Of a stretch of DNA of 64,000 bases, positions 1 through 64,000 are shown piece after piece. The DNA is from Ramlibacter lithotrophicus (GTDB lineage: Bacteria; Pseudomonadota; Gammaproteobacteria; Burkholderiales; Burkholderiaceae_C): contig NZ_VTOX01000008.1 of assembly GCF_012184415.1 (NCBI RefSeq), positions 1 to 64,000 on the forward strand, in the 5' to 3' direction. A program made the position numbers and the translations under genes. Within the stretch, counting starts at the first letter, position 1. Each line of letters starts with the position of its first letter. The notes beneath the pieces are model-generated. The model worked only from the letters and a program-made list of their open reading frames with translations. It was not told the DNA's origin and did not search any database.

Positions 1-1
1 A

Positions 2-127
2 GGCTGCCAGAATCGGCTGGAGATCAAATCGGCGCCCCGAGCGAGCATGACCGCGATGCAATTCCTGTTCGATCCAATCGCCCACTTCGCTGCGGCCGCG
101 AAGGCGGTTTTTGCACAGCCTCGTTAG
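2..127 (+). CDS. C-terminal tail of an unidentified protein (partial at window edge)
   Basis: An open frame runs from the window edge to a TAG stop that lies inside the first integron core site (GTTAGGC, 123-129). The 41 visible residues end in AAKAVFAQPR and contain no motif I recognise. If it is real, the cassette crossover point falls inside its stop codon, so its original 3' end may have been replaced when the cassette inserted. It may equally be a chance frame over an attI-like region. I see no integrase gene in these 120 bases on either strand. Confidence 0.2.
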   Translation, partial: GCQNRLEIKSAPRASMTAMQFLFDPIAHFAAAAKAVFAQPR

Positions 128-129
128 GC
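123..129 (+). other. Integron core site opening cassette 1
   Basis: The heptamer GTTAGGC fits the R' consensus GTTRRRY exactly. Its reverse complement GCCTAAC is the R'' of the attC that closes the same cassette (755-761), as expected when a circular cassette inserted here between G123 and T124. The bases upstream do not resemble the L' half of an attC, so this may be the edge of an attI site or a secondary integration site. The integrase gene, if any, lies to the left of the window. Confidence 0.6.
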
Positions 130-144
130 GGAACGGCGGACGGC

Positions 145-157
145 TACACTCCCTAGC
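145..157 (+). promoter_or_regulatory. Candidate -10 box for a leaderless cassette 1 gene
   Basis: TACACT at 145-150 ends 7 bases before the ATG at 158. Transcription would then begin at or next to the start codon. No good -35 hexamer lies 16-18 bases upstream; that position falls on the core site. The second cassette has the same GG-N-TACACTC arrangement before its first gene (912-922). No Shine-Dalgarno sequence is present in between. Confidence 0.35.
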
Positions 158-748
158 ATGGAACTACCCCTTTGGCTAGTAATCATTCTCGGAATTGCCG
201 CGGCCATCCTCGGGCTCTGGTTGGTCGTCAAAATCGAGGAGTTTAAAGAAGACTCGAGGCGCAAGTTCAAAGGGGAGATGGTACGGGCCATTCTTCATAC
301 GCAACCTTCATGGCAGCAGATGCTCGATATCGCCGAGACTTCGGATGTGAGCGTTACGACGACGTATCAGCTCGCGCGTGAATTGCTAAAGGACATCCTC
401 ACCGGGGCGGACAAAGAACTACAAAGCCATAGAGCATTGATCGAAGGGTACATCTCCACGCACAAGCGAACGGAGCCGTTTGAGGGGCTTCCCAACGAGA
501 TCCGCATTCACCTAGAGCGCCTGCGTGACCACTTGGATGGAAAGGATCACTTCCTTGAGCCACTGACGATCCAAATCCGGGAACTGGTCACGGTGTACAA
601 GAAAGATTACAAGGCACAGAAACGCTATACGACCTGGGGATTCTTCATCGGAGTTGCTGGCGCCGTGTTTGCCGCTTATGCCTACTTCTATCCGGCCAGT
701 ACAACTCCGCCGCCATCTGTTCCAAATGCGCATGTGGCACCACGCTGA
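158..748 (+). CDS. Cassette-borne membrane protein of unknown function
   Basis: This 196-residue protein has one hydrophobic segment at each end (about residues 4-25 and 160-180). Between them is a charged, mostly helical stretch of about 130 residues, so it would sit in the membrane with a central soluble part. I recognise no family. The lower G+C and less biased codon use than the downstream chromosomal genes fit an acquired gene. It is the only gene of integron cassette 1, which runs from the core site at 123 to the attC at 755-868. The start is set by the TACACT box and absence of a better ATG. Helix-flanked proteins in cassettes are often orphan accessory genes, so no function is proposed. 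Confidence 0.7.
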   Translation: MELPLWLVIILGIAAAILGLWLVVKIEEFKEDSRRKFKGEMVRAILHTQPSWQQMLDIAETSDVSVTTTYQLARELLKDILTGADKELQSHRALIEGYISTHKRTEPFEGLPNEIRIHLERLRDHLDGKDHFLEPLTIQIRELVTVYKKDYKAQKRYTTWGFFIGVAGAVFAAYAYFYPASTTPPPSVPNAHVAPR

Positions 749-754
749 AGTGCT

Positions 755-868
755 GCCTAACAGGTCGTTCGACGCGGACACGCACGGGCAAGGCGCCGCA
801 AGCCGTGCGCGGGAGCATACGTCTCGCGGCACCTTGCCGGTGCGCGCCGGTCAACTCCGACGTTCGAC
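755..868 (+). repeat. attC recombination site closing cassette 1
   Basis: The site begins with GCCTAAC (R'', 755-761) and ends with GTTCGAC (R', 862-868). The interior folds into a long imperfect hairpin: about 19 of 23 bases pair between the segment near 780-802 and the one near 822-845. The outer parts share AACAGGTCGTTCGAC and GCCGGTCA-N-CTCCGACGTT with the second attC. R'' is the exact complement of the GTTAGGC that opens this cassette. R' departs from GTTRRRY at one base, which the matching R'' of the next cassette shares. Confidence 0.8.
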
Positions 869-892
869 CGCAAAGGCCGCCTCCCGTTGAGT

Positions 893-921
893 TTGACCGA
901 CTGTAGTCCATAGGATACACT
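893..921 (+). promoter_or_regulatory. Promoter of the toxin-antitoxin cassette
   Basis: TTGACC (893-898) and TACACT (916-921) are separated by 17 bases, a good sigma-70 arrangement. The expected transcription start coincides with the toxin ATG at 928, so the mRNA would be leaderless. The promoter lies inside cassette 2, just after its attC-derived start, which would let the pair be expressed independently of the integron's own promoter, as is usual for toxin-antitoxin cassettes. Confidence 0.5.
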
Positions 922-927
922 CTGCGC

Positions 928-1221
928 ATGCGCGTGGAGATGACCGAGGTCTACCGAGATTGGATCAACTCCCTCAAGGACAGAGTCGGCCGCGCGCGAG
1001 TCCAGGTCCGAGTGGATCGGCTGGCTCATGGGAATCCTGGGCAACACCGAGTGCTGACGCATGGCGTGTGCGAGTTGAAGATCGATCTTGGTCCCGGGTA
1101 TCGCGTCTACTACACCGAGCGTGCTGGAATTCTGATCATTCTTCTCGCCGGCGGAGACAAGTCGTCGCAGCAGCAGGACATAAAGACGGCAATCTCGTTG
1201 GCTAGAGGCCTGAAGGAGTAG
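928..1221 (+). CDS. RelE/ParE-superfamily toxin (HigB-like killer protein)
   Basis: This 97-residue basic protein shows the compact alpha/beta pattern of the phage-derived Gp49/HigB-like group: an N-terminal helical part followed by the strand run ELKIDLGPGYRVYYTE and ILLAGGDKSSQQQDI. Proteins of this group usually cleave ribosome-bound mRNA or act on translation. The stop is two bases before the antitoxin gene, giving a tight operon. The start at 928 fits a leaderless transcript; ATG 940 is an alternative. The pair is enclosed by two attC-type sites, so it travels as one cassette and probably stabilises the array. Confidence 0.85.
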   Translation: MRVEMTEVYRDWINSLKDRVGRARVQVRVDRLAHGNPGQHRVLTHGVCELKIDLGPGYRVYYTERAGILIILLAGGDKSSQQQDIKTAISLARGLKE

Positions 1222-1223
1222 TT

Positions 1224-1553
1224 ATGCCAAAGGCAGCATCGAAAGCAAAGGCCCCTGCGCCCGCTTACACCAAGACGGTCGCGTATGACGTAGCGGAGCA
1301 ACTTCGAACGCCAGCAGAAATGGCGGCGTACTTGGACGCATGGCTTGAAGAGGCCCCCGATGACGTTGCGGGTATTACTCGTGCACTTGGCGACATCGCG
1401 CGCGCGAAAGGCATGAGCCAGGTCGCGCGAGATGCTGGTCTAAGCCGAGAAAGCCTTTACAAGGCCCTGAGCGAGAACGGCAACCCCAGCTTTGCGACCG
1501 TTCTGAAGGTTGCGCGAGCCCTCGGCGTGAAGTTTCATGCGCAGCCCGCGTGA
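1224..1553 (+). CDS. HigA-like antidote protein with helix-turn-helix
   Basis: This 109-residue protein has a disordered Lys/Ala-rich start followed by an HTH of the XRE/Cro type (about residues 60-105). The motif MSQVARDAGLSRESLYKALS marks the putative addiction-module antidote family that accompanies HigB-like toxins. It would bind the toxin and repress the shared promoter at 893-921. It begins 2 bases after the toxin stop. Toxin-first order is typical of the HigBA class. The stop is 6 bases before the closing attC. Confidence 0.88.
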   Translation: MPKAASKAKAPAPAYTKTVAYDVAEQLRTPAEMAAYLDAWLEEAPDDVAGITRALGDIARAKGMSQVARDAGLSRESLYKALSENGNPSFATVLKVARALGVKFHAQPA

Positions 1554-1559
1554 GTTGCT

Positions 1560-1640
1560 GTCGAACAGGTCGTTCGACTGGGACGTCCTATTGGCCGGCT
1601 CCGCCGGCGTACTGGACGCCGGTCATCTCCGACGTTGAGG
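1560..1640 (+). repeat. attC recombination site closing the toxin-antitoxin cassette
   Basis: R'' is GTCGAAC (1560-1566) and R' is GTTGAGG (1634-1640). The interior has a GC-rich hairpin (GCCGGC around 1594-1608) and the same L-box sequences as the first attC. R'' is the exact complement of GTTCGAC at 862-868, where this cassette begins. This links start and end of one mobile unit (about 863-1634). No further attC follows, so this is the last cassette or the array was truncated here. Confidence 0.78.
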
Positions 1641-1778
1641 CCGTGCAATAACTCCCCCGCGCATTCGCTGGCCGGCCACCGTTTCGGCACCGGCTGAGCG
1701 CTGAGCGGCCATCGGCGCGTTCAGTTTGCAGTTCCGCTGGCGGCAACGCATGATGCGCATCGTGAAGCAGACCCTTGA

Positions 1779-2036
1779 CCGTCCTACACGCTCTTCCAGC
1801 AGGACGGCCAGGACGTGGCGGGAATGATGAATCCGACGTCGGAAGCTTCCGGGGGCGGGGCGTACTGGCACGCGTACATCGCCGTGGACGATGTCGAAGA
1901 ATGCGCGAGGCGTGCGCCTGCGCTCGGCGGGCGCGTCCTGGTGCCTCCGCATGAGGTCCCCGAGTTCGGAAGGGTCTGCGCCATTGCCGATCCCACCGGC
2001 GCGGTGGCACACGTCGTGCAACCGCTCGGCCGATGA
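1779..2036 (+). pseudogene. VOC/glyoxalase-fold protein, 5' end lost
   Basis: The frame encodes about 85 residues of the C-terminal half of a VOC-family protein: YTLFQQDGQDVAGMM, then GAYWHAYIAVDDVEECARRA, GGRVLVPPHEVPEFGR and AIADPTGAVAHVVQP. The last two contain the usual metal-ligand and closing strands. The upstream half is missing; a TGA at 1776-1778 precedes the fragment and the attC ends 140 bases earlier. A GTG at 1815 could restart translation but would give only a partial domain. The 1641-1778 stretch between attC and fragment shows nothing I can identify. Confidence 0.7.
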
Positions 2037-2070
2037 CGCAGGGCCGCGATCGACCGGGGTTCAGGCCGCC

Positions 2071-2514
2071 GTGATCCAGCAGTGCAGCGACGTCAGCCAG
2101 CCCGGATGGCTTGCGCTCCGACAGCAACTGTGGCCGCATTGCGCGGCGAAGGAGCATCTCGCCGAAATGTCGGCGTTCTTGGCGGAGCCTGCCCGCTTCG
2201 CGCAGTTCGTCAAGTACGACGGGTCGGGCGTTGCGGTCGGTCTGGTTGAAGTGGCGATCCGCACCGACTACGTCAACGGCGCGGACACTTCGCCGGTCGC
2301 CTTTCTCGAAGGAATCTACGTCGTGCCTCGGGCGCGGCGTTCCGGCGTTGCCCGGGAGCTTGTCGCCGCCGCGGAACGCTGGGCCCTGGGCATGGGCTGC
2401 ACGGAGCTTGCATCCGATGCTGCGATCGAGAACACTTCCAGCCACGCCATGCACGCCGCACTCGGTTTCGTCGAGACGGAGCGCGTGGTGTTCTTCAGGA
2501 AGGTACCCCGCTGA
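2071..2514 (+). CDS. Aminoglycoside 6'-N-acetyltransferase, AAC(6')-I type
   Basis: This 147-residue GNAT enzyme would transfer acetyl from acetyl-CoA to the 6' amino group of aminoglycosides. The subfamily blocks DYVNGADTSPVAFLEGIYV, RRSGVA (acetyl-CoA pyrophosphate loop), ELASDAA and HAMHAALGF-ETERVVFF resemble those of the AAC(6')-Ih/Iz branch, and the length matches its usual 145-153 residues. A GTG at 2071 is chosen because it starts just before the first conserved residues and gives family length. The gene follows the VOC fragment and an integron remnant but has no attC of its own, so it is probably chromosomal. Substrate range cannot be read from sequence. Confidence 0.88.
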   Translation: MIQQCSDVSQPGWLALRQQLWPHCAAKEHLAEMSAFLAEPARFAQFVKYDGSGVAVGLVEVAIRTDYVNGADTSPVAFLEGIYVVPRARRSGVARELVAAAERWALGMGCTELASDAAIENTSSHAMHAALGFVETERVVFFRKVPR

Positions 2515-2557
2515 CGCAGCGGGGCCGCCCAACCAGCCCCCCGCCGGAGGAGGACCC

Positions 2558-2962
2558 ATGACCACCGAAGTAGAAGCCCTCGAGCAGTTCTTCGCCGCGA
2601 TCAACCGCAACGACATGCAGGCCATCACCAGGCACTTCGATCCGCAGATCGTTCGCGTCGAGCCCGAGGGGTTTCCGACAGTCGGCACCTACCGCGGCAT
2701 CGCGGCAGTGCAGGAGAACGTCAGGACCGGCCGTGGAACCTGGGCCGAGGGAACGTGCGAGCCCGAGAAGTTCCTGGTCCACGGAGACAAGGTCGTCGTG
2801 TACCTTCATGCCTGGGTGCGCCTGAAGAACGCGACCGAGTGGACGGGCGGACGATTCGCCGACGGCTTCATGTTCCGCGGCGGCAGGATCGTCGAGTACC
2901 GCACTTTTGCCGAGCGGGCGGAGGCGCTGCAGTGGGCTGGCATCGCGCTACCTGCGCCGTGA
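2558..2962 (+). CDS. SnoaL/NTF2-like small protein
   Basis: This 134-residue protein opens with EALEQFFAAINRNDMQAI and continues with FDPQIVRVEPEGF, TYRGIAAVQENV and GGRIVEYRTFAE, the typical pattern of the NTF2-like cone fold. Members are small enzymes (isomerase-like) or ligand-binding proteins, and the specific role is unknown. A strong GGAGGAGG ribosome site precedes ATG 2558. The stop overlaps a possible GTG start of the next gene, so the two are probably co-transcribed. Confidence 0.8.
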   Translation: MTTEVEALEQFFAAINRNDMQAITRHFDPQIVRVEPEGFPTVGTYRGIAAVQENVRTGRGTWAEGTCEPEKFLVHGDKVVVYLHAWVRLKNATEWTGGRFADGFMFRGGRIVEYRTFAERAEALQWAGIALPAP

Positions 2963-2970
2963 GAGCGGCG

Positions 2971-3528
2971 ATGCAGCTCGTACGCCCAACCGAAGACCAT
3001 CTTCCCAGCTACCTTGCCGCGCTCAAGGCCGGCTGGTCGCCCAACAACGAGCGCGGACTTGCCGCGTCACTGGAAGAGATCGCGCTCATCGAGGCCGACG
3101 CGGGCGCGTTCGTGCGTTCGCTCGACAACCGGGAAGGCCAGGGCTTGCCCGTCGCCATGCCCGATGGGTCGACCGTTCCCCGGCTGCCGGGGCTTCGGCT
3201 GTGGATGTGGGACGGCGAGTTCGCCGGGAGCATAGGCTTCCGGTGGCAGCACGGAACGACGGAACTGCCGCCGTACTGCCTTGGGCATATCGGCTATTCG
3301 GTCGTCCCATGGAAGCAGCGCCGCGGCTATGCGACGGCAGCCCTGCTTGGCATGCTGGACGAAGCGCGCCTGATGGGAATGCCGTACGTGGAGCTCACGG
3401 CCGACCCGGACAACATCGCATCGCAGAAGGTCATCCTGGCCGCCGGCGGCACGCTGCACGAGCGATTCATCAAGCCGCCGCAGTTCGGCAGCAAGCCATG
3501 CCTGCGCTTCCGCATCGCCTTGCGGTGA
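2971..3528 (+). CDS. GNAT-family N-acetyltransferase
   Basis: This 185-residue protein has the GNAT core: LRLWMWDGEFAGSIGFRW, then HIGYSVVPWKQRRGYATAAL, where the RRGYAT segment is the acetyl-CoA loop, and ELTADPDNIASQKVILAAGG. It resembles the broad predicted-acetyltransferase group (COG3981-like), whose substrates are mostly unknown. ATG 2971 is used; a GTG at 2959 in the same frame overlaps the previous stop and would add four residues. It lies next to the SnoaL-like gene and is followed head-on by an IS110 remnant that ends about 12 bases past its stop. Confidence 0.85.
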   Translation: MQLVRPTEDHLPSYLAALKAGWSPNNERGLAASLEEIALIEADAGAFVRSLDNREGQGLPVAMPDGSTVPRLPGLRLWMWDGEFAGSIGFRWQHGTTELPPYCLGHIGYSVVPWKQRRGYATAALLGMLDEARLMGMPYVELTADPDNIASQKVILAAGGTLHERFIKPPQFGSKPCLRFRIALR

Positions 3529-3539
3529 GGAGCGCATGC

Positions 3540-3782
3540 AACGGCGCACATGTCTGGGGGCAGCAAACGAACCGCAATGCCTGGGCCGGCCAGCCATCGG
3601 GCTCAGTCGTGCGCCGAGCCGCACGCCTCCAGGAAGACCAGCTTCACGGCGCGGGCGGCAAAGAAGCGTTCAAACCGACGCCGGGTCAACCGGTGCGTGC
3701 GCACGATCTTCCACTGATCATCCGCCCCAGCCGGCGGGAAGACAGCATTTGCCAAATCGACGGCAACGGTCGTAGCATCCAT
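3540..3782 (-). mobile_element. IS110-family transposase, truncated and stopped
   Basis: On the minus strand an ATG at 3782 opens MDATTVAVDLANAVF, then WKIVRTHRLTRRRFERFF, VKLVFLEACGSAHD: the N-terminal half of the RuvC-like DEDD catalytic domain of IS110 transposases, with the first acidic residue in VAVDLA. A TGA at 3603-3605 replaces the expected Trp codon of the family's H-W-A-R-W segment. After it the same frame continues ARWLAGPGIAVRLLPPDM and then loses similarity near 3540, at the edge of the GNAT gene. About 75% of the transposase is missing. The non-coding start of the element may extend to about 3815. Confidence 0.8.
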
Positions 3783-3926
3783 GTCGGACTACTTTCGTTT
3801 GAAGATCTGATCCCCACGCCAATGTCGACTCAGACACGTTGCGGCAAGGGGCGGCACGGCGCCGTTGGAAACCGTGCACCCGGCGGCTCTTGCCACAACG
3901 TGCCGGTCACCTTCACGTTCAATCGC

Positions 3927-4220
3927 ATGAGAGCACTCGTGCTGGTCCTCGCTTCGTTGGTGCCGCTGTGCGCTGTCGCCCAGAAATTGCCGCGCGACGT
4001 CGCCCGTTACCTGGAGGACCGAAGGCTCTGCGATCACTTCCGGGGAGAGCCCACGGAAGGTAATCTGCCGGAACAAGTGGAACGCCGCAACTTCGTGAAC
4101 GACAGCCTCGACATCTATTGCGCGGGAACCGATACGCGACTAGCAGCGCTGAAGCGGCGCTACGCGAAGGACAAGACCGTGATGAATGCGCTGAAGTCGT
4201 TGGACGAAAAGATCGAATGA
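3927..4220 (+). CDS. Small secreted protein of unknown function
   Basis: The 97-residue product begins with a clear signal peptide (MRALVLVLASLVPLCAVA, cleavage after AVA-Q). The mature part is short and charged, with two cysteines (near LCDHF and DIYCAG) that could form a disulphide in the periplasm. The C-terminal half is a predicted helix (TRLAALKRRYAKDKTVMNALKSL). I do not recognise a named family. ATG 3927 is chosen because it starts the signal peptide; the open frame upstream has no such feature. The 240 bases to the next gene show nothing identifiable. Confidence 0.65.
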   Translation: MRALVLVLASLVPLCAVAQKLPRDVARYLEDRRLCDHFRGEPTEGNLPEQVERRNFVNDSLDIYCAGTDTRLAALKRRYAKDKTVMNALKSLDEKIE

Positions 4221-4460
4221 GCCGCATGCGACCTGACTGGTCGTTCGGCACCGGCGCACAGGTGCTCCGTGCGCTGCCGCGTCCTCGAATCATGTGCGTC
4301 GGCCCTCAGGTCAGGCCGCCCGTGCAGGTCGCTCCTGGATCCGGCGCGGACGGAGGGAGTTGCACACATCGGAGATGCTCGCCCCTGCGCATGACCAGGG
4401 GGGGCGTAGGCCCGGAAGCGGTTCGACGCGGTTCAGTGCAGATCGTCGAGGAGGCGGCAG

Positions 4461-5816
4461 ATGCTTAAGGTGGGGCTGATCATGCTGGCGGTCGCTGCGG
4501 TCTGCCTGCTCGGTTCGTACACACCCATATTTGGGCCGCTCTTCATCTTGCCTTTTGCGGACCTGGTGCTGATTGCGCTCGCGCTGATGATCTGTGCGGC
4601 GCTCCCGGTCAGGAACGCTGTGCGTGGTCTGCTGGTGGTCGCGCTGTGGATCGGAGGCAGCCTCGGTGTGGAATTGGCTCGTCTTCCTCAGCACCTGTCG
4701 GGCGCGGAGGGCCTGCTGCGTCCGCAGGTCGTCGTTCACAAGTCATTGAACCTGGCACGGGGCCAGCCTGTGGCATTGCACGGGGACACGAACCCGTTCC
4801 TCGCCGCGGCAGGCCCGGTGGTGTTTGTCACTGCTGAAACGCGATATGGCGCGCGCATCTCTCCCGGAAGAGCACTGATCAACGCTGCCGCGACGATCGA
4901 TCTCGAGGATTTGCTTGCTGCGCGAGGACGTGAGCTGATCATCGGCCATTCGTTGTATCCCCGGCTTGTCGTGAAACGCACCAGCGCCGATGGTTGGAGC
5001 CGACTGAACATACGCGTCGAGGCGGCGCCAGGACAACTGGCGGGAGAGTTTCATCGCACGTTCCCCCTGCCGCGTCCCTTTCCTGGCGTGGCCATCGGTG
5101 ACAAGCTTGGGCTGAGCATCTTCCATGACAACATGCTGCGGCGACTGCTCGGATGGAATACCCCCGTCTACCTTCATCACGAGCTCACCCGCTTTCTCGA
5201 TGAGGCCTTGGGTCTCGGGACGTTGAACACGGCTGAGGGAGCGTCGCCGACACTTGCCTTCCGGCTTGAGAGGGAGTCGTTGAAGCCGATCGCTGCATCG
5301 ACGTACCTGTCGGCCGTACTCGAGAGCCGCAGGCGCGGCATCAAGATCGATCGTGAGGCCAACAGGATCGAGGCCTGCGGCATGGTCATCTCGAACATGG
5401 AGTTCGGGGACCACGGCGGGCGGACCTATGCCGCCGTCATCGCCGCCGAAAGCGGGGCGGATCCGGTCGTGCTGGGCCACGTGACCCCGGACAACGCGGC
5501 CTTCGACTACTACTGCGACGAGGGGGCAGGCCGGCTTCTGACATTCATTGCCACCGGTAGCCCGGATAGACCTGTGCTCAAGGTGTCAACCTATTCCCAA
5601 CAAGGCGTGTTGCTCGGGGTGCAGCGTTTCGGGATGCCATTTTGGCTGCACCGGACGTCGGTTGTCACCCGCGGGTCCTGGCAACGGCTCGGCGAATCGA
5701 AGTATCGATTCTCGGTGTCGTCTCCCCTGCTCCTTCAAGTCGCCCCGCACGAAGTAGCAGACAAGACGCACTACCGCTATCTGGAGTTTGCAAGTACCCC
5801 GAGCAGTGGGTCCTGA
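4461..5816 (+). CDS. Large membrane-anchored protein of unknown function
   Basis: This 451-residue protein starts with two or three hydrophobic segments (about residues 3-25, 28-48, 55-75). They are followed by a soluble domain of about 370 residues rich in beta-like segments, with no motif I recognise. The segment TVNHG-like nucleotide or catalytic motifs are absent. The first ATG after a GAGGAGG ribosome site is used. Its stop is 2 bases before the start of the methyltransferase gene, so they are probably one transcript, but no shared function is evident. Confidence 0.65.
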   Translation: MLKVGLIMLAVAAVCLLGSYTPIFGPLFILPFADLVLIALALMICAALPVRNAVRGLLVVALWIGGSLGVELARLPQHLSGAEGLLRPQVVVHKSLNLARGQPVALHGDTNPFLAAAGPVVFVTAETRYGARISPGRALINAAATIDLEDLLAARGRELIIGHSLYPRLVVKRTSADGWSRLNIRVEAAPGQLAGEFHRTFPLPRPFPGVAIGDKLGLSIFHDNMLRRLLGWNTPVYLHHELTRFLDEALGLGTLNTAEGASPTLAFRLERESLKPIAASTYLSAVLESRRRGIKIDREANRIEACGMVISNMEFGDHGGRTYAAVIAAESGADPVVLGHVTPDNAAFDYYCDEGAGRLLTFIATGSPDRPVLKVSTYSQQGVLLGVQRFGMPFWLHRTSVVTRGSWQRLGESKYRFSVSSPLLLQVAPHEVADKTHYRYLEFASTPSSGS

Positions 5817-5818
5817 CG

Positions 5819-6568
5819 ATGGCATCAATGCGCAGACCGGATGCGGGAGCACTCTCGAAGGCAGCGCGGGGAATCACCGGGATCGCTCCGAAACATGAGC
5901 GGAGCAGCGCCGAGCCGCAGCCAGACCGACTGATGCATGACTATTACGCAGCACGGGCGCCCGAGTACGACCGCGTCTATCTCAAGCCGGAGCGGCAGGC
6001 CGACCTGGATGCCATCCGCAGATGGCTGCCGCCCCGGTTCGCGGGCAGGTCCGTCCTCGAAGTCGCATGCGGCACGGGCTACTGGACCCGGTACCTGGCG
6101 CCCGTGGCTTCGGGCATGCTGGCCGTCGATGCCTCTCCCGAGACGCTGCAGATCGCGCGGACGCGCGTTGCACCAGGGGACGTCGAATTCGTGGTTGGCG
6201 ATGCCTACCGGTTGCCGGCCGCCGCTCACGGCTTCCAATCCGCTTTCGCCGGGTTCTGGTTCTCCCACATTCCCAAGGACCGGGTCCGCGAGTTTCTGAC
6301 CCATCTGCACCGGGCGCTGGTGCCAGGCGCCAAAGTCGTGTTCCTCGACAACCGGTTCGTCGAGTGCAGCAGCACGCCCATTTCCGGGCGCGACGCACAG
6401 GGCAATACGTATCAGATGCGGCATCTTGCCGATGGATCGACTCATCGCGTGCTGAAGAATTTCCCGTCCCATCTGGAGTTGAGTGAGGCGATCGGGGGAA
6501 TCGGCACGGACTTCGAGTTCCACCAGTGGCAGTACTTCTGGGCGATCGAATATGCCGTTGCGACGTAA
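5819..6568 (+). CDS. Class I SAM-dependent methyltransferase
   Basis: This 249-residue protein has the methyltransferase core: motif I VLEVACGTGYWTRYLAP, the acidic motif II region LAVDASPETL, VEFVVGDAYRLP and a later VPGAKVVFLDN strand. The opening MHDYYAARAPEYDRVY is typical of UbiE/methyltransf_25 proteins. Substrate unknown. ATG 5819 follows the previous stop by 2 bases and gives a 38-residue extension before MHDYYAAR; ATG 5934 is the alternative start and would fit relatives better. Confidence 0.8.
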   Translation: MASMRRPDAGALSKAARGITGIAPKHERSSAEPQPDRLMHDYYAARAPEYDRVYLKPERQADLDAIRRWLPPRFAGRSVLEVACGTGYWTRYLAPVASGMLAVDASPETLQIARTRVAPGDVEFVVGDAYRLPAAAHGFQSAFAGFWFSHIPKDRVREFLTHLHRALVPGAKVVFLDNRFVECSSTPISGRDAQGNTYQMRHLADGSTHRVLKNFPSHLELSEAIGGIGTDFEFHQWQYFWAIEYAVAT

Positions 6569-6600
6569 GGCGCGATGGCCTTCATCACCGGGCCGCTGAC

Positions 6601-7191
6601 GTGCGAAACCAACTCCTGTTGTCCGTTGCCCTCCTGGTCGCCGCGGCGCTCGTGTGGCTCCTCGGCTGGAGATCCAGCGCCGGCCTCGGCCTGGCCGTTG
6701 CCGTCGTGCTCACGTCGCCCCTCGTCGCCGTGGCGCTGGCGCCGCTCGTCGCGTCGTTCCTCGGCGCTTCGTTCCGGGCAGTGAAGGAAGTCGCCTGTCG
6801 CGACATCCAGGGCAATTACTTCGCGTACAAGGGACACCGCGTCAGGATCCAGGAGGACCTGTCCGGAACTCGCTGGGTCCGGTTGCGCGATATCCGGGAT
6901 TTGGTCCCCGACTTCCCGAGAGAGCAGGTCCTGGTGCGAATCGCGCCGGACGCGATCGCGCGGCCGGAAGGCGAGCGCGAACTGTATTTTCAGGCGAGCT
7001 CGCTGGATGGCTACCTGGCGCGCAGCCGGTCCGACGCGACGATCCGGTTCCGGATCTGGCTGCAGCGCGAAGTGCTCGCGCCCGCGGAGCGGGCTTCCCG
7101 GCGCGCGGCCACCCATGCGGCCGTGCACGAGCCAGCGGTTCTCCCTGCGGCGCCGACGGCCGCCGCGCGCGAACGGTCAGGCTGCCCATGA
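6601..7191 (+). CDS. Unknown protein with two membrane segments and a BRO-N-like soluble part
   Basis: This 196-residue protein starts with two hydrophobic segments (about residues 4-20 and 25-55). The soluble part contains GNYFAYKGHRVRI, WVRLRDIRDLVPDFPREQVL and ARSRSDATIRFRIWLQREVL. That order of a short residue run, 'LRDIR' and a C-terminal FRIWLQREVL faintly resembles the BRO-N/antirepressor fold, but membrane anchoring is odd for that family, so I do not assign it. GTG 6601 begins the hydrophobic run. The stop overlaps (ATGA) a 28-codon frame at 7188-7274 with a hydrophobic peptide that I do not call. Confidence 0.5.
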   Translation: MRNQLLLSVALLVAAALVWLLGWRSSAGLGLAVAVVLTSPLVAVALAPLVASFLGASFRAVKEVACRDIQGNYFAYKGHRVRIQEDLSGTRWVRLRDIRDLVPDFPREQVLVRIAPDAIARPEGERELYFQASSLDGYLARSRSDATIRFRIWLQREVLAPAERASRRAATHAAVHEPAVLPAAPTAAARERSGCP

Positions 7192-7270
7192 CGACACGGC
7201 GCAAGGCAATCCTGTGGCTTGGCCTGCGCCTGTCGTTACCGGGCGCCGCCTACGCGAGCCTGGGCTTCGT

Positions 7271-7732
7271 CTAATTCCGCTTTTTCGAAAGCTTCTGGTG
7301 CAGCTGCGGCACCAGCATCAGCGCCGCCGAGCCGTAGTACTGGTGGTACTCGGCCACCATCTCGCCTTTCGCCAGCACGGGGTCGCTCGCCGCGAGCTGC
7401 CTGGCTTCGTCGATGTCCTTGACGGCAAACACGAACAGGCCGCGCCAGCCGTCCACGCCGTCGAACGGGCCCGCCAGCACCAGCTTCCCCTCGTCCGACA
7501 GCCGCTTCATGTTGGCAAAGTGCCCGCGGAACATCTCGTCCCGCTCGGGGCCGTCCGGCACCCGTGACGGTCCGGTCTTCAGCACGACCAGCACGTAGCC
7601 GCGCATGCCCCGCTCGTCGGCGCCCGCCCGTGCCGCCAGCTCGGCGTCGTAGGGCGGCGCCGGTTGCTGCGCCGCCGCAGGCGCGATGGCCAGGGCCAGG
7701 GTCGTCGCCAGCGCGCAAGACAGCTTGTTCAT
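7271..7732 (-). CDS. Exported YciI-like protein
   Basis: This 153-residue protein has a signal peptide (MNKLSCALATTLALAIAPAAAQ). The rest is a YCII domain: YVLVVLKTGPS, FRGHFANMKRLSDEGKLVLAGPF, LFVFAVKDIDEARQLAASDPVLAKGEM. YCII domains form a ferredoxin-like fold, often with a His-Asp pair; here the conserved His is in GHFANM. Exported versions are common in Burkholderiales and Sphingobacteria but have no known reaction. It stands alone, convergent with the preceding gene and divergent from the PepSY gene. Confidence 0.8.
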   Translation of the reverse strand: MNKLSCALATTLALAIAPAAAQQPAPPYDAELAARAGADERGMRGYVLVVLKTGPSRVPDGPERDEMFRGHFANMKRLSDEGKLVLAGPFDGVDGWRGLFVFAVKDIDEARQLAASDPVLAKGEMVAEYHQYYGSAALMLVPQLHQKLSKKRN

Positions 7733-7860
7733 GATGACTCTCCCTGGGTCGAAGTGCGGATCCTACGCGCGGCGCGGTGTTAAGAATCCGGTAAGTCCCC
7801 GTGCGGATGCTTCCCCTCAGGGTGGGCACATTGCTCGCCCGTCTGCAAAGGAACCGTCCC

Positions 7861-8154
7861 ATGAACCGTCTTGTCCTCGCCATTCCCGCCGTCGCGCTGT
7901 CGCTTTCCGCGATGGCCGAAGTGCAACCCCTGGAGATCCAGGCGCCGCAGGCGCAGCTGACGATGGCGCAGGCCGTCGTGATCGCCGAGTCCATGGGCAA
8001 CGGACGCGCCGTTCGCGCGCGCCTGGACGATCGCTCGGCGCTACCGGTGTACAAGGTCACCGTGAAGTCGCGCGGCGAAGCGCCGCTGAAGCTCGAGGTG
8101 GCAGCGCGCGGCGGGCGCATCGTGGCCAGCGAGCGCCAGGACCACGACGACTGA
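7861..8154 (+). CDS. Small exported PepSY-domain protein
   Basis: This 97-residue protein has a signal peptide (cleavage near AMA-EV). It is followed by one PepSY repeat: LTMAQAVVIAESMGNGRAVRARL, then LPVYKVTVKSRGEAPLKLEVAARGGRIV. PepSY modules bind or inhibit peptidases or act as periplasmic sensors. The start follows a GGAACCG-type ribosome site. It is transcribed away from the YciI-like gene, with about 130 bases between the two starts holding both promoters. Confidence 0.75.
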   Translation: MNRLVLAIPAVALSLSAMAEVQPLEIQAPQAQLTMAQAVVIAESMGNGRAVRARLDDRSALPVYKVTVKSRGEAPLKLEVAARGGRIVASERQDHDD

Positions 8155-8261
8155 GCCTTCGGTGATGGTAGATTGACCATGCTCGCCGCCTCGGCAAAGG
8201 TTTGCCGGCAACGCAGCGAGCCGCAACGGTGCGGCAGGACGTAACCCCTCCGGAAAGCAGC

Positions 8262-8534
8262 ATGGCCATCGAGATACCGAAGGAAGCGCGCAAGGAGGCC
8301 ATCGCCTCGATCGAGCGGTACTTCAGGGAGAACATGGAAGAGCCGATCGGCAACATCGCCGCCGGCGGGCTCCTGTCGTTCTTCCTGGAGGAGATCGGGC
8401 CGCTGGTCTACAACCGGGCGGTGGCCGAGGCGCAGGAGCGGCTGCAGGCGCGGGTGATGGAGCTCGACATCGAGCTGCACGAGGACGAGTTCCAGTACTG
8501 GCGCAAGTTCGAGCGCCAGCGCAAGCCGGGGTAG
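8262..8534 (+). CDS. DUF2164 family protein
   Basis: This 90-residue protein matches the small DUF2164 family closely: IPKEARKEAIASIERYFREN, EEPIGNIAAGGLLSFFLEEIGPLVYNRAV and ELDIELHEDEFQYWR. It is soluble, helical and of usual family length. No function is known. It is preceded by a GGAAAGCAGC ribosome region and is 11 bases from the next gene. Confidence 0.85.
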   Translation: MAIEIPKEARKEAIASIERYFRENMEEPIGNIAAGGLLSFFLEEIGPLVYNRAVAEAQERLQARVMELDIELHEDEFQYWRKFERQRKPG

Positions 8535-8545
8535 GTGCGCGGCGC

Positions 8546-8980
8546 ATGACCGACTCCCCGCTCGGCAAGCCGTACGACTACGCGGTCTCGCGCCTCGCGG
8601 CGGCCGGCGGCGACCTGGAGGCGCTGCCGCTGCCGCTGCAGACACTGCTGCTGGTCGAGATGGCCCAGGCCATGATCGACAGCGGCGGCCTCGAATACTT
8701 CTTCGAAACCGACTTTCCGAACAATCCCGCGTACGAGGTGTTCGTGCAGGCCTACCGCCGCATCGGCGCGGAATCGGCCGCGGCCTGCATCGAGGCGTCG
8801 GCGCTGATGTTCCCGTTCGGCGAGCCGCATTTCTTCGAGGAACTGCGCCAGGTATGGCTGGAGAAGATGCGCGTCGACCCGCGGTTCGCCAGCCTCGGCG
8901 AGCGCATCACGGGCGATGCGTCGGTGTGGGAGAAACTGTCGCAGTACGTGCAGCGCCACATCGATGCGTTCGGCGCGTGA
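8546..8980 (+). CDS. DMP19/DUF4375-like protein
   Basis: This 144-residue acidic protein contains LLLVEMAQAMIDSGGLEYFFETDF and YRRIGAESAAACIEASALMFP, the core of the DMP19 (DUF4375) family. The founding viral member mimics DNA charge, but bacterial members are uncharacterised. It lies 11 bases after the DUF2164 gene and is probably translated from the same mRNA. Confidence 0.7.
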   Translation: MTDSPLGKPYDYAVSRLAAAGGDLEALPLPLQTLLLVEMAQAMIDSGGLEYFFETDFPNNPAYEVFVQAYRRIGAESAAACIEASALMFPFGEPHFFEELRQVWLEKMRVDPRFASLGERITGDASVWEKLSQYVQRHIDAFGA

Positions 8981-9025
8981 GACGCCCGGCATGAAACCAC
9001 TCGCCAACGATACGGAGGCATGCGG

Positions 9026-9496
9026 ATGAAACCCGTCAGGTACTACTGGGAAGACTTCACGCCGGGCTGGCGCTACGAATCGCCGCCGCGGACGCTGACG
9101 GCGCAGGACATCACGACCTTCGCCCGCGAATACGACACGCAGTCGTACCACACCGACGAAGAGGCCGCGAAGTCGTCGCCCTTCGGCGGCCTGATCGCCA
9201 GCGGCTGGCAGACCTGCGCCGTGGCGATGCGGCTGATGTGCGACGGCTACCTGCTGGAGACCTCCTGCATCGGATCGCCCGGGCTGGACGAATTGCGCTG
9301 GCTCAAGCCGGTGCGGCCGGGCGACGCGCTGCGGCTGCATTCGGTCGTGCTGGAACAGGCTCCGTCGCAGAAAGACCCGGCCCGCGGCACGGTCAAGTTC
9401 CGCTGGGACGTGTTGAACCAGCACGGCGAAGTGGTGTGCTCGATGACGGGGCGGCAGCATTACCGCCGCCGCTCGCCGGCGACGGCCGACAGCTAG
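9026..9496 (+). CDS. MaoC-like acyl dehydratase
   Basis: This 156-residue hot-dog protein shows the R-hydratase signature: TLTAQDITTFAREYDTQSYHTDEEAAKSSPFGGLIASGWQT, with the catalytic Asp/His pair in YDTQSYH. Such enzymes hydrate trans-2-enoyl-CoA or related thioesters. ATG 9026 is chosen over 9020 because the CGGAGG ribosome site at 9013-9018 is 7 bases from it. No fatty-acid or PHA gene is adjacent, so the substrate is open. Confidence 0.85.
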   Translation: MKPVRYYWEDFTPGWRYESPPRTLTAQDITTFAREYDTQSYHTDEEAAKSSPFGGLIASGWQTCAVAMRLMCDGYLLETSCIGSPGLDELRWLKPVRPGDALRLHSVVLEQAPSQKDPARGTVKFRWDVLNQHGEVVCSMTGRQHYRRRSPATADS

Positions 9497-9542
9497 GCAA
9501 GCCGCTGGCCGAGGGGCGTGAAACGCCGGCCGGCCGTGTGCG

Positions 9543-10289
9543 TCAGTGCAGGGCGAGCGGAACCGGGATGGTCGCCGGCAGCGGCGGGATGTACCGGGGC
9601 GCGGCTGCGGACGTTGCGAGATGGATCGGCGATGCGCTGGCCGCGCTGTCGCACGCCACCTGCTGCGGCACGCAACCCAGGATGGCCTGGCGGTGCTTGC
9701 GCGCCTTCGCGACGTAGCGGCACAGGTCGGCGTAGACCTGCGCCACCGAGTCCTGCGGGCCCACCGGATGGACCATGACGTCTGGCACGACCAGGATCTC
9801 GTCGCGGCCGAACCCGAGTTCGATCGTGCAGGGCTTGCCGAATCGCGCCTGGAGGGCGGCGATGGCCGCTCCGGCGCCGCCGCCCGCCGTCAGCAGTGCG
9901 AACGTGTCGGCGGCGGTTCGAACGACCAGACCCTGCCCGGCGGCAACCCGCGTGAGTCCGGACTGGATGGCCTGCAGGACCCGGTCGACGCCGGGACGGC
10001 CGAAGACGAGTTCGAGTTCCGGCAGGTCGTCGACCTGCATCACGGCCAGGGCTGGCGTCCGGCCAAGGGCGCGCGCCGCCTCCAGCAGTTTCTCGCCGCC
10101 GGTGTGCAACAGCGCCAGGTCCGGCTGCGCCATGGCGGGAGCCTCCAGGTCGAGGCCGGCCACTTGTTGGGGTGCGTCGGGGACCGCGCGGCGCCGCGCT
10201 CTCGCAGGCTCGCAGGAGGCGGGGGCCCTGGGGCTGAACCGGCTCTTGTGGCCTCGCACGATGCACCAGAGATCGCGGATGGTGGTCAT
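9543..10289 (-). CDS. Degenerate GGDEF-domain protein
   Basis: In this 248-residue protein, residues about 75-200 follow the GGDEF fold: LAVMQVDDLPELELVFGRPGVDRVLQAI (with the DxD-like metal strand) and then VVRTAADTFALL, where the signature GGDEF has become AADTF. The two glycines and the catalytic glutamate are gone, so diguanylate cyclase activity is unlikely. It may bind GTP or c-di-GMP or act as a protein partner. The N-terminal 70 residues are basic and disordered. No EAL domain is attached. Confidence 0.6.
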   Translation of the reverse strand: MTTIRDLWCIVRGHKSRFSPRAPASCEPARARRRAVPDAPQQVAGLDLEAPAMAQPDLALLHTGGEKLLEAARALGRTPALAVMQVDDLPELELVFGRPGVDRVLQAIQSGLTRVAAGQGLVVRTAADTFALLTAGGGAGAAIAALQARFGKPCTIELGFGRDEILVVPDVMVHPVGPQDSVAQVYADLCRYVAKARKHRQAILGCVPQQVACDSAASASPIHLATSAAAPRYIPPLPATIPVPLALH

Positions 10290-10382
10290 TGCAACGGACT
10301 TCCTGCGAACGTGAACATCTTCTTACCTGTTGCAATTAACGCATTCAGATACAAGCGCGCCCTCCGGGAGTTCCTTAGCGGC

Positions 10383-10401
10383 CTTAGGCGCTTCGCCTAA
10401 G
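10383..10401. other. Perfect 8-bp hairpin in the gap between two minus-strand genes
   Basis: CTTAGGCG and CGCCTAAG pair perfectly around a 3-base loop. It lies 31 bases beyond the stop of the polyferredoxin gene and 93 bases before the start of the GGDEF gene. Neither side carries a clear T run, so a factor-independent terminator is only a guess. It could equally protect the 3' end of the polyferredoxin mRNA. Confidence 0.35.
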
Positions 10402-10431
10402 CCGGCCCGGCGCCTCGGGGGCCGGCCGGCG

Positions 10432-12177
10432 TCAGAACCGCATCTCCATGTCCTGCGCCATGAGCCAGAAGTTCGCCGCCGTCACCAGCGCGAAGAACGC
10501 CAGCAGCGGCAGCAACCTGAGGCGGGTAGCGACGCCGCCGCTGGCGGGCAGCAGGCGGCGCGCCTGGTAGCGGGCGATCTGCACCGCCAGCCAGAAACCC
10601 AGCACCATCAGGCCGGCCTGGATCGTGAACGTCACGTTCTCGGGCATCACCACGGCCATCATCAGGTCGTGGCGTTCGGTGCTGGTCAGGGGCCTGGCGC
10701 CGAGGCCGAACGGGTTGGCGATCACGCGCAGCACGTCGCCGCCTTCGCGCAGCAGGTGGTCCATGTTGTGCGCGAGGTGATAGGCGAAAGCGAGCGGCAG
10801 GGCGGTGAAGGCGAAGCCGCCGAACAGCTTGCGGTAGGACGCGGCGCCTTGCCCGCCGACGTTGGCCAGCGCGATCATGGCCCCGTACAACGCGACCGGC
10901 AGCGCGGACGAAGCGACCATGCCGGCCGCGAAGCTCAGGAACAGGTGTCCCGTTTCGCCGATGGCGGTGCCCATCGTCACCACCCACTCCGACCACTGCG
11001 GGATCATCGTGATGCCGTGGAAGCTGGTGATTCCCAGCAGCGCCAGCATGAACCAGGCGGCGTCCCAGCCAGGCGTGCCGGTTTTCCTGGCCTCGGTGTC
11101 CAGTGTGCGCAGCCGCCAGGACACGTTCTTCTCGGGGCAGCTCAGCACGCAGTTGCCGCACGACAGGCAGAAGGTGTTCTCGCTGAAGCGGCCGACCACC
11201 AGGCGGCTGGGGCAGGGCTCGATGGTCTCCGAGCCGTGGTAGCACTCCATGGTCTTGCAGCCGTCGCAGGTGGACTGGGCGATGGGGCGCACGGCGATCG
11301 GCGACAGCCGCGAATAGAAACCTACGGTGCGGCCGACGGGGCAGGCGTAGCGGCAGAAGGCCTTGCGCTCGAACACCAGCAGGAACACGACCGACAGCAC
11401 CAGCATGACGATGCCGAGCGCCGCCGTCAGCAGTGGCTTGCCGGTGACGCCGGCGCCCAGCTCCAGCCAGCTCAGGCCCATGAACATCAGCAGCGCGATC
11501 CACACGTTCTGCAGGGCGCGCGGCACCTTCAGGTTCAGGCCCGGGTGCGGCGTGACCCGCTTCCACCAGCTGCGGCGCACGATCCAGTTGGCCAGCGTGT
11601 CCCAGGGGCAGACGGCGCACCAGGCCGAGCCGATGAAGAACACCGCGACGATCACCAGCGGCCACCAGATGTTCCACACGAAGGCGGTGGCGATGTTGTG
11701 CTCGGGATGGACGGTGCCGAAGAAGCCTGCCGCGATCACCACCAGGAAAACGCTCACGGAGGCCAGGCGCGCCGCGAGCAGCGGATAAGGACTGCCGTTC
11801 AGGAAGCGAACGAGGCGGCCGACGAGCGGCATGCGCGCGAGATTCCAGCTGCGCGGCGGCGCGTCGCTGGCCGGGCGGGCCAGCAGCGACCACAACGCGA
11901 TGAGGGCCATCACGATGGCGGCGGCCTGGATCCATTCGCCGGGCAGGCCGGGATGGATCATCACGTTTTCGGCGTCCGCGCCGGCTTCGTCGGCGCTCGC
12001 TGCGGCCGGCGCGGGGGTGCCCTGGTCCGGCGGGACGTCGGCTGCCGGACCGGCGGCCTGCTCCGCGGGCGCGGCGATCGTCGGCACGCCGTGTTCGTTG
12101 GTTCCGTGCGCGGTCGCCGGTCCCCACCAGGCCGCCGCCACGGACAGTACGCACGCGAGAATGATTCGCTTGGGCAT
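10432..12177 (-). CDS. Membrane polyferredoxin (NapH/NosR/CcoG-like electron carrier)
   Basis: This 581-residue protein has a signal or anchor helix, a His/Ala-rich periplasmic stretch of about 70 residues, then several transmembrane helices. Its iron-sulphur motifs are WCAVCPWDTL, CRYACPVGRTVGFYSRL, CDGCKTMECYHG and CLSCGNCVLSCPEKN; the last is a classical 4Fe-4S ferredoxin pattern. CxxxCP pairs in loops are typical of NapH and NosR, which move electrons from quinol across the membrane. The FMN domain of NosR is absent. Its gene is divergent from chrA and near the octaheme reductase, so supplying that enzyme is a reasonable inference. The start at 12177 gives a proper signal peptide. Confidence 0.8.
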   Translation of the reverse strand: MPKRIILACVLSVAAAWWGPATAHGTNEHGVPTIAAPAEQAAGPAADVPPDQGTPAPAAASADEAGADAENVMIHPGLPGEWIQAAAIVMALIALWSLLARPASDAPPRSWNLARMPLVGRLVRFLNGSPYPLLAARLASVSVFLVVIAAGFFGTVHPEHNIATAFVWNIWWPLVIVAVFFIGSAWCAVCPWDTLANWIVRRSWWKRVTPHPGLNLKVPRALQNVWIALLMFMGLSWLELGAGVTGKPLLTAALGIVMLVLSVVFLLVFERKAFCRYACPVGRTVGFYSRLSPIAVRPIAQSTCDGCKTMECYHGSETIEPCPSRLVVGRFSENTFCLSCGNCVLSCPEKNVSWRLRTLDTEARKTGTPGWDAAWFMLALLGITSFHGITMIPQWSEWVVTMGTAIGETGHLFLSFAAGMVASSALPVALYGAMIALANVGGQGAASYRKLFGGFAFTALPLAFAYHLAHNMDHLLREGGDVLRVIANPFGLGARPLTSTERHDLMMAVVMPENVTFTIQAGLMVLGFWLAVQIARYQARRLLPASGGVATRLRLLPLLAFFALVTAANFWLMAQDMEMRF

Positions 12178-12429
12178 CGCTCTTCGCGGCCGCGCGGGAC
12201 CGCGCCAGTGTTCGTGGCTCAGGCAATGCAAGTTCCGGGCCGCCGGCGCAAAGGGCGCAAGCGGGGGCAAACGCCACCGGTGCGTGAGCAATGCACGCCC
12301 GCGCGTCTCAATCCCGGAAAAGGCGCCCCCGCCGGCCACCACATACGGGAAGCCGGCAGCCGCACGCCGGCGGGAGCGCGTCGTGGCTCTGGCACACTGG
12401 CGCCTCCTCGTTGCACGGAGCGCGCCGAC

Positions 12430-13671
12430 TTGACAGCCACCCCGCCCGTCGCCAGCCCTGACGCGCACGCCGCGACGCCGGCGCAACCGGTCCGGGGCAC
12501 GCCGCTGGAGGTGCTGCTCGCCTTCCTGCGCCTCGGGCTGACCTCGTTCGGCGGACCCGTGGCCCACCTCGGCTACTTCCGCACCGAGTTCGTCGAGCGC
12601 CGGCGCTGGCTGGACGACCGCAGTTATTCCGACCTGGTCGCCCTGTGCCAGTTCCTGCCCGGGCCGGCCAGCAGCCAGGTCGGGATGGCGCTGGGCCTGT
12701 CGCGGGCGGGCTGGGCCGGCGCGCCGATGGCGTGGCTGGGTTTCACGCTGCCTTCCGCCTTCGTGCTGATCGCCTTTGCGTACGGCATCGCGCGCTGGGG
12801 CGGCCTCGCCGCATCGGGCGCCGTGCAGGGATTGAAGGTGGCCGCCGTCGCCGTCGTGGCGCAGGCCGTGTGGGGCATGGCCAAGTCGCTGTGCCCGGAC
12901 CGCGCGCGCGCCGGGCTGGCGATCTTCGCCGCGCTGCTCACCTTGGCGCTGCCGTCGGCGATCGGGCAGGTCGGCGCGATCCTCGCCTGCGGGCTGGTCG
13001 GCTGGCGGCTGGTCCGGGTGCCGCACCAGCAGCCGATGGCCCATGCCGGGTATCGCGTCCCGCGCGGCGCCGGCGTGGCCGCACTGACGCTGCTGCTGGT
13101 ACTGCTGGCAGGCCTGCCCGTCATCGCCACTGCGACCGGCTCGGCGCTGTGGGCGCTGGTCGACGGCTTCTACCGCGCCGGCGCGCTGGTCTTCGGCGGC
13201 GGCCACGTCGTGCTGCCGCTGTTGCAGGCGACGGTGGTGCCGGGCGGCGCGGTGAGCAATGCCGACTTCCTGGCGGGATACGGTGCGGCGCAGGCCGTGC
13301 CTGGCCCGCTCTTCACGTTCGCCGCCTACCTCGGCACCGTGGCGGACAGCCCGCTGCAAGGCTGGACCGGCGGCCTGGTGTTCCTGGTGGTGATCTTCGT
13401 GCCGGCCTTCCTGCTGCTGGTGGCCGCCTTGCCGTTCTGGGACGAGCTGCGCCAGCGCGACGCGGTGCAGTCGGCAATGGCCGGCGTCAACGCCGGGGTG
13501 GTCGGCATCCTGCTGTCGGCGCTGTACGACCCGGTGTGGACCAGCGCGATCCATGGCCGCGCGGAATTCGGCATCGCGCTGGCAGCGTTCGGGCTGCTGG
13601 TGTACGCGCGGCTGTCCCCGGTGTTCGTGGTGGCGCTGTCGGCCGCGGCGGGGTGGGCGCTGCTCGGATAA
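12430..13671 (+). CDS. chrA: ChrA-type chromate/anion permease
   Basis: This 413-residue protein carries the two homologous halves of long CHR transporters: LTSFGGPVAHLGYF with LCQFLPGPASSQ in the first, and FYRAGALVFGGGHVVLPLL with GYGAAQAVPGPLFTFAAYLG in the second. ChrA proteins export chromate; some relatives have other roles. No ATG precedes the first FGGP motif, so a TTG at 12430 behind GGAG (12417-12420) is taken as the start. It lies between the polyferredoxin and the octaheme reductase, an unusual neighbour that may or may not be functional. Confidence 0.85.
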   Translation: MTATPPVASPDAHAATPAQPVRGTPLEVLLAFLRLGLTSFGGPVAHLGYFRTEFVERRRWLDDRSYSDLVALCQFLPGPASSQVGMALGLSRAGWAGAPMAWLGFTLPSAFVLIAFAYGIARWGGLAASGAVQGLKVAAVAVVAQAVWGMAKSLCPDRARAGLAIFAALLTLALPSAIGQVGAILACGLVGWRLVRVPHQQPMAHAGYRVPRGAGVAALTLLLVLLAGLPVIATATGSALWALVDGFYRAGALVFGGGHVVLPLLQATVVPGGAVSNADFLAGYGAAQAVPGPLFTFAAYLGTVADSPLQGWTGGLVFLVVIFVPAFLLLVAALPFWDELRQRDAVQSAMAGVNAGVVGILLSALYDPVWTSAIHGRAEFGIALAAFGLLVYARLSPVFVVALSAAAGWALLG

Positions 13672-13784
13672 CAACGCGCGTTCCGCGCCCGCCCGAAACG
13701 CTGCGTGGCTGCTGCGGCGCTGTCTGCATCGGCACCACGGTCGGAGCCAGTGCGGGCTGCGAAGGTGCAGTCGCTCTGCAAGTT

Positions 13785-13826
13785 TTGACGGCCATCAAAC
13801 TTGAGCTTTTTGCTCATTCACAGAAT
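13785..13826 (+). promoter_or_regulatory. FNR/DNR-type box and -10 of the octaheme reductase gene
   Basis: TTGAC-GGCC-ATCAA at 13785-13798 matches the TTGAT-N4-ATCAA consensus at 9 of 10 positions. Its centre (13791.5) is 41.5 bases from a start near 13833, and CAGAAT at 13821-13826 sits where the -10 should be. This is class II activator geometry. The 5' untranslated region would be about 107 bases. The regulator at 16367-17074 carries the ExxSR recognition motif that reads this box. Confidence 0.7.
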
Positions 13827-13939
13827 CCAGTTGACCTCGGGGATTTTCCCCTTGCGGCGCCCGTGCCGCCACCTCGGCGGCGGAGGATTCCCGGCCGCAA
13901 GAGGACAGAACCCCGATCGCGATCAACAGGAGAAGAAGC

Positions 13940-15655
13940 ATGTTTCGTTGGTTCGGTTCCTCATTCTGGCGGGCCATGCTCGGCCTGGCGGCGGCGCTGG
14001 CGCTGCTGGCCGGCGCCCCGGCCGCTTATGCGCAGAAAGCCAAGGCCTACAACGCCAAGGACTGCTACGAGTGCCACGAGGCGATCCAGGAGTTCCACGA
14101 GAAGAGCCAGCACAAGTCGGTGGGCTGCGACTCCTGCCACAGCGGCCTGGAGGCGCACCGCAAAGCCGGCAAGGGCCGTCCGGTGACCAACAACGATCCT
14201 GCCAGTTGCGGCAACTGCCACAAGAACCAGTTCCGCACCATGTACACCATGAACACGGAGAAGGCGGCGCACAAGGAAAAGGCCGTCGCCGCCGGCGGGG
14301 CGCTGGACAAGGCGCTGGCGCCGCACGGCTTCACGCGCGAGCACAACGAGCCGAGATCGCATGCCTTCGCGCTGTATGACCAGCTGGTGGTCGACCGGGC
14401 GTTCGGTGGCCGGTTCGTCAACAAGGAAGGCCGCGCCGGGCTCACCCGCATGGGCGGAAACTTCAGGATCTGGGACGTGCTGAAGGACGAATTCCCGGGC
14501 GAGCCGCACAAGGCGTTCAAGCCGGGCACGGCCGCCGCGGCCAACCCGGTGTGCATGTCGTGCAAGACGTCCGACCACATCCTCGACTGGGCGTACATGG
14601 GCGACCCGAAGCCCGAAGCGAAGTGGAGCCGCCTGTCCAAGGTGAACGAGTTCGTCAAGGACACCAACCACGCGCTCAACTGCAACTTCTGCCACGACCC
14701 GCACAGCGCCGGGCCGCGCATCATCCGCGACGGCCTGATCCAGGCCCTGTCGCGCCCCGAAAAGGACACGCTGTGGCACAAGGACCCCAAGGGCGCCAAG
14801 ATCGAGATCAAGGAGCTGGGCGAGCGCGGCTTCACGCGCAAGATCGCGACGCTCAGCCGCTATGACGCCAAGCTGCAGTGCGCGCAGTGCCACGTCGAAT
14901 ACAACTGCAATCCCGGGTTCGATCCGGTCACCGGCCAGGCCATCGGCATGGACGACCAGCGGACCAACCACTTCCCGCTCAAGAGCGTGAACGACATCGG
15001 CCAGCACTACAAGGACCTGCGGTTCGGCGACTTCAAGCACGCCGTCACCGGCGCCACCCTGTGGAAGGGCCAGCACCCGGACGTGGAGGTGTTCTACAAC
15101 AGCGTCCACCAGAAGCAGGGGGCGGACTGCGCGACCTGCCACATGCCCAAGGCCAAGGACCCGAAGACCGGCAAGCAGTACACGTCGCACTGGCAGACCT
15201 CGCCGCGCCACTACGTCAAGGACGCGTGCCTGGGTTGCCACAAGAGCTGGACGGAGAAGCAGGCGCTCTACAGCATCGACTCGCTGAAGAACAAGTGGGT
15301 GGGCAAGATGCGCAAGGCCGAGTTCTGGCTGACCCGGCTGATCGACAAGTACGAGGCGGCGCAGAACATGGGCGTGGAACCCGCCGTGCTGGCGGAAGCG
15401 CGGACCAAGCACTCCGAGGCCCATATCCACTGGGAGTTCTGGTCGGCCGCCAACGGCGGGCACTTCCACAACCCGCAGCAGTTCGAGGAATCCATCAACA
15501 AGGGCATGACGATCTCGCAGGCTGGTATCAAGCTGCTGGACGACGCGATGGCCAAGCGCCGCGCGCAGGGCTCGGCAAGCGCCGCGCCGGCTCCGGCTGC
15601 AGCCGCGGCCGGCCCCGCCGCCATGGTGCCGGTGGCCGCGCCGGCGGCGAAGTAG
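13940..15655 (+). CDS. Octaheme cytochrome c nitrite reductase (ONR type)
   Basis: This 571-residue periplasmic protein has a signal peptide cleaved after AYA (about residue 31). Heme sites are CxxCH at 42, 63, 90, 248, 314, 397 and 430 and CxxCK at 205: seven plus one lysine-ligated heme, the fourth in order, as in the Thioalkalivibrio octaheme reductase. NrfA has only five. Tyr321 and Cys323 in HVEYNC match the Tyr-x-Cys pair that is covalently linked in that enzyme, and His379 lies 58 residues on, the spacing of its active-site His. It would reduce nitrite to ammonia in six electrons, and probably hydroxylamine or sulphite. The C-terminal Ala/Pro-rich tail (about 545-571) is dispensable-looking. 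GGAG precedes the ATG. Confidence 0.9.
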   Translation: MFRWFGSSFWRAMLGLAAALALLAGAPAAYAQKAKAYNAKDCYECHEAIQEFHEKSQHKSVGCDSCHSGLEAHRKAGKGRPVTNNDPASCGNCHKNQFRTMYTMNTEKAAHKEKAVAAGGALDKALAPHGFTREHNEPRSHAFALYDQLVVDRAFGGRFVNKEGRAGLTRMGGNFRIWDVLKDEFPGEPHKAFKPGTAAAANPVCMSCKTSDHILDWAYMGDPKPEAKWSRLSKVNEFVKDTNHALNCNFCHDPHSAGPRIIRDGLIQALSRPEKDTLWHKDPKGAKIEIKELGERGFTRKIATLSRYDAKLQCAQCHVEYNCNPGFDPVTGQAIGMDDQRTNHFPLKSVNDIGQHYKDLRFGDFKHAVTGATLWKGQHPDVEVFYNSVHQKQGADCATCHMPKAKDPKTGKQYTSHWQTSPRHYVKDACLGCHKSWTEKQALYSIDSLKNKWVGKMRKAEFWLTRLIDKYEAAQNMGVEPAVLAEARTKHSEAHIHWEFWSAANGGHFHNPQQFEESINKGMTISQAGIKLLDDAMAKRRAQGSASAAPAPAAAAAGPAAMVPVAAPAAK

Positions 15656-15656
15656 C

Positions 15657-16340
15657 ATGGCCGCGCCCTCCGCGTCGCTGCTCCGGCTCGCCGCCACTGG
15701 TGCGCGGCGCTCCGGGCTGCGCCGGGGTGTGGCGCTGGCGGGGCTCGCGCTCGCGGCCGCCGCCATGGTCCTCGTGCAACGCGAGGGCGCTGCCGGGGCG
15801 GATGTCCAGGACGCCAGCGCGCTGGCGCTGGAAGTCGAACGCGCATTGCAGGCCCAGGCTGGGCCACTGGTGCCCGGCAATCTCTACGCGCAGCTGGAAC
15901 TGCAGTTGCAGCGCCATCCAGACGACGTTCGGGCGCTGGTCCTCAAGGCCCGGCTCGACATGGAGGCGCAACGCGTCGAGCTGGCGGCGGCCGGCTACGA
16001 GAAGGCGCTGGGCCTGCCGAACTCCAAGGCCGTGCGCGACCCCGACGTCTGGGCCGAGTACGCCGAGGCGGTCGGCATGCAACAGGGCGGCACGCTGGCG
16101 GGAAGACCGATGGAGCTGGTCGACAAGGCGCTGGCGCTCGATCCGCGGCATGCGACGGCGCTGGACCTTGCAGGCAGCGCGGCCTGGGAGGCGAAGGACT
16201 TCGCCGGCGCCGCGGCCCACTGGAAACGCCTGCTCGAGCGGCTGCCCGGCGGGACCGCGCGCCACGGCGAACTCACGGCGGCCATTCGCGCCGCGGAGCA
16301 GCGTGCCAGGCTGGCACTGCCTGCCGCCCGCAAGCCCTGA
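15657..16340 (+). CDS. NrfG/CcmI-like TPR protein, cytochrome maturation
   Basis: This 227-residue protein has one N-terminal membrane helix (about 24-40) followed by TPR repeats. The best is ALALDPRHATALDLAGSAAWEAKDFAGAAAHWKRLLERL, with the C-terminal form seen in NrfG and CcmH/CcmI proteins. These present apocytochromes to the heme lyase; NrfG helps heme attach to the CxxCK site. It begins 2 bases after the reductase stop, so the two are co-translated. No NrfE, NrfF or CcmF homologue is in the window, so the lyase must come from elsewhere. Confidence 0.75.
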   Translation: MAAPSASLLRLAATGARRSGLRRGVALAGLALAAAAMVLVQREGAAGADVQDASALALEVERALQAQAGPLVPGNLYAQLELQLQRHPDDVRALVLKARLDMEAQRVELAAAGYEKALGLPNSKAVRDPDVWAEYAEAVGMQQGGTLAGRPMELVDKALALDPRHATALDLAGSAAWEAKDFAGAAAHWKRLLERLPGGTARHGELTAAIRAAEQRARLALPAARKP

Positions 16341-16366
16341 GCGCCGGTCGCGGCAACCCCGGTTTT

Positions 16367-17074
16367 TCAGTTGCCCTTGCGCTCCGGCTCGCGCTTGCCC
16401 GCCGCGTTGGCCAGTTGCTGCAGGTCGCGCACCTCGATGCGCCGGCCCTTGACTTCCAGCAGGCCGTCGCTGGCCAGCTCGTGCAGGATGCGCGAGAAGT
16501 GTTCCGGCGTCAGGTGCAGGTGCGATGCGACGGCGGCCTTGGCCGCCGGCAGATGCACCAGGGCGGGCCCGGCGTCGGCGCCGGCGTTGCGCAGCAGGTA
16601 GTCGATCAGCCGGTCGCGGCCGCTGCCCATCGCCTGGCGCTCGGCCTCGTGCACCATCGCCTCGATGCGCTGCGCCAGCCCGGCGATCATGCGGCGCGCG
16701 AAGACCGGGTTGCGCTCGATCTCCTCGAACACGGCTTCCTTGGGCACGTGCAGCACCAGCGCGTCGGTGGCGGCCTCGGCATCGACCACCGCCGGCCGCT
16801 CCAGGAACATCACCGGCTCGCCGAAGGCGCGGCCCGCCCCCACCACGCCGGTGAGCCGCTCGCGCCCCGCGCGGCGCGCCAGCAGCCGGACCTCGCCATA
16901 CACGACCACGTACATGCCGGTGGGCAGGTCGCCCTTGCTGAACACGCGCTCGCCGCGCTTGAGGGAACGACGGGTGGTGACGGCGGCCAGGCGCGCCAGC
17001 CCGGCCTGGTCCAGCGCCTTGAACAGCGGCACCGCGGACAGGAAGACGCCGGGGGTGAGTTCAGGCCGCGCCAT
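16367..17074 (-). CDS. Crp/Fnr-family regulator, cysteine-free (DNR/NNR-like)
   Basis: This 235-residue protein has a cyclic-nucleotide-binding fold (about 15-130: VFSKGDLPTGMYVVVYGEVRLL, GRAFGEPVMFLERP), a long dimer helix and a C-terminal HTH (KAAVASHLHLTPEHFSRILHELASDGLLEV). The recognition helix reads E-H-F-S-R, the FNR/DNR ExxSR pattern for TTGAT half-sites. It contains no cysteine at all, so it cannot hold the FNR 4Fe-4S cluster and more probably senses NO through heme, as DNR does. Its 3' end faces the reductase operon. Confidence 0.85.
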   Translation of the reverse strand: MARPELTPGVFLSAVPLFKALDQAGLARLAAVTTRRSLKRGERVFSKGDLPTGMYVVVYGEVRLLARRAGRERLTGVVGAGRAFGEPVMFLERPAVVDAEAATDALVLHVPKEAVFEEIERNPVFARRMIAGLAQRIEAMVHEAERQAMGSGRDRLIDYLLRNAGADAGPALVHLPAAKAAVASHLHLTPEHFSRILHELASDGLLEVKGRRIEVRDLQQLANAAGKREPERKGN

Positions 17075-17136
17075 GCTCCCCCGCGGCCGGCACGCCGAGG
17101 GCGGGCGCCGCTCGTGGCGCGGTGCCCGCTGCCGGG

Positions 17137-17643
17137 TCAGTGACCCAGGTGGATCGGCTTGAACCCCGGATGCTCGAAATAGCGTCCATAGTTGTTGACG
17201 GCGCTGGCCACCTTCACCAGCCCCTGTTCCGGCTTGGCCTTTTTCGCCTTGCCGGCCATCGCGTCGGTGCCGGCGCCGAGGTCGGCGATCACCAGGTGCA
17301 GCATGGCGTCGGCCTTCGGCTCCAGCTTGCAGTTGCCGACGATGCCGGCGACTTCATTTTCCACCTTGCCGGCCAGCGCCGCATAGTCCGCGGGCGACAG
17401 CTTGCCGGCGTGGGCGGCCGCCAGCTGCGGCTCCACCGCGTTGCGGATGCGCTCCATGCCGGTCCTCAGGGCCTCGTCGGTGCCCCACTTCTTGCCATGG
17501 TCCAGCGAGAGCCTGGCGGGCGCCGCGGCGTGGTGGTCGTGCTCGGCCTTGGCGCCGGCCGCGAGGGCCGGCGTGCTGGCCATCGCGAACGAAGCGGCCA
17601 CGGCGGCGGCCACGGCCAGGAGGTGCAGTTTCTGTGCGTTCAT
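17137..17643 (-). CDS. Periplasmic helical protein of the nitrite-reductase island, function unknown
   Basis: This 168-residue protein has a signal peptide ending ALAAG and a His-rich start (EHDHHAAAP). The helical body contains LRTGMERIRNAVE, LAGKVENEVAGIVGNCKLEPKADAMLHLVIADL and NNYGRYFEHPGFKPI. There is no CxxCH, so it is not a c-type cytochrome; the single cysteine lies in GNCKL. The GNCKLxPxADAMLHLV pattern also appears in proteins I recall as small partners next to Crp/Fnr genes, but I cannot name a function. A metal- or heme-binding periplasmic partner is possible. Its start is 63 bases beyond the regulator gene. Confidence 0.6.
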   Translation of the reverse strand: MNAQKLHLLAVAAAVAASFAMASTPALAAGAKAEHDHHAAAPARLSLDHGKKWGTDEALRTGMERIRNAVEPQLAAAHAGKLSPADYAALAGKVENEVAGIVGNCKLEPKADAMLHLVIADLGAGTDAMAGKAKKAKPEQGLVKVASAVNNYGRYFEHPGFKPIHLGH

Positions 17644-17763
17644 GTCTCAGGTCTCCAAAAGGGTGGGGGCATGGCGACCCTCGCCAGCCTGACGATGTGA
17701 ACGGACGGCCGGTCCGCCCGTTCGGCGCGGCTGCGGCAGCCTTCGCAAATATCAAGAAACCGG

Positions 17764-18699
17764 CTACCAGGCGCCGACCAGTCCCGCCGCCCGGGTCGAC
17801 GACTTGGCGAAATGCGCTGCCAGCAGGTCGACGAACGCGCGCACCCGGGCCGACGTCTGGTGCCGCTGCGGATAGACCGCGTAGATGTCGGCCGGGGGCG
17901 TCTGCCACTGCTCCAGGACCTGCCGCAGCCGGCCGCTGCGCAGGTAGCGGGCGATGTCCCATTCGGCGCGCATCACGATGCCATGGCCGGCCAGCGCCCA
18001 GGCGACGGCCATCTCGCCATCGTTGGTGGACAGCGGCCCGCGCACCTTCACGGTTTCCGTGCGCCGGCCCGACGAGAGCCGCCACACGCCATAACCTTGT
18101 TCGCCTTGCCGGATCAGGATGCAGCTGTGCTGGGCCAGGTCGTGCGGCGACTTCGGCGTGCCATGCTTCGCGAGATAGGCCGGCGAGGCGCACAGCAGCC
18201 GCCGGTTGGGGGCGATCAGGCGCGCGATCACGCGGGCATCGGGCGGCTCGCCGAAGTGCAGGCAGACGTCGAACGCATCCTCGGTCAGCGGCGGCGGGTC
18301 CACCGTCAGCTGCAACTGCACCTGCACCTCTGGATGCTGGCGGGCGAACTGCGACAGCAGCGGGCCGACGTGGCTGCGCCCGAACCCCAGCGTCGTGTTG
18401 ATGCGCAGCAGCCCGCGCGGCGCGGCCTGCGAGCCGGCGACCAGCCGCTCCATGTCGTCGATCTCGGCCAGGATGCGGCGCGCCTGCGCCAGGTACAGCT
18501 CGCCTTCGGGCGTGAGGCTCACGCGCCGCGTCGTGCGCGCCAGGAGGCGCACGCCCAGGCGCGCCTCCAGCGCCGCCAGCCGCTTGCTGACGGCGGCGGT
18601 GGACAGGTCCAGTTCGCGCGCTGCGGCCGACAGGCCGCCGCAGCGCGCCAGCAGGCTGAAGAACGCCATCTCGGACGGGGCGTTGACGGTCGTGGTCAT
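17764..18699 (-). CDS. LysR-family regulator of the tartrate genes
   Basis: This 311-residue protein has an N-terminal winged HTH (FFSLLARCGGLSAAARELDLSTAAVSKRLAALE) and a C-terminal periplasmic-binding-like effector domain from about residue 90. It is transcribed away from the tartrate dehydrogenase gene, the standard LysR arrangement. An ATTGTT-N11-AACAAT palindrome overlaps its start codon, pointing to autoregulation. The effector is likely tartrate or a product, inferred from its neighbours. Confidence 0.85.
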   Translation of the reverse strand: MTTTVNAPSEMAFFSLLARCGGLSAAARELDLSTAAVSKRLAALEARLGVRLLARTTRRVSLTPEGELYLAQARRILAEIDDMERLVAGSQAAPRGLLRINTTLGFGRSHVGPLLSQFARQHPEVQVQLQLTVDPPPLTEDAFDVCLHFGEPPDARVIARLIAPNRRLLCASPAYLAKHGTPKSPHDLAQHSCILIRQGEQGYGVWRLSSGRRTETVKVRGPLSTNDGEMAVAWALAGHGIVMRAEWDIARYLRSGRLRQVLEQWQTPPADIYAVYPQRHQTSARVRAFVDLLAAHFAKSSTRAAGLVGAW

Positions 18700-18720
18700 T
18701 GTTGAATTCCAGGAAACAAT
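18698..18720. promoter_or_regulatory. LysR-type operator overlapping the regulator start
   Basis: ATTGTT (18698-18703) and AACAAT (18715-18720) are perfect inverted arms with 11 bases between, containing the T-N11-A core of LysR sites. The arm overlaps the CAT of the regulator's start codon. Binding here would repress the regulator and, from 80 bases upstream, could activate tartrate dehydrogenase at 18802. Confidence 0.55.
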
Positions 18721-18801
18721 GACATCACTGTAGCGCCGGTTCTTGCCCGGCGGCCAGGGGTAGATTGCGCTCCGAGAGCAACCCCCTGAGGAACCAAAGA
18801 C

Positions 18802-19872
18802 ATGAAGAGCTACCGCATCGCCTGCATCCCCGGCGACGGGATCGGCAAGGAAGTGATCCCGGCCGGCCAGCGCGTGCTGGCGGCGCTGGCCGAGAGCCAG
18901 CGCGACTTCCGCTTCGAATTCAGCACCTTCGGCTGGGGCGCCGACTGGTACCGCGAGCACGGCGAGATGATGCCGGCCGACGGCCTGCAGGCGCTGAAAC
19001 CCATGGACGCGATCCTGTTCGGCTCGGCCGGCGACCCCGACATCCCCGACCACATCACGCTGTGGGGCCTGCGCCTGAAGATCTGCCAGGGCTTCGACCA
19101 GTACGCGAACGTGCGGCCGACGCGCATCCTGCCCGGCATCGACGGACCGCTGAAACGGTGCGAGCCCGCCGACCTGGACTGGGTGATCGTGCGCGAGAAC
19201 TCCGAGGGCGAATACGCCGGCGTCGGCGGCCGCGCCCACCAGGGACACCCGATCGAGGTGGCGACCGACGTCAGCATGATGACCCGCGCCGGCGTCGAGC
19301 GGATCATGCGCTACGCGTTCAAGCTGGCCCAGTCGCGCCCGCGCAAGCAGCTGACGGTGGTCACCAAGTCCAACGCGCAGCGCCACGCGATGGTGATGTG
19401 GGACGAGATCGCGGTGCAGGTTGCGAAGGAGTTCCCCGACGTCAAGTGGGACAAGGAACTGGTGGATGCCTGCACGGCGCGCATGGTCAACCGGCCCAAG
19501 TCGCTGGACACCGTGGTCGCCACCAACCTGCACGCCGACATCCTGAGCGACCTGGCCGCCGCCCTGGCCGGCAGCCTGGGCATCGCGCCCACCGGCAACA
19601 TCGATCCCGAGCGCCGCTATCCCTCCATGTTCGAGCCGATCCACGGCTCGGCCTTCGACATCATGGGCCAGGGACTCGCGAATCCGGTGGGGACCTTCTG
19701 GAGCTGCGTGATGCTGCTGGAGCACATCGGCGAGCAGGCCGCCGCGGCGCGCCTGATGGCGGCCATCGAACGCGTGACGGCGAATACGAAACTGCACACG
19801 CGCGACCTCGGAGGCCGGGCCACCACCCAGGAAGTCACCGATGCGGTCTGTGCGCAGCTTGCGCTCAAATGA
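18802..19872 (+). CDS. ttuC: Tartrate dehydrogenase/decarboxylase or D-malate dehydrogenase
   Basis: This 356-residue enzyme belongs to the isopropylmalate/isocitrate dehydrogenase superfamily. IACIPGDGIGKEV is the start, KICQGFDQYANVRP and VRENSEGEYAGVGGR bind the carboxylate, and the catalytic Lys is in VVTKSNAQRH. The signature NLHADILSDLAAALAGSLGIAPTGNI binds the metal and NAD. The WGLRLKICQGFDQYANVRP pattern is that of tartrate dehydrogenase. It oxidises L-, D- or meso-tartrate or D-malate with NAD. With glycerate kinase and a Bug receptor next door, tartrate breakdown to 3-phosphoglycerate fits. Confidence 0.85.
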   Translation: MKSYRIACIPGDGIGKEVIPAGQRVLAALAESQRDFRFEFSTFGWGADWYREHGEMMPADGLQALKPMDAILFGSAGDPDIPDHITLWGLRLKICQGFDQYANVRPTRILPGIDGPLKRCEPADLDWVIVRENSEGEYAGVGGRAHQGHPIEVATDVSMMTRAGVERIMRYAFKLAQSRPRKQLTVVTKSNAQRHAMVMWDEIAVQVAKEFPDVKWDKELVDACTARMVNRPKSLDTVVATNLHADILSDLAAALAGSLGIAPTGNIDPERRYPSMFEPIHGSAFDIMGQGLANPVGTFWSCVMLLEHIGEQAAAARLMAAIERVTANTKLHTRDLGGRATTQEVTDAVCAQLALK

Positions 19873-19924
19873 CTGCAAGCGCGCCGCCTGGGCGCGCCCT
19901 CATTCACTCAAGGAAGACAAAAGC

Positions 19925-20884
19925 ATGAAAGTCAGCATCAGCAAGTTGATCGGCATCCTGTGCCTGGCCGCCGCGCCCGCCGCGATGGCGCAGGCCTGCC
20001 CCGAGAAGAACGTCCTGTACTTCCAGGCCTTCCCGCCCGGCGGCGAGTCCGACCTGTCGGCGCGCCACCAGCAGGTGGTGCTCAAGAAGAAGTGCCCGGC
20101 CATCGACACCATCATCCAGTACAAGGCGGGTGCCGGCGGCGCGCTGATGTGGACGCAGATGAACCAGCTGCCCGCCGACGGTTCCAACGTCGTGGGCATC
20201 AATCTGCCGCACATCGTGTTCCAGCCGATCGAAGGCCAGGTGCAGTACAAGACCGGCGACATCACGCCCGCGTTCTGGTTCCACTACACGCCCGACATCC
20301 TGGTGGTGCACGAGCAGAGCCCGATCAAGAACTTCCAGGACTTCGTCAAGGCGGCAAAGGCCGATCCCGGCAAGCTGAGCCTGGGCGGCTCCGGCTCCAA
20401 CTCGGCCAACCACGCCGCGCACGAGCGCCTGAATGCCGCCTTCGGCATCAAGACCATCTACGTGCCGTTCAAGGGCACCGGCGACATGGCCACCGCGGTG
20501 CTCGGCCAGCAGGTGTCCGGCGCGATGACGTACGTGCCGTTCGCGATCAACAACAAGACGAAGATGCGCCCGCTGGCGGTGGCGATGGACAAGCGCCATC
20601 CGCTGATGCCCGACGTGCCGACCTTCAAGGAACTGGGCGTGGACTGGGTGGACGGCGCCTACCGCGGCATCGGCGTGCCCAAGGGCACGTCGCCGGAAGC
20701 GCGCAAGAAGGTCTCGGACCTGTGGCGCGCGCTGAACAACGATCCGGAAATGAAGGAGCTGGCGGCCAAGAGCGGCTTCGAGCTGATCAACGTCGGCGTC
20801 GAGGAGATGGACGGCTTCATGAAGGACAAGGTCAAGCTCTACACGGAAGGCGCCTCGCGCCTGAACTTCGGCGCGAAGAAGTGA
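19925..20884 (+). CDS. Bug-type periplasmic receptor of a tripartite tricarboxylate transporter
   Basis: This 319-residue protein has a signal peptide (cleavage after AMA-Q). The Bug family two-lobed fold is shown by FQAFPPGGESDLSARHQQ, YKAGAGGALMWTQM, LGGSGSNSANHAAHERL, IKTIYVPFKGTGDMATAVLGQQVSG and LMPDVPTFKELG. It would capture tartrate or a related acid, judged from the dehydrogenase upstream and the kinase downstream. No TctA or TctB membrane gene is in the window, so it must use partners elsewhere. Confidence 0.85.
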   Translation: MKVSISKLIGILCLAAAPAAMAQACPEKNVLYFQAFPPGGESDLSARHQQVVLKKKCPAIDTIIQYKAGAGGALMWTQMNQLPADGSNVVGINLPHIVFQPIEGQVQYKTGDITPAFWFHYTPDILVVHEQSPIKNFQDFVKAAKADPGKLSLGGSGSNSANHAAHERLNAAFGIKTIYVPFKGTGDMATAVLGQQVSGAMTYVPFAINNKTKMRPLAVAMDKRHPLMPDVPTFKELGVDWVDGAYRGIGVPKGTSPEARKKVSDLWRALNNDPEMKELAAKSGFELINVGVEEMDGFMKDKVKLYTEGASRLNFGAKK

Positions 20885-20943
20885 CGGTGGCGGCGGGCCG
20901 AGCCTGCCGCCTTCGTCCGCTGGATCCAGCGCCACGATGATCC

Positions 20944-21207
20944 TCAGCAGACATCTTCGTGGTCGCCCACGTTGATCGGCGTGATGACCGTGTCGTGGAT
21001 CAGCAATTCGAGCGTGATCCGGTACCAGAGATTGATCGAGACCGAGTGCAGGCCCTGATGCTTTCCAGCCAGGGCGTGCAACCGCAGCGAGGAACGGTGC
21101 GGGTTGGCCTCCAGCAGAGCCAGCGTCTTCGCGTATTGCCGCTTCAGGTCGGGGTGGCGCAGGAGCAAGCGAAGACCGGGTGACAATGCGCGCTCCACAC
21201 GAACCAC
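20944..21207 (-). CDS. RelE/YafQ-like toxin without visible antitoxin
   Basis: An 87-residue basic protein with the mRNA-interferase pattern: RHPDLKRQYAKTLALLEANPHRSSLRLHALAGKHQGLHSVSI and NLWYRITLELLI-, then the C-terminal TPINVGDHEDVC. The LRLHALAGKHQGLHSVSI-WYRI order is typical of ParE/RelE toxins. It faces the surrounding tartrate genes. No HigA/RelB-type frame lies within 300 bases, so the partner is lost or distant. The GTG start at 21207 is uncertain; the 3' end of the open frame is 60 bases past the receptor stop. Confidence 0.65.
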   Translation of the reverse strand: MVRVERALSPGLRLLLRHPDLKRQYAKTLALLEANPHRSSLRLHALAGKHQGLHSVSINLWYRITLELLIHDTVITPINVGDHEDVC

Positions 21208-21215
21208 CAGGCACC

Positions 21216-22532
21216 ATGACCGCGCCTCAGCCCGCCGCCGACCCCCGCGGCTTTCTCGAACACCTGCTGCGCGTGGCCGTACGCCGCGCGATGCCCTTGC
21301 ACTCGATGGGCACCTTCCTGCCGGCGCCGCCGAAAGGCCGCACCATCGTGCTGGGCGCCGGCAAGGCCGGCGGTTCGATGGCGCAGGCGCTCGAAGCCCT
21401 GTGGCCCGCCGACGCGCCCCTCGAGGGCCTGGTCGTGACCCGCTACCACCACGTGCCGCCGCGCCCCGAGGGGCTGCGCCAGCGCATCGAAATCGTCGAG
21501 GCCGCGCACCCGGTGCCCGACGCCGCCGGCCTGGCCGCGGCGCAGCGCATCCTGCAACTGGCCCAGGGCCTGACGCGTGACGACCTGGTGCTGTGCCTCA
21601 TCTCCGGCGGCGGCTCGGCCCTGCTGACGCTGCCGGCCGAGGGCCTGACGCTGGAAGAGAAGCAACGCATCAACCGCGAGCTGCTGAACTCCGGCGCCAA
21701 CATCGGCGAGATGAATTGCGTGCGCAAGCACCTTTCGCGGATCAAGGGCGGCCGGCTCGCCGCCGCCTGCGCGCCGGCGCGCGTGGTGACGCTGGCGATC
21801 AGCGACGTGCCCGGCGACGATCCGTCGGTGATCGCGAGCGGCCCCACGGTACCGGATGCGACCAGTTGCGCCGACGCGATCGCCATCCTGCAGCGCTACG
21901 GCATCGCCGTGCCCCCCGCCATCATGGGCCTGCTGGAACAGGGCGCGCTGGAAACGCCCAAGCCGGGAGATCCGCTCTTCAGCGGCCACGAGGTGCATCT
22001 GATCGCGACACCGCAGCAGTCGCTGGAAGCGGCGGCCCAGGCGGCCATCGACGCCGGCATCGCCGCTTACGTCCTCAGCGACGAGATGGAGGGCGAGTCG
22101 CGCGAAGTCGCGAAGGTGCAGGCGGCCCTGGCGCGCGCCGTGGCAAGGCGCGGCCATCCGTTCGTGCGGCCATGCGTGATCCTGTCCGGGGGCGAGACGA
22201 CGGTGACCGTCAAACCGCAGCCGGCCGGCGGCGGGCGCGGCAAGGGCGGTCGGGCCGGCGAGTTCTGCATGGGCCTGGCGCAGGCGCTGCAGGGCCAGCC
22301 CGGCGTTTTCGCGCTGGCCGCCGACACCGACGGCATCGACGGCATGGAAGAAAACGCCGGCGCTTTCGTCGCACCCGACACGCTGGAGCGCGCCCACGCG
22401 CAGGGCATGAAGGTCGACGCGTTCCTGGAACGCAACGACGCGTACGGTTTCTTCAGCGCGCTCGGCGACCTGGTCGTCACCGGCCCCACGCACACCAACG
22501 TCAACGACTTCAGGGCGATCCTGGTGGAGTGA
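21216..22532 (+). CDS. ttuD: Glycerate 2-kinase (MOFRL family)
   Basis: This 438-residue enzyme shows the GckA/TtuD fold: VLGAGKAGGSMAQALE, LISGGGSALLTLPAEGLTLEEKQRI, MNCVRKHLSRIKGGRLA, AISDVPGDDPSVIASGP and LSGGETTVTV with the closing ALAADTDGIDG-NAGAF. It phosphorylates glycerate to 2-phosphoglycerate. In tartrate users it follows tartrate conversion to glycerate. It starts at ATG 21216, overlapping the opposite toxin frame by no coding bases. Confidence 0.88.
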   Translation: MTAPQPAADPRGFLEHLLRVAVRRAMPLHSMGTFLPAPPKGRTIVLGAGKAGGSMAQALEALWPADAPLEGLVVTRYHHVPPRPEGLRQRIEIVEAAHPVPDAAGLAAAQRILQLAQGLTRDDLVLCLISGGGSALLTLPAEGLTLEEKQRINRELLNSGANIGEMNCVRKHLSRIKGGRLAAACAPARVVTLAISDVPGDDPSVIASGPTVPDATSCADAIAILQRYGIAVPPAIMGLLEQGALETPKPGDPLFSGHEVHLIATPQQSLEAAAQAAIDAGIAAYVLSDEMEGESREVAKVQAALARAVARRGHPFVRPCVILSGGETTVTVKPQPAGGGRGKGGRAGEFCMGLAQALQGQPGVFALAADTDGIDGMEENAGAFVAPDTLERAHAQGMKVDAFLERNDAYGFFSALGDLVVTGPTHTNVNDFRAILVE

Positions 22533-22671
22533 CCGCGCGGCTCTCGCGGTGGCCGCGACGGTGTCCTTCGATGGCGTCGCTGGGTGAATGCGACGAAAGG
22601 TAACCGAGGTTTCGGTGCAAGCGGCGCGGAAGTCCGCGCTCTAGAATTCCTCGAACTCAACAGGAGCTGCG

Positions 22672-24348
22672 ATGGGCCTCTCCCGCCCACGGTGGGCGAC
22701 GCGAGCATCCGTCGCCATCCTCGCCGCCACCTTCGGCCTGTGGATGGCGCTCCTCGCCGTGGTCGCCCTGCTGCAGTGGAACGAGCGGCAGGCTCTCCTG
22801 CAGGAAGCAACGCTGCGCGGAGCGGCGACGACGGCGCTGCTGCAGGCGCATACCGCCAACACCTTCCGTGCCGTCGACAACGTGCTGGTCGAAGTGGCGA
22901 AAACACTCGAGCGCGACAACCTCGCGCGGCATGACGCCGGCCTGAGGAACGAGATGCGCAAGCGCCTCGCTTTCATGCCCTATGTCCGTGCCATCTTCGT
23001 CATCGGCCCCAGCGGTTTCATCCAGCACGACACGGACCATCCGGCCACACCCGACGTCTCGCTGGCGGACCGGCCGTACTTCCGCCAGTACCTGGACGGG
23101 GACGCGCCCCTGACGCCGGTGTCGGCGCCCATGCTCAGCCGGTCGGGCACCGGCTGGTTCGTTGCCGTCACGCACCGCATCGGCCGGGGACCGGATTTCC
23201 GCGGCGTGGCGGTCGCTGCGATCCAGCTTGCCTATTTTTCCGATCTCTACCAGAAGGTCGGCGTCGCCGAAGGCAGCGAAATCCTCCTCTTCCATCGCGA
23301 CGGGCGACTCATTGCACAGTATCCCGGAACCTCCGGCAGGGTCGGCGAAAGCTACGCCCGCTCGCCCCTGTTCCGTGACCACCTGGGGCGCGCGTCTTGG
23401 GGCACGTATCTGGAGCAGAGCGGGCCATGGCCTCATGCGCGCATCTTCAACTACGCGGCGCTGGACGAGGTGCCGCTCGTGGTGGCTCAGGCACAGGACA
23501 TGAGCGAACACCTTGCCGTCTGGCGGCGCTGGGCGATCGTCGGTGCCGCGGGATTGCTGCTGCTGCTGGGGGCGATGATGGCGGGGGCCAGCCAATACCT
23601 GCGCGCGCGGCAGGATCGCCAGCGCCAGCAGGAACGGTTGCTCCAGGGCGAGAAGATGGAGGCGCTGGGACAGCTCACCGGAAGCATCGCCCATGACTTC
23701 GGGAACATCCTTGGCGTGCTGGCGACGAACATCAGCCTCATCCGCAAGCTGGGTGCCGATCCGCGGATCGCGGCGGCGCTGGGTCGCGCCGAGCGGGCCG
23801 TGGGCAACGGCACCGTCCTGACCAGGCAGCTGATGTCCTTCAGCCGCAAGCGCGAGCTCGAGGTCGTCGACTGCGACGCCAATGCCGCCATCGCATCCGT
23901 GCTGGCATTGCTGGAGCACGCGGCCGGACCGCACTGCAAGCTCGCGTTCGAACCCGGCTCGCTGGCGCGGCCCTGCCGGCTCGACCGGGCGCAGTTCGAG
24001 ACGGCGTTGATCAATCTGGTGGTCAACGCGCGCCAGGCTGTCGAAGGGCAAGGCCGCATCACGATCAGGACCCGCAGCGCGTCGGGTGAAGACCTGCACC
24101 TGACGGCGGCTTCGCACCAGCAGCGGTTCGTGTGCGTTTCCGTCGTGGACGACGGCAAGGGGATGCCGGACGAGGTCAGGCGGCGCGCCGTCGAACCCTT
24201 CTTCACGACGAAGGGCGAGGGCGGGACCGGCTTCGGGTTGGCACAGGCCTACAGCATGATGGAACAGCTGGGCGGCGACCTCGCCATCGAAAGCCGGGTC
24301 GGGGCCGGCACGTCGATCCATCTCTGCTTTCCCGAAGCACCGGCCTGA
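22672..24348 (+). CDS. Membrane sensor histidine kinase, orphan
   Basis: This 558-residue protein has a TM helix at about 15-36, a double-Cache/PDC-like periplasmic sensor (about 45-285), a second TM at about 290-312, a HisKA region with H341 in SIAHDFGN, and an HATPase domain (INLVVNARQA, DDGKGMP, GGTGFGLAQAYS). No receiver is fused and no response regulator is adjacent. The periplasmic domain resembles C4-dicarboxylate sensors. It follows the tartrate genes, but its start is 140 bases after ttuD. Confidence 0.85.
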   Translation: MGLSRPRWATRASVAILAATFGLWMALLAVVALLQWNERQALLQEATLRGAATTALLQAHTANTFRAVDNVLVEVAKTLERDNLARHDAGLRNEMRKRLAFMPYVRAIFVIGPSGFIQHDTDHPATPDVSLADRPYFRQYLDGDAPLTPVSAPMLSRSGTGWFVAVTHRIGRGPDFRGVAVAAIQLAYFSDLYQKVGVAEGSEILLFHRDGRLIAQYPGTSGRVGESYARSPLFRDHLGRASWGTYLEQSGPWPHARIFNYAALDEVPLVVAQAQDMSEHLAVWRRWAIVGAAGLLLLLGAMMAGASQYLRARQDRQRQQERLLQGEKMEALGQLTGSIAHDFGNILGVLATNISLIRKLGADPRIAAALGRAERAVGNGTVLTRQLMSFSRKRELEVVDCDANAAIASVLALLEHAAGPHCKLAFEPGSLARPCRLDRAQFETALINLVVNARQAVEGQGRITIRTRSASGEDLHLTAASHQQRFVCVSVVDDGKGMPDEVRRRAVEPFFTTKGEGGTGFGLAQAYSMMEQLGGDLAIESRVGAGTSIHLCFPEAPA

Positions 24349-24677
24349 ACGGATGCGCCGGGGGACGCGCCGCACCTCGCGCGGCCGGCGCGCACGCAAC
24401 CGGGCCGTCAGGCCGCGGAGTTGCGCGATGGCGCCTGGTGTATAGAACGCGCCCACGGTACAAGCGCTTGATTTCAAAGCGGTTTCGCCCTGGCGCGCCG
24501 GCAGCTGCATGGCGCGGCTGTACTTCGCGGCCGGCGCGCGTTGCCGGCCGGCCCGGCACCTGCGTCCAAGTCGTTGATTCGCAAAGAAATTTCCCCCCGG
24601 CCTTGGTGTGGCACGTTTGATGCGTTGTCGATGGTGACGAGAAAGCAGATTCACCAGAGCAACCACCGGAGAACATC
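24349..24677 (+). promoter_or_regulatory. 329-base intergenic region holding a sigma-54-type promoter
   Basis: Nothing coding is visible here. At 24609-24624 TGGCACGTTTGATGCG matches the -24 GG and -12 GC elements with exactly 10 bases between them (GG 24610-24611, GC 24622-24623). The first six bases are the full TGGCAC and ATGC matches TTGC at three of four. The start would be near 24635, 43 bases before ATG 24678. A CAAGCGCTTG palindrome at about 24462 is unexplained. Confidence 0.5.
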
Positions 24678-25085
24678 ATGAGAGCGCTTCACACCACATT
24701 GGCCCTGGAAACCGGCACCGCCTGGACCCCGGCGATGATCGTGAAGGCCCGCCGCCCGGTCGCCCGCCGCACGGCAACCCGTCGCGCCGAAGCGCGCGTC
24801 ACCTGGACGCAGCTGCGCAACGTCGCCCTCTTCCTCATGGCGCCGTTCGTCGGCCTGCTCTACATCGTGCTGCTGCCCTTCGTCGGCCTGGGCATGCTGG
24901 CCTGGTTCGCCGGCCGCACCTTCGTCGACACCGGCCGCCTGGCCACCACGCTGCGCGTCGCGAAGAAGGTGCTGCTGGTCGCGGCGGCTCCGTTCATCGC
25001 GCTCGGCTACGTGATCGCGATGCCATTCGTCGGGCTTGCGATGCTCGCCTGGGCAGCGATGGGCCCCGCGCTGCCCGCACGATGA
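24678..25085 (+). CDS. Small membrane protein with a duplicated hairpin
   Basis: This 135-residue protein has a basic N-terminus (about 1-50) and two copies of a hydrophobic pair: FLMAPFVGLLYIVLLPFVGL-GMLAW and AAAPFIALGYVIAMPFVGLAMLAW, 45 residues apart. Each would form a helical hairpin with the same PFVGL turn. The function is unknown. It lies behind a sigma-54 promoter and a GGAG ribosome site and would belong to nitrogen- or stress-controlled membrane adaptation only by guess. Confidence 0.7.
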   Translation: MRALHTTLALETGTAWTPAMIVKARRPVARRTATRRAEARVTWTQLRNVALFLMAPFVGLLYIVLLPFVGLGMLAWFAGRTFVDTGRLATTLRVAKKVLLVAAAPFIALGYVIAMPFVGLAMLAWAAMGPALPAR

Positions 25086-25278
25086 GCGATCCGCCCGCGC
25101 CGCAAGGGCGCGGCATCCATCACCGGCCGCCCTTGCATCGGGCGGCCGGTCTTGCGTCCTGGGTCGCCGTGCCTTCGCGGCACGGCGCGGTCGAGCCTTG
25201 GAAACAGTTGATTGCCCAGCTTGGGGAGGCGCGGCCTGCGCCTAGGATGGTCCGCTTCGAAACAGCAGGATCAGCAAG

Positions 25279-25437
25279 ATGAGCAAGCGAACGCGCCACG
25301 CCGACAACAGCAAAAGGCAGCAGCCCGTCCAGCAGCAGCGCGCCGAGGCGGCGCGCCAGGTGGTGAGCCAGAGCAAGGCCGCCAAGCGCAGCGACCAGCA
25401 GCAGCCGCAGGAGCGGTCCGGCCAGGACTCGCGCTAA
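25279..25437 (+). CDS. Small Gln/Arg-rich protein of unknown function
   Basis: This 52-codon frame, ATG 25279 to TAA 25437, gives a hydrophilic peptide beginning MSKRTRHADNSKRQQPVQQQ. It is strongly charged and likely disordered. A weak AGGATC ribosome site precedes it. It is not homologous to anything I recognise; codon use fits the neighbours. It faces the zinc-ribbon gene, 7 bases away. Confidence 0.45.
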   Translation: MSKRTRHADNSKRQQPVQQQRAEAARQVVSQSKAAKRSDQQQPQERSGQDSR

Positions 25438-25444
25438 GCCCGCG

Positions 25445-25678
25445 TCAGTGCATCGTCTGCGCCGGCAACCCCAGCCGGCTGCGCAGGCGGTGCTCGTACT
25501 CCCAGTCGTCGGCGCAGTCGACGTCGCAGAACAGGCGATCCGCGATCCCGTCGGTGTTGCCGCAGTGGTGGCAGCAGCCGGCCGGTTGCAGGCCCTGGTT
25601 GCGCCGGCGCTGGGCGGCAAGCGCCTGCATCAGGTGGCGCTGCTCCGAATCGAACGCGAGATCTGCTTCATCGGCCAT
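25445..25678 (-). CDS. Small protein with a zinc-ribbon-like cysteine cluster
   Basis: This 77-residue protein has the pattern GCCHHCGNTD-(about 7)-FCDVDCADDWEYEHR: a CxxC pair and a CxxxC pair, as in small zinc ribbons of the DUF2116 sort. It is acidic and helical outside the metal site. The role is unknown. The start at MADEADL is chosen; the frame is open further upstream but without a ribosome site. Confidence 0.6.
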   Translation of the reverse strand: MADEADLAFDSEQRHLMQALAAQRRRNQGLQPAGCCHHCGNTDGIADRLFCDVDCADDWEYEHRLRSRLGLPAQTMH

Positions 25679-25823
25679 GTCGGTATCGGATCGGGTCGGG
25701 ATCCGCCTCGTGCAAAGACAGCGCATTGTTCGAGCGGGCGACGCGCGCCGGGACTTCCGGAAGCGCGGGTGTTGCTGTAGGAGCGCTGCTGAGGCACGCA
25801 TCGGCCGGCACGCGGTGCGGGTG

Positions 25824-26492
25824 TCAGCTTGACATCCACGCCGCCATCGCATCGGCCAGTTCCTGCAGCACCTGCGAATCGGAGCGGCCCGAGCGGACCA
25901 GCACGTGGAACGAGTGGTCCGCCCCTTCGACCACATGGAGCGTCGCCCGCTTGCCCAGCTGCGACGCCGTCGCCCGCACCAGTGCCAGGTCCGCCAGCGC
26001 GTCGCGCGTGCCCTGCAGGAAGAGCATCGGAACTTGCACCTCGGCCAGGTGCTCGGCGCGCTGCGTGCCCGGCTTGCCGGCCGGATGCAGGGGGAACCCG
26101 ATGAAGACGAGGCCCCGCACGCCGAGCGGCTGCGCGGCCTGCGCCTGCGACGTCATGCGGCCGCCGAAGGACTTGCCGCCCGCGTAAAGGGGCACGTCCG
26201 GCAGCCGGGCAGCGGCTTCGGCCACGGCCGCCCGCACCGCTGCCTGCGCGACGGCGGGCGCGTCCGGGCGCTTGCTGGCTTGCTCCATGAACGGGAACTG
26301 GTAGCGCAGCGTGGCGACGCCGCGCTCGCCCAGCGCCGCGGCAAGGTCCGCCATGAACGGGTGGTGCATGCCCGCGCCCGCGCCGTGCCCGAACACGAAC
26401 AGCGCCGATGCCTGCGGCGGCGCGCACAGCAGGGCAGAAACCGAAGTGCCCGAAGGGAGACTGATGTTCAAGGGTGTGACGGCGTGCTCCAT
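25824..26492 (-). CDS. Alpha/beta hydrolase (KANL3/Tex30-like dienelactone-hydrolase fold)
   Basis: This 222-residue soluble protein has FVFGHGAGAGMHHPFM (oxyanion region), LYAGGKSFGGRMTSQ with the G-x-S-x-G-like nucleophile elbow (GGKSFGG; Ser), FLQGTRDALAD (acid) and VVEGADHSFHV (catalytic His). It belongs to the predicted hydrolases of COG3571. Natural substrates are unknown. The start at 26492 has GGGAGG 7 bases upstream, better than ATG 26522. Confidence 0.8.
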   Translation of the reverse strand: MEHAVTPLNISLPSGTSVSALLCAPPQASALFVFGHGAGAGMHHPFMADLAAALGERGVATLRYQFPFMEQASKRPDAPAVAQAAVRAAVAEAAARLPDVPLYAGGKSFGGRMTSQAQAAQPLGVRGLVFIGFPLHPAGKPGTQRAEHLAEVQVPMLFLQGTRDALADLALVRATASQLGKRATLHVVEGADHSFHVLVRSGRSDSQVLQELADAMAAWMSS

Positions 26493-26632
26493 GAGTGGGC
26501 CTCCCTCAGGCACATGACGCATTTGTAATGAGCGCGTCAGCGCGCCGGACGGGCGCGCTTCCTACAGTGGGAACCGTGATGCAAGGCCGCATCGCATCCG
26601 AATCCGGAACCGATCCACACCAGGAGCAATCC

Positions 26633-26941
26633 ATGAGCAACCTCCGCACTTCCACCCTCTCGCTCGCGATCGCCGCGATGACCTTGGCCGCATCGGCCGC
26701 CTTCGCCGCCGACGTGGCGCAGCCCGAGACCCCCGGCAGCGCAGCCGCTCAGGCAGCGGCCGAAACGAAGCACCTGGCCAGGGTGCATGGCATCGACTAC
26801 CGCGCGCCGCAGCCGCAGGCGCAGGCCGCGGGCGACGCGCGCGCCCAGGCCGTGGCCGAGGCAAGGCACCTGGCGAAGTCGCACGGCCTCGTCAACGATT
26901 CCGCCGACCAGCGGCTCGAGATCGATCACCCCAACCATTGA
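26633..26941 (+). CDS. Exported small protein with two helical repeats
   Basis: This 102-residue protein has a signal peptide (ends AFA-AD). The mature part contains two copies of the same segment: AAQAAAETKHLARVHGIDY and RAQAVAEARHLAKSHGLVN, about 37 residues apart. The repeat Ax-HLAxxHG would make a short amphipathic helix. I do not recognise the family. It is preceded by AGGAG and transcribed away from the hydrolase gene. The two starts are 141 bases apart. Confidence 0.65.
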   Translation: MSNLRTSTLSLAIAAMTLAASAAFAADVAQPETPGSAAAQAAAETKHLARVHGIDYRAPQPQAQAAGDARAQAVAEARHLAKSHGLVNDSADQRLEIDHPNH

Positions 26942-26976
26942 GGCCGCCGCCGCCGAGGCGCAAAAGCCGGTGCGCC

Positions 26977-27456
26977 TCAGCCCCTTCGGGCCGCCTCGAT
27001 GGCGGCGATGTCGATCTTCGTCATCGGCATCATCGCCTCGAAGGCGCGCCTGGCCGCCGCGCGGTCCGGATCGGAGATCGCCTCCATGAGCACCCGCGGC
27101 GTGATCTGCCACGACAGCCCCCACTTGTCCTTGCACCAGCCGCAGGCGCTTTCCTGGCCGCCGTTGCCGACGATCGCGTTCCACAGGCGATCGGTCTCGG
27201 CCTGGTCGTCGGTCGCCACCTGGAACGAGAAGGCCTCGGTGTGCCTGAACTCCGGTCCGCCGTTCAGGCCGAGGCAGGGAATGCCGAGGACGGTGAACTC
27301 GACCGTCAGGACGTCGCCTTCCTTGCCGGCGGGGTAGTCGGCCGGCGCGCGGAGGACGGCGCCGACGGCGCTGTCCGGAAAGATCCTGGCGTAGAACTGC
27401 GCCGCTTCCAGTGCGGTGCCGTCGTACCACAGGCAGATCGTGTTCTTGCTTGCCAC
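26977..27456 (-). CDS. VOC-family protein (PhnB-like)
   Basis: This 159-residue protein of the PhnB/3-demethylubiquinone-methyltransferase-like branch of the VOC superfamily has ICLWYDGTALEAAQFYARIFPDS, VEFTVLGIPCLGLNGGPEFRHTEAFSFQV, CGWCKDKWGLSWQITP and AFEAMMPMTKIDI. The branch has no settled function. A GTG at 27456 is used because GGAG sits 8 bases upstream and the fold begins there. Confidence 0.82.
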   Translation of the reverse strand: MASKNTICLWYDGTALEAAQFYARIFPDSAVGAVLRAPADYPAGKEGDVLTVEFTVLGIPCLGLNGGPEFRHTEAFSFQVATDDQAETDRLWNAIVGNGGQESACGWCKDKWGLSWQITPRVLMEAISDPDRAAARRAFEAMMPMTKIDIAAIEAARRG

Positions 27457-27636
27457 TGGCGTTCTCCAACTGATGTGACGTAGGCGGCCGGGCAGCGATG
27501 ACGCCCGGCCCGGTTCTTGGCGGAAGCCGCGCGAGAGTCTCCCACTGCGGGCCGGCGACGTCCACCGCCGTTCCCCTGCCGAGGCTGGGGCGGCGCGACG
27601 CACACGGGCACGGCGTTTGCTGCGACGATCTCGCGA

Positions 27637-28785
27637 ATGTCCAAACCGCTCGCCGCTTCCATCGTCGACTTCGTCCTGGGCCTGGCGCTGGCGCCCGCGG
27701 ACCAGGAGTCGGGCAATCGCTTCTCGGTCGAGGGCTTGTCGCTGCGCGCCGCCGGCGAGGGCGCGCTCGAGGTCGGCATCCAGAGGCTCACGGCGGCTTC
27801 GCTGCGCGTCGCCTCCGGGCCGCTCATGCTCGAGCTCGAACACCTTGCCGTTCACAAGGTCGTGGCGCTGGTGCGCATCGAGGCGGGCCGGCCGCGCCTG
27901 CAGGCCCTGGAGGCGGCCGGCGCCGAACTCTCGGGCGTGAAGGTGCAGGCCCCGCTGGTTGCTTCGCGGCCAACCGGCGGCGAGCCGTACGCGCTGCATG
28001 TCCATGGCGCCGCAGCGGCGACCGGCCACGTCACGTCACGTCAGCCGGCCGGCGGTCCCTGGTGCCTCGGCCCGCTTGCCGATGCCAACGGCACGATCCG
28101 GGCGGAGATCATCGATGCGCATCTGCTGTTCGACGCCGACGTGACGGTGCCGATCCGCGAGGGACGGGTCGACTTCAATGCCGCGACCGTGGAGCACGTG
28201 GGCCCCGATTCGCGCATGGGCGTGAGCCGGCTCGGGCTCTATGTCGATGCGCCCAATGGCCGCAGCTATCTCTACCAGTTCCCGTCCGCGCCGGTGGCAG
28301 GGGTGGAATTCGAAAGGCGCGGCGCCGCACTGGGACCGTGGGTGGCGGACCGCGGCAAGCTGCTGCTGCAGGAATTCGGCGAGGGACTGCTGCGCCAATG
28401 CGGCGGGGCGCAGGGCGCGGGGCTCACCGAGCAGGCGCGGCTGCTGTTCGAGCGCACCGCGCTGTCGGGGGAACTGCGGCTCGGCGACGGCAGGTTCTGC
28501 GTGCCCGGCGCGCAAGGCGAGACGGCCGGACGTGCCGAAGGTCGCAACGCGATCCGCCTGCACTCGGAGGCCGTCGGCCGCGGAGTCACCGTCGATGTGG
28601 CTTCGCTGCTGGTTCGCAATGCGCTGTTGGGCACCCGCGACGCGGGCATTGCCTGCGACGAGATCGCTGGCGCCCTCAGGCTGCGGCTGTTCGTTGCCGA
28701 GTCGCAGGTGCGCCTGGCGTTCGAGCTCGCGAACATGAACATCGCCGGCCTGCGCCTGGGAGGTGGCCGCCCGACAAGCGCGTGA
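27637..28785 (+). CDS. Conserved-looking protein of unknown function (382 aa)
   Basis: The protein is soluble, without signal peptide or membrane segments. It is rich in alternating hydrophobic strands (LSLRAAGEGALEVGIQRLTAASLRVASGPLMLEL-type, RIEAGRPRLQALEAAGAELSGVKVQ), suggestive of a beta-repeat or barrel. Near the middle is GPLADANGTIRAEIIDAHLLFDADVTVPI. I see no catalytic motif and do not recognise it. ATG 27637 is the first after the divergent intergenic region with the VOC gene. Confidence 0.6.
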   Translation: MSKPLAASIVDFVLGLALAPADQESGNRFSVEGLSLRAAGEGALEVGIQRLTAASLRVASGPLMLELEHLAVHKVVALVRIEAGRPRLQALEAAGAELSGVKVQAPLVASRPTGGEPYALHVHGAAAATGHVTSRQPAGGPWCLGPLADANGTIRAEIIDAHLLFDADVTVPIREGRVDFNAATVEHVGPDSRMGVSRLGLYVDAPNGRSYLYQFPSAPVAGVEFERRGAALGPWVADRGKLLLQEFGEGLLRQCGGAQGAGLTEQARLLFERTALSGELRLGDGRFCVPGAQGETAGRAEGRNAIRLHSEAVGRGVTVDVASLLVRNALLGTRDAGIACDEIAGALRLRLFVAESQVRLAFELANMNIAGLRLGGGRPTSA

Positions 28786-28827
28786 ACGTGGCGGCCGCCG
28801 CCGGAGACGCGCCGCATGGCGCGGGTG

Positions 28828-29610
28828 CTACTTCGCGTACTTGCGGAAATCCGGCTTGCGTTTTTCCTTCAGCGCCGCCACGCCCTCGCGCGACTCCTCG
28901 GTGTCGTAGTACAGCTTGAGCGCGTACATCCCCATGCCGGCGATGCCCGCCTGGTGCGCGGTGTCCATGTTGAAGCTGCGCTTGGCGATGGCGATCGCGG
29001 TGGGACTGCGCTCGCAGATCGTCTCGGCCCACTCCTGCACGGTGGCATCCAGTTGCTCGTGCGGCACGCAGACGTTGGCCAGGCCCATCGCCACCGCCTC
29101 GGCGCCGGAGTAGCGCTTGTTCAGGTACCACATCTCGCGCGCCTTCTTCTCGCCCACGACCCGGGCCAGGAACGCGGTGCCGTACCCGGGATCCACCGAC
29201 CCCATCTTCGGGCCGACCTGGCCGAAGATCGCCTTGTCCGAGCAGATGGTCAGGTCGCAGATGGTGCACAGAACGTTGCCGCCGCCGATCGCGAAGCCCT
29301 GCACGCGCGCGATCACCGGCTTGGGCACGTCGCGGATGGCGGTGTGCAGTTCCTCCATCGGCAGGCCGATGGTGCCGCGGCCGTCGTAATTGCCGTCGTG
29401 CGCCGACTGGTCGCCGCCGGTGCAGAACGCACGGTCGCCTGCGCCGCCGAGCACGATGCAGCCCACGGACTTGTCGTAGCCCGCCTTGTTCAGCGCCTTG
29501 ATCAACTCGTCGCAGGTGGTGCCGCGGAAGGCGTTCATCTTCTCCGGGCGGTTGATCGTGATCCAGGCTACTCCGTTGCGGATCTCGTACAGGATGTCTT
29601 GGAAGTCCAT
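28828..29610 (-). CDS. badI: 2-Ketocyclohexanecarboxyl-CoA hydrolase
   Basis: This 260-residue crotonase-family enzyme follows BadI almost residue for residue: YEIRNGVAWITINRPEKMNAFRGTTCDELIKAL, GDRAFCTGGDQSAHDGNYDGRGT, FGQVGPKMGSVDPGYGTAFLARVVGEKKARE and CERSPTAIAIAKRSFNMDTAHQAGIAGMG. BadI opens the ring of 2-ketocyclohexane-1-carboxyl-CoA to pimelyl-CoA in anaerobic benzoate and cyclohexanecarboxylate breakdown. Here no badH, badK or aliB genes are adjacent, so it is separated from its pathway. It lies 40 bases before the M24 peptidase in the same direction. Confidence 0.9.
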   Translation of the reverse strand: MDFQDILYEIRNGVAWITINRPEKMNAFRGTTCDELIKALNKAGYDKSVGCIVLGGAGDRAFCTGGDQSAHDGNYDGRGTIGLPMEELHTAIRDVPKPVIARVQGFAIGGGNVLCTICDLTICSDKAIFGQVGPKMGSVDPGYGTAFLARVVGEKKAREMWYLNKRYSGAEAVAMGLANVCVPHEQLDATVQEWAETICERSPTAIAIAKRSFNMDTAHQAGIAGMGMYALKLYYDTEESREGVAALKEKRKPDFRKYAK

Positions 29611-29650
29611 GTCGTCGTCTCCAGTGAAAAGGGAGCGAGGGTCCGGCGCC

Positions 29651-30883
29651 TCAGGCCGCCGCGCCGGCCTCCAGCCGCAGGGTGCGCTTGACGACCCAGT
29701 TCGTGACGCGGTGGCGCCAGGTCGTTTTCGGCAGCACGAGTTCATCCAGGCGCGTCGGCGACTGCGTCAGGCAGCGATGGCCGTCGGCCGTGACCAGCAC
29801 GGTATCGCTGTGCCGCCAGCCGCCGGCGTTCTCGACATAGAGACCCGGCTCGATCGAGACCACCATGTTCTCGGCCAGCACGTCGGTGCTGCCCTCCGCC
29901 AGCCACGGCGGCTCGTGGTTGCCCAGCCCGAAGCCGTGGCCGCAGCGATGCAGGCGGGTGCGGAAGTCGGCGAAACCGCAGTCGCGCAGGAAGGCGTTGA
30001 CGCGGGCGTCGATCTCGGCGCAGGCGACGCCCGGCCGCACCATGCCGAACGCCAGCTCGCGGGCCCGCGCCATCGCGTCGAACAGCTCGCGCTCGCGCGG
30101 CGTCGGGCTCACGGTGAAGAACGTGCGCTCGCATTCGGCGGCGTAGCCGTTGATGCGGGTCAGCACCAGCGCCACGTGGGGACCGGCGAGCAGGCGGTCG
30201 GCCAGGTGGGGAATCGAATGCGGCTCGGCGCTGATGGGGGCCGGCCACGCCGCGGCGATCACCTTGGTGGCGAGGGCGTCCCACTCGGGCGTGTGGCGGA
30301 TCACCTGCCGCAGCAGCGACTGCGTGGCGGCGTAGGTCTCGGCCACCGATCCGCCGGCCCAGGCGGCGCGCAGCACCCTGGCCAGGCCCACGTCGGCGTA
30401 GCGCGCGGCCCGCTCGATCTGGCCGATTTCCCACGGCGACTTGACGATCCGCAGCGGCGCCACGAGGTCCAGCGCCACGCCGCCGGCGGCTTGCAACTGC
30501 TGGCCGATCTCCCACACGCCCGACGGTTCGAACGCGAAACGCCCGCGCAGGAATCGCCCGTCGAGCAGCCGGTCGGCCCAGCCCTCGCCGAGGGGCGCCG
30601 GAAACTCGCGGTAGCTGGCAATGCTGCCGTCCGGCAGGCCCCAGGCCTTGCGCAGGTGGCCTGCTTCCAGCAGGGGCACGAGCATCCGCCGCGAGCCGTC
30701 GGCGCCGAGCACCAGGAAGAACGGCCGCTCCAGCGGCTCGAACGTGGCGCCGGTGAAGTAGAAGATGTTCTCGCCGGTGGTCACCACGTAGTGGTCCAGG
30801 CCGGCCGGGCGCAGCGCGGCCACCAGTGCGTCGCTGCGGCGCTGGAAGTCCGCGGACTGGGCGGACGCGTGGACGGCATGCAT
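29651..30883 (-). CDS. M24-family aminopeptidase/creatinase-fold hydrolase
   Basis: This 410-residue protein has an N-terminal creatinase-like domain (LDHYVVTTGENIFYFTG) and a C-terminal pita-bread fold. Metal-ligand blocks include LTRINGYAAECERTFFTVSP, RLHRCGHGFGLGNHEPP, VSIEPGLYVENAGGWRHSDTVLV. They match Xaa-Pro dipeptidase/creatinase relatives, but the first conserved Asp of D-x(10)-D seems replaced in NGYAAECERTF, so the metal set may differ. The gene is probably co-transcribed with badI. Substrate unknown. Confidence 0.8.
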   Translation of the reverse strand: MHAVHASAQSADFQRRSDALVAALRPAGLDHYVVTTGENIFYFTGATFEPLERPFFLVLGADGSRRMLVPLLEAGHLRKAWGLPDGSIASYREFPAPLGEGWADRLLDGRFLRGRFAFEPSGVWEIGQQLQAAGGVALDLVAPLRIVKSPWEIGQIERAARYADVGLARVLRAAWAGGSVAETYAATQSLLRQVIRHTPEWDALATKVIAAAWPAPISAEPHSIPHLADRLLAGPHVALVLTRINGYAAECERTFFTVSPTPRERELFDAMARARELAFGMVRPGVACAEIDARVNAFLRDCGFADFRTRLHRCGHGFGLGNHEPPWLAEGSTDVLAENMVVSIEPGLYVENAGGWRHSDTVLVTADGHRCLTQSPTRLDELVLPKTTWRHRVTNWVVKRTLRLEAGAAA

Positions 30884-30930
30884 GGGTTCCCTCCTGGCGG
30901 CGAGTCTGGTGAAGTCGTGGCGGCGCGCGA

Positions 30931-32367
30931 TCAGTCGCAGGGCTGGAAGCGCACGCAGGGCGGCACGGCGCGGATCGCGACCAGGGTGTTCTCGCCGTCG
31001 ATCCGCTCGGCGCGGAACTTGACGCTGGAGCCCGCGGCCAGCCCGGCCACCAGGGCCCGGTCGCGGACACGGAAGCGCAGCGTGGTGAACGGCAGCCTGG
31101 CGCCGGGCACGATCTTGAGGTGGACGTAGACGCGATCGCCGCCGTCCTCCTCGGTCACCGCGCGCAAGGTGGCGCGCGTCTCCACCATCGTCGCCGCCTC
31201 CTGGCGCTGCGCCGGGACGGGCTCCGCCGGGCCGGCGCCGAGTTCCGAGGTGGCGGCGACCACCTGTTCCAGCAGGCGCCGCTGCACGCGCCCTATGGTG
31301 CCGTCGTTGTACTCGCCCGCCGTCATGGCCACGACGAGGTCCAGTTCGGGGACGAGGAACAGCCGTTGCCCGCCGTTGCCCAGCGCGCCTTGCCAGCCCA
31401 CCTGCCTGCCGTCGACCCAGACGCTGCCCGACCACCACTGGTAGCCATACTCGCCGCCCGGCGTGCAGGGCGCCAGGGCAGCCCGCACCCAGTCTGCCGG
31501 AACCAGTTGCCGCCCTTGCCAGCGGCCGTCCTCCAGCAGCAGCCGCCCGATCCGCGCCATGTCGCGCGGACGCAGGCGCAGGCCGGAATAGGCGCGCGTG
31601 CGCCCCCGCAGGTCCCCGACCCAGGCCCAGTCGCGCACCCCGAGCGGCTCGAACAGTTTCCGGCGCGCGTATTCCTGCAGGCTCATGCCGGTGCGCTCCT
31701 CCAGCAGCAGGCCCAGGACGGCCGTCAGTCCGCCGTTGTAGTTGAAGCGCGCGCCGGGCGATGCCGCCAGCGGCCGGTCGAACACGTAGCGAGCGCGGTC
31801 GCCGCGCCACAGCAGCCCGCGCTCGTCGTTGTCCGGCCTTCCATAGCCGCCGCCCTCGTCCCAGGCCAGGCCGCTGCGCATGCACAGCATGTCGGCGACG
31901 GTGATGCGCTCGCGCCCGACGTTGCGCAGGTCGGCGAGACCAGGCAGCAGGTCCAGCACCGGCGTGGCGACCGGCGGCACCACGCCCTCGCCGTGCGCGA
32001 TTCCCCACAGCAGGGCCACCACCGACTTGGTGACGGATCGCACATCGTGCAGCACGTCCGCATCGAAGCGGACTTCGCGCGCCGCCAGCGAGTACGTCGA
32101 GCTATCGTTGCCGGTGCGATAGGCCTCGGCCACCAGCCGGCCGTGGCGCTCCACCACGACCGCGTGCAGGTTGCGCGGACTGGCGGCGAAAGCGCGCAGC
32201 GCGTCGCACAGCGGTTGCGCCGCGAAGCCCGCCGATGCCGGATCACCTTCGACGCTCCAGCGCACAGCCGTCGACGCCGGCTCGCCACAGGGGCCGCTGG
32301 CGGCGGCCGCCGGCGCAGTTGCGATGGACGCCATGAACAACGCGACAGCGATGAAGTGCCAGCGCAT
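30931..32367 (-). CDS. Exported serine beta-lactamase-like hydrolase with CusF-like C-terminal domain
   Basis: This 478-residue protein has a signal peptide (AIATAPAAAA). Residues about 60-370 form a class C/EstB-like serine hydrolase with the catalytic SVTK in DVRSVTKSVVALLWG, a YNGG in RFNYNGGLTAVLG (Tyr general base) and a late G-rich segment. The final 85 residues have a CusF/CopA-like OB pattern (VYVHLKIVPGARLPFTTLRFRVRDRALVAGLAAGSSVKFRAERI), but the metal-binding Trp and Met positions of CusF are replaced by Phe and Thr. A fusion is unusual. The ATG at 32367 (GGGGG upstream) is preferred over 32382. Confidence 0.75.
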   Translation of the reverse strand: MRWHFIAVALFMASIATAPAAAASGPCGEPASTAVRWSVEGDPASAGFAAQPLCDALRAFAASPRNLHAVVVERHGRLVAEAYRTGNDSSTYSLAAREVRFDADVLHDVRSVTKSVVALLWGIAHGEGVVPPVATPVLDLLPGLADLRNVGRERITVADMLCMRSGLAWDEGGGYGRPDNDERGLLWRGDRARYVFDRPLAASPGARFNYNGGLTAVLGLLLEERTGMSLQEYARRKLFEPLGVRDWAWVGDLRGRTRAYSGLRLRPRDMARIGRLLLEDGRWQGRQLVPADWVRAALAPCTPGGEYGYQWWSGSVWVDGRQVGWQGALGNGGQRLFLVPELDLVVAMTAGEYNDGTIGRVQRRLLEQVVAATSELGAGPAEPVPAQRQEAATMVETRATLRAVTEEDGGDRVYVHLKIVPGARLPFTTLRFRVRDRALVAGLAAGSSVKFRAERIDGENTLVAIRAVPPCVRFQPCD

Positions 32368-32466
32368 GCATCCCCCGTTCATTCGATGGACCTCGCGAGC
32401 CGGACGGCTCGCGCCGATCTTAACGGGGCCGGATCGCGCGCTTTCAGCCGCAGCGGCGAGGCTCGC

Positions 32467-34263
32467 TCAGAAGCTCCCCTCCAGTTCGTCGATCATTCGT
32501 CCCACGCTGGCCACTGCGTCGCGGACCGGCCGCGGCGAGGCCAGGTCGATGCCAACCTGCCGCATCAGCGCCAGCGGCTCCAGCGTGCCCCCGGCGCGCA
32601 GCACGCCCAGCCAGTCGGCGAACACGCCATCGCCTTCGGCGCGGGCCTTTTCGGCCAGCGCGGTCGCGGCGACCAGGCCCACCGAGTAGGTGTAGGGGTA
32701 CAGGCCGAAGTAGTAGTGCGGCTGCCGCATCCAGGTCATCGCCGCGCCCGCGTCGATGGCGACCGCGTCGCCCCAGAACGCCTCCAGGATGGCGGCCTTG
32801 CGCTGGTTCAGGAGCGCTGCGGTGACACCATGGCCGGCCTCGGCGCGGGCGTAGACCTGGCGCTGCAACTCCGCCTCCAGCAGGTGCGTGACGAAGTTGT
32901 GGTGGTAGGTTCCCAGCACCTGCATCAGCACCCAGCGGCGCATGCGCGGGTCGGCTTCGTCCGCCAGGATCCTGCGCGCCAGCAACACCTCGTTCATGAT
33001 TGACGGTGCCTCGACGAACGGCATCGCCGGCCGGGTGTTGACGTAGCGCTGGTGGCGCTGCGCCGTCAGGAAGTGGCCGGCGTGGCCCAGCTCGTGCGCC
33101 AGCACGAAGGCGTCGCGCATCGAGTCGGTCCACGTCACCAGGATGAACGGGTGCGAGCCGTACGGCGACGCGCAGAACGCGCCGGACGCCTTGCCCGCGT
33201 TGCCGGCCCGGTCGATCCAGCGCCGCTGGAACGCCGTGCGCACGATCTCCACGTACTCCGGCCCCATCGGTGCGACCGCCTCCAGGATCAGCTCGCCGGC
33301 CCGCTCGAACGTGACGCGCGGCGCGTAGGCCGGATCGAGCGGCGCCTTCACGTCGCAATACAGCAGGCGGTCCAGGCCGAGCACGCGCCGGCGCAGGCGC
33401 GCATAGCGCCGCATGTGGGGTGCGAGTTCGGCCTGGATGGTGTCGAGGATGTTGGTGTAGAGCTCGAACGGCACCTTGTGCTGGTGCAGCAGGAAGTGCT
33501 CCGCGCTGCGGTAGCCGCGCGCCCGGGCCAGCACGATGTTCTTGGCGACCTCGGTCGCGAAGGTGGCGGCGAAGGTGTTCTGGTACGGCTCCAGTCCCTT
33601 GCAGAACGAAGCCCAGGCGGCGCGCCTGACCTCGGCGCTGGCCGCGGGCTCGTACGTCCACTCGTAGAGGTTGAAGGAGTTCGGGTGCTCGCGGCCCTCC
33701 GCGATGAACGGTGCGAACCGCATGTCGCTCGTCTTGCCGCGCTGGAAGATCAGCGACGGAGCCTCCAGCACCTCGCCCAGGCTGGCGAGCACGCGCTCGG
33801 TCTCGGACGACAACATGTGCGGCTTCAGGCTGGCCAGGTCTTCCAGGTCGGTGCGGTGCACCGCCAGCGCCGGCTGCTGCGCGAGCCAGCGCTGCACGGC
33901 GCCGTCGGGCAACGCCAGGATTTCGGTGTCGACGAACTTCAGCGCCGCCTCCACGCGCGCCGACACGCCGTTGGCGTGCGCCAGGTCCGATTGCCGCGCC
34001 GGGTCGCCGCCGTCCTCGGCATGGCGCAGGCCGGCGAAGATGCCGGCCCGCTGCATCCGCGCCATGAGCGAGTCGCGTGCGTCGAGGCAGGCCAGCAGCC
34101 GGTCCGGGCCTTCGGCGAGCCGGCCCTGGTGGACGGTCACGGTTTCCAGCGTGCCTTCGATGTCAGCCAGTTCCGCGAACCAGGCGTCGCGGCTGGCGAA
34201 GAGCTCATCGAGGTTCCAGGTCTGATCTGGCGCGACCTGCGCGCGGGCCAGGGGCTTGTCCAT
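32467..34263 (-). CDS. pepF: M3-family oligoendopeptidase F
   Basis: This 598-residue protein has the zinc motif HELGHAGHF (H-E-x-x-H) in a helical scaffold. Other family blocks are ILVTWTDSMRDAFVLAHELGHAGHFLTA, FVEAPSIMNEVLLARRIL (downstream glutamate ligand E) and YYFGLYPYTYSVGLV. It hydrolyses oligopeptides of roughly 7-17 residues in the cytoplasm. Its start overlaps the last 59 bases of the helicase gene, so the two are likely translated from one mRNA, but a later start is possible. Confidence 0.88.
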   Translation of the reverse strand: MDKPLARAQVAPDQTWNLDELFASRDAWFAELADIEGTLETVTVHQGRLAEGPDRLLACLDARDSLMARMQRAGIFAGLRHAEDGGDPARQSDLAHANGVSARVEAALKFVDTEILALPDGAVQRWLAQQPALAVHRTDLEDLASLKPHMLSSETERVLASLGEVLEAPSLIFQRGKTSDMRFAPFIAEGREHPNSFNLYEWTYEPAASAEVRRAAWASFCKGLEPYQNTFAATFATEVAKNIVLARARGYRSAEHFLLHQHKVPFELYTNILDTIQAELAPHMRRYARLRRRVLGLDRLLYCDVKAPLDPAYAPRVTFERAGELILEAVAPMGPEYVEIVRTAFQRRWIDRAGNAGKASGAFCASPYGSHPFILVTWTDSMRDAFVLAHELGHAGHFLTAQRHQRYVNTRPAMPFVEAPSIMNEVLLARRILADEADPRMRRWVLMQVLGTYHHNFVTHLLEAELQRQVYARAEAGHGVTAALLNQRKAAILEAFWGDAVAIDAGAAMTWMRQPHYYFGLYPYTYSVGLVAATALAEKARAEGDGVFADWLGVLRAGGTLEPLALMRQVGIDLASPRPVRDAVASVGRMIDELEGSF

Positions 34264-36568
34264 GCGCGGAGTATCGCCGGGCCGCGGCGGCCGCGGACCC
34301 GGTGCGCCAGACCGGCGTGACCCGCCACCAGGACGGCAGCAGCTCGCGCACCGCCGGCCGCTGGAACCGGTCGTCGATGAGGTACACGATCCCGCGATCC
34401 TCGTGGGTGCGGATCACGCGGCCGGCGGCCTGCACCACCTTCTGCAGGCCGGGGTACAGGTAGGTGTAGTCATAGCCCGCGCCGAACGCCGTCTCGAGCC
34501 GCGCCTTGAGCTGCTCGTTGCGCGGGTTCACCTGCGGCAGGCCCAGCGTCGCCACGAAGGCGCCGACCAGCCGGTCGCTGCGCAGGTCGATGCCCTCGCC
34601 GAAACTGCCGCCGAGGACGGCGAACCCGACGCCCGCGCCGCCCGGAACGAAGCGCGCGATGAACTCGCCGCGCCGGGCTTCGTCCATGCCGCGCACCTGG
34701 GTCCACGTGGGGATGTCCGGGTGGCTGCGGCGGAACTCCGCCGCCACGAGCTCGAGGTAGTCGAAGCTGCTGAAGAAGGCCAGGTAGTTGCCGGCGTGCG
34801 CCCCGAACTGCTCGGCGATGAGGGCGGCGATCGGGGCCGCGGAGCGTTGCCGGTCCGGATAGCGCGTGGAAATGCCGCGCACCGTCCGCACCTGGAGCTG
34901 CTCCGGCTGGAACGGCGAGGCCACGTCGGTCCAGGCCGTGTCGTCGGGCATGCCCAGCATGTCCAGCGCATAGCGCGGCGGATTCAGCGTCGCCGAGAAC
35001 AGCGTCGCCGTGCGCGCGGCCGCGAACCGCGGCTTGAGGAACGGCGCGGGGATCAGGTTCTGGATGCGCACCGTGGTCGCGGCACGCCGGCCGCGCACCG
35101 CCTCCTGCGTGACCTCCAGCACCGAGTGCGAACCGAACGAGTCCGCCAGTCGCAGAAAGCCCAGCAGGTCGAAGTAAGCCTGCTGCAACGGGCTGTCGGC
35201 GGCTCCCGCCGCTTGCGCGAGCTGCGTCTCGATGGCCGCCGCCGCGTTCCTGAGCGCCGTGACGAACGCCGCGGGCAGGGCCTGCAGCCCGCCTTCGTCC
35301 TGCGCGTGGGCCTTGCGCACGCTGCTCCAGCTGCGTTGAACCCTGTCCAGCGCCTTGCGCACGTCTCCGGCCGCCGACTCGCGGGCCGGCTGCAGCGCGG
35401 CCTGGCCCAGCGAGGCCGAGTACATGGCGCGCGCCCGCTCGACCAGGTTGTGGGCCTCGTCCGCCAGCACGCCGACGCGCCATTCGTTGCCCGCCGTCGT
35501 GGCGTAGAGCATCGCGCTGCCGTCGAACCAGTAGTTGTAGTCGCCGACGACCAGATCGGCCCAGCGGGCCGCTTCCTGCGCCAGGTAGTACGGGCAGACC
35601 GCGTGCCGCCGCGCGGTCTCCCGCAGGGCGGCGGCGTCCATCAAGCCGCTGGCGAGCGCGTCGGCGCGGGCTGCCGGCAGCCGGTCGTAGAAGCCGCGCG
35701 CCAAGGGGCAGGAGTCGCCGTGGCAGGCCTGGTCCGGGTGCTCGCAGGCCTTGTCGCGAGCGGTCAGTTCGAGCACGCGCAGGCGCGGCGCGAACTCGCC
35801 CTCCTGCAGCCGCGCGGCCGCTTCCAGTGCCATGCGGCGGCCGGTCGACTTCGCGGTCAGGTAGAAGACCTTGTCCAGGCCGTGCGACGGCGCCGCCTTG
35901 AGCATGGCGAAGGTCGTGGCGATCGTCTTGCCGATGCCGGTCGGCGCCTGCGCCAGCACGCAGCGGCCGCTCGCCGCGCCGCGGTAGACGGCTTCGGCCA
36001 GCTCGCGCTGCCCCGCGCGAAAGGCCTCGTGCGGGAAGGCGAGGGCGGCCAGCGCCCGATCCCTGCCGGTGCGGTGCGCCAGCTCCTGCTCGGCCCAGGC
36101 CAGGAATTCAGTGCACAGCGCCTCGAAGAACGCCTGCAGCGCCGGCGCGGAATGGGTCTCGACGAACGTGGTCTCTTCCTGCGTCGCGAGGTCGAAGTAC
36201 ACCAGCGCGAGGTCCAGTCCGGCGAGCCCGCGCGCCTGGCACAACAGCCAGCCGTAGACCTTGGCCTGGGCCCAGTGCAGGGCCCGGTGGTTGGCCGGCT
36301 GCCGGGACAGGTCGCCGCGCCGCGTCTTGATCTCCTCGAGCCGGCGCAGCACAGGGTCGTAGCCGTCGGCGCGTCCGCGCACGACCAGTGGACCGAACTC
36401 GCCGCGCAGGCCGATCTCGGTCTCGTAGCCGGCGCCGCGCCGGCCGGTGACGTGCTGGTGGCCCGCCATGCCCTCCAGTGCGGTCGGCGACGGCGTGAAG
36501 CGCAGGTCCAGGTCGCCGCGCTTGGCGGTGAATTCGCACAGCGTGCGCACGGAGACCGAGTACTGCAT
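34205..36568 (-). CDS. RecB-like nuclease fused to DinG/XPD-type Fe-S helicase
   Basis: This 787-residue protein has an N-terminal PD-(D/E)XK nuclease: Asp in GRADGYDP, E-x-K in EEIKT and QxxxY in AQAKVY. It is followed by an SF2 helicase: APTGIGKT (Walker A), DEAH in ADEAHN, and the four cysteines ACEHPDQACHGDSC and AVCPYY of an XPD-like 4Fe-4S cluster. The end has GSFGEGIDL and QAAGRVIR helicase motifs. Such fusions would unwind and cut DNA; the cellular role is unknown. ATG 36568 is used in place of 36595. It probably heads an operon with pepF. Confidence 0.82.
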   Translation of the reverse strand: MQYSVSVRTLCEFTAKRGDLDLRFTPSPTALEGMAGHQHVTGRRGAGYETEIGLRGEFGPLVVRGRADGYDPVLRRLEEIKTRRGDLSRQPANHRALHWAQAKVYGWLLCQARGLAGLDLALVYFDLATQEETTFVETHSAPALQAFFEALCTEFLAWAEQELAHRTGRDRALAALAFPHEAFRAGQRELAEAVYRGAASGRCVLAQAPTGIGKTIATTFAMLKAAPSHGLDKVFYLTAKSTGRRMALEAAARLQEGEFAPRLRVLELTARDKACEHPDQACHGDSCPLARGFYDRLPAARADALASGLMDAAALRETARRHAVCPYYLAQEAARWADLVVGDYNYWFDGSAMLYATTAGNEWRVGVLADEAHNLVERARAMYSASLGQAALQPARESAAGDVRKALDRVQRSWSSVRKAHAQDEGGLQALPAAFVTALRNAAAAIETQLAQAAGAADSPLQQAYFDLLGFLRLADSFGSHSVLEVTQEAVRGRRAATTVRIQNLIPAPFLKPRFAAARTATLFSATLNPPRYALDMLGMPDDTAWTDVASPFQPEQLQVRTVRGISTRYPDRQRSAAPIAALIAEQFGAHAGNYLAFFSSFDYLELVAAEFRRSHPDIPTWTQVRGMDEARRGEFIARFVPGGAGVGFAVLGGSFGEGIDLRSDRLVGAFVATLGLPQVNPRNEQLKARLETAFGAGYDYTYLYPGLQKVVQAAGRVIRTHEDRGIVYLIDDRFQRPAVRELLPSWWRVTPVWRTGSAAAAARRYSAHGQAPGPRAGRARSDLEPR

Positions 36569-36622
36569 CGCCGCAATGGTAGGTGATCGCGTCACCTGCG
36601 CGGCGGGCCTGCACCCATCATT

Positions 36623-37117
36623 TCATTTTCGCGGCTTCATCAGCCGCGTCGCCACCGCGACCGAGCCCAGCATCACGAACGCGCCGGCCAGCAGGGCGGT
36701 GACGGTGAACAGGCACGAGACGAGCAACCGCGTGCGCATGGCCGCCTCCTCCGCGCCCGGCGGCGCCGGGACCGTGTACGGCACGCCGAGCGCCGCGCCC
36801 TGGAACTGCGGCAGGTGCTGGTTGGCCTTCAGCCATCGGTGGGCGACGATTCTGCTGCAGGCCGTCTGCATGATGACGACCTCGCTGCTGCTACCGTCGC
36901 GCGTCACGCGCACGGCGCACCGGGGGGTCGCGCCGCGCCCGAGCGTCAGGTCGAAGTGCATGCCGCCCGGCAGCAGCATCGTTCCCGTGCTGCCGGACCC
37001 CGTCCACGGCGCCATGGCCAGCGACCCGAAGAACCACAGGATCACGACGGCCGTGCAGAACCAGGCAATGCCGATGATGGCCTTCGCGGCCGGGTGCCGT
37101 GTGCCGTCGCTGCCCAT
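36623..37117 (-). CDS. Membrane protein with two helices, unknown function
   Basis: This 164-residue protein has TM helices at about 13-37 and 130-152 around a soluble loop of about 90 residues (MLLPGGMHFDLTLGRG to QFQGAALGV). The loop is probably periplasmic. GAGGAGA precedes the start. No family is recognised. It is the last minus-strand gene before the divergent Bug-receptor operon, with 290 bases between them containing no recognisable site. Confidence 0.6.
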   Translation of the reverse strand: MGSDGTRHPAAKAIIGIAWFCTAVVILWFFGSLAMAPWTGSGSTGTMLLPGGMHFDLTLGRGATPRCAVRVTRDGSSSEVVIMQTACSRIVAHRWLKANQHLPQFQGAALGVPYTVPAPPGAEEAAMRTRLLVSCLFTVTALLAGAFVMLGSVAVATRLMKPRK

Positions 37118-37407
37118 TGATGTCTCCTCGGTTGTCGTTCTCGTGGCGCGTTGCTCGCGCCCGTGCGGCCCGGCCGCGGACCGGATCCGCCAGCGACACT
37201 CTCCCGCGCGTCGCCGTCTCGCGCCTTGAGGGACGTCAAGATTCCCGCCCCGACACCGACTACCGGGGAATGCGAGCGTCGTCCTTGGGCCCCCGGCCTC
37301 GGGTGTTCCCAATCAGGCGGCCTTCGATTAAGGTTCCGGGCGGACGGCGCCGCTCGGGAGGGCAGGGCGCCGACCCGTCACCGGTCAATACGAAAGAGCT
37401 ATCACCA

Positions 37408-38382
37408 ATGGAATTCAAGTCTCTTGCGTGCGCCCTGTCGCACACGACCGCCGCGGCACTGCTCGCCTGCGGCTCACTGGCCAGCGCCCTTGCGCAGGAG
37501 CCGTATCCGGCCAGGCACGTCGAAGTGATCGTGCCTTATGCCGCCGGCGGCGGTGTCGATGCGATGGCCCGGTCGTTCGCGCGCGAAGCCGCGCAGGTCA
37601 CCGGCCAGTCCTGGTCGGTGGTGAACCGCGACGGCGGAGGCGGGCTGGTGGGTTTCACCGCACTGGCCAATGCCGCACCCGACGGCTACAAGGTGATGTT
37701 CTCCCCGGCGTCGGCGCTGACCAATGCGCCGTTCGTGACCAGGACGATGCCGTTCAGGCCCGAGCAGATCGAGCCGGTGTGCCAGGTGTTCGAGAACGTG
37801 TTTGCGCTGGCCGTGCGCCAGGATTCGCCCATGCGCTCGCTGCAGGATCTCGTGGCGCGCGCCAAGGCCGAGCCGGGCAAGCTGTCGTATGGGCACGCCG
37901 GTCCGGCCTCGGTGCCGCACCTGGCGGTCGCCGCCATGGAAAAGGCGCAAGGGCTGCGCTTCAACGCCATCCCCTACCGCGGCGACGGCGCCATGCTGCC
38001 CCAGCTGCTGGGCGGACAGATCGACTTCGGAGCGCCGGCGCTCTCCTCGATCGGCGGCAAGAACCTGCGCGTGCTGGCCGTGCTCTCGGACAAGCGACAC
38101 CCGTCGGTGCCGGAGGTTCCGGCGCTGACGGAGGCTGGCTTTCCGGCGGTGACGCCGGGACTGAACGGGGTCTATGTGCCTGCCGGCACGCCCCGGCCGA
38201 TCGTCGAAAAACTGCAAGGCTTGTGCAGGCAGGTGCTCGACTCCGACGGTTTCAGGAAGGCGGCGCAGACGCTCCAGCAGATCCCCACCTGGCTTCCCGC
38301 CGATGCGTTCAAGCAGCGCATCGATCGCACCTACCGCATGCACGCGGACCTGGTGCCGGGCCTGAACCTGGAGAAGCAATGA
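37408..38382 (+). CDS. Bug-type periplasmic receptor (TTT), second copy
   Basis: This 324-residue protein has a signal peptide (ends ALA-Q). Bug signatures are VIVPYAAGGGVDAMARSFAREA, VNRDGGGGLVGFTALANAAPDGY, LSYGHAGPASVPHLAVAAME, FNAIPYRGDGAMLPQLLGGQIDFG and HPSVPEVPALTEAGF. It would bind a carboxylate for import. Its stop overlaps the next start (ATGA), so it is coupled to the cupin gene. The ligand is unknown. Confidence 0.85.
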   Translation: MEFKSLACALSHTTAAALLACGSLASALAQEPYPARHVEVIVPYAAGGGVDAMARSFAREAAQVTGQSWSVVNRDGGGGLVGFTALANAAPDGYKVMFSPASALTNAPFVTRTMPFRPEQIEPVCQVFENVFALAVRQDSPMRSLQDLVARAKAEPGKLSYGHAGPASVPHLAVAAMEKAQGLRFNAIPYRGDGAMLPQLLGGQIDFGAPALSSIGGKNLRVLAVLSDKRHPSVPEVPALTEAGFPAVTPGLNGVYVPAGTPRPIVEKLQGLCRQVLDSDGFRKAAQTLQQIPTWLPADAFKQRIDRTYRMHADLVPGLNLEKQ

Positions 38383-38930
38383 CGACGAACGGGATGCCGG
38401 CGATCCGTCGCGTGGTGACGGCCGACGATGCGCAAGGCCGCTCCTTCATCGCCGAGGACGGACCTTCGCCGGCCGTGCGGCTGGTGGCGGAGCGCCCGGG
38501 TTACCGCGTCACCAACCTGTGGCGCACCACCGGGCCCGACGCCGGCGTGGACGCGCCGGACAGCATTTCGGAGCACCAGGGCGTGTCGCCGCCGAAGGGC
38601 GGCACGGTACTGCGGATCATCGACTTCCCGCCGGAGCCGGGCGACCCGCGGGAACTCGAGCGCATGCTGCATGCCACGTTCGGCGCGATGTACCGCGACG
38701 CGCGGCACACGCCCAGGCCAGGGGAACATCCCGGCATGCACCGCACCGATACGGTGGACTACGCCATCGTGCTGGAAGGAGAGGTGGTCGCCATCATGGA
38801 CCAGCAGGAAACCGCCTTGCGGTGCGGCGACGTGCTGATCCAGCGGGGCACGAACCACGCGTGGGCCAATCGCTCCGGTCGCCCGGCGCGGGTGGCGTTC
38901 GTGCTCGTCGATGCCCGCACGCCGGGCTGA
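38379..38930 (+). CDS. Cupin-domain protein
   Basis: This 183-residue protein has a cupin fold: GMHRTDTVDYAIVLEGEVVAIMDQQETALRCGDVLIQRGTNHAWANRSGRPARVAFVLVDA. The first cupin motif is H-R-T-D-T-V-D-Y and the second ends GTNHAW, so a metal site with two His is plausible. It begins with ATGA overlap to the Bug receptor, which ties it to the same catabolic unit. Substrate unknown. Confidence 0.8.
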   Translation: MTTNGMPAIRRVVTADDAQGRSFIAEDGPSPAVRLVAERPGYRVTNLWRTTGPDAGVDAPDSISEHQGVSPPKGGTVLRIIDFPPEPGDPRELERMLHATFGAMYRDARHTPRPGEHPGMHRTDTVDYAIVLEGEVVAIMDQQETALRCGDVLIQRGTNHAWANRSGRPARVAFVLVDARTPG

Positions 38931-38962
38931 TGCGGCGTCGGACGATCGGGGTCCGGCGCGCG

Positions 38963-39769
38963 TCAGGCGAAGGAGACCTGCACGCTTCCGAGGAGAGAGA
39001 AGTCCATCGTCGCCTGGTCGCCGGGATCGAGCCAGACGGTTTTCACCAGGCTGCCGGTCATCACGATTTCGCCCGCACGCAGTCCCGTCCCCTGGCTCGC
39101 GAGGTGATTGGCCAGCCATGCCAAGGCGTTGTGCGGATGGCCCAGCACGTCGGCCGCGGTCCCTTGCCCGCGCTCCTGGCCGTTGATCAGGGCCCGGCCC
39201 TGCACATCGATGAGGTCCGCGATGGCGGACCGGGCGACCGGACGCCCGAGAACGATGCCGGCCGCGAAGAAATCGTCGGCGATGAGCGTCGGTGCGCCGA
39301 GCGTTTCCCACTGGACGTAGCGGTCGTCGACGATTTCGATCGCTGGCAGGTAGCACTCGATGCGGCCGGCCACTGAATCGCTGGTGAAGGGTGCTGCCGC
39401 GCCAGCGAGATCCTCGCCGAGCCGGACTGCGATCTCGCACTCGACACCGACCCGGACGAAGTCCGCCGGGTCCAGCACGACGCCGCTCTGGTGCACGCCG
39501 CGTGCATGGACGCCCCCGGCGCATGGGTGCGGAATGGCCAGGTATTTCTGCATCACCTCGCTGGTGCAGCCGATCTTGTAGCCGGCCAGTGGACCGAGCT
39601 CGGTGGCCAGGAGCCGGTGCACTTCGGCCTGGACCCGGTAACCATCCTCGATGCTCTTCGGCATGGCCGCTTGCGGCAGGGGCGCAAGCGCGTTCCGGCT
39701 CTTTCGCGCGGCCGCGATGATCCGCGCGGCGTCCCGTGATGCGCCTGGAGCAAGCCATTGGTCCGTCAC
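38963..39769 (-). CDS. 2-Keto-4-pentenoate hydratase/fumarylacetoacetase-family enzyme
   Basis: This 268-residue FAH-family enzyme shows YKIGCTSEVMQKYLAIPHPCAGGVHARGVHQSG, VECEIAVRLGEDLAG (Glu metal ligands), LGHPHNALAWLANHLASQG and AGEIVMTGSLVKTV. It would hydrate 2-hydroxypenta-2,4-dienoate-like acids in aromatic meta-cleavage or a similar reaction. GTG 39769 lies after AGGAG and gives family length. It faces the cupin gene. Confidence 0.8.
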   Translation of the reverse strand: MTDQWLAPGASRDAARIIAAARKSRNALAPLPQAAMPKSIEDGYRVQAEVHRLLATELGPLAGYKIGCTSEVMQKYLAIPHPCAGGVHARGVHQSGVVLDPADFVRVGVECEIAVRLGEDLAGAAAPFTSDSVAGRIECYLPAIEIVDDRYVQWETLGAPTLIADDFFAAGIVLGRPVARSAIADLIDVQGRALINGQERGQGTAADVLGHPHNALAWLANHLASQGTGLRAGEIVMTGSLVKTVWLDPGDQATMDFSLLGSVQVSFA

Positions 39770-39791
39770 GCCGGTTCTCCTGGAAGCTGAT

Positions 39792-40175
39792 TCATGATCC
39801 CGTCGACTCGAGCCACCGGATCGCAGCCGACAGGTCGTTGTAGAAGACACGATAGTTCGCCTCGCCCACGTGACCGAACGCGATGCGGGACAGGTACGCG
39901 ATCCGGGTGTTCGGAACGAGAATGGCGGTGCGCAGCGAGGTCGTGCCGAGACCGGCCTGTCGCTGCGAGTCCAGCTGCTTCTGCAGGAGGACCAGATCCA
40001 TCTCTGGCGCCTCGAGTTCCAGCGCGTCGTACAGCACGCGCACGTGCGGGGTGTCGCGAGTGAGTTCAACCACGCGTGCCTCGCATTCGCGCAGCATCTC
40101 GGCAGTAGGCTTGCCGCGCAGGCGCGCCACGATGACCGAGCCGACCGGCTCCACCCAGATGCGTTGGTCTTGCAT
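39792..40175 (-). CDS. STAS/SpoIIAA-like small protein
   Basis: This 127-residue soluble protein alternates strands and helices: VIVARLRGKPTAEMLRECEARVVEL, HVRVLYDALELE, LRTAILVPNTRIAYLSRIAF and VFYNDLSAAIRWL. The order and final aliphatic helix resemble the SpoIIAA/STAS-like group of Burkholderiales stress proteins, but I cannot be sure. It ends 22 bases before the hydratase start, so co-transcription is likely. Confidence 0.5.
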   Translation of the reverse strand: MQDQRIWVEPVGSVIVARLRGKPTAEMLRECEARVVELTRDTPHVRVLYDALELEAPEMDLVLLQKQLDSQRQAGLGTTSLRTAILVPNTRIAYLSRIAFGHVGEANYRVFYNDLSAAIRWLESTGS

Positions 40176-40390
40176 GGTGCGATGCTACAGCGCGCGGCAG
40201 CGCGGCGCAGGGGCGAGGTCCGCGCCCGGTTGGAAGCAGACCTGCCCGGCGACCCGCGTCCGCGCATCGCGGGCGGGCAGGCCTCGAGGAAGAGATTCGC
40301 CCGCTTGAGGCAGCGCAAATTCGGTTCCAGGGCCGGGACCTATGCTAGGTCGGTGGCCGGTCCGGCCACCCGAATGGAGGATGCAACATC

Positions 40391-40771
40391 ATGTCGACAG
40401 CCCTGTCCCGGATGACGGCCCTCACGCTGCTGCCGCTCTGCGCGGCCCTGGCCGGGTCTGTGCAGGCGCAGACATTGCCGCGCTCGTACGAAGCATCGCC
40501 GGACGTCTACCACGTCATCTCGCAGAACGAGCAGTTCAAGATCATCCTCGCGACCTGGAAGGCGGGGCACCGGGATGCGCCACATTCGCACCCCGCCGGC
40601 GCGCTCTACTTCGTGGACGACTGCAGCCTGCGTGCCCATGCGCCCGACGGCTCTTCCCGCGTCCTGTACACCAAGTCGGGCTCGGGCACTGTCCAGGCCG
40701 CAATACCGGGGCACGTGATCGAGAACGTCGGCAGCCGCGATTGCCGCGTGGTGATGTTCGAACCATCCTGA
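40391..40771 (+). CDS. Exported cupin protein
   Basis: This 126-residue protein has a signal peptide (ends VQA-Q). It carries one cupin: AGHRDAPHSHPAGALYFVDDCSLRAHAPDGSS and QAAIPGHVIENVGSRDCRVVMFEP. His residues in APHSHPAG and GHVIEN could hold a metal. Its role is unknown. The gene stands alone between two minus-strand and plus-strand units. Confidence 0.75.
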   Translation: MSTALSRMTALTLLPLCAALAGSVQAQTLPRSYEASPDVYHVISQNEQFKIILATWKAGHRDAPHSHPAGALYFVDDCSLRAHAPDGSSRVLYTKSGSGTVQAAIPGHVIENVGSRDCRVVMFEPS

Positions 40772-40860
40772 AGCCGCGGCTGGGCCGGCCGGGAATGCAC
40801 GGCTCGCGCCCCGACGCTCGGCGGCGAGCGGCCGTGCGGCGCGCGGTCTAAGATGCGCCG

Positions 40861-41283
40861 ATGCGGCAATCTCTCGACACGATCATCATCCCCACGTCGG
40901 GGCGCGGCCTGGTGGAAATCACCGACCGCCTACAGGAACGCATCGCCGCCAGCGGCATCGTCCGCGGTCTTGCCAATCTGTTCCTGCGGCATACCTCAGC
41001 CAGTCTCCTGGTCCAGGAGAACGCGGACCCTGCCGTGCGCGAGGACCTGGAGCGGTTCTTCGCGCGGCTCGTGCCCGATGGCGATGCGCTCTTCCGCCAC
41101 CAGGACGAGGGCCCGGACGACATGCCCGCGCATGTGCGCACCGCGCTGACCGCCGTCAGCCTGGCCGTGCCCGTGGAGGGCGGCGCGCTGGCGCTCGGCA
41201 CCTGGCAGGGCATCTACGTGTGGGAGCACCGGAGGCAGGGTCACCGCCGCGAGGTGATGCTGCACGTGCTGGGGGAGCGCTGA
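40861..41283 (+). CDS. YjbQ/UPF0047 family protein
   Basis: This 140-residue protein shows the family pattern: LFLRHTSASLLVQENADPAVREDLERFFARLVPD, DGDALFRHQDEGPDDMPAHVRTAL and LALGTWQGIYVWEHR. YjbQ proteins can weakly replace thiamine phosphate synthase in E. coli, probably through a metal-dependent reaction; the natural role is open. The His in FLRHTSAS and HVR, and Glu in WEHR, are conserved. The stop is 65 bases before the convergent patatin gene. Confidence 0.85.
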   Translation: MRQSLDTIIIPTSGRGLVEITDRLQERIAASGIVRGLANLFLRHTSASLLVQENADPAVREDLERFFARLVPDGDALFRHQDEGPDDMPAHVRTALTAVSLAVPVEGGALALGTWQGIYVWEHRRQGHRREVMLHVLGER

Positions 41284-41348
41284 ACGCGCGGGTTCGCATC
41301 GTCCGCTCATGGGCCGGGACTGGCCGTCGAGGTCAGCCGCGGGGGCGG

Positions 41349-42464
41349 TCACCCAGGGGCAGGCGCAGGACACGCGCCGTCAAGGCCCGCCAGGCCGGCC
41401 AGCCGCTGCAAGCGCGAGCGCTGCTCCAGGCAGGCCTGGTGCTGCGCTTCGGCTGCCCTTTGCTTCGCGAGTCGATCGGCTTGATGGCGCGCTGCCTGCA
41501 ACTGCGCAATGCGTTCGCGCAACCGAGGGATTGCGGCCAAGGCCGCTTTCTCTCCCTCCAGGATGGCGCTGGCACGTTGCGAAAAGTCGGCCCCGCCGAT
41601 GTCGAGGACCTGCGGCCGCACGATGACATCGGCGCGAGACAGCTCGGCCTGTCCGAGCTTCTGCCCCATGATCGCAATCGACTGGCCGATCGTACCGAGC
41701 ATGCCGCTGGGAGTCTGGCCGCGGGCCTTGCTGGAGATATCCACCGCGACGACCACGTCCGCACCCAGTTGGCGTGCCGCATCGACCGGCACCGGGCTGA
41801 CGAGGCCGCCATCGACAAAATGGTGCTTGCCGATGGGCACGGGCTGGAACACGCCCGGCACACTGCTGGAAGCCCGCACGGCCTGGCCCGTGTTGCCCCT
41901 GGCGAAGACCGTGCGCTCGCCGTCCTCCAGCCGCGTTGCGACCGCCGCGAAAGGCCTGGCGAGCCGCTCCAGCGACTGGCTGCGCACCTGCTCGTTCACG
42001 AAGTCCTGCAGCTTCTGTCCCAGCAACAGGCCGCCCGAGGAAAGCTGCAGGTCGCGGATCCTGGCTTCATCGAGCGCAACCGCCTTCTCCTGAAGCTCGA
42101 ACGCGTCCATGCCGCTGGCATAGAGCGCCCCGACCACACTGCCCGCGCTGGTGCCAGCCACCACGTCAGGCGTGAAACCGTTGGCCTCCAGTATCTTGAT
42201 GACGCCGATGTGCGCGAAGCCCTTGGCTGCGCCGCCGCCCAGGGCGATGCCCACCTTGATGGCAGGAAGGGAAGGGGATGCCACCGCGGCCTGCGCGGGC
42301 AGCGGGATCGCCCTTCCTGCAGTGGGGCCGGCAGGTGGCGCGCTGCTGCAGGCGGCAACAGCCGCAACGGCCAGGAGGCCCAGCGGGCGACACCAGGCGG
42401 CCACACCGGCGACGCGGGTCGGGGCGTTCAGACGCCCGCCGGAAAGGAGGGACACAGAAGACAC
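41349..42464 (-). CDS. Lipoprotein patatin-like phospholipase (RssA-like)
   Basis: This 371-residue protein begins with a lipoprotein signal (LGLLAVAAVAAC, Cys acylated). The patatin fold follows: IALGGGAAKGFAHIGV (oxyanion glycines), AGTSAGSVVGALYASG (G-T-S-A-G, catalytic Ser) and HFVDGGLVSPVPVD (catalytic Asp in DGG). It would cleave lipid esters at the outer or inner membrane surface. GTG 42464 is the probable start; GTG 42455 is the other choice. The C-terminal helix is rich in Arg and Gln. Confidence 0.82.
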   Translation of the reverse strand: MSSVSLLSGGRLNAPTRVAGVAAWCRPLGLLAVAAVAACSSAPPAGPTAGRAIPLPAQAAVASPSLPAIKVGIALGGGAAKGFAHIGVIKILEANGFTPDVVAGTSAGSVVGALYASGMDAFELQEKAVALDEARIRDLQLSSGGLLLGQKLQDFVNEQVRSQSLERLARPFAAVATRLEDGERTVFARGNTGQAVRASSSVPGVFQPVPIGKHHFVDGGLVSPVPVDAARQLGADVVVAVDISSKARGQTPSGMLGTIGQSIAIMGQKLGQAELSRADVIVRPQVLDIGGADFSQRASAILEGEKAALAAIPRLRERIAQLQAARHQADRLAKQRAAEAQHQACLEQRSRLQRLAGLAGLDGACPAPAPG

Positions 42465-42669
42465 GGGCAAGAGTCCATGGAGCGCTCGTGGACGCAATCT
42501 GCATAGCTTACAGCCGGTGAACCGCTGCGACCCGATCGGACGCCTACCGTGCGACTCGCTCTGGACCTGGGGATATGGATGCAACGCCATGAGGGAAACC
42601 ACGTGCGCGTTCCGTGGGCGCGGCGCGCACCATTCCGGCCTCTCTCCACCACCACCGAAGGAGCCCACG

Positions 42670-42972
42670 ATGGCGACGATCTTCACGCGCGAAGTGACAT
42701 TCAGGTCGATGGCAGACGCGGCGCGCGGCGCATCGCTGGTCGCCCAAGTGGTCAAGTACTACAAGGAGGCGGTGGGCGTGGACATCCAGGTGCAGCGGGC
42801 AATTTCCGGGTCGCCGCTTCGCGTACGGTATGTCGCGCAGCTCGACTCCCTGGACAAGTGGCGGGTCGACAGCGCGACGGTTGCCCAGGACCCGGCGTTC
42901 CAGAAGCTGCTCGGGGAGATGGCGCCGCTGGTCGACGCCTCCAGGACCTGCGACGAACTGTGGGCCGTGTAG
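42670..42972 (+). CDS. Small soluble protein of unknown function (NIPSNAP-like pattern)
   Basis: This 100-residue protein reads ATIFTREVTFRSMADAARGASLVAQVVKYYKEAVG and VRYVAQLDSLDKWRVDSATVAQDPAFQKLLGEMAPLVD. The beta-alpha-beta with a late KLLGEMAPLV helix is like dimeric alpha-beta-barrel proteins, but assignment is weak. GAAGGAG precedes the ATG. It is transcribed away from the patatin gene. Confidence 0.55.
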   Translation: MATIFTREVTFRSMADAARGASLVAQVVKYYKEAVGVDIQVQRAISGSPLRVRYVAQLDSLDKWRVDSATVAQDPAFQKLLGEMAPLVDASRTCDELWAV

Positions 42973-43042
42973 CTGCCGGTTTCAAGTTCGACGGCCGGCC
43001 GCAGAAGCGAGTAGACGGCTGCGTCTGGCCGGAAGCGGCGAA

Positions 43043-43762
43043 TCACGGCTGGAGAAAGTGCTCCAGGACGGACTCGAGCGGCTGGAAAGACCTGATCTCC
43101 GTGGCCGCTGCATTTGCTTGCGGGTCGCGTTGGTATCGGTTCAGCCAAACGGCACTCATCCCGCTTGCTGTCGCACCGACGATGTCCGTGTTCCAGAGGT
43201 CCCCGACCATGACGCACTCGCAGGCTTGGCAGCGCGCTCTTTTCGCGGCCAGCGCAAAGAACTCAAGCGATGGTTTCTCGCACCCCAGCTCCTCTGAAAT
43301 CAGGACGTCGTCGACGCGCGGGAGCAGCCCCAGCCGCTGCAGCTTGGCAAGCTGGTCGTTCTTGCGACCGTTGGTGACCACCGCCACCCACGCGCCGGCT
43401 CGCTTCAGCGCGTCGAGCAGTTCCACCGAGCCCGGCACGGACCTCCAGTGCCGGTCGTATGCCGAACGATAGACGGCCTCGAGCGATGCCAGCCGTTCGT
43501 CATCCACTTCGAGGCCGTGGTCCGCCAGCGCTCCACGAAGTCTCTCGAGTCTCGCCTGCTCGAGCGTGATGGCGCCCGCGAGCAACAAGCCGTGAGTTCG
43601 CTGGAGGTGCCGCTCGTGAGCAGCCTCCAGCGATGCGGCTACGTCCCCGTTCAATCGGACGGCGGCCCTCAGCGCGGCCAGCGCTTCCCGCCGATGCGCC
43701 CGGTGGTCGAACAAGGTGTCGTCGAGGTCGAAGAACACGGCTTTGTATCGCAACGCGGGCAT
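43043..43762 (-). CDS. HAD-IA hydrolase (YjjG-like)
   Basis: This 239-residue protein has motif I VFFDLDDTLFDHR (nucleophile Asp and general acid Asp), motif II VVTNGRKN, motif III SEELGCEKPSLEFF (Lys) and motif IV CVMVGDLWNTDIVGA. The cap is helical. Members remove phosphate from nucleotides or small sugars; YjjG acts on pyrimidine nucleotides including damaged ones. The gene stands alone and faces away from pxpBCA. Confidence 0.85.
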   Translation of the reverse strand: MPALRYKAVFFDLDDTLFDHRAHRREALAALRAAVRLNGDVAASLEAAHERHLQRTHGLLLAGAITLEQARLERLRGALADHGLEVDDERLASLEAVYRSAYDRHWRSVPGSVELLDALKRAGAWVAVVTNGRKNDQLAKLQRLGLLPRVDDVLISEELGCEKPSLEFFALAAKRARCQACECVMVGDLWNTDIVGATASGMSAVWLNRYQRDPQANAAATEIRSFQPLESVLEHFLQP

Positions 43763-43828
43763 GGCCGCACATTGTCCCGCACGGCTGCTCCCGGCCCCGG
43801 CTCGGCGTCCGGAGCTATCCTCGAGCCC

Positions 43829-43894
43829 ATGCGCAGCCTCATTCCCGTCGGCCTCTTGCTGCTGAACCTGATCCGTCTCGGCGCGCAGGCATGA
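43829..43894 (+). CDS. Short upstream ORF overlapping pxpB
   Basis: The frame has 21 codons and ends in TGA at 43892-43894, overlapping pxpB (ATG 43891) by ATGA. The peptide is hydrophobic and Leu-rich (begins MRSLIPVGLLLLNL). A GGAG lies 14 bases upstream, rather far. It may couple pxpB translation, or be chance. The overlap style recurs before hyuA. Confidence 0.3.
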   Translation: MRSLIPVGLLLLNLIRLGAQA

Positions 43895-44613
43895 ATTCCG
43901 AGCACCTGCCCCGGTTGACGCCGGTGGGCGAGCGCTGTCTCGCCGTGGCGTTCGGCGACCAGTTGAGCGTCGAGGTCAACCTGCGCGTCTGCGAATTCGC
44001 GTCCCGGGTTCGAGCCGCCGGCTGGGACTTCATCACCGATGTCGTTCCTTCCTTCGTGGCGGTCGGTCTGCACTACCGGCCCGAGGCCCTGCCCTTGCGC
44101 ACCGGCCAGACGCCGCTGACTGCACTGGAGGACATGGTGATGGCCTTGCTGGCGGCGCCGCCCGCGGCCGGGATCACGGGGCCGCGCACGGTGGAAATCC
44201 CGGTTTGCTACGGCGGCGACTGGGGACCCGATCTGGCGGAGCTCGCCGCGCGGGCCGGCACGACGCCGGAAGACCTGGTGCGCCAGCACACCGAGGTCGT
44301 CGGGCGCGTGTTCATGGTCGGCTTCGCTCCCGGGCATCCCTACCTCGGCCTGTGGGGCGACGCCTTCGACGTGCCGCGGCGCGGCACGCCGCGGACGCGG
44401 GTGCCCGCCGGTACCGTCGCCGTGGCCAACCGGCAGTGCGTCATCTATCCGTACGAGCTGCCGGGCGGCTGGAACCTGATCGGCCGCACGCCGCTGGTGT
44501 TGTTCGACCCCACGCTGGCCGAACCCTGCCTGCTCGCGCCGGGCGACCGCGTCCGGTTCGTCGCCATCGCGGCCCCTGAGTTCGCTGCGCTGCAGCGGCA
44601 CGGACATGCCTGA
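43891..44613 (+). CDS. pxpB: 5-Oxoprolinase subunit PxpB (KipI-like)
   Basis: This 240-residue protein has the family blocks DVVPSFVAVGLHY, VEIPVCYGGDWGPDLAELA and VVGRVFMVGFAPGHPYLGLWG, then RRGTPRTRVPAGTVAVANRQCVIYPYELPGGWNLIGRTP. With PxpC and PxpA it forms the ATP-dependent 5-oxoprolinase that opens 5-oxo-L-proline to glutamate. It overlaps pxpC by 8 bases. Confidence 0.92.
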   Translation: MNSEHLPRLTPVGERCLAVAFGDQLSVEVNLRVCEFASRVRAAGWDFITDVVPSFVAVGLHYRPEALPLRTGQTPLTALEDMVMALLAAPPAAGITGPRTVEIPVCYGGDWGPDLAELAARAGTTPEDLVRQHTEVVGRVFMVGFAPGHPYLGLWGDAFDVPRRGTPRTRVPAGTVAVANRQCVIYPYELPGGWNLIGRTPLVLFDPTLAEPCLLAPGDRVRFVAIAAPEFAALQRHGHA

Positions 44614-45586
44614 ACCGAACGCTGCCGTCGAGGTCCTCAAGCCGGGCGCCTTCACGACGCTGCAGGATCTCGGGCGCCATGGCTACCAGCACCTCGGCGT
44701 GCCGGTCGGCGGTGCGATGGACGAGATCTCGCACCGCCTGGCGAATGCGCTCGTCGGCAATCCGGCGTCCGCCGCCACGCTCGAAATCACCTTGCTCGGC
44801 CCCACGCTCCGCTTCGCGGCCGATGCACTGGTCGCATGCTGCGGCGCGGACCTCTCGATGACGATCGACGGCAGGGCGGTTCGGCCGGCCGCTGCCGAGC
44901 TCGTCCCCGCCGGAGCCACCTTGCAGTTCGGCCCTCGCGTGCGGGGCCTGCGCGCGTATCTGGCGGTGCGTGGTTCCTTCGCCGTGGACCAGGTGATGGG
45001 CAGTGCCAGCACCTACGCCCGGGCCGGCTTCGGCGGGTACCACGGACGTCCGCTGCGCAAGGGCGACGTGCTCCTGCTCGGGGACCACGATTCGTCGCCG
45101 CCGCAGCGCAGTGCCGACGCCCGCGCGGCCGCGGCGGCGCTGCTGGCGGCGATGGACGATTCCGGCCCCATCCGGGTGCTCCCCGGGCGTGAGTGGGGCG
45201 CGTTCACGACGCCATCGCAAGCGAACTGGCTGGAGCAGGCATGGCGCATCGGCGTCCAGTCGGAGCGCATGGGCTACCGGCTCGAGGGCCCGGTGCTCGA
45301 ACGCCGCGAGCGGCGCGACATGCTCTCGGAGGCGGTGGCCTTCGGCACCGTGCAAGTGCCGCCCGACGGGCAGCCGATCGTGCTGATGGCCGAGCGACAG
45401 ACCACGGGCGGCTATCCCCGCATCGCGCAGGTGGCCGCCGTCGACCTGCCGCGCCTTGCGCAGCGCGCTCCCGGGGAGTACCTTCGATTCGCGGCGATCG
45501 ACATCGACGCCGCTCAGCGCCTGCTGATCGAGCGGGCTCGTTTCTTCGACGATTTGAATGGAGGGCCAACCGGCCAGCCGCGGTGA
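44606..45586 (+). CDS. pxpC: 5-Oxoprolinase subunit PxpC (KipA-like)
   Basis: This 326-residue protein begins AVEVLKPGAFTTLQDLGRHGYQHLGVPVGGAMDEISHRLAN and has the biotin-carboxylase-like C-terminal fold (VPPDGQPIVLMAERQTTGGYPRIAQV). It is the ATP-binding partner of PxpB. The start lies 8 bases inside pxpB and the stop overlaps pxpA by one base, so the three are translated together. Confidence 0.92.
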   Translation: MPEPNAAVEVLKPGAFTTLQDLGRHGYQHLGVPVGGAMDEISHRLANALVGNPASAATLEITLLGPTLRFAADALVACCGADLSMTIDGRAVRPAAAELVPAGATLQFGPRVRGLRAYLAVRGSFAVDQVMGSASTYARAGFGGYHGRPLRKGDVLLLGDHDSSPPQRSADARAAAAALLAAMDDSGPIRVLPGREWGAFTTPSQANWLEQAWRIGVQSERMGYRLEGPVLERRERRDMLSEAVAFGTVQVPPDGQPIVLMAERQTTGGYPRIAQVAAVDLPRLAQRAPGEYLRFAAIDIDAAQRLLIERARFFDDLNGGPTGQPR

Positions 45587-46353
45587 TGAAGACACTCGAC
45601 CTGAATTGCGACATGGGTGAAGGCTTCGGCGTCTACGGCGCCGGCGACGATGCGGCGCTGCTGGCGCACGTGACTTCCGCCAACATCGCCTGCGGTTTCC
45701 ACGCGGGCGATCCGGGCACCATGGCCCGCACCGTGCGACTGGCCGTCAGCCACGGGGTGGCGGTCGGTGCGCACCCCGGGCTGCCGGACCTGCAAGGCTT
45801 CGGCCGGCGCGAAATGGCGCTGTCCCCCGACGAGGCCTACGACTGCGTCGTCTACCAGATCGGCGCATTGCAGGGGGTGGCGGCGGCCGCAGGGACGCGG
45901 CTGGCGCATGTCAAGCCGCACGGCGCGCTCTACAACATGGCGGCCCGAGACATCCGGTTGTCCGAGGCGATCGCCCGCGCCGTGCGCGACGTGGATCCGT
46001 CGCTGATCCTGTACGCCCTGGCCGGCAGCGTCACTGTGCAGGCGGCCCGCGGCCTCGGCGTGCGCGTCGCATCTGAAGTGTTCGCCGACCGCAGCTACCA
46101 GGACGATGGCACGTTGACGCCGCGGCGCCTGCCGGGGGCAATGATCACCGACCTCGGGCAGTCAGTCGCCCAGGTGCGGCGCATGGTGCACGAGGGCAGG
46201 GTGCGCGCACTGTCCGGACGCGAGATTCCGATCGAGGCGCACACGGTCTGCCTGCATGGCGACCAGCCCGGCGCCGTCGAGTTCGCCGTCGGACTGCGCG
46301 CGGCTTTGAGCGAAGACGGCATCGAGCTGAGGCCGCCTTCGATCCCGGCCTGA
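45586..46353 (+). CDS. pxpA: 5-Oxoprolinase subunit PxpA (LamB/YcsF)
   Basis: This 255-residue protein has the family start LDLNCDMGEGFGVYGAGDD and HVTSANIACGFHAGDPGTM, followed by GAHPGLPDLQGFGRREM and VKPHGALYNMAA. These residues shape the hydrolytic centre. The start overlaps the pxpC stop by one base (TGATG). The order B-C-A is common in Proteobacteria. Confidence 0.92.
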   Translation: MKTLDLNCDMGEGFGVYGAGDDAALLAHVTSANIACGFHAGDPGTMARTVRLAVSHGVAVGAHPGLPDLQGFGRREMALSPDEAYDCVVYQIGALQGVAAAAGTRLAHVKPHGALYNMAARDIRLSEAIARAVRDVDPSLILYALAGSVTVQAARGLGVRVASEVFADRSYQDDGTLTPRRLPGAMITDLGQSVAQVRRMVHEGRVRALSGREIPIEAHTVCLHGDQPGAVEFAVGLRAALSEDGIELRPPSIPA

Positions 46354-46359
46354 CGAAAG

Positions 46360-46387
46360 AAGAACTTTCGCTTTTCGAAAAGTTCTT
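46360..46387. promoter_or_regulatory. AT-rich inverted repeat between pxpA and hyuA
   Basis: AAGAACTTT and AAAGTTCTT pair exactly; with one bulged A the arms grow to eleven bases (ending TTTCG/CGAAA) around a CTTTT loop. The repeat starts 7 bases after the pxpA stop and is followed by no T run. It may be a terminator-like structure, but the AT-rich palindrome before a catabolic operon also fits a repressor operator near the hyuA promoter. Confidence 0.45.
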
Positions 46388-46441
46388 GCTTCTCGTCCCG
46401 GGAGTCGCCCCGCATACTGCGCCCTCGAATCGAGGAAGTTC

Positions 46442-46552
46442 ATGATGCGACACGCGACACACAAGGTGCATCGGGCGGCGACCCCTCCCGGGCTCTGCCG
46501 GCCGATCGTTTCGTCCGCTTGCGCAACCCGGACCGGGCGGGCGCGGGCATGA
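46442..46552 (+). CDS. Short upstream ORF overlapping hyuA
   Basis: A 36-codon frame with a good GAGGAAG ribosome site ends with TGA inside the hyuA start (ATGA overlap at 46549-46552). hyuA itself has only a weak ribosome site, so this frame could couple its translation. The peptide is Arg/Ala-rich with two Cys and has no recognisable domain. I treat it as a probable leader rather than a functional protein. Confidence 0.35.
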   Translation: MMRHATHKVHRAATPPGLCRPIVSSACATRTGRARA

Positions 46553-48645
46553 GCGGGCCATCCCAGGACATCCGGGTCGGCGCCGACATCGGCGGCACCT
46601 TCACCGACGTGGTCCTCGACGTCCGCGGCGACCTCTTCTCCGCGAAGGTCCTGACCGATTACGCATCGCCCGAGCAGGCGATCTTCGACGCCCTGGACAT
46701 CGTGCTGCGCGAATCGGGCGTGGCGATCGGCGACATCGGGCTGCTGATCCACGGCACCACGCTCGCCACCAACGCCTTGATCGAGCGGCGCGGCGCGCGT
46801 ACCGCGTTCGTCACGACCGCGGGCTTCCGTGACGTCATCGAGATGCGCACCGAAAGCCGGTTCGCGCAGTACGACATCAATCTGCGCCTGCCGCCGCCGC
46901 TCGTCCCGCGCGAGGACCGTTTCCCCGTCGCGGGCCGCATCGACGCGTCCGGCAGCGAACTGCAACCCCTCGACGAAGCCGCGCTCGACGGCATCGCGCG
47001 GCACATTGCAGAGGGCGGCTTCGGCTCGGTCGCGGTCGGTTTCCTGCATTCGTACATCAATCCGGCGCACGAGCGGCGGGCGCGCGACATCCTTGCCGCG
47101 CGGCTCGACCTGCCGATCTCGATCAGCTCGGACGTTTCGCCGCAGATGCGGGAGTTCGAGCGCTTCAACACGGTCTGCGCCAACGCGTACGTCCGGCCGC
47201 TGATGGCCGACTACCTGCTGCGGCTGCGGCGGCGCCTGCGTGACATGGGCGGCCGCTGCCCGGTCTTCCTGATCCACTCGGGCGGCGGACTGGTATCGGT
47301 CGAAACGGCGGCTGAATTTCCGGTGCGCCTGGTCGAGTCGGGCCCGGCCGGCGGCGCGATCTTCGCCGCGGACATCGCCCGTCGCTTCGACCTCGGGCAG
47401 GTGGTCTCCTACGACATGGGCGGTACCACCGCCAAGATCTGCCTGATCGAGAAATCCGCTCCGCGCACCGCGCGGACCTTCGAGGTGGCGCGAACCTACC
47501 GCTTCGCCAAGGGTTCTGGCATCCCGGTGTCGATCCCGGTGATCGAGATGATCGAGATCGGTGCCGGCGGCGGTTCGATCGCCTCCGTCGATGCCATGGG
47601 CCGCATCCAGACCGGCCCGGAGAGCGCCGGCTCCGAGCCCGGGCCGGCCTGCTACGGACGGGGCGGCGAGCGGCCTGCCATCACGGACGCCGACCTGGTG
47701 CTCGGCAAGATCGACCCGAGGAATTTCGCCGGCGGCGCGATCGTGCTCGACACGGCCGCCGCGGAAAACGCGATCCGGCGCGACGTTGCCGCCCCGCTCG
47801 ACCTCGAGCTGGAGGCCGCGGCCTTCGGCATCTCGGAGGTGGTCGACGAGAACATGGCGAATGCCGCCCGGGTCCACGCGGTGGAGAACGGCAAGAACAT
47901 CTCCGACAACGTGATGATCGCGTTCGGAGGCGCCGCTCCGCTGCATGCCGCGCGCCTGTGCGAGAAGCTCGGCGTCAGCCGCTGCCTGATCCCGCGCGGT
48001 GCCGGCGTCGGTTCGGCCATCGGATTCCTGAAGGCGCCCTTCGGCTACGAGGCCGTGGCATCGCGCCTGACGCACATGTCCGCATTCGACGCCGCCGGCG
48101 CCAATGCCCTGCTCGCGCACCTGCGCGAGACCGCCGAGCGCTTCGTTCGTGCCGGCAGCAGCGGCACGCTGCGCAGGGAAACCACGGCGTTCATGCGGTA
48201 CGCCGGCCAGGGCTGGGAAATTCCCGTGCCTCTGCCCGATCGCACGTTCGGCGCCGACGATGCCGCGCTGATCGTGCAGGCGTTTCGCGACAGCTACGCC
48301 CGGTTCTTCGGGCGGCCGATCGATGGCCTGGACGGCCTGGAAATCGAGATCGTCACCTGGTCGGTCAAGGTGCAGGACGAGCGCCCGGCACCGGCGCGGC
48401 ACGCGCTGCTCGCCGGCCGGCGCGTGGTCAGGCCCGCGGCCACGCGACCCATCTTCGACGCCGCGAGCGGCAGCGCACTCGCCTCCGGCGTCGTCCGGCG
48501 CGAAGACCTCGAACCCGACGACCGGATCGAAGGGCCGGCCGTGATCGTCGAGAGCGAGACTGCCACCATCGTCTCCAGCCTGTTCGACGCCGTGCTGCAG
48601 GTCGACGGCTCCATCCTGCTGGTTGCAAAGGAGCACCGCGCATGA
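46549..48645 (+). CDS. hyuA: Hydantoinase/oxoprolinase-type subunit A (HyuA)
   Basis: This 698-residue protein has the ATPase-like start VGADIGGTFTDVVLD, then IHGTTLATNALIERRGARTAFVTT, SSDVSPQMREFERFNTVCANAYVRPL, VFLIHSGGGLVSVETAAEFPVRLVESGPAGGAIFAA and YDMGGTTAKI. It is the nucleotide-binding half of ATP-dependent cyclic-amide hydrolases (N-methylhydantoinase, 5-oxoprolinase) or acetophenone carboxylase-like enzymes. It is translationally coupled to hyuB (ATGA). The physiological lactam or hydantoin is not readable. Confidence 0.9.
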   Translation: MSGPSQDIRVGADIGGTFTDVVLDVRGDLFSAKVLTDYASPEQAIFDALDIVLRESGVAIGDIGLLIHGTTLATNALIERRGARTAFVTTAGFRDVIEMRTESRFAQYDINLRLPPPLVPREDRFPVAGRIDASGSELQPLDEAALDGIARHIAEGGFGSVAVGFLHSYINPAHERRARDILAARLDLPISISSDVSPQMREFERFNTVCANAYVRPLMADYLLRLRRRLRDMGGRCPVFLIHSGGGLVSVETAAEFPVRLVESGPAGGAIFAADIARRFDLGQVVSYDMGGTTAKICLIEKSAPRTARTFEVARTYRFAKGSGIPVSIPVIEMIEIGAGGGSIASVDAMGRIQTGPESAGSEPGPACYGRGGERPAITDADLVLGKIDPRNFAGGAIVLDTAAAENAIRRDVAAPLDLELEAAAFGISEVVDENMANAARVHAVENGKNISDNVMIAFGGAAPLHAARLCEKLGVSRCLIPRGAGVGSAIGFLKAPFGYEAVASRLTHMSAFDAAGANALLAHLRETAERFVRAGSSGTLRRETTAFMRYAGQGWEIPVPLPDRTFGADDAALIVQAFRDSYARFFGRPIDGLDGLEIEIVTWSVKVQDERPAPARHALLAGRRVVRPAATRPIFDAASGSALASGVVRREDLEPDDRIEGPAVIVESETATIVSSLFDAVLQVDGSILLVAKEHRA

Positions 48646-50261
48646 GCGACATCAGGGACATCCGCATGCAGGTCATGTGGAACCGCCTCATTTCGGTGGT
48701 CGAGGAACAGGCGATGACGCTGCTGCGCACCGCCTTCTCCACCTCCGTGCGCGAAGCCGGGGACCTCTCCGCCGGCGTGTTCAATCCGCGCGGCGAGATG
48801 CTCGCCCAGGCGGTCACGGGCACGCCGGGCCACGTCAACACCATGGCCGAGGCCGTCGGGCACTTCATGGCCGCGATTCCGCGCGACCAGATGCATCCGG
48901 GCGACACCTACGTGACCAACGATCCCTGGCACGGCACCGGGCACCTGCATGACGTGACGATGGTGTCGCCGTCGTTCCTCGGCGACGAGCTGGTCGGCTT
49001 CTTCGCGTGCACCGCGCACGTGGTGGACGTCGGCGGCCGCGGGTTCGGGGCGGACGGCAAGTCCGTCTACGAGGAAGGCATCCTGGTCCCGATCATGAAG
49101 TTCATCGACCGGGGCGTGGTGAACCGCGACCTGATCCACATCCTGCGGGCCAACGTGCGCCAGCCCAACCAGCTGGTCGGCGACTTCTATTCGCTGGCGT
49201 CCTGCAACGAGGTGGGCCATCGCCGCCTGCTCGACATGATGAGCGAGATCGGCCTCACGTCGCTCGACGCGCTCGGCGAATTCATCTTCACGCGCACGCG
49301 CGAGGCGGCACTCGAGCGCCTGCGCGCGCTGCCCAAGGGCACCTGGGCCAACGAGCTGACCTCCGACGGTTACGACGACCCGGTGCGGCTGGTGGCCGCC
49401 GTCACCATCGCCGACGACGGCGTGCACATCGACTGCACCGGCACCTCGCCCGTCAGCCGCTGGGGCATCAACGTCCCGATCAGCTACACCAAGGCGTATG
49501 CGGCATACGGGTTCAAGTGCATCGTCGCGCCGGACATCCCCAACAATTCCGCCTTGCTGCAGCTGGTGCACGTGACCTCCCCGGTCAACATCCTCAACGC
49601 GGAGCGGCCCGCGCCGGTGTCGCTGCGGCACGTGATCGGCCACCTCGTGCCCGACCTCGTGCTGGGGGCGCTCACCAAGGCGCTGCCCGGGCAGATCCTG
49701 GCCGAGGGCGCCGGCTCGCTGTGGAACTTCCACATGTCGTTCCGGCCGGTGGCCGGCAAGACCGGGCGCCACGCGGAAGTTCTGATGTTCAACTCGGGAG
49801 GCATGGGCGCCCGGCCGGGGCTCGACGGCCTTTCGGCGACGGCCTTTCCCTCCGGCGTCCAGACGATGCCGGTCGAAGCGACCGAGCAGACCGGTCCGGT
49901 CGTGGTCTGGCGCAAGGAACTGAGGCCGGACTCCGGCGGCGATGGCGCATGCCGCGGCGGACTGGGACAGATCATCGAAATCGAAGCGGCGGCCGGCCAT
50001 GAATTCGATTTCTCGGCGATGCTCGACCGCACCCGCCATGCGCCGCGAGGCCGCGACGGCGGCCAGGACGGCGCCGTGGGCATCGCGCGCCTGGACGACG
50101 GCACCCGGCTGCGGCCCAAGGGCTGGCAGTTCGTGCCCGCGGGGCGCCGCCTGATCCTCGAACTGCCGGGTGGCGGGGGCCACGGCGATCCCGCCAAGCG
50201 CAGCGCCGAGCAGAGGGCGCTGGATCGCCTGCGCGGCTACGTCACGGTCGACGCGAAATGA
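48642..50261 (+). CDS. hyuB: Hydantoinase/oxoprolinase-type subunit B (HyuB)
   Basis: This 539-residue protein matches HyuB: LISVVEEQAMTLLRTAFSTSVREAGDLSAGVFNPRGEMLAQA, PGHVNTMAEAVGHFM, TYVTNDPWHGTGHLHDVTMVSP and CTAHVVDVGGRGFGADGKSVYEEGILVP, with the G-rich tail LELPGGGGHGDPAKR. It joins HyuA in the amidohydrolase. Both start and stop overlap their neighbours by ATGA, so hyuA-hyuB-aminotransferase are one unit. Confidence 0.9.
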   Translation: MSDIRDIRMQVMWNRLISVVEEQAMTLLRTAFSTSVREAGDLSAGVFNPRGEMLAQAVTGTPGHVNTMAEAVGHFMAAIPRDQMHPGDTYVTNDPWHGTGHLHDVTMVSPSFLGDELVGFFACTAHVVDVGGRGFGADGKSVYEEGILVPIMKFIDRGVVNRDLIHILRANVRQPNQLVGDFYSLASCNEVGHRRLLDMMSEIGLTSLDALGEFIFTRTREAALERLRALPKGTWANELTSDGYDDPVRLVAAVTIADDGVHIDCTGTSPVSRWGINVPISYTKAYAAYGFKCIVAPDIPNNSALLQLVHVTSPVNILNAERPAPVSLRHVIGHLVPDLVLGALTKALPGQILAEGAGSLWNFHMSFRPVAGKTGRHAEVLMFNSGGMGARPGLDGLSATAFPSGVQTMPVEATEQTGPVVVWRKELRPDSGGDGACRGGLGQIIEIEAAAGHEFDFSAMLDRTRHAPRGRDGGQDGAVGIARLDDGTRLRPKGWQFVPAGRRLILELPGGGGHGDPAKRSAEQRALDRLRGYVTVDAK

Positions 50262-51487
50262 ACTACCTCGCGTCGCGGCTCGCCGCGGTCAAGCCGTCCG
50301 CCTCGATGGCGGCCTCGCAGGCCGCGAAGGCCCTCGGCGCCAGCGGCGTCGACGTCATCGACCTGGGGCTGGGGGAGCCCGACTTTCCGACGCCGGCCCA
50401 CATCGTCGAGGCGGCCCATGCGGCGGCCCGGGCTGGGCAGACGCTGTACACGGCCGCCCATGGCACGGCGGCACTGCGCGAAGCCATCGCCTCCAAGTTC
50501 AGGCGCGAGAACGGCCTGGATTGCTCGGCTGCCGATGTCGCGCTGGCCAACGGGGCCAAGCAGATCATCTTCAATGCGTTGATGGCGACGCTCGATCCCG
50601 GCGACGAGGTGATCCTGCCGGCGCCGTACTTCGTTTCCTATCCGGAGATGGTCAAGCTGGTCGGCGGCACGCCGGTGGTGGTCGAATGCGGGGCGGAAAC
50701 CGGGTTCAAGCTGACACCGGAACTGCTCGCGCCGGCGATCGGTGCGAGGACCAAGTGGCTGTTCCTCAACTCGCCAGGCAATCCGTCGGGCGCCGTGTAT
50801 TCGGCGGACGAACTGAAATCGCTCGGCGAGGCGCTGGCCCGGCATCCCCACGTCATGGTGCTGTCGGACGAGATCTACGAGCACATCCTGTTCGACGGAC
50901 ACCGTTTCGCCTCGTTCGGGCAGGCCTGCCCGGGGCTGCGGGACCGCACGCTCGTCGTCAACGGCGTTTCGAAGTCATATGCCATGACGGGCTGGCGGGT
51001 CGGCTATGCCGTCGGGCCGGCCCCGCTGGTGACGGCGATGTCCGTCGTGCAAAGCCAGTCGGTCACCTCGGTGTGCGCCGTGGCGCAGGCAGCCGCCCTG
51101 GCTGCCCTGACGGGACCGCAGGACTGCGTCGCGGCGTTCCGCGGCGCCTTCGAGCGGCGGCGCGACCTCGTGGTCGGCCGGGTGCGCACCATCGAGGGGC
51201 TGACGCTGGCGCCGCCGGCCGGTGCGTTCTACGCGTATCTCGGCTGCGAGCGGCTGATCGGCCGGCGCACGCCGAGCGGCGCCATCTTGCGCGACGACGT
51301 CGCCGTGGCGGCCTACCTGCTGCAGGAAGGGCACGTCGCATCGGTGCCCGGAAGCGCCTACGGCCTGTCGCCGTACTTCCGCATCTCGACCGCCGCCAGC
51401 GATGCCGTGCTCACCGAGGCCATGGACCGCATCTCCCGCGCCGTGGCCGCGTTGACCGCGCCCGTGGCACACCCTTTGCTAGCATGA
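50258..51487 (+). CDS. Class I aminotransferase (aspartate-aminotransferase-like)
   Basis: This 409-residue PLP enzyme has Lys239 in VVNGVSKSYAMTGWRVGY, the Schiff-base site. GLGEPDFPTPAHIVEAAHAAARAGQTLYTAAHGTAALREAIASKF is the start, LNSPGNPSGAVYS binds PLP, and DEIYEHILFDG carries the Asp. It would transfer the amino group of the amino acid released by HyuAB. It overlaps hyuB by ATGA. Exact substrate open. Confidence 0.88.
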   Translation: MNYLASRLAAVKPSASMAASQAAKALGASGVDVIDLGLGEPDFPTPAHIVEAAHAAARAGQTLYTAAHGTAALREAIASKFRRENGLDCSAADVALANGAKQIIFNALMATLDPGDEVILPAPYFVSYPEMVKLVGGTPVVVECGAETGFKLTPELLAPAIGARTKWLFLNSPGNPSGAVYSADELKSLGEALARHPHVMVLSDEIYEHILFDGHRFASFGQACPGLRDRTLVVNGVSKSYAMTGWRVGYAVGPAPLVTAMSVVQSQSVTSVCAVAQAAALAALTGPQDCVAAFRGAFERRRDLVVGRVRTIEGLTLAPPAGAFYAYLGCERLIGRRTPSGAILRDDVAVAAYLLQEGHVASVPGSAYGLSPYFRISTAASDAVLTEAMDRISRAVAALTAPVAHPLLA

Positions 51488-51548
51488 CAACACGGATTCT
51501 GGAGCAGACGTAGCGGTAGTCGTTGGATCTTTCACCAAAGGAGACAGT

Positions 51549-52538
51549 ATGCGTATCGGAACCTTCCTCAAGTCGATGGTGTTCACGCTCGCGGCCGCCG
51601 GCGCGAGCCTGCCGGCCCAGGCGCAGACGACCTGGACGATGGCCTCGGGCTATCCAGAGAGCAGCTTCTTCACCCAGAACATCCGCCAGTTCATCAAGGA
51701 GGTCGAGGACAAGAGCGGCGGCAAGCTGAAGATCGACCTGCGCTCCAACGACAGCCTCATCAAGCTCGACGCGATCAAGCGCGCCGTGCAGTCCGGCCAG
51801 ATCCAGATCGGCGAGATCCGCCTGGGCGTCTACGGCAACGAAGCCGCGATGTACAACCTCGACAACACGCCCGGCGTCGCGGTCGACTACAACCAGGCGA
51901 TGAAGCTCGCCAATGCCCAGGCTCCGTTCTTCGACAACATGTTCAAGAAGAACGGCATGCGCCTCGTGACCATGGTTCCGTGGCCCGGCCAGGGTTTCTA
52001 CACCAAGCAGCCCGTCAACAGCCTGGCGGACCTGAAGGGCCAGAAGCTGCGGATCTACTCGAAGCAGACGCAGCAACTCGGCGACCGCCTCGGAATGCAG
52101 GCCCTGATCCTTCCGTTCGCCGAAGTGCCGCAGGCGTTCTCGACCGGCATGATCCAGTCGCTTTGGACCAGCGCCCAGACCGGTGTCGACGTCAAGGCGT
52201 GGGAGAACGTCAAGCACTTTACCTATACCGGCACCATGCACAACAAGAACGCCATCATCGTGAACGAGCGTGCGCTGCGCCAGCTCGATGCGAACCTGCA
52301 GAAGATCGTGCTGGATGCCGGAAACGCCGCCACCTTGCGCGGATTCGAGATGAGCAAGAAGGCCAGCGCCGACCGCGAGCAGACGCTCAAGGAGAACGGC
52401 ATGGTGATTGCGCAGGCGCCCAAGGACGTGCTCGCGAAGATGGACGAGATCGGCAAGGACATGATCGCCGAATGGCTCGCCACCGCGACGCCCGACGAAA
52501 AGGCGGTCTACGAGACCTACCGCAGCAGTCTCAAGTAA
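51549..52538 (+). CDS. dctP: TRAP transporter periplasmic receptor (DctP family)
   Basis: This 329-residue protein has a signal peptide (ends AQA-Q). The DctP fold is shown by TWTMASGYPESSFFTQNIRQFIKEVEDKSGGKLKIDLRS, ALILPFAEVPQAFSTGMIQSLWTSAQTGVDVKAWENV and QRADANLQKIVLDAG-like tail. It would capture a carboxylate or amide for the DctQM permease that follows. It lies 61 bases after the aminotransferase with its own AAAGGAGA ribosome site. Confidence 0.88.
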   Translation: MRIGTFLKSMVFTLAAAGASLPAQAQTTWTMASGYPESSFFTQNIRQFIKEVEDKSGGKLKIDLRSNDSLIKLDAIKRAVQSGQIQIGEIRLGVYGNEAAMYNLDNTPGVAVDYNQAMKLANAQAPFFDNMFKKNGMRLVTMVPWPGQGFYTKQPVNSLADLKGQKLRIYSKQTQQLGDRLGMQALILPFAEVPQAFSTGMIQSLWTSAQTGVDVKAWENVKHFTYTGTMHNKNAIIVNERALRQLDANLQKIVLDAGNAATLRGFEMSKKASADREQTLKENGMVIAQAPKDVLAKMDEIGKDMIAEWLATATPDEKAVYETYRSSLK

Positions 52539-52614
52539 CAACGAGCCCGCGGGCCGGCGGCGCCCGGTCCCCGGGCCCGCGGCGCCGCCGCGCTTTGCCG
52601 ACGCGAGGTCTCAC

Positions 52615-53136
52615 ATGGTCAGATCGGTTCTGGACAGCTTCTATCTCGTCTGCGGCTACCTGGCCGCCGCGTTCATGGTGGGCATCGGCGTGTGCATCCT
52701 GGCGCAGATCGCCTGGCGCATGCGCGGCCTCACGCTGGATGCCACCGAAGCGTCGGGGTTCTGCCTGGCAGCCGCCACCTTCCTGGGACTGGCCCATACG
52801 ATGCGCCACGGTTCGCACGTGCGGATCGACCTGCTCACGAGCCGCCTGCCGGGGCGGTTGCGGCACCGGATGAACATCCTGAACTGCCTGCTCGGTGCCG
52901 CCGTGACCGGCTATCTCGCCTGGAACGTCGGCCTGCTGGCGCTGCAGTCGTTCAACTTCCGCGACGTCAGCCCGGGACTGCTCGCGATGCCGATGTGGAT
53001 TCCGCAGACCGGTGCCGCGCTCGGCGTCGCGGCCCTGTCCATCGCCCTGCTGGATGAAGTGGTCTGGCTGCTCGGGGGGCGCGATTCGCGTTACGGGGCG
53101 CCCGACGAGGTCCGGATCGACGCGCCCGTCGCCTGA
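52615..53136 (+). CDS. dctQ: TRAP transporter small permease (DctQ)
   Basis: This 173-residue protein has four TM helices (about 10-30, 47-66, 87-108, 130-150). The motif TFLGLAHTMRHGSHVRIDLLTSRLP is the DctQ signature. It couples the DctP receptor to DctM. Start follows the dctP stop by 76 bases. Confidence 0.85.
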   Translation: MVRSVLDSFYLVCGYLAAAFMVGIGVCILAQIAWRMRGLTLDATEASGFCLAAATFLGLAHTMRHGSHVRIDLLTSRLPGRLRHRMNILNCLLGAAVTGYLAWNVGLLALQSFNFRDVSPGLLAMPMWIPQTGAALGVAALSIALLDEVVWLLGGRDSRYGAPDEVRIDAPVA

Positions 53137-53147
53137 GGCGCTGCAAG

Positions 53148-54449
53148 ATGGACAACACCGCAATCGCCTCGCTCGTCCTCGCCGGGCTGCTCCTGCTGCT
53201 CCTGGCGGGCGGCTTCTGGATCGCGCTGTCGTTGCTGACCGTGGGCATGGTCCTGATGGGCCTGTTCTCCACGGCGCCGATGGGCTCGCTGGTGGCATCC
53301 ACGCTCTGGGACTCGAGTTGGGGCTGGGCCTTGACGGCGCTGCCGCTCTTCATCTGGATGGGCGAGATCCTGTTCCGCTCGAACCTGTCCTCCAACATGT
53401 TCGAGGGCCTGGCGCCCTGGGTGAACCGTCTGCCCGGCGGGCTGCTGCACGTCAACGTGCTGGGCTGCGGCATCATGGCGGCCGTAGCGGGATCCTCCGC
53501 GGTGACCTGCGCCACCATCGGTCGCATGAGCGTGCCGGAGCTGCAGCGCCAGCAGTACCCGCTGAACCTGACCATCGGCACCCTGGCGGGCTCGGGCACG
53601 CTGGGCCTGCTGATCCCGCCGTCGATCATCATGATCGTCTACGGCGTGACCGCCGAAGTCTCGGTGGCCAAGCTGTTCATCGCCGGAATCATCCCGGGCA
53701 TCCTGCTGATGTTGTTCTTCTCGGGGTACACGGCGCTGTGGAGCATCGTCCACCGGGACCGCATGCCGCCGCCCGGCCCGTCGATGCCGTTGCGCCAGAA
53801 GCTGTACCACTCGCGCCGGTTGGTCCCCGTTGCATTGCTGATCGCCTCGATCATCGGCTCGATCTACGGCGGTCTTGCCACGCCGACCGAAGCGGCGACG
53901 ATCGGCGTGATGGGCGCGCTCGCGTTATCCGCGATCACCGGGTCCCTGACGCGCGAGACCTTCGTCGAAGGCGTGATGGCGGCGATGCGCACCTCGTGCA
54001 TGATCGCCTTCATCATCGCCTGCGCGGCCTGCCTGACGATCGCCGTGGCCTTCGTCGACATTCCCCGCACCCTCGCTTCCTGGGTCGATGCGTTCCATTT
54101 GTCGCGCTATGCGCTGCTCGGCGTCCTGGCGATCCTGATGCTGATCCTCGGCTGTTTTCTCGAAGGCATCTCGATCATCGTCCTGACCTCCTCCGTGGTC
54201 CTGCCCATGGTCCAGGCCGCCGGGATCGACCTGCTGTGGTTCGGCATCTACATGACGATCCTGATCGAAGCCGCCCAGATCACGCCGCCGGTCGGCTTCA
54301 ACCTGTTCGTGCTGCAGAGCATCACGGGCAAGGACATCCTGACGGTGACCCGCGCGACCATGCCGTACTTCTTCCTCCTGATGGCCGTGCTGGTTCTCAC
54401 GGTCGTCTTCCCCCAGATCGTGCTGATCGGGCCGCAGATCATGAGGTAG
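53148..54449 (+). CDS. dctM: TRAP transporter large permease (DctM)
   Basis: This 433-residue protein has about 12 TM helices. DctM blocks are VAGSSAVTCATIGRMSVPEL, IGTLAGSGTLGLLIPPSIIMIVYGVTAEVSVAKLFIAGIIPG, GGLATPTEAATIGVMGAL and ITPPVGFNLFVLQSITGKDI. It carries out sodium-driven import. It begins 11 bases after dctQ. Confidence 0.9.
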   Translation: MDNTAIASLVLAGLLLLLLAGGFWIALSLLTVGMVLMGLFSTAPMGSLVASTLWDSSWGWALTALPLFIWMGEILFRSNLSSNMFEGLAPWVNRLPGGLLHVNVLGCGIMAAVAGSSAVTCATIGRMSVPELQRQQYPLNLTIGTLAGSGTLGLLIPPSIIMIVYGVTAEVSVAKLFIAGIIPGILLMLFFSGYTALWSIVHRDRMPPPGPSMPLRQKLYHSRRLVPVALLIASIIGSIYGGLATPTEAATIGVMGALALSAITGSLTRETFVEGVMAAMRTSCMIAFIIACAACLTIAVAFVDIPRTLASWVDAFHLSRYALLGVLAILMLILGCFLEGISIIVLTSSVVLPMVQAAGIDLLWFGIYMTILIEAAQITPPVGFNLFVLQSITGKDILTVTRATMPYFFLLMAVLVLTVVFPQIVLIGPQIMR

Positions 54450-54596
54450 CCGCCGTCGGCGGCCGGGACGGGTGGAAACACGGAGTCGAGTCACGGAACC
54501 CGGCCGCAATAATGGCCCTGACGGTCGCCCGGAAGGGCGGCCGTTGGCAGCAGGTGACGTTCGAATGACCACTCACGATCAGATCGGGGCCACGTG

Positions 54597-55556
54597 ATGC
54601 GCGGGGCCACCCTGGCGATGCCCCGCAGGGCCCGGCTGCCGTCCCTGACTGCACTGCGCGCCTTCCACGTCGTCTTCCAATGCCTCAGCCTGCAACGGGC
54701 GGGCGAGGAACTGTCGGTCACTCCGCAGGCGGTCGGGCAGCAGATCAAGCTGCTGGAGGAAACGCTCAAGGTCACGCTGTTCGAGCGCAAGGGCCGCTCC
54801 CTCCAGCCCACGGAGTCGGCGCTGCTGCTGGCGACCTTCGTCAAGTCGGGCTTCGACGAGTTTGCGGAGGGCGTGCGGCGCGTCACGAAGTCGGACCACC
54901 GCAGCTACGTTGCGCTGAACGTCAGCCCGTATTTCGCGACGCATTACCTGGTGCCGACCCTGTCGGTCCTCGGGGAGGCGGCCCCCAGCACCGAGATCCG
55001 CCTGACGACCAGCGTCCATCTGCCCGACTTCGAGCAGGACGAGGCAGACATCGCGATCCAGTGGGGGTACGGCAACTGGAAGGGCTACGACTGGACCCAC
55101 CTGGTCTCGGATCCCAAGGTCATATGCTGCACGCCGGCGATTGCGAGAAACATCAGCAGCCCGTCCGACCTGGCGCGGGTGGGACTGCTGAACTCCATCG
55201 CCGCGAAGCGCCTCTGGGAAGACATCTTCCGGCACCTCGGCGTGGACGAACGGCCGCCGGTGCACAAGATCGGGTTCGACGACTCCGCCACCATGCGCCG
55301 CGCGACGCTGCAGGGCATTGGCGTCGGCCTGCTGTCCGAGATCCATGCCGACGAGGACATCCGCTCCGGGGCATTGGTGGCCCCGCTGGGGCGCGAGGTG
55401 CTCAGCGACATGCCGCCCAGCGACGTACCGGGGTTCTACCTGGTGGCGCCGCGCTCCAAGCTGCGGGTGGCGTCCGTTGCGGCGTTGTACCGCTGGCTGT
55501 TCGACGAGGACTGGAGCGTCGCCCGCCGGCTCGCGCTGGGAAACGCGCGTACCTGA
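54597..55556 (+). CDS. LysR-family regulator (GcvA/AmpR-like)
   Basis: This 319-residue protein has an N-terminal HTH (LTALRAFHVVFQCLSLQRAGEELSVTPQAVGQQIKLLEETLKVTLFERKGRS) and a ligand-binding C-terminal half. The pattern LPSLTALRAF with PTLSVLGEAAPSTEIRLTTSVHLPDFEQDEADIAIQWGYGNW is typical of the GcvA branch. It follows dctM in the same direction and probably controls the upstream amide/TRAP genes. Confidence 0.85.
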   Translation: MRGATLAMPRRARLPSLTALRAFHVVFQCLSLQRAGEELSVTPQAVGQQIKLLEETLKVTLFERKGRSLQPTESALLLATFVKSGFDEFAEGVRRVTKSDHRSYVALNVSPYFATHYLVPTLSVLGEAAPSTEIRLTTSVHLPDFEQDEADIAIQWGYGNWKGYDWTHLVSDPKVICCTPAIARNISSPSDLARVGLLNSIAAKRLWEDIFRHLGVDERPPVHKIGFDDSATMRRATLQGIGVGLLSEIHADEDIRSGALVAPLGREVLSDMPPSDVPGFYLVAPRSKLRVASVAALYRWLFDEDWSVARRLALGNART

Positions 55557-55620
55557 TGCGGGTGCGCGGCGGCGCGGGCTTCCGCCCAAAGAGGAAGCGG
55601 CGCACCGGACCCGGCCTGCG

Positions 55621-56388
55621 TCACGGGTGCCAGCGCGATACCGCGGCCGGCGTGGCCGGCGACCGGGTTCCGGCCAGCGCATACGAAAGCTGGTTCGCCG
55701 CGCGGATGACCATCTTCGCGTGTTTCTCCAGCAGGCCCTTGGTGAGCCGGGAGCTGGGTCCCGAAATGCACATGGAGCCGAGCAGGCGCCAGTTCAGGCC
55801 GAAGACGGGCGCGGCGACGCTGGCGACCTCGGCTTCGCGCTCGCCCATCGAGATGTGGTAGCCGCGCTCCCGGATGGCTTCATAGGGTTCGCCCTTGGCC
55901 CCGCTGAACGCCAGGATCACCCGCCCGGGCGCGCCGCTGCCCAGGGGCAGGCGCTCGCCGATGCGCACGTTGTGGCGGACCGACCGGGGTCCTTCGATGC
56001 GGGCGACGCAGGAGCGGATGTCGCCTTCGCGCACGTAGAACGACGCGCTCTCGCCGGTCTGCTTCACCAGTTCGTGCAGCGCGGGCTCCACCACGTTGTT
56101 GACGTCGAATCCGGCCTGGTACCGTGCACCGAGCCACCCGGCCGCGGGCCCCAGCCGCCACTGGCCGTCCTCCGTCTGCACCATGTACTGGCTGAGCGCC
56201 AGGGTCCGGGCCAGCCTGAGGGCCGTCGTCTTGTGCATCCGTGCGCGACGGCTGAGCTCGGCCAGGCTCAGCGCCCACTCGCCCACCGTGAAGGCTTCCA
56301 TCAGCGACAGGGCCCGGGTGACGGCGATCACGCCGCCGTCCTTCTCGGCGGTCCGTCGCTCACCGCTTGTTTCGTCCGTGTTGCGCAT
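55621..56388 (-). CDS. IclR-family regulator
   Basis: This 255-residue protein has an HTH (VTRALSLMEAFTVGEWALSLAELSRRARMHKTTALRLARTLA) and an IclR effector domain (VRIGERLPLGSGAPGRVILAF, APVFGLNWRLLGSMCISGPSSRL). It is transcribed away from a Bug receptor gene, and an inverted repeat (56391-56431) lies between the two. It would regulate the receptor, aldolase and dehydrogenase downstream of it. The ligand is unknown. Confidence 0.87.
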   Translation of the reverse strand: MRNTDETSGERRTAEKDGGVIAVTRALSLMEAFTVGEWALSLAELSRRARMHKTTALRLARTLALSQYMVQTEDGQWRLGPAAGWLGARYQAGFDVNNVVEPALHELVKQTGESASFYVREGDIRSCVARIEGPRSVRHNVRIGERLPLGSGAPGRVILAFSGAKGEPYEAIRERGYHISMGEREAEVASVAAPVFGLNWRLLGSMCISGPSSRLTKGLLEKHAKMVIRAANQLSYALAGTRSPATPAAVSRWHP

Positions 56389-56390
56389 CT

Positions 56391-56431
56391 CGCACCGTGG
56401 TCCACCGCATGAAACGGTATTGTACGGTGCG
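56391..56431. promoter_or_regulatory. Candidate IclR operator between divergent genes
   Basis: CGCACCGT (56391-56398) and ACGGTGCG (56424-56431) are perfect 8-base inverted arms 25 bases apart. Between them, ACCG (56403-56406) and CGGT (56414-56417) form a second, inner pair. The repeat begins 2 bases beyond the IclR start codon and is 63 bases upstream of the receptor start, a typical place for autoregulation and divergent control. Confidence 0.45.
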
Positions 56432-56494
56432 GAACATCGACCTAGAGTCCGGACCTGTCGCCGCTCGGGCGCGCATCTTCACCGGAGACACCCA

Positions 56495-57460
56495 ATGCAC
56501 ATTTCCCGTCGTTCCCTCGTCGCCATTGCCGCCGGCGCCATCCTGTCCGGCAGCCTCCACGCCCAGGCCTGGCCCGCCAAGCCGGTGCGCATGGTCGTGC
56601 CGTTTCCGGCGGGCGGTGGCACGGACCTGATCACCCGCGAGGTCGCCAACCGGCTGGCGGGTTCCGGCTACACCTTCGTCCTGGACAACAAGCCCGGGTC
56701 GGGCGGCAACATCGGCGTCGATGCGGCGGCCAAGGCGGCGCCCGACGGCTACACCTTCGTGATGGGCCAGACCAGCAACCTGGCCATCAATCCCACGCTG
56801 TATTCGAAGCTTCCGTACGATCCCCTGAAGGACCTGACGCCCGTGAGCCTGGTCGCCAGCGCGCCGCTGGTGATCGTGGTGGGCGCGGACTCGCCGTTCA
56901 AGAGCCTGGCCGACGTCGTGAACGCGGCGAAGGCGCGGCCCGCGACCATCAATTTCGCGACCTCCGGGAACGGCACCGTCGCCCACCTGGCAGCCGAGGC
57001 CTTCCAGAAGGCGGCGAACGTCAAGCTCACCCACATCCCTTACAAGGGCGCGGCGCAAGGAGCCACCGACGTGATCAGCGGGCAGGTGCACCTGTACGTG
57101 TCGTCCATCCCCACGCTGCTGGGCTACATCAAGAGCGGGAAGATGCGTCCGATCGCCGTGACCTCGGCCAGGCGCGCCGATGACCTGCCGCAGGTGCCGG
57201 CGATTGCCGAGACGTACAAGGGGTTCGACGCGGTGACCTGGTTCGGCATCGTCGGGCCGGCCAACCTCCCCAAGGAAGTCGTGGCCAAGCTCAACGCGGA
57301 CATCAACAAGGTGCTGAAGGATCCCGAACTGCGCAAGAAACTGGGCGACCAGGGCGCCGACGTCGCGGGGAGCACGCCGGAACAGTTCGCGACCCTGATC
57401 CGCGACGACATCGTCCGCTGGGGAAAGATCGTCAAGGAATCCAACGCCAGGATCGACTGA
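56495..57460 (+). CDS. Bug-type periplasmic receptor (TTT), third copy
   Basis: This 321-residue protein has a signal peptide (ends LHA-Q). Bug blocks are MVVPFPAGGGTDLITREVANRLA, VLDNKPGSGGNIGVDAAAKAAPDGYTFVMGQTSN, INFATSGNGTVAHLAAEAF, LTHIPYKGAAQGATDVISGQVHLY and LPQVPAIAETYKGFDAVTWFGIVGP. It is the classic form of the family, unlike the more divergent tartrate-linked copy. Its ligand is likely the substrate of the RraA aldolase next door, by inference. Confidence 0.88.
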   Translation: MHISRRSLVAIAAGAILSGSLHAQAWPAKPVRMVVPFPAGGGTDLITREVANRLAGSGYTFVLDNKPGSGGNIGVDAAAKAAPDGYTFVMGQTSNLAINPTLYSKLPYDPLKDLTPVSLVASAPLVIVVGADSPFKSLADVVNAAKARPATINFATSGNGTVAHLAAEAFQKAANVKLTHIPYKGAAQGATDVISGQVHLYVSSIPTLLGYIKSGKMRPIAVTSARRADDLPQVPAIAETYKGFDAVTWFGIVGPANLPKEVVAKLNADINKVLKDPELRKKLGDQGADVAGSTPEQFATLIRDDIVRWGKIVKESNARID

Positions 57461-57574
57461 CCGGCCGGCGCGCGCGCCGAGCCGCCGCCAATCCGCTCCC
57501 GCCCGTTCGAGCCGCGGCGCTGCCGCCGCGGCCGTGCCGGCCCGCGCCTGCGCCTTTCATTTCACGAGAACGCA

Positions 57575-58255
57575 ATGACACAAGACATCCTGCGCGACTT
57601 CGAGCGCGTTTCCCCCGACCTGGTGCGCCAGGCCGGCGAGTTCCAGGCCGCCATCCTCGCCGACGTGGCCGGCCGCCGCGGCGCCATGCATGGCCGCATC
57701 GCCGCGCTGCGCCCGCACATGAGGCTGGCGGGGCCGGCGCTTACCGTGGACGTTCGCCCCGGCGACAACCTGATGATCCATGCCGCCATCGCCCTGGCCA
57801 GGCCCGGTGACGTGCTGGTGATCGACGGCAAGGGCGACCGCACGTCGGCGCTGATGGGCACCATCATGATGACCGCCTGCCGCCAGCTGGGCCTGGCCGG
57901 CGTGATCATCGACGGCGCCGCGCGCGACAGCCTGGAAATCGAGGAGATGGGCTTCCCGGTGTTCTGCGTCGGCACCAATCCCAACGGCCCCACCAAGAAC
58001 GTCTCCGGCCGCATCGGGCATCCGGTCAGCTGCGGCGGCGTGACGGTGCGCTCCGGCGACCTGGTGGTGGCGGACGCGGACGGCGTCGTGGTGGTGGAAC
58101 GCGAGCGCGTCGAAGCGCTGCTGCCGCTCGCGCGCAAGAAGGTCCAGGACGAAGCCGCGCGGATCGCGCAAATCAAGGACGGCAATACCAGTGCGCCGTG
58201 GCTCGCTGCCGCGCTGCGTGCCGCGGGCGTGCTGAAGGAGGGCGAAAGCCTATGA
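57575..58255 (+). CDS. RraA-family aldolase (HMG/CHA aldolase-like)
   Basis: This 226-residue protein matches the RraA fold: GPALTVDVRPGDNLMIHAAIALARPGDVLVIDGKGDRTSALMGTIMMTACRQLGLAGVIIDGAARD, with the metal Asp in IIDGAARD and GVTVRSGDLVVADADGVVVVE. Members cleave 4-hydroxy-4-methyl-2-oxoglutarate or 4-carboxy-4-hydroxy-2-oxoadipate; the RNase E inhibitor RraA itself is shorter. It ends overlapping the next gene by ATGA. Confidence 0.85.
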   Translation: MTQDILRDFERVSPDLVRQAGEFQAAILADVAGRRGAMHGRIAALRPHMRLAGPALTVDVRPGDNLMIHAAIALARPGDVLVIDGKGDRTSALMGTIMMTACRQLGLAGVIIDGAARDSLEIEEMGFPVFCVGTNPNGPTKNVSGRIGHPVSCGGVTVRSGDLVVADADGVVVVERERVEALLPLARKKVQDEAARIAQIKDGNTSAPWLAAALRAAGVLKEGESL

Positions 58256-59181
58256 GCGCCCGCCCGGTGATCCTGGTGACGGGGGCCGACCTGGCGCCGC
58301 AGGCGCTGGCGCTCCTGGAAGGGTTCGACGTCGTCTATGCCGGCAAGGCGCCGCAGGAGGCGGACCTCGTGGCGCTGTGCCAGCGCCACGATCCCGTGGC
58401 CATCATCGTGCGCTATGGCAGGATTCCGGCGGCGGTCATGGACGCGGCGCCTGCGCTGCGCGTCGTTTCCAAGCACGGCAGCGGCACCGACACGATCGAC
58501 AGGCAGGCGGCCCAGGAGCGCGGCATCGAAGTGCGCGCGGCCGCCGGCGCCAACGCCGCCGCGGTGGCCGAGCAGGCGCTGGCGCTGCTGCTCGCTTGCG
58601 CCAAGTCGGTCGTGCAGCTCGACTCGCGCATGCATGCCGGCCACTGGGACAAGGCAACGCACAAGAGCGTCGAACTCCGCGGTCGCACCATCGGCCTGGT
58701 GGGACTAGGCGCGATCGGCCAGCGCTTCGCGCGGATGTGCCATGCGATGGACATGAAGGTGATCGGCCACGATCCGTTCGCGCAGGACGTTCCGGCCGTC
58801 GTGCGGCGCGTCGACCTCGACACGATCTGGCGCGAGTCGGACGCGATCTCGCTGCACTGCCCGTTGACGGCCGGGAACCGGGGCCTGGTCAACGCGCAAA
58901 CGCTGGCGGCCTGCCGGCGCGGCCTGCTGCTGGTGAACACCGCGCGCGGCGGGTTGGTCGACGAGCAAGCCCTGCTGGATGCCGTGCGCTCCGGCCAGGT
59001 GGCCGCCGCCGGCCTCGACAGCTTCGCCACCGAGCCGATGACGGCGCCGCACCCGTTCCAGGGTCACCCGAACATCGTGCTGTCGCCGCACATCGGCGGC
59101 GTGACCCACGACGCGTATGTCGCCATGGGGGTCGGCGCCGCACGCAACGTGCTGGCGGTCCTCCAGCCGCAAGCGGCGTAG
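58252..59181 (+). CDS. D-2-hydroxyacid dehydrogenase (phosphoglycerate-dehydrogenase family)
   Basis: This 309-residue enzyme has the NAD fold TIGLVGLGAIGQRFARMCHAMDMKVIGHDPF, the Arg in VNTARGGLVDEQAL, the Glu in LDSFATEPM and the catalytic His in SPHIGGVTHDA. It would reduce or oxidise a 2-oxo/2-hydroxy acid, here probably a product of the RraA aldolase. It starts inside the aldolase stop. No ACT domain is present. Confidence 0.87.
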   Translation: MSARPVILVTGADLAPQALALLEGFDVVYAGKAPQEADLVALCQRHDPVAIIVRYGRIPAAVMDAAPALRVVSKHGSGTDTIDRQAAQERGIEVRAAAGANAAAVAEQALALLLACAKSVVQLDSRMHAGHWDKATHKSVELRGRTIGLVGLGAIGQRFARMCHAMDMKVIGHDPFAQDVPAVVRRVDLDTIWRESDAISLHCPLTAGNRGLVNAQTLAACRRGLLLVNTARGGLVDEQALLDAVRSGQVAAAGLDSFATEPMTAPHPFQGHPNIVLSPHIGGVTHDAYVAMGVGAARNVLAVLQPQAA

Positions 59182-59231
59182 CGATCCGGCGGCAGTCGCC
59201 TCGAGCCGCGGCCCGCTCAGCGACGCCGCGC

Positions 59232-59525
59232 TTACGCCGCCCGCCGCTCCGCCTCGACCTGCTCGCACGCGGCCAGGACGCCGATGAACGTCGACACCTT
59301 GTCGACCAGCACCCGCACGACCTCGTCGGTGTCGGCATGGCGGCCGTCCACGGACACCCGCAGCTTCATGACGTCCCGCGCCGCCCAGGCGTAGTCCGCG
59401 CCGAGCACGTCCACGCCGCGAGCCGCGTACAGGCCGAGGATGCGGCACAGCAGGCCTGCATCGCGTTCCAGGAGATAGACCTGCACCAGGCTGGGCGCGG
59501 TCCGTGTGGAGTCGGAAAGGTTCAT
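59232..59525 (-). CDS. Stand-alone ACT-domain protein (IlvN-size)
   Basis: This 97-residue protein is one ACT domain: LVQVYLLERDAGLLCRILGLYAARGVDVLGADYAWAARDVMKLRVSVDGRHADTDEVVRVLVDKVSTFIGV. The size matches IlvN, the regulatory subunit of acetolactate synthase that binds valine, but no catalytic ilvB/ilvI is adjacent, so it is an orphan. An Ile/Val-rich leader peptide and hairpins precede it, arguing for amino-acid-dependent control. Convergent with the dehydrogenase gene. Confidence 0.7.
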   Translation of the reverse strand: MNLSDSTRTAPSLVQVYLLERDAGLLCRILGLYAARGVDVLGADYAWAARDVMKLRVSVDGRHADTDEVVRVLVDKVSTFIGVLAACEQVEAERRAA

Positions 59526-59553
59526 CGTTTCGATCCCGGGTCATTCGACGACA

Positions 59554-59574
59554 GCCGGCCATGCGCAGGCCGGC
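59554..59574 (-). other. GC-rich hairpin just upstream of the ACT gene
   Basis: GCCGGCC and GGCCGGC pair perfectly around a 7-base loop (59561-59567), 29 bases before the ACT start. With the leader-overlapping stems it may form the terminator or ribosome-shielding end of an attenuator. No strong U run follows, so termination would be weak. Confidence 0.3.
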
Positions 59575-59624
59575 GGTGAGAAAGCGCGTGGATCGAAGAG
59601 GGGGCGAGGAGGCCCGGAGCGTCG

Positions 59625-59663
59625 ACCCGGCTGACCGGGACGACGCGCACGTGCCCGGTCAGC
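59625..59663 (-). promoter_or_regulatory. Alternative hairpins of a candidate attenuator
   Basis: Reading the minus strand, segment 1 (59654-59663) and segment 2 (59630-59639) form a perfect 10-bp stem with a 14-base loop. Segment 1 includes the leader stop codon. Segment 2 can instead pair through CCCGG with a third segment at 59625-59629 to give a 5-bp stem with a 4-base loop. The two folds share bases and cannot coexist, the usual antiterminator/terminator choice when a ribosome stalls in the leader. Confidence 0.45.
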
Positions 59664-59706
59664 TGGGAATTCGAATGATGACCGGGATCGACGTGCGGGG
59701 TTGCAT
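59659..59706 (-). CDS. Ile/Val-rich leader peptide
   Basis: The frame encodes MQPRTSIPVIIRIPS and stops. Five of 15 residues are Ile or Val, four within SIPVIIRI. It starts 6 bases after TAGACT (a possible -10), so it may be leaderless, and ends in the first attenuator stem, 133 bases before the ACT gene. It is too short for a folded protein; a ribosome-stalling role is inferred. Confidence 0.45.
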   Translation of the reverse strand: MQPRTSIPVIIRIPS

Positions 59707-59849
59707 GGGGCAAGTCTAGCACCGCGGCGGGGTGCATAGGCGGCACGCGGCTCCAGCGACGCCGGCTCGACGCCGCGATCGGCGATCGCGTGCAACCGCG
59801 GCCAGTACTTTGCGTCGTGCGGATACGCGTCGGACTACGACGATGCCGC

Positions 59850-61232
59850 TCAAGCCGGCAACATGTACCGCTGCTCCAGGTCCGCCTTGTCCTGGCGCAG
59901 CGCGTTCTCTGTGTCGCGCGCCAGTCCGGCCTGCACCAGGGGGCGCAGCAGCTTCATCGCGCCCGCCACGGGCATCTCCACCTTGATGCTGACCAGGGTG
60001 GACTGTGGCCCGGTCGCTTCGAACATCTGCGTGATCAGCAGGCCGGCGTTGGTTCCGGCCACGCTGCGCAGCGTGGAGTTTCCATCGGGCAGCGACGTGA
60101 CCTCGATCTCGTCCTCCTGCAGCAGGCCGAGCACGCGACGGCGGCCCGTGAAGGTGCAGCCTTGCCCGGCCGGCCGCAGGTTGGCGACCTCCAGCCCAGG
60201 GTGGACATTGCCCGTGCAATGGTGCTCCATGTCCACGAACTGGCGCCGTACCACCTCGATGGGGCGGGCGATCTCGATCTGGCGTTCGACCACGACCTTG
60301 TGCATGGCTGGCTCCGCTGAAGCAGGTTCGCGATTCTGCCAATGCGGGGGGATCTCGCGCAAGGCTTGGCGGCGCATCGACATCCAGCCTTCCGCCGTAT
60401 AGATCAGCAGCGCCGCCCAGATCAACATGAAGCCGGCCAGCCGCGCTCCGGCGAACGGCTCGTGGAACAGCCACACGCCGAGCGCGAACTGGATCGTCGG
60501 CCCGATGTACTGCAGCACGCCGAGCGTCGTCATCGGGAGCCGCCTCGCACCGGCGGCGAAGAGCAGCAGCGGCAACGCGGTGAGCGGCCCGGCCAGCGCC
60601 AGCAGGCCGAGCAACGCCGCGTCGCCGCCGCCCAGGGCACTGCCGCCATGCGACGCCCGCCAGGCCAGCAGGCCGGCGGCCAGCGGGGCGAGCAGCAGCG
60701 TCTCGAGCGCCAGGCCTTCCAGCGCGCCGAGCGGGGCGGTCTTGCGCAGCAGTCCATAGATCCCGAAGCTTGCCGCCAGCACCAGCCCGACCCACGGCAG
60801 CGAACCGGTGGAGAGCGTCAGCCACAGCACGCCGGCCGCGGCGATGGCGAGTGCCCACCACTGCGCGCGGCGCGGCCGCTCGCGCAGCACGAAGTAGCCG
60901 AGCAGCACGTTGACCAGCGGCGTGATGAAGTAGCCCAGGCTCGATTCGACGACGCGGCCGTTGTTCACCGCCCAGACGTAGACCAGCCAGTTGGCGGACA
61001 GCAGCAGCGCGCTCGATGCAAAGATGCCCACGGTCCGCGGCGAGCGCGCGATGTCCCGCAGCCACGCCCAGCGCCGCAGCACCGCCAGCAGCAGGAGCAC
61101 GAACGCGAGCGACCACAGCGCGCGATGGAGCACGATTTCCAGCGGCGCCACGGCCGACACGAGCTGGAAGTAGAGCGGGAACAGACCCCACATCGCGTAT
61201 GCGAGGGCCGCCTGGAGCACACCGGAAGACAT
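59850..61232 (-). CDS. rarD: RarD-type EamA permease fused in frame to an SRPBCC domain
   Basis: The frame has no stop from ATG 61232 to 59850 and encodes 460 residues. About 1-309 is a ten-helix RarD/EamA transporter (AYAMWGLFPLYFQLVS, NWLVYVWAVNNGRVVESSLGYFITPLVNVLLGYFVL, VLQYIGPTIQFALGVWLFHEPF). About 310-460 is an SRPBCC lipid-binding-like fold (VVVERQIEIARPIEVVRRQFVDMEHHCTGNVHPG). An internal ATG at 60305 has GGAG six bases upstream, so the SRPBCC part may also be made alone. RarD normally ends at about 296 residues. Confidence 0.8.
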   Translation of the reverse strand: MSSGVLQAALAYAMWGLFPLYFQLVSAVAPLEIVLHRALWSLAFVLLLLAVLRRWAWLRDIARSPRTVGIFASSALLLSANWLVYVWAVNNGRVVESSLGYFITPLVNVLLGYFVLRERPRRAQWWALAIAAAGVLWLTLSTGSLPWVGLVLAASFGIYGLLRKTAPLGALEGLALETLLLAPLAAGLLAWRASHGGSALGGGDAALLGLLALAGPLTALPLLLFAAGARRLPMTTLGVLQYIGPTIQFALGVWLFHEPFAGARLAGFMLIWAALLIYTAEGWMSMRRQALREIPPHWQNREPASAEPAMHKVVVERQIEIARPIEVVRRQFVDMEHHCTGNVHPGLEVANLRPAGQGCTFTGRRRVLGLLQEDEIEVTSLPDGNSTLRSVAGTNAGLLITQMFEATGPQSTLVSIKVEMPVAGAMKLLRPLVQAGLARDTENALRQDKADLEQRYMLPA

Positions 61233-61356
61233 GGCCGCGATTCTCGCCGCTGGGCCTCGGGGACGCCGGCCACGTGGACCGGAAGACGCAGGGAAAAGAT
61301 CCCCGTCGACACGCGTGCTCGCGCCTGCCTCGACACGGGCCAGCGGTCCGGCCAGA

Positions 61357-62013
61357 TCAAGCAGTTCGCGAGAACCACCAGATGCCGGACGCGGCGGCGC
61401 AGTGGATGACCACGGTGACCCAGTAGGTGGCGCGGAAGCTCGCCTTGGCGGATTTGTGGCGCAGGACCTGGTGCGCAAACCACGCGCCGCCCCAACCGCC
61501 GGCCAGGCTCCAGAGGTGAAGGGTGTCCTCCCTGATGCGCCAGCGCCCCTGTTGCGCCGCATGCTTGTCCTGCCAGTAAGCGAAGAAGGTCGCCAGGTTC
61601 AGCATGAGGGAAGCAGGAAGCACCCACCACGGCAGCTGCCGTTGCCAGACAAGCCAGGACAGTGCGAGTGCATACGCCGCCATCAGGGGCAGGGCCCACC
61701 AGCCACCGGCGCGCGGCGCTGGCGCGCGCCGGCCGGCCCCCTGATGGCGCCGCGGCGCCGGCGCGCGGGGAGCTTGGGGCGGGGAACTGCTGCCACGCGG
61801 TTCGACTGCCGGCTGCACGGCCATTGCCCGTGGGCCCTTGCTGCCGACGTGGATGTCCTCGAAGCTGACGCGCAATCCCTGGCGAGGGGACTCGCCGCCG
61901 GTGGAGCGGTAGTCGCGCACATGGACGAACACGTCTTGCGCGACATCGCGGCTGCGGATGAAGCCGAAGCCCTTCGCGTCGTCCCAGCGGACGATGGTCC
62001 CTTCTTTTCGCAT
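61357..62013 (-). CDS. Cold-shock domain fused to DUF1294 membrane protein
   Basis: This 218-residue protein starts with a CSD: GTIVRWDDAKGFGFIRSRDVAQDVFVHVRDY, with the RNP-like KGFGFI and VFVHV. A proline/alanine-rich linker (about 70-110) joins DUF1294, with about four TM helices (WWALPLMAAYALALSWLVWQR, FFAYWQDKHAAQQGRWRIREDTLHLWSLAGG). The fusion is recurrent in Proteobacteria and may bind RNA at the membrane. The start may be three codons upstream at 62022. Confidence 0.82.
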   Translation of the reverse strand: MRKEGTIVRWDDAKGFGFIRSRDVAQDVFVHVRDYRSTGGESPRQGLRVSFEDIHVGSKGPRAMAVQPAVEPRGSSSPPQAPRAPAPRRHQGAGRRAPAPRAGGWWALPLMAAYALALSWLVWQRQLPWWVLPASLMLNLATFFAYWQDKHAAQQGRWRIREDTLHLWSLAGGWGGAWFAHQVLRHKSAKASFRATYWVTVVIHCAAASGIWWFSRTA

Positions 62014-62135
62014 GGCCGCCATTGTCAGGCGCGGCGGCCGGACAAGCGTGGCGCAGTCCTTGCCTTTTCCGGCATGATCGCGGCTGGGGACACCGCCCAG
62101 GGTCGACCCACCCGAGCGGCCGGCCGCCCACACCC

Positions 62136-62603
62136 ATGCAGATCGTCGAATTCATCACCGACAAACGCTTCCTGCGCCGCCGGCGCGAGCTCAAGATCAT
62201 TCAAACGATGGTGGGCCTGTATTGCCGCGGAAATCGCCACGAAATCGGGGCGCCGCTGTGCACGGATTGCGCTGCGTTGCTGGCCTACGCCACGCGGCGG
62301 CTGGAACGATGTGTCTTCGGCGATGCGAAGCCCACCTGCGCCAACTGCGTCGTCCATTGCTATGGCGCCGGGATGCGCGAGCGGATCCGCGTCGTCATGC
62401 GCTGGGCGGGCCCGCGCATGATGGTGCGCCACCCGATCATGGCCATTGCCCACCTGATCGACGAGCGCCGCCCCGTCCCCATGCTGCCCGCGAAGAAGTC
62501 CGGCGGGGCGACGAGCGACGTTGCGGGCACCGCTGGACGCGAAGTGACGCGGCCCGGGCAGGACGGCAGCGCGGGGTCCGCCCTGGGAGAAACCCGGCGA
62601 TGA
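62136..62603 (+). CDS. Nitrous-oxide-stimulated-promoter family protein
   Basis: This 155-residue protein has RRRELKIIQTMVGLYCRGNRH, CTDCAALLAYATRRLERCVFGDAKPTCANCVVHCYGAGMRERIRVVMRWAGPRMM: the NOSP family with two CxxC pairs for a metal. The C-terminal 45 residues (after LIDERR) are low-complexity. Named from a promoter study; the protein itself has no assigned function. It overlaps DUF3606 by ATGA. Confidence 0.85.
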   Translation: MQIVEFITDKRFLRRRRELKIIQTMVGLYCRGNRHEIGAPLCTDCAALLAYATRRLERCVFGDAKPTCANCVVHCYGAGMRERIRVVMRWAGPRMMVRHPIMAIAHLIDERRPVPMLPAKKSGGATSDVAGTAGREVTRPGQDGSAGSALGETRR

Positions 62604-62779
62604 ACCAGGTGGCGGACCCTGGCCAGGGTGACCCAGGCCACATCCGGCCGGACGAGCCGGACAACCTGCGCGAGTGGTCCGCGCGATTGGGCGTAAGCGT
62701 GGCAGAGCTCACGCGAATCATCACCGAGGTGGGACGCGATCCGGACAAGGTTCGCGCCTACCTCAACACCAGGGCGTGA
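62600..62779 (+). CDS. DUF3606 small protein
   Basis: This 59-residue protein has the DUF3606 pattern DEPDNLREWSARLGVSVAELTRIITEVGRDPDKVRAYL, a short helical pair. It is translated from the same message as the NOSP gene (ATGA). Function unknown. Confidence 0.8.
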   Translation: MNQVADPGQGDPGHIRPDEPDNLREWSARLGVSVAELTRIITEVGRDPDKVRAYLNTRA

Positions 62780-62804
62780 ACCAGGACAGGGAAGGCCGAA
62801 TCCG

Positions 62805-64000
62805 ATGAACGATCCCGTCGACGTCCTGATCATCGGCGCCGGCGCCTCGGGCGCGGCGTTCGCGTGGAGCATGGCCGACACGAGGATGCGGATCCTGTGC
62901 CTCGAGCAGGGCGACTGGGTGAATCCCGCCGACTATCCGGCGACCCGGCGCGACTGGGAACTGCGCGCCGACTCCGACTTCTCGCCCGACCCGAACGTGC
63001 GGCGCCGTCGCGAAGACTATCCGGTCAACGACGACGATTCGCCGATCTCGATCCTCAACTTCAACGGCGTCGGCGGCGGCACCATCCTCTACGCCGCCCA
63101 CTTTCCGCGCCTGCATCCTTCGGACTTCCGGGTCCGCAGCCTCGACGGTGTGGCCGACGACTGGCCGATCGGCTATTCGACGCTCGAGCCGTGGTACGCC
63201 GTCAACGACCATCACATGGGCGTAGCCGGCCTGGCCGGCGATCCGGCGTATCCGCCGCACCAGCCGCCGCTGCCGCCGGTGCCCCTGGGGCGCCTGGGCG
63301 AAACCATGGCGCGCGGCTTCAACCGGCTGGGATGGCACTGGTGGCCCTCCGAGATCGCCATCGCCACCCGCGAGCACGAGGGCCGGGCACCGTGCATCAA
63401 CCTGGGCACCTGCAAGCTCGGCTGCGCGCAAGGCGCCAAGGGCACGGTCGACATCACGTACTGGCCGCTGGCCCTGCGGGCCGGCGTCAAGCTCAGGACC
63501 CGCTGCCGCGTGCGCGAGATCCTGGTGGACGACAACGACATGGCCACCGGCGTCGTCTACTACGACGCGGACGGACGCGAACAGGTCCAGCGGGCGGAGG
63601 TGGTGGTGCTGGCCTGCAACGGCATCGGCACGCCGCGGCTGCTGCTCAATTCGAAGTCGGCGCGGTTTCCGGATGGCCTGGCAAACCGGTCCGGACTGGT
63701 CGGCAAGAATCTGATGATGCATCCGTGGGCCGCGGTGCGCGGCGTGTTCGACGAGCCGCTCGAGTCGCAGTTCGGACCCCAGGCGGTCTGCATTCTCAGC
63801 AAGCAGTTCTACGAGACCGACCTCGCCCGCGGCTTCGTGCGCGGCTACAACCTGCAGGTCACGCGCGGTTTCGGACCCGTCACCACCGCGCGCTCCGGTC
63901 ACCTGCGCGGTGACATTCCGTGGGGCGCCGGCCATCACGAGGCCTTCGCGAGACATTTCGGCCGCACCATCGGTGTCGGCGTGTGTTGCGAAGACCTGCC
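62805..64000 (+). CDS. GMC-type FAD oxidoreductase (partial)
   Basis: The frame runs off the window after 398 codons. The FAD motif VLIIGAGASGAAFAWSM (GxGxxG) is followed by ILCLEQGDWV, GVGGGTILYAAHFPRLHPSDF and VVLACNGIGTPRLLLNS, typical of GMC oxidoreductases such as gluconate 2-dehydrogenase large subunits. The cluster CINLGTCKLGCAQGAKGTVD fits that branch. The catalytic His block should lie beyond 64000. GGACAGGGAAGG precedes the ATG. Confidence 0.85.
   Translation, partial: MNDPVDVLIIGAGASGAAFAWSMADTRMRILCLEQGDWVNPADYPATRRDWELRADSDFSPDPNVRRRREDYPVNDDDSPISILNFNGVGGGTILYAAHFPRLHPSDFRVRSLDGVADDWPIGYSTLEPWYAVNDHHMGVAGLAGDPAYPPHQPPLPPVPLGRLGETMARGFNRLGWHWWPSEIAIATREHEGRAPCINLGTCKLGCAQGAKGTVDITYWPLALRAGVKLRTRCRVREILVDDNDMATGVVYYDADGREQVQRAEVVVLACNGIGTPRLLLNSKSARFPDGLANRSGLVGKNLMMHPWAAVRGVFDEPLESQFGPQAVCILSKQFYETDLARGFVRGYNLQVTRGFGPVTTARSGHLRGDIPWGAGHHEAFARHFGRTIGVGVCCEDL

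Follow-up and report, generated by a model that had tools for sequence, protein, structure and literature searches.

An octaheme nitrite reductase gene paired with a TPR gene in Ramlibacter lithotrophicus, in a genome carrying genes for three other kinds of nitrite reductase

The window, i.e., the whole stretch of DNA analysed here (64,000 nucleotides, positions 1 to 64,000 of contig NZ_VTOX01000008.1 of Ramlibacter lithotrophicus), contains a gene for an octaheme cytochrome c nitrite reductase (ONR) immediately followed by a gene coding for a TPR protein. A gene for a Crp/Fnr-family regulator lies beyond the pair on the opposite strand, and a Crp/Fnr-type palindrome precedes the ONR gene:

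13785..13798, no strand assigned: Crp/Fnr-type palindrome TTGAC-GGCC-ATCAA, whose first base is 155 bases ahead of the ONR ATG
13940..15655, plus strand: ONR, 571 aa (heme motifs, active-site residues, PDB 2ot4, PF02335, tree)
15657..16340, plus strand: TPR protein of the CcmI/NrfG family, 227 aa (PF23914, NrfG 2e2e profile match, CcmI identity, linkage)
16367..17074, minus strand: Crp/Fnr-family regulator devoid of cysteine (PF00027, PF13545)

The ONR gene starts with an ATG codon preceded by AGGAG at 13928-13932, and its product bears, as judged by eye, an N-terminal signal peptide and an alanine/proline-rich C-terminal tail of about 30 residues. Eight heme-binding motifs were found at residues 42 (CYECH), 63 (CDSCH), 90 (CGNCH), 205 (CMSCK), 248 (CNFCH), 314 (CAQCH), 397 (CATCH) and 430 (CLGCH), hence three CxxCH, one CxxCK and four CxxCH, and a fourth-place CxxCK among seven CxxCH is the ONR pattern according to the available part of a 2023 survey (PMC10716430). 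Residue shuffling of the protein (2000 times) yielded at most one CxxCH, with a mean of 0.026, so the motif set does not result from chance; moreover, no other stop-to-stop frame of the window longer than 80 aa contains a CxxCH. Y321 and C323 directly follow heme site 6, H379 lies in a GQHP stretch between sites 6 and 7, and K376-G-Q378-H379 matches the KxQH motif described as calcium-dependent (PMC11972089, in excerpt). A Tyr-Cys bond is known in the ONR family, as excerpts of a 2025 review state (PMC12285233). Counted along the phmmer alignment, R153, K209, Y321, C323, Q378 and H379 correspond respectively to R131, K188, Y303, C305, Q360 and H361 of PDB entry 2ot4. R131, K188 and Q360 are active-site residues of that enzyme. 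The motif scan of the translation thereby recovers what the first-pass annotation had noticed, namely seven CxxCH with a CxxCK as fourth heme and a Tyr321/Cys323 pair right after the sixth site. Likewise, its Tyr303/Cys305/His361 numbering for the Thioalkalivibrio enzyme, with His379 at the same spacing, fits the 2ot4 alignment, which pairs these very residues.

Searching the PDB with phmmer retrieved nine ONR sequences at E values of 1.3e-142 to 1.6e-147, including 2ot4 (1.6e-147), the Thioalkalivibrio nitratireducens enzyme TvNiR, and 8rv0 (1.3e-142), the Trichlorobacter ONR, while the best NrfA chain reached 1.8e-22. PF02335 matched at 177.8 bits. Pentaheme NrfA does not fit a protein with eight sites that scores 111.2 bits with PRK11125 (cut-off 595) and 92.7 bits with TIGR03152 (cut-off 692.5), although these cut-offs alone are indecisive since the genome's own NrfA scores 255.5 and 197.5 bits, respectively. 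We also generated a tree of 104 rows by a quick method, made of ONR sequences and 12 NrfA rows, with HAO and OTR left out and some rows representing one gene fetched twice; two same-genus ONRs, G434 and G401, coincide with L004 and L005, respectively (identical or at zero branch length). All 12 NrfA rows fall on one side of a branch with a support of 100 and the window protein lies among the ONRs, within a three-row set (support 98) and a seven-row set (support 99). The phylogeny that had been suggested as a check consequently groups the protein with ONR and apart from NrfA, and heme motifs, PDB ranking and model scans agree with the initial separation of ONR from five-heme NrfA and from hydroxylamine oxidoreductase (HAO). 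Despite the eight hemes that HAO and octaheme tetrathionate reductase (OTR) also have, membership in either can be discounted almost entirely on sequence, given that no Pfam, NCBIfam or PDB match to HAO and no match to the OTR model TIGR04315 appeared at 1e-3, that no HAO or OTR chain occurred among the 22 distinct PDB sequences at E<=1e-3, and that the genome encodes a separate OTR-family protein scoring 574.5 bits against a cut-off of 375.

Judged from its sequence, the protein is thus an ordinary member of the already known ONR family. It shares with TvNiR the eight heme motifs, CxxCK at heme 4 and the Tyr/Cys/Gln/His active site; it differs by its betaproteobacterial host and by its alanine/proline-rich tail, and may also differ by its downstream TPR gene. 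The ONR gene of Trichlorobacter is located after nap genes, whereas ONR and napA of Ramlibacter reside on separate contigs and ONR is paired with the TPR gene; T. lovleyi is also reported to carry ONR and pentaheme NrfA together (PMC11972089, in excerpt). ONR and the pentaheme NrfA of NrfHA have in common a five-heme domain at the C-terminus and a Y-x-C adjoining the CAQCH site, yet the genome's own NrfA carries five CxxCH without any CxxCK, is accompanied by a NrfH of its own and branches separately in the tree.

Of 326 relatives found, 80 were kept, which with the window makes 81 loci. The plain eight-site pattern is present in 66 of these 81 loci and seven plain sites in the other 15. Thirteen loci showed only seven sites by plain scan (L045, L046, L050, L057, L061, L064, L068, L073 and L075-L079); heme 8 is CX4CH in the five that were inspected (L045, L046, L057, L061 and L075), and the L050 ONR is cut by a contig end. 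Heme 1 is CX3CH in L022, and heme 3 is CX4CH in L034.

Within the genus, ONR was detected in 4 of 60 genomes and NrfA matches in 8, two of which are broken or in pieces (G403 with one internal stop, G401 in pieces). A draw of 399 genomes from the family, with three candidates scored per genome, gave two with ONR (the host genome and G050) and two with a NrfA match (the host genome and G126). Since 36 of the 80 kept relatives bear Burkholderiales or Betaproteobacteria record titles, ONR is an established enzyme of the order, though a rare one within the genus. Gammaproteobacteria in GTDB include the Burkholderiales. The available part of the 2023 survey reports onr in 14 bacterial phyla with Gammaproteobacteria among the dominant groups, as well as nrfA and onr together in 12 assemblies among 1218 (PMC10716430); pentaheme NrfA accompanies ONR in 3 of the 50 ONR-bearing genomes that we checked out of the 80 (L005, in pieces, L027 and L053). 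The first-pass annotation correctly guessed a betaproteobacterial host, and its view that such an enzyme is not usually expected there holds for the genus (4/60) and the family draw (2/399) but not for the order, considering the 36 titled relatives and the survey. Neither an ONR in Ramlibacter nor an ONR-linked TPR gene is mentioned in the titles and abstract openings returned by our literature searches.

The host genome is rich in nitrogen-oxide enzymes. NapA, NarG, NapC and NosZ all score over their cut-offs, as do two copies of NirK, and the best PDB match of NirS is a NirS-type nitrite reductase at 3.1e-255. The NO reductase (756 aa) has long single-chain forms as best PDB matches and was therefore called qNor. 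NrfH, over its cut-off, is encoded beside a NrfA with five CxxCH. In the genus draw, full-length NirS occurs in 7 of 59 genomes (a count that omits G412, whose match is in two pieces), NirK over the cut-off in 22 of 59 and NosZ in 7 of 59. Among about 60 genomes, the host alone combines NirS, NirK, NrfA and ONR, and one other, G401, has three of these four types (its NrfA being in pieces). If the frequencies were independent, about 0.02 of 60 genomes would be expected to have all four, a value that serves only as a yardstick given that the genomes were picked by relatedness.

Such a set could be the artefact of a mixed assembly, considering that ONR (4/60) and NrfA (8/60) are uncommon in the genus and that two of the three other ONR-bearing genus genomes are in hundreds of contigs. 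We regard this as very improbable. The assembly has a completeness of 100, a contamination of 0.18 and 24 contigs; NrfHA, NirS, NapA and qNor share one 1.28-Mb contig while one NirK, NarG and NosZ share one of 0.78 Mb, ONR and the second NirK being on two further contigs. The five nitrite reductase genes also have similar GC3 values (0.93-0.95; 0.90-0.93 for three window genes and 0.86 for the TPR gene), and ONR and NrfA each branch with same-genus copies.

Several of these loci have features of their own. The NrfHA genes (L002:1486-3003 and 3018-3725, minus strand, contig C1) encode a NrfA whose active-site heme motif is CxxCH instead of CxxCK; NrfA with five CxxCH was also found in L136-L141 from the same genus, and L142, in pieces, has four. 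The nirS gene (L155:7108-10108, plus strand) is followed by a NirN/NirF-like gene and then by mutL- and dedA-like genes (by eye). No d1-heme synthesis genes were recognised in the 18 kb around nirS, so that NirS may be non-functional for lack of its cofactor pathway. The OTR-family cytochrome (L158:4067-5497, minus strand, contig C1; PDB 1sp3, 3.5e-100) is encoded near napA and napC and could act on nitrogen oxides as a third large multiheme enzyme. Region L153:305-3731 (minus strand), divergent from the ccm operon, codes for a NapC/NirT-type cytochrome, a small cytochrome c and a protein of 716 aa that has nine hemes and ends in a part resembling cytochrome b561, scoring below the cut-off of that family.

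The TPR gene starts one base after the ONR stop codon and its product likely has a membrane anchor (by eye). PF23914, the CcmI/CycH TPR model, matched at 46.7 bits (cut-off 42), the protein and the CcmI encoded elsewhere in the genome share 34% identity over 149 aa, and NrfG 2e2e was matched at 9.5e-12 by a profile built from 27 TPR copies, which scored higher with five designed proteins (four or more of these being TPR designs). The curated NrfG equivalog gave only 29 bits against a cut-off of 306. The protein consequently resembles the NrfG and CcmI chaperones as a TPR protein with a PF23914 score over the cut-off and a 2e2e profile match, but differs from NrfG in that its gene stands without adjoining nrfE and nrfF, neither of which was found among its scanned neighbours.

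Of 13 window neighbours compared to the 80 relative loci by tblastn (E<=1e-8), none matched except the TPR gene and, in 6 loci, the Crp/Fnr gene. The TPR gene flanks ONR in 36 of 40 loci of a Burkholderiales set (L004-L039, L042, L043, L051 and L083) versus none of the 41 other ONR loci, the set having been drawn by titles and similarity after the TPR-bearing loci were visible. Four of its members carry other titles (L019, L023, L035 and L043), yet fall within the set's 45-row clade, while L039 is outside. In 30 loci a copy is found at most 900 bases after ONR and in 11 one precedes ONR, which amounts to 36 different loci; those of the set without the gene are L004, where the contig ends soon after, L035, L039 and L051. 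Alignment of 27 copies (that of the window and 26 out of 29 complete copies that were extracted) revealed 20 invariant columns. In nine loci (L018, L029, L030, L031, L034, L036, L038, L043 and L083), ccm genes, named by eye, run into ONR. L007 may hold part of one.

No CxxCK protein other than ONR was seen in the genome, whose NrfA has five CxxCH. The CxxCK-containing NrfA of E. coli needs NrfEFG, with NrfG binding NrfA via its TPRs, while that of Shewanella needs CcmI, which together with CcmF appears sufficient, as far as excerpts of both sources tell (PMC12285233, PMC6976685). A dedicated NrfE for the CxxCK heme had been expected here. Of five PF01578 places found, four were scanned (L085 was left out) and a single one is a CcmF/NrfE-family lyase, two others matching CcmC and CcsB below the cut-off and the last having no match at 1e-20. 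The general ccm operon of the host, with CcmF and CcmI, is located on a contig other than that of ONR. Separately, region L159:4000-12000 on contig 4 has a large multiheme protein gene beside ResB-, CcsA-, CcmC- and TlpA-like genes and a TPR protein gene (partly by eye). It may be a second, System II-type maturation cluster serving its own cytochrome, and this ResB/CcsA cluster, its ResB recognised by eye, could also handle the ONR CxxCK instead of CcmF.

Based on its linkage and family, we propose the TPR protein as a putative ONR-specific apocytochrome chaperone for the CxxCK heme. It might instead be a redundant CcmI fragment kept by linkage only, with no ONR-specific role: it is a clear CcmI paralogue, ONR ends a ccm run in nine loci so that the pairing may be left over from such an arrangement, and where the gene is only upstream (6 of the 36 loci) it may simply be CcmI. 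We find this rather unlikely. TPR genes occur on both sides of ONR in five loci, hence the gene after ONR is there distinct from the one before it; the invariant columns point the same way, and the TPR gene was kept one base from ONR despite a full-length CcmI elsewhere in the genome.

The palindrome upstream of ONR is the single strict match to TTGAY-N4-RTCAA in the window, where 0.06 would be expected from dinucleotide shuffles. With start codons of our own choosing and excluding L021, L026 and L046 (less than 120 bases upstream), the 300 bases preceding ONR contain a strict box in 27 of the 38 Burkholderiales-set loci counted, versus 48 of 6348 random 300-base pieces of the set, and in 3 of 40 other ONR loci, versus 10 of 6572 random pieces; 11 and 37 loci, respectively, are without one. 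Four strict sites were found in 236.5 kb, that is, the window plus ten stretches chosen around nitrogen and heme genes rather than the whole genome: at ONR, nrfH, ccmA (by eye) and a DUF2249-qNor gene pair. The nrfH box is upstream only if translation starts at a GTG 66 codons into the ORF, and the NrfH model match begins at residue 89. No strict box accompanies nirS, nirK1 or nirK2, whose best sites have three, one and two mismatches, respectively, and there is none in the stretches holding nap and nos. As for the regulator, the product of 16367-17074 contains no cysteine and is therefore not an oxygen-sensing Fe-S FNR. It may control ONR, and a heme- or NO-sensing role of the DNR type is a guess. 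Crp/Fnr genes occur in the flanks of 11 of the 81 ONR loci, window included.

Taken together, we consider it likely that the gene encodes a periplasmic ONR reducing nitrite to ammonium under Crp/Fnr control, with heme 4 matured with the help of the TPR protein, and that it is one of several nitrite outlets of a host with genes for both ammonification and denitrification. As a member of its family the enzyme would be expected to assemble as a hexamer. Electrons would pass through the seven bis-His hemes to the lysine-ligated heme 4, where nitrite would be converted to ammonium in one six-electron step with protons from His379 and from Tyr321, probably cross-linked to Cys323. A Crp/Fnr-family regulator would turn on ONR at low oxygen or with nitrogen oxides, and NrfHA, the ccm heme-maturation operon and qNor would be induced together with it. 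Heme 4 would probably be attached at CxxCK by the general CcmF lyase and the downstream TPR protein, a stand-alone NrfG-like chaperone that would bring apo-ONR to CcmF.

Instead of respiratory ammonification, the enzyme could serve to detoxify nitrite, hydroxylamine, sulfite or peroxide, a use that we consider less probable but plausible. No quinol-dehydrogenase gene adjoins ONR in the window, a NrfHA with its own quinol dehydrogenase is already present in the genome, a strict Crp/Fnr-type box also precedes qNor, and ONRs are described as reducing hydroxylamine, sulfite and peroxide (PMC5433712, in excerpt). Against this, Nap and Nar are present to make nitrite, and nitrate ammonification in Trichlorobacter ammonificans is said to rely on ONR in the available text (PMC11972089); the same active site would serve either use.

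Building on the ammonium-forming ONR, a bolder reading may be put forward, tentatively and with somewhat more doubt than belief: Burkholderiales ONR and TPR would form a two-gene cassette in which the TPR chaperone retargets CcmF to CxxCK, present here with NirS, two NirK and NrfHA, and Crp/Fnr boxes shared by some of these genes and not by others would decide between nitrogen retention and loss. Such a cassette would be a variant of the CcmF-CcmI route of Shewanella NrfA, distinct from NrfEFG and NrfI. If so, four chemically different nitrite reductases would operate in one cell.

What is unusual, then, is the presence of ONR beside three other kinds of nitrite reductase and with a small TPR helper gene that may attach the special heme; an ONR-chaperone pair behind a Fnr-type box in a genome with four such kinds merits follow-up. 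Octaheme and pentaheme nitrite reductases that form ammonia coexist in some organisms, for reasons that the accessible part of the 2025 review calls unclear (PMC12285233). A strain with ONR, NrfHA, NirS and NirK could show, within a single cell, which enzyme directs nitrite towards ammonium and which towards N2O/N2, and the conserved ONR-TPR pair is a testable candidate for CxxCK heme attachment in ONR.

Other genes of the window were also considered. A NapH-like protein gene (10432-12171, minus strand), ChrA (12433-13671, plus strand), tartrate-type genes and further neighbours were dropped from the ONR system for want of a tblastn match in the 80 loci. The first of these codes for a membrane protein of 579 aa in which an iron-sulfur core of the NapH/NosR type is followed, as judged by eye, by a long additional C-terminus of several helices; its NapH match is weak (37.1 bits). 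The gene at 17137-17643 (minus strand), situated downstream of a LysR gene and adjacent to the Crp/Fnr gene on its upstream side and on its strand, encodes 168 aa that, by eye, likely include a signal peptide; neither Pfam nor NCBIfam matched the protein at 1e-3.

In the window, ONR has no gene for a redox partner beside it. Elsewhere, candidate electron donors encoded close to ONR are a membrane protein of about 700 aa in five loci (L008, L011, L027, L032 and L033) and a small one-heme cytochrome in six (L027, L032, L033, L039, L041 and L043), neither of which recurs in most ONR loci. In 16 loci (L010, L033, L040, L044, L048, L052 and ten more), of which two belong to the Burkholderiales set, a molybdoenzyme resembling NapA by eye is encoded close to ONR, reminiscent of the Nap-ONR arrangement reported in Trichlorobacter (PMC11972089, in excerpt).
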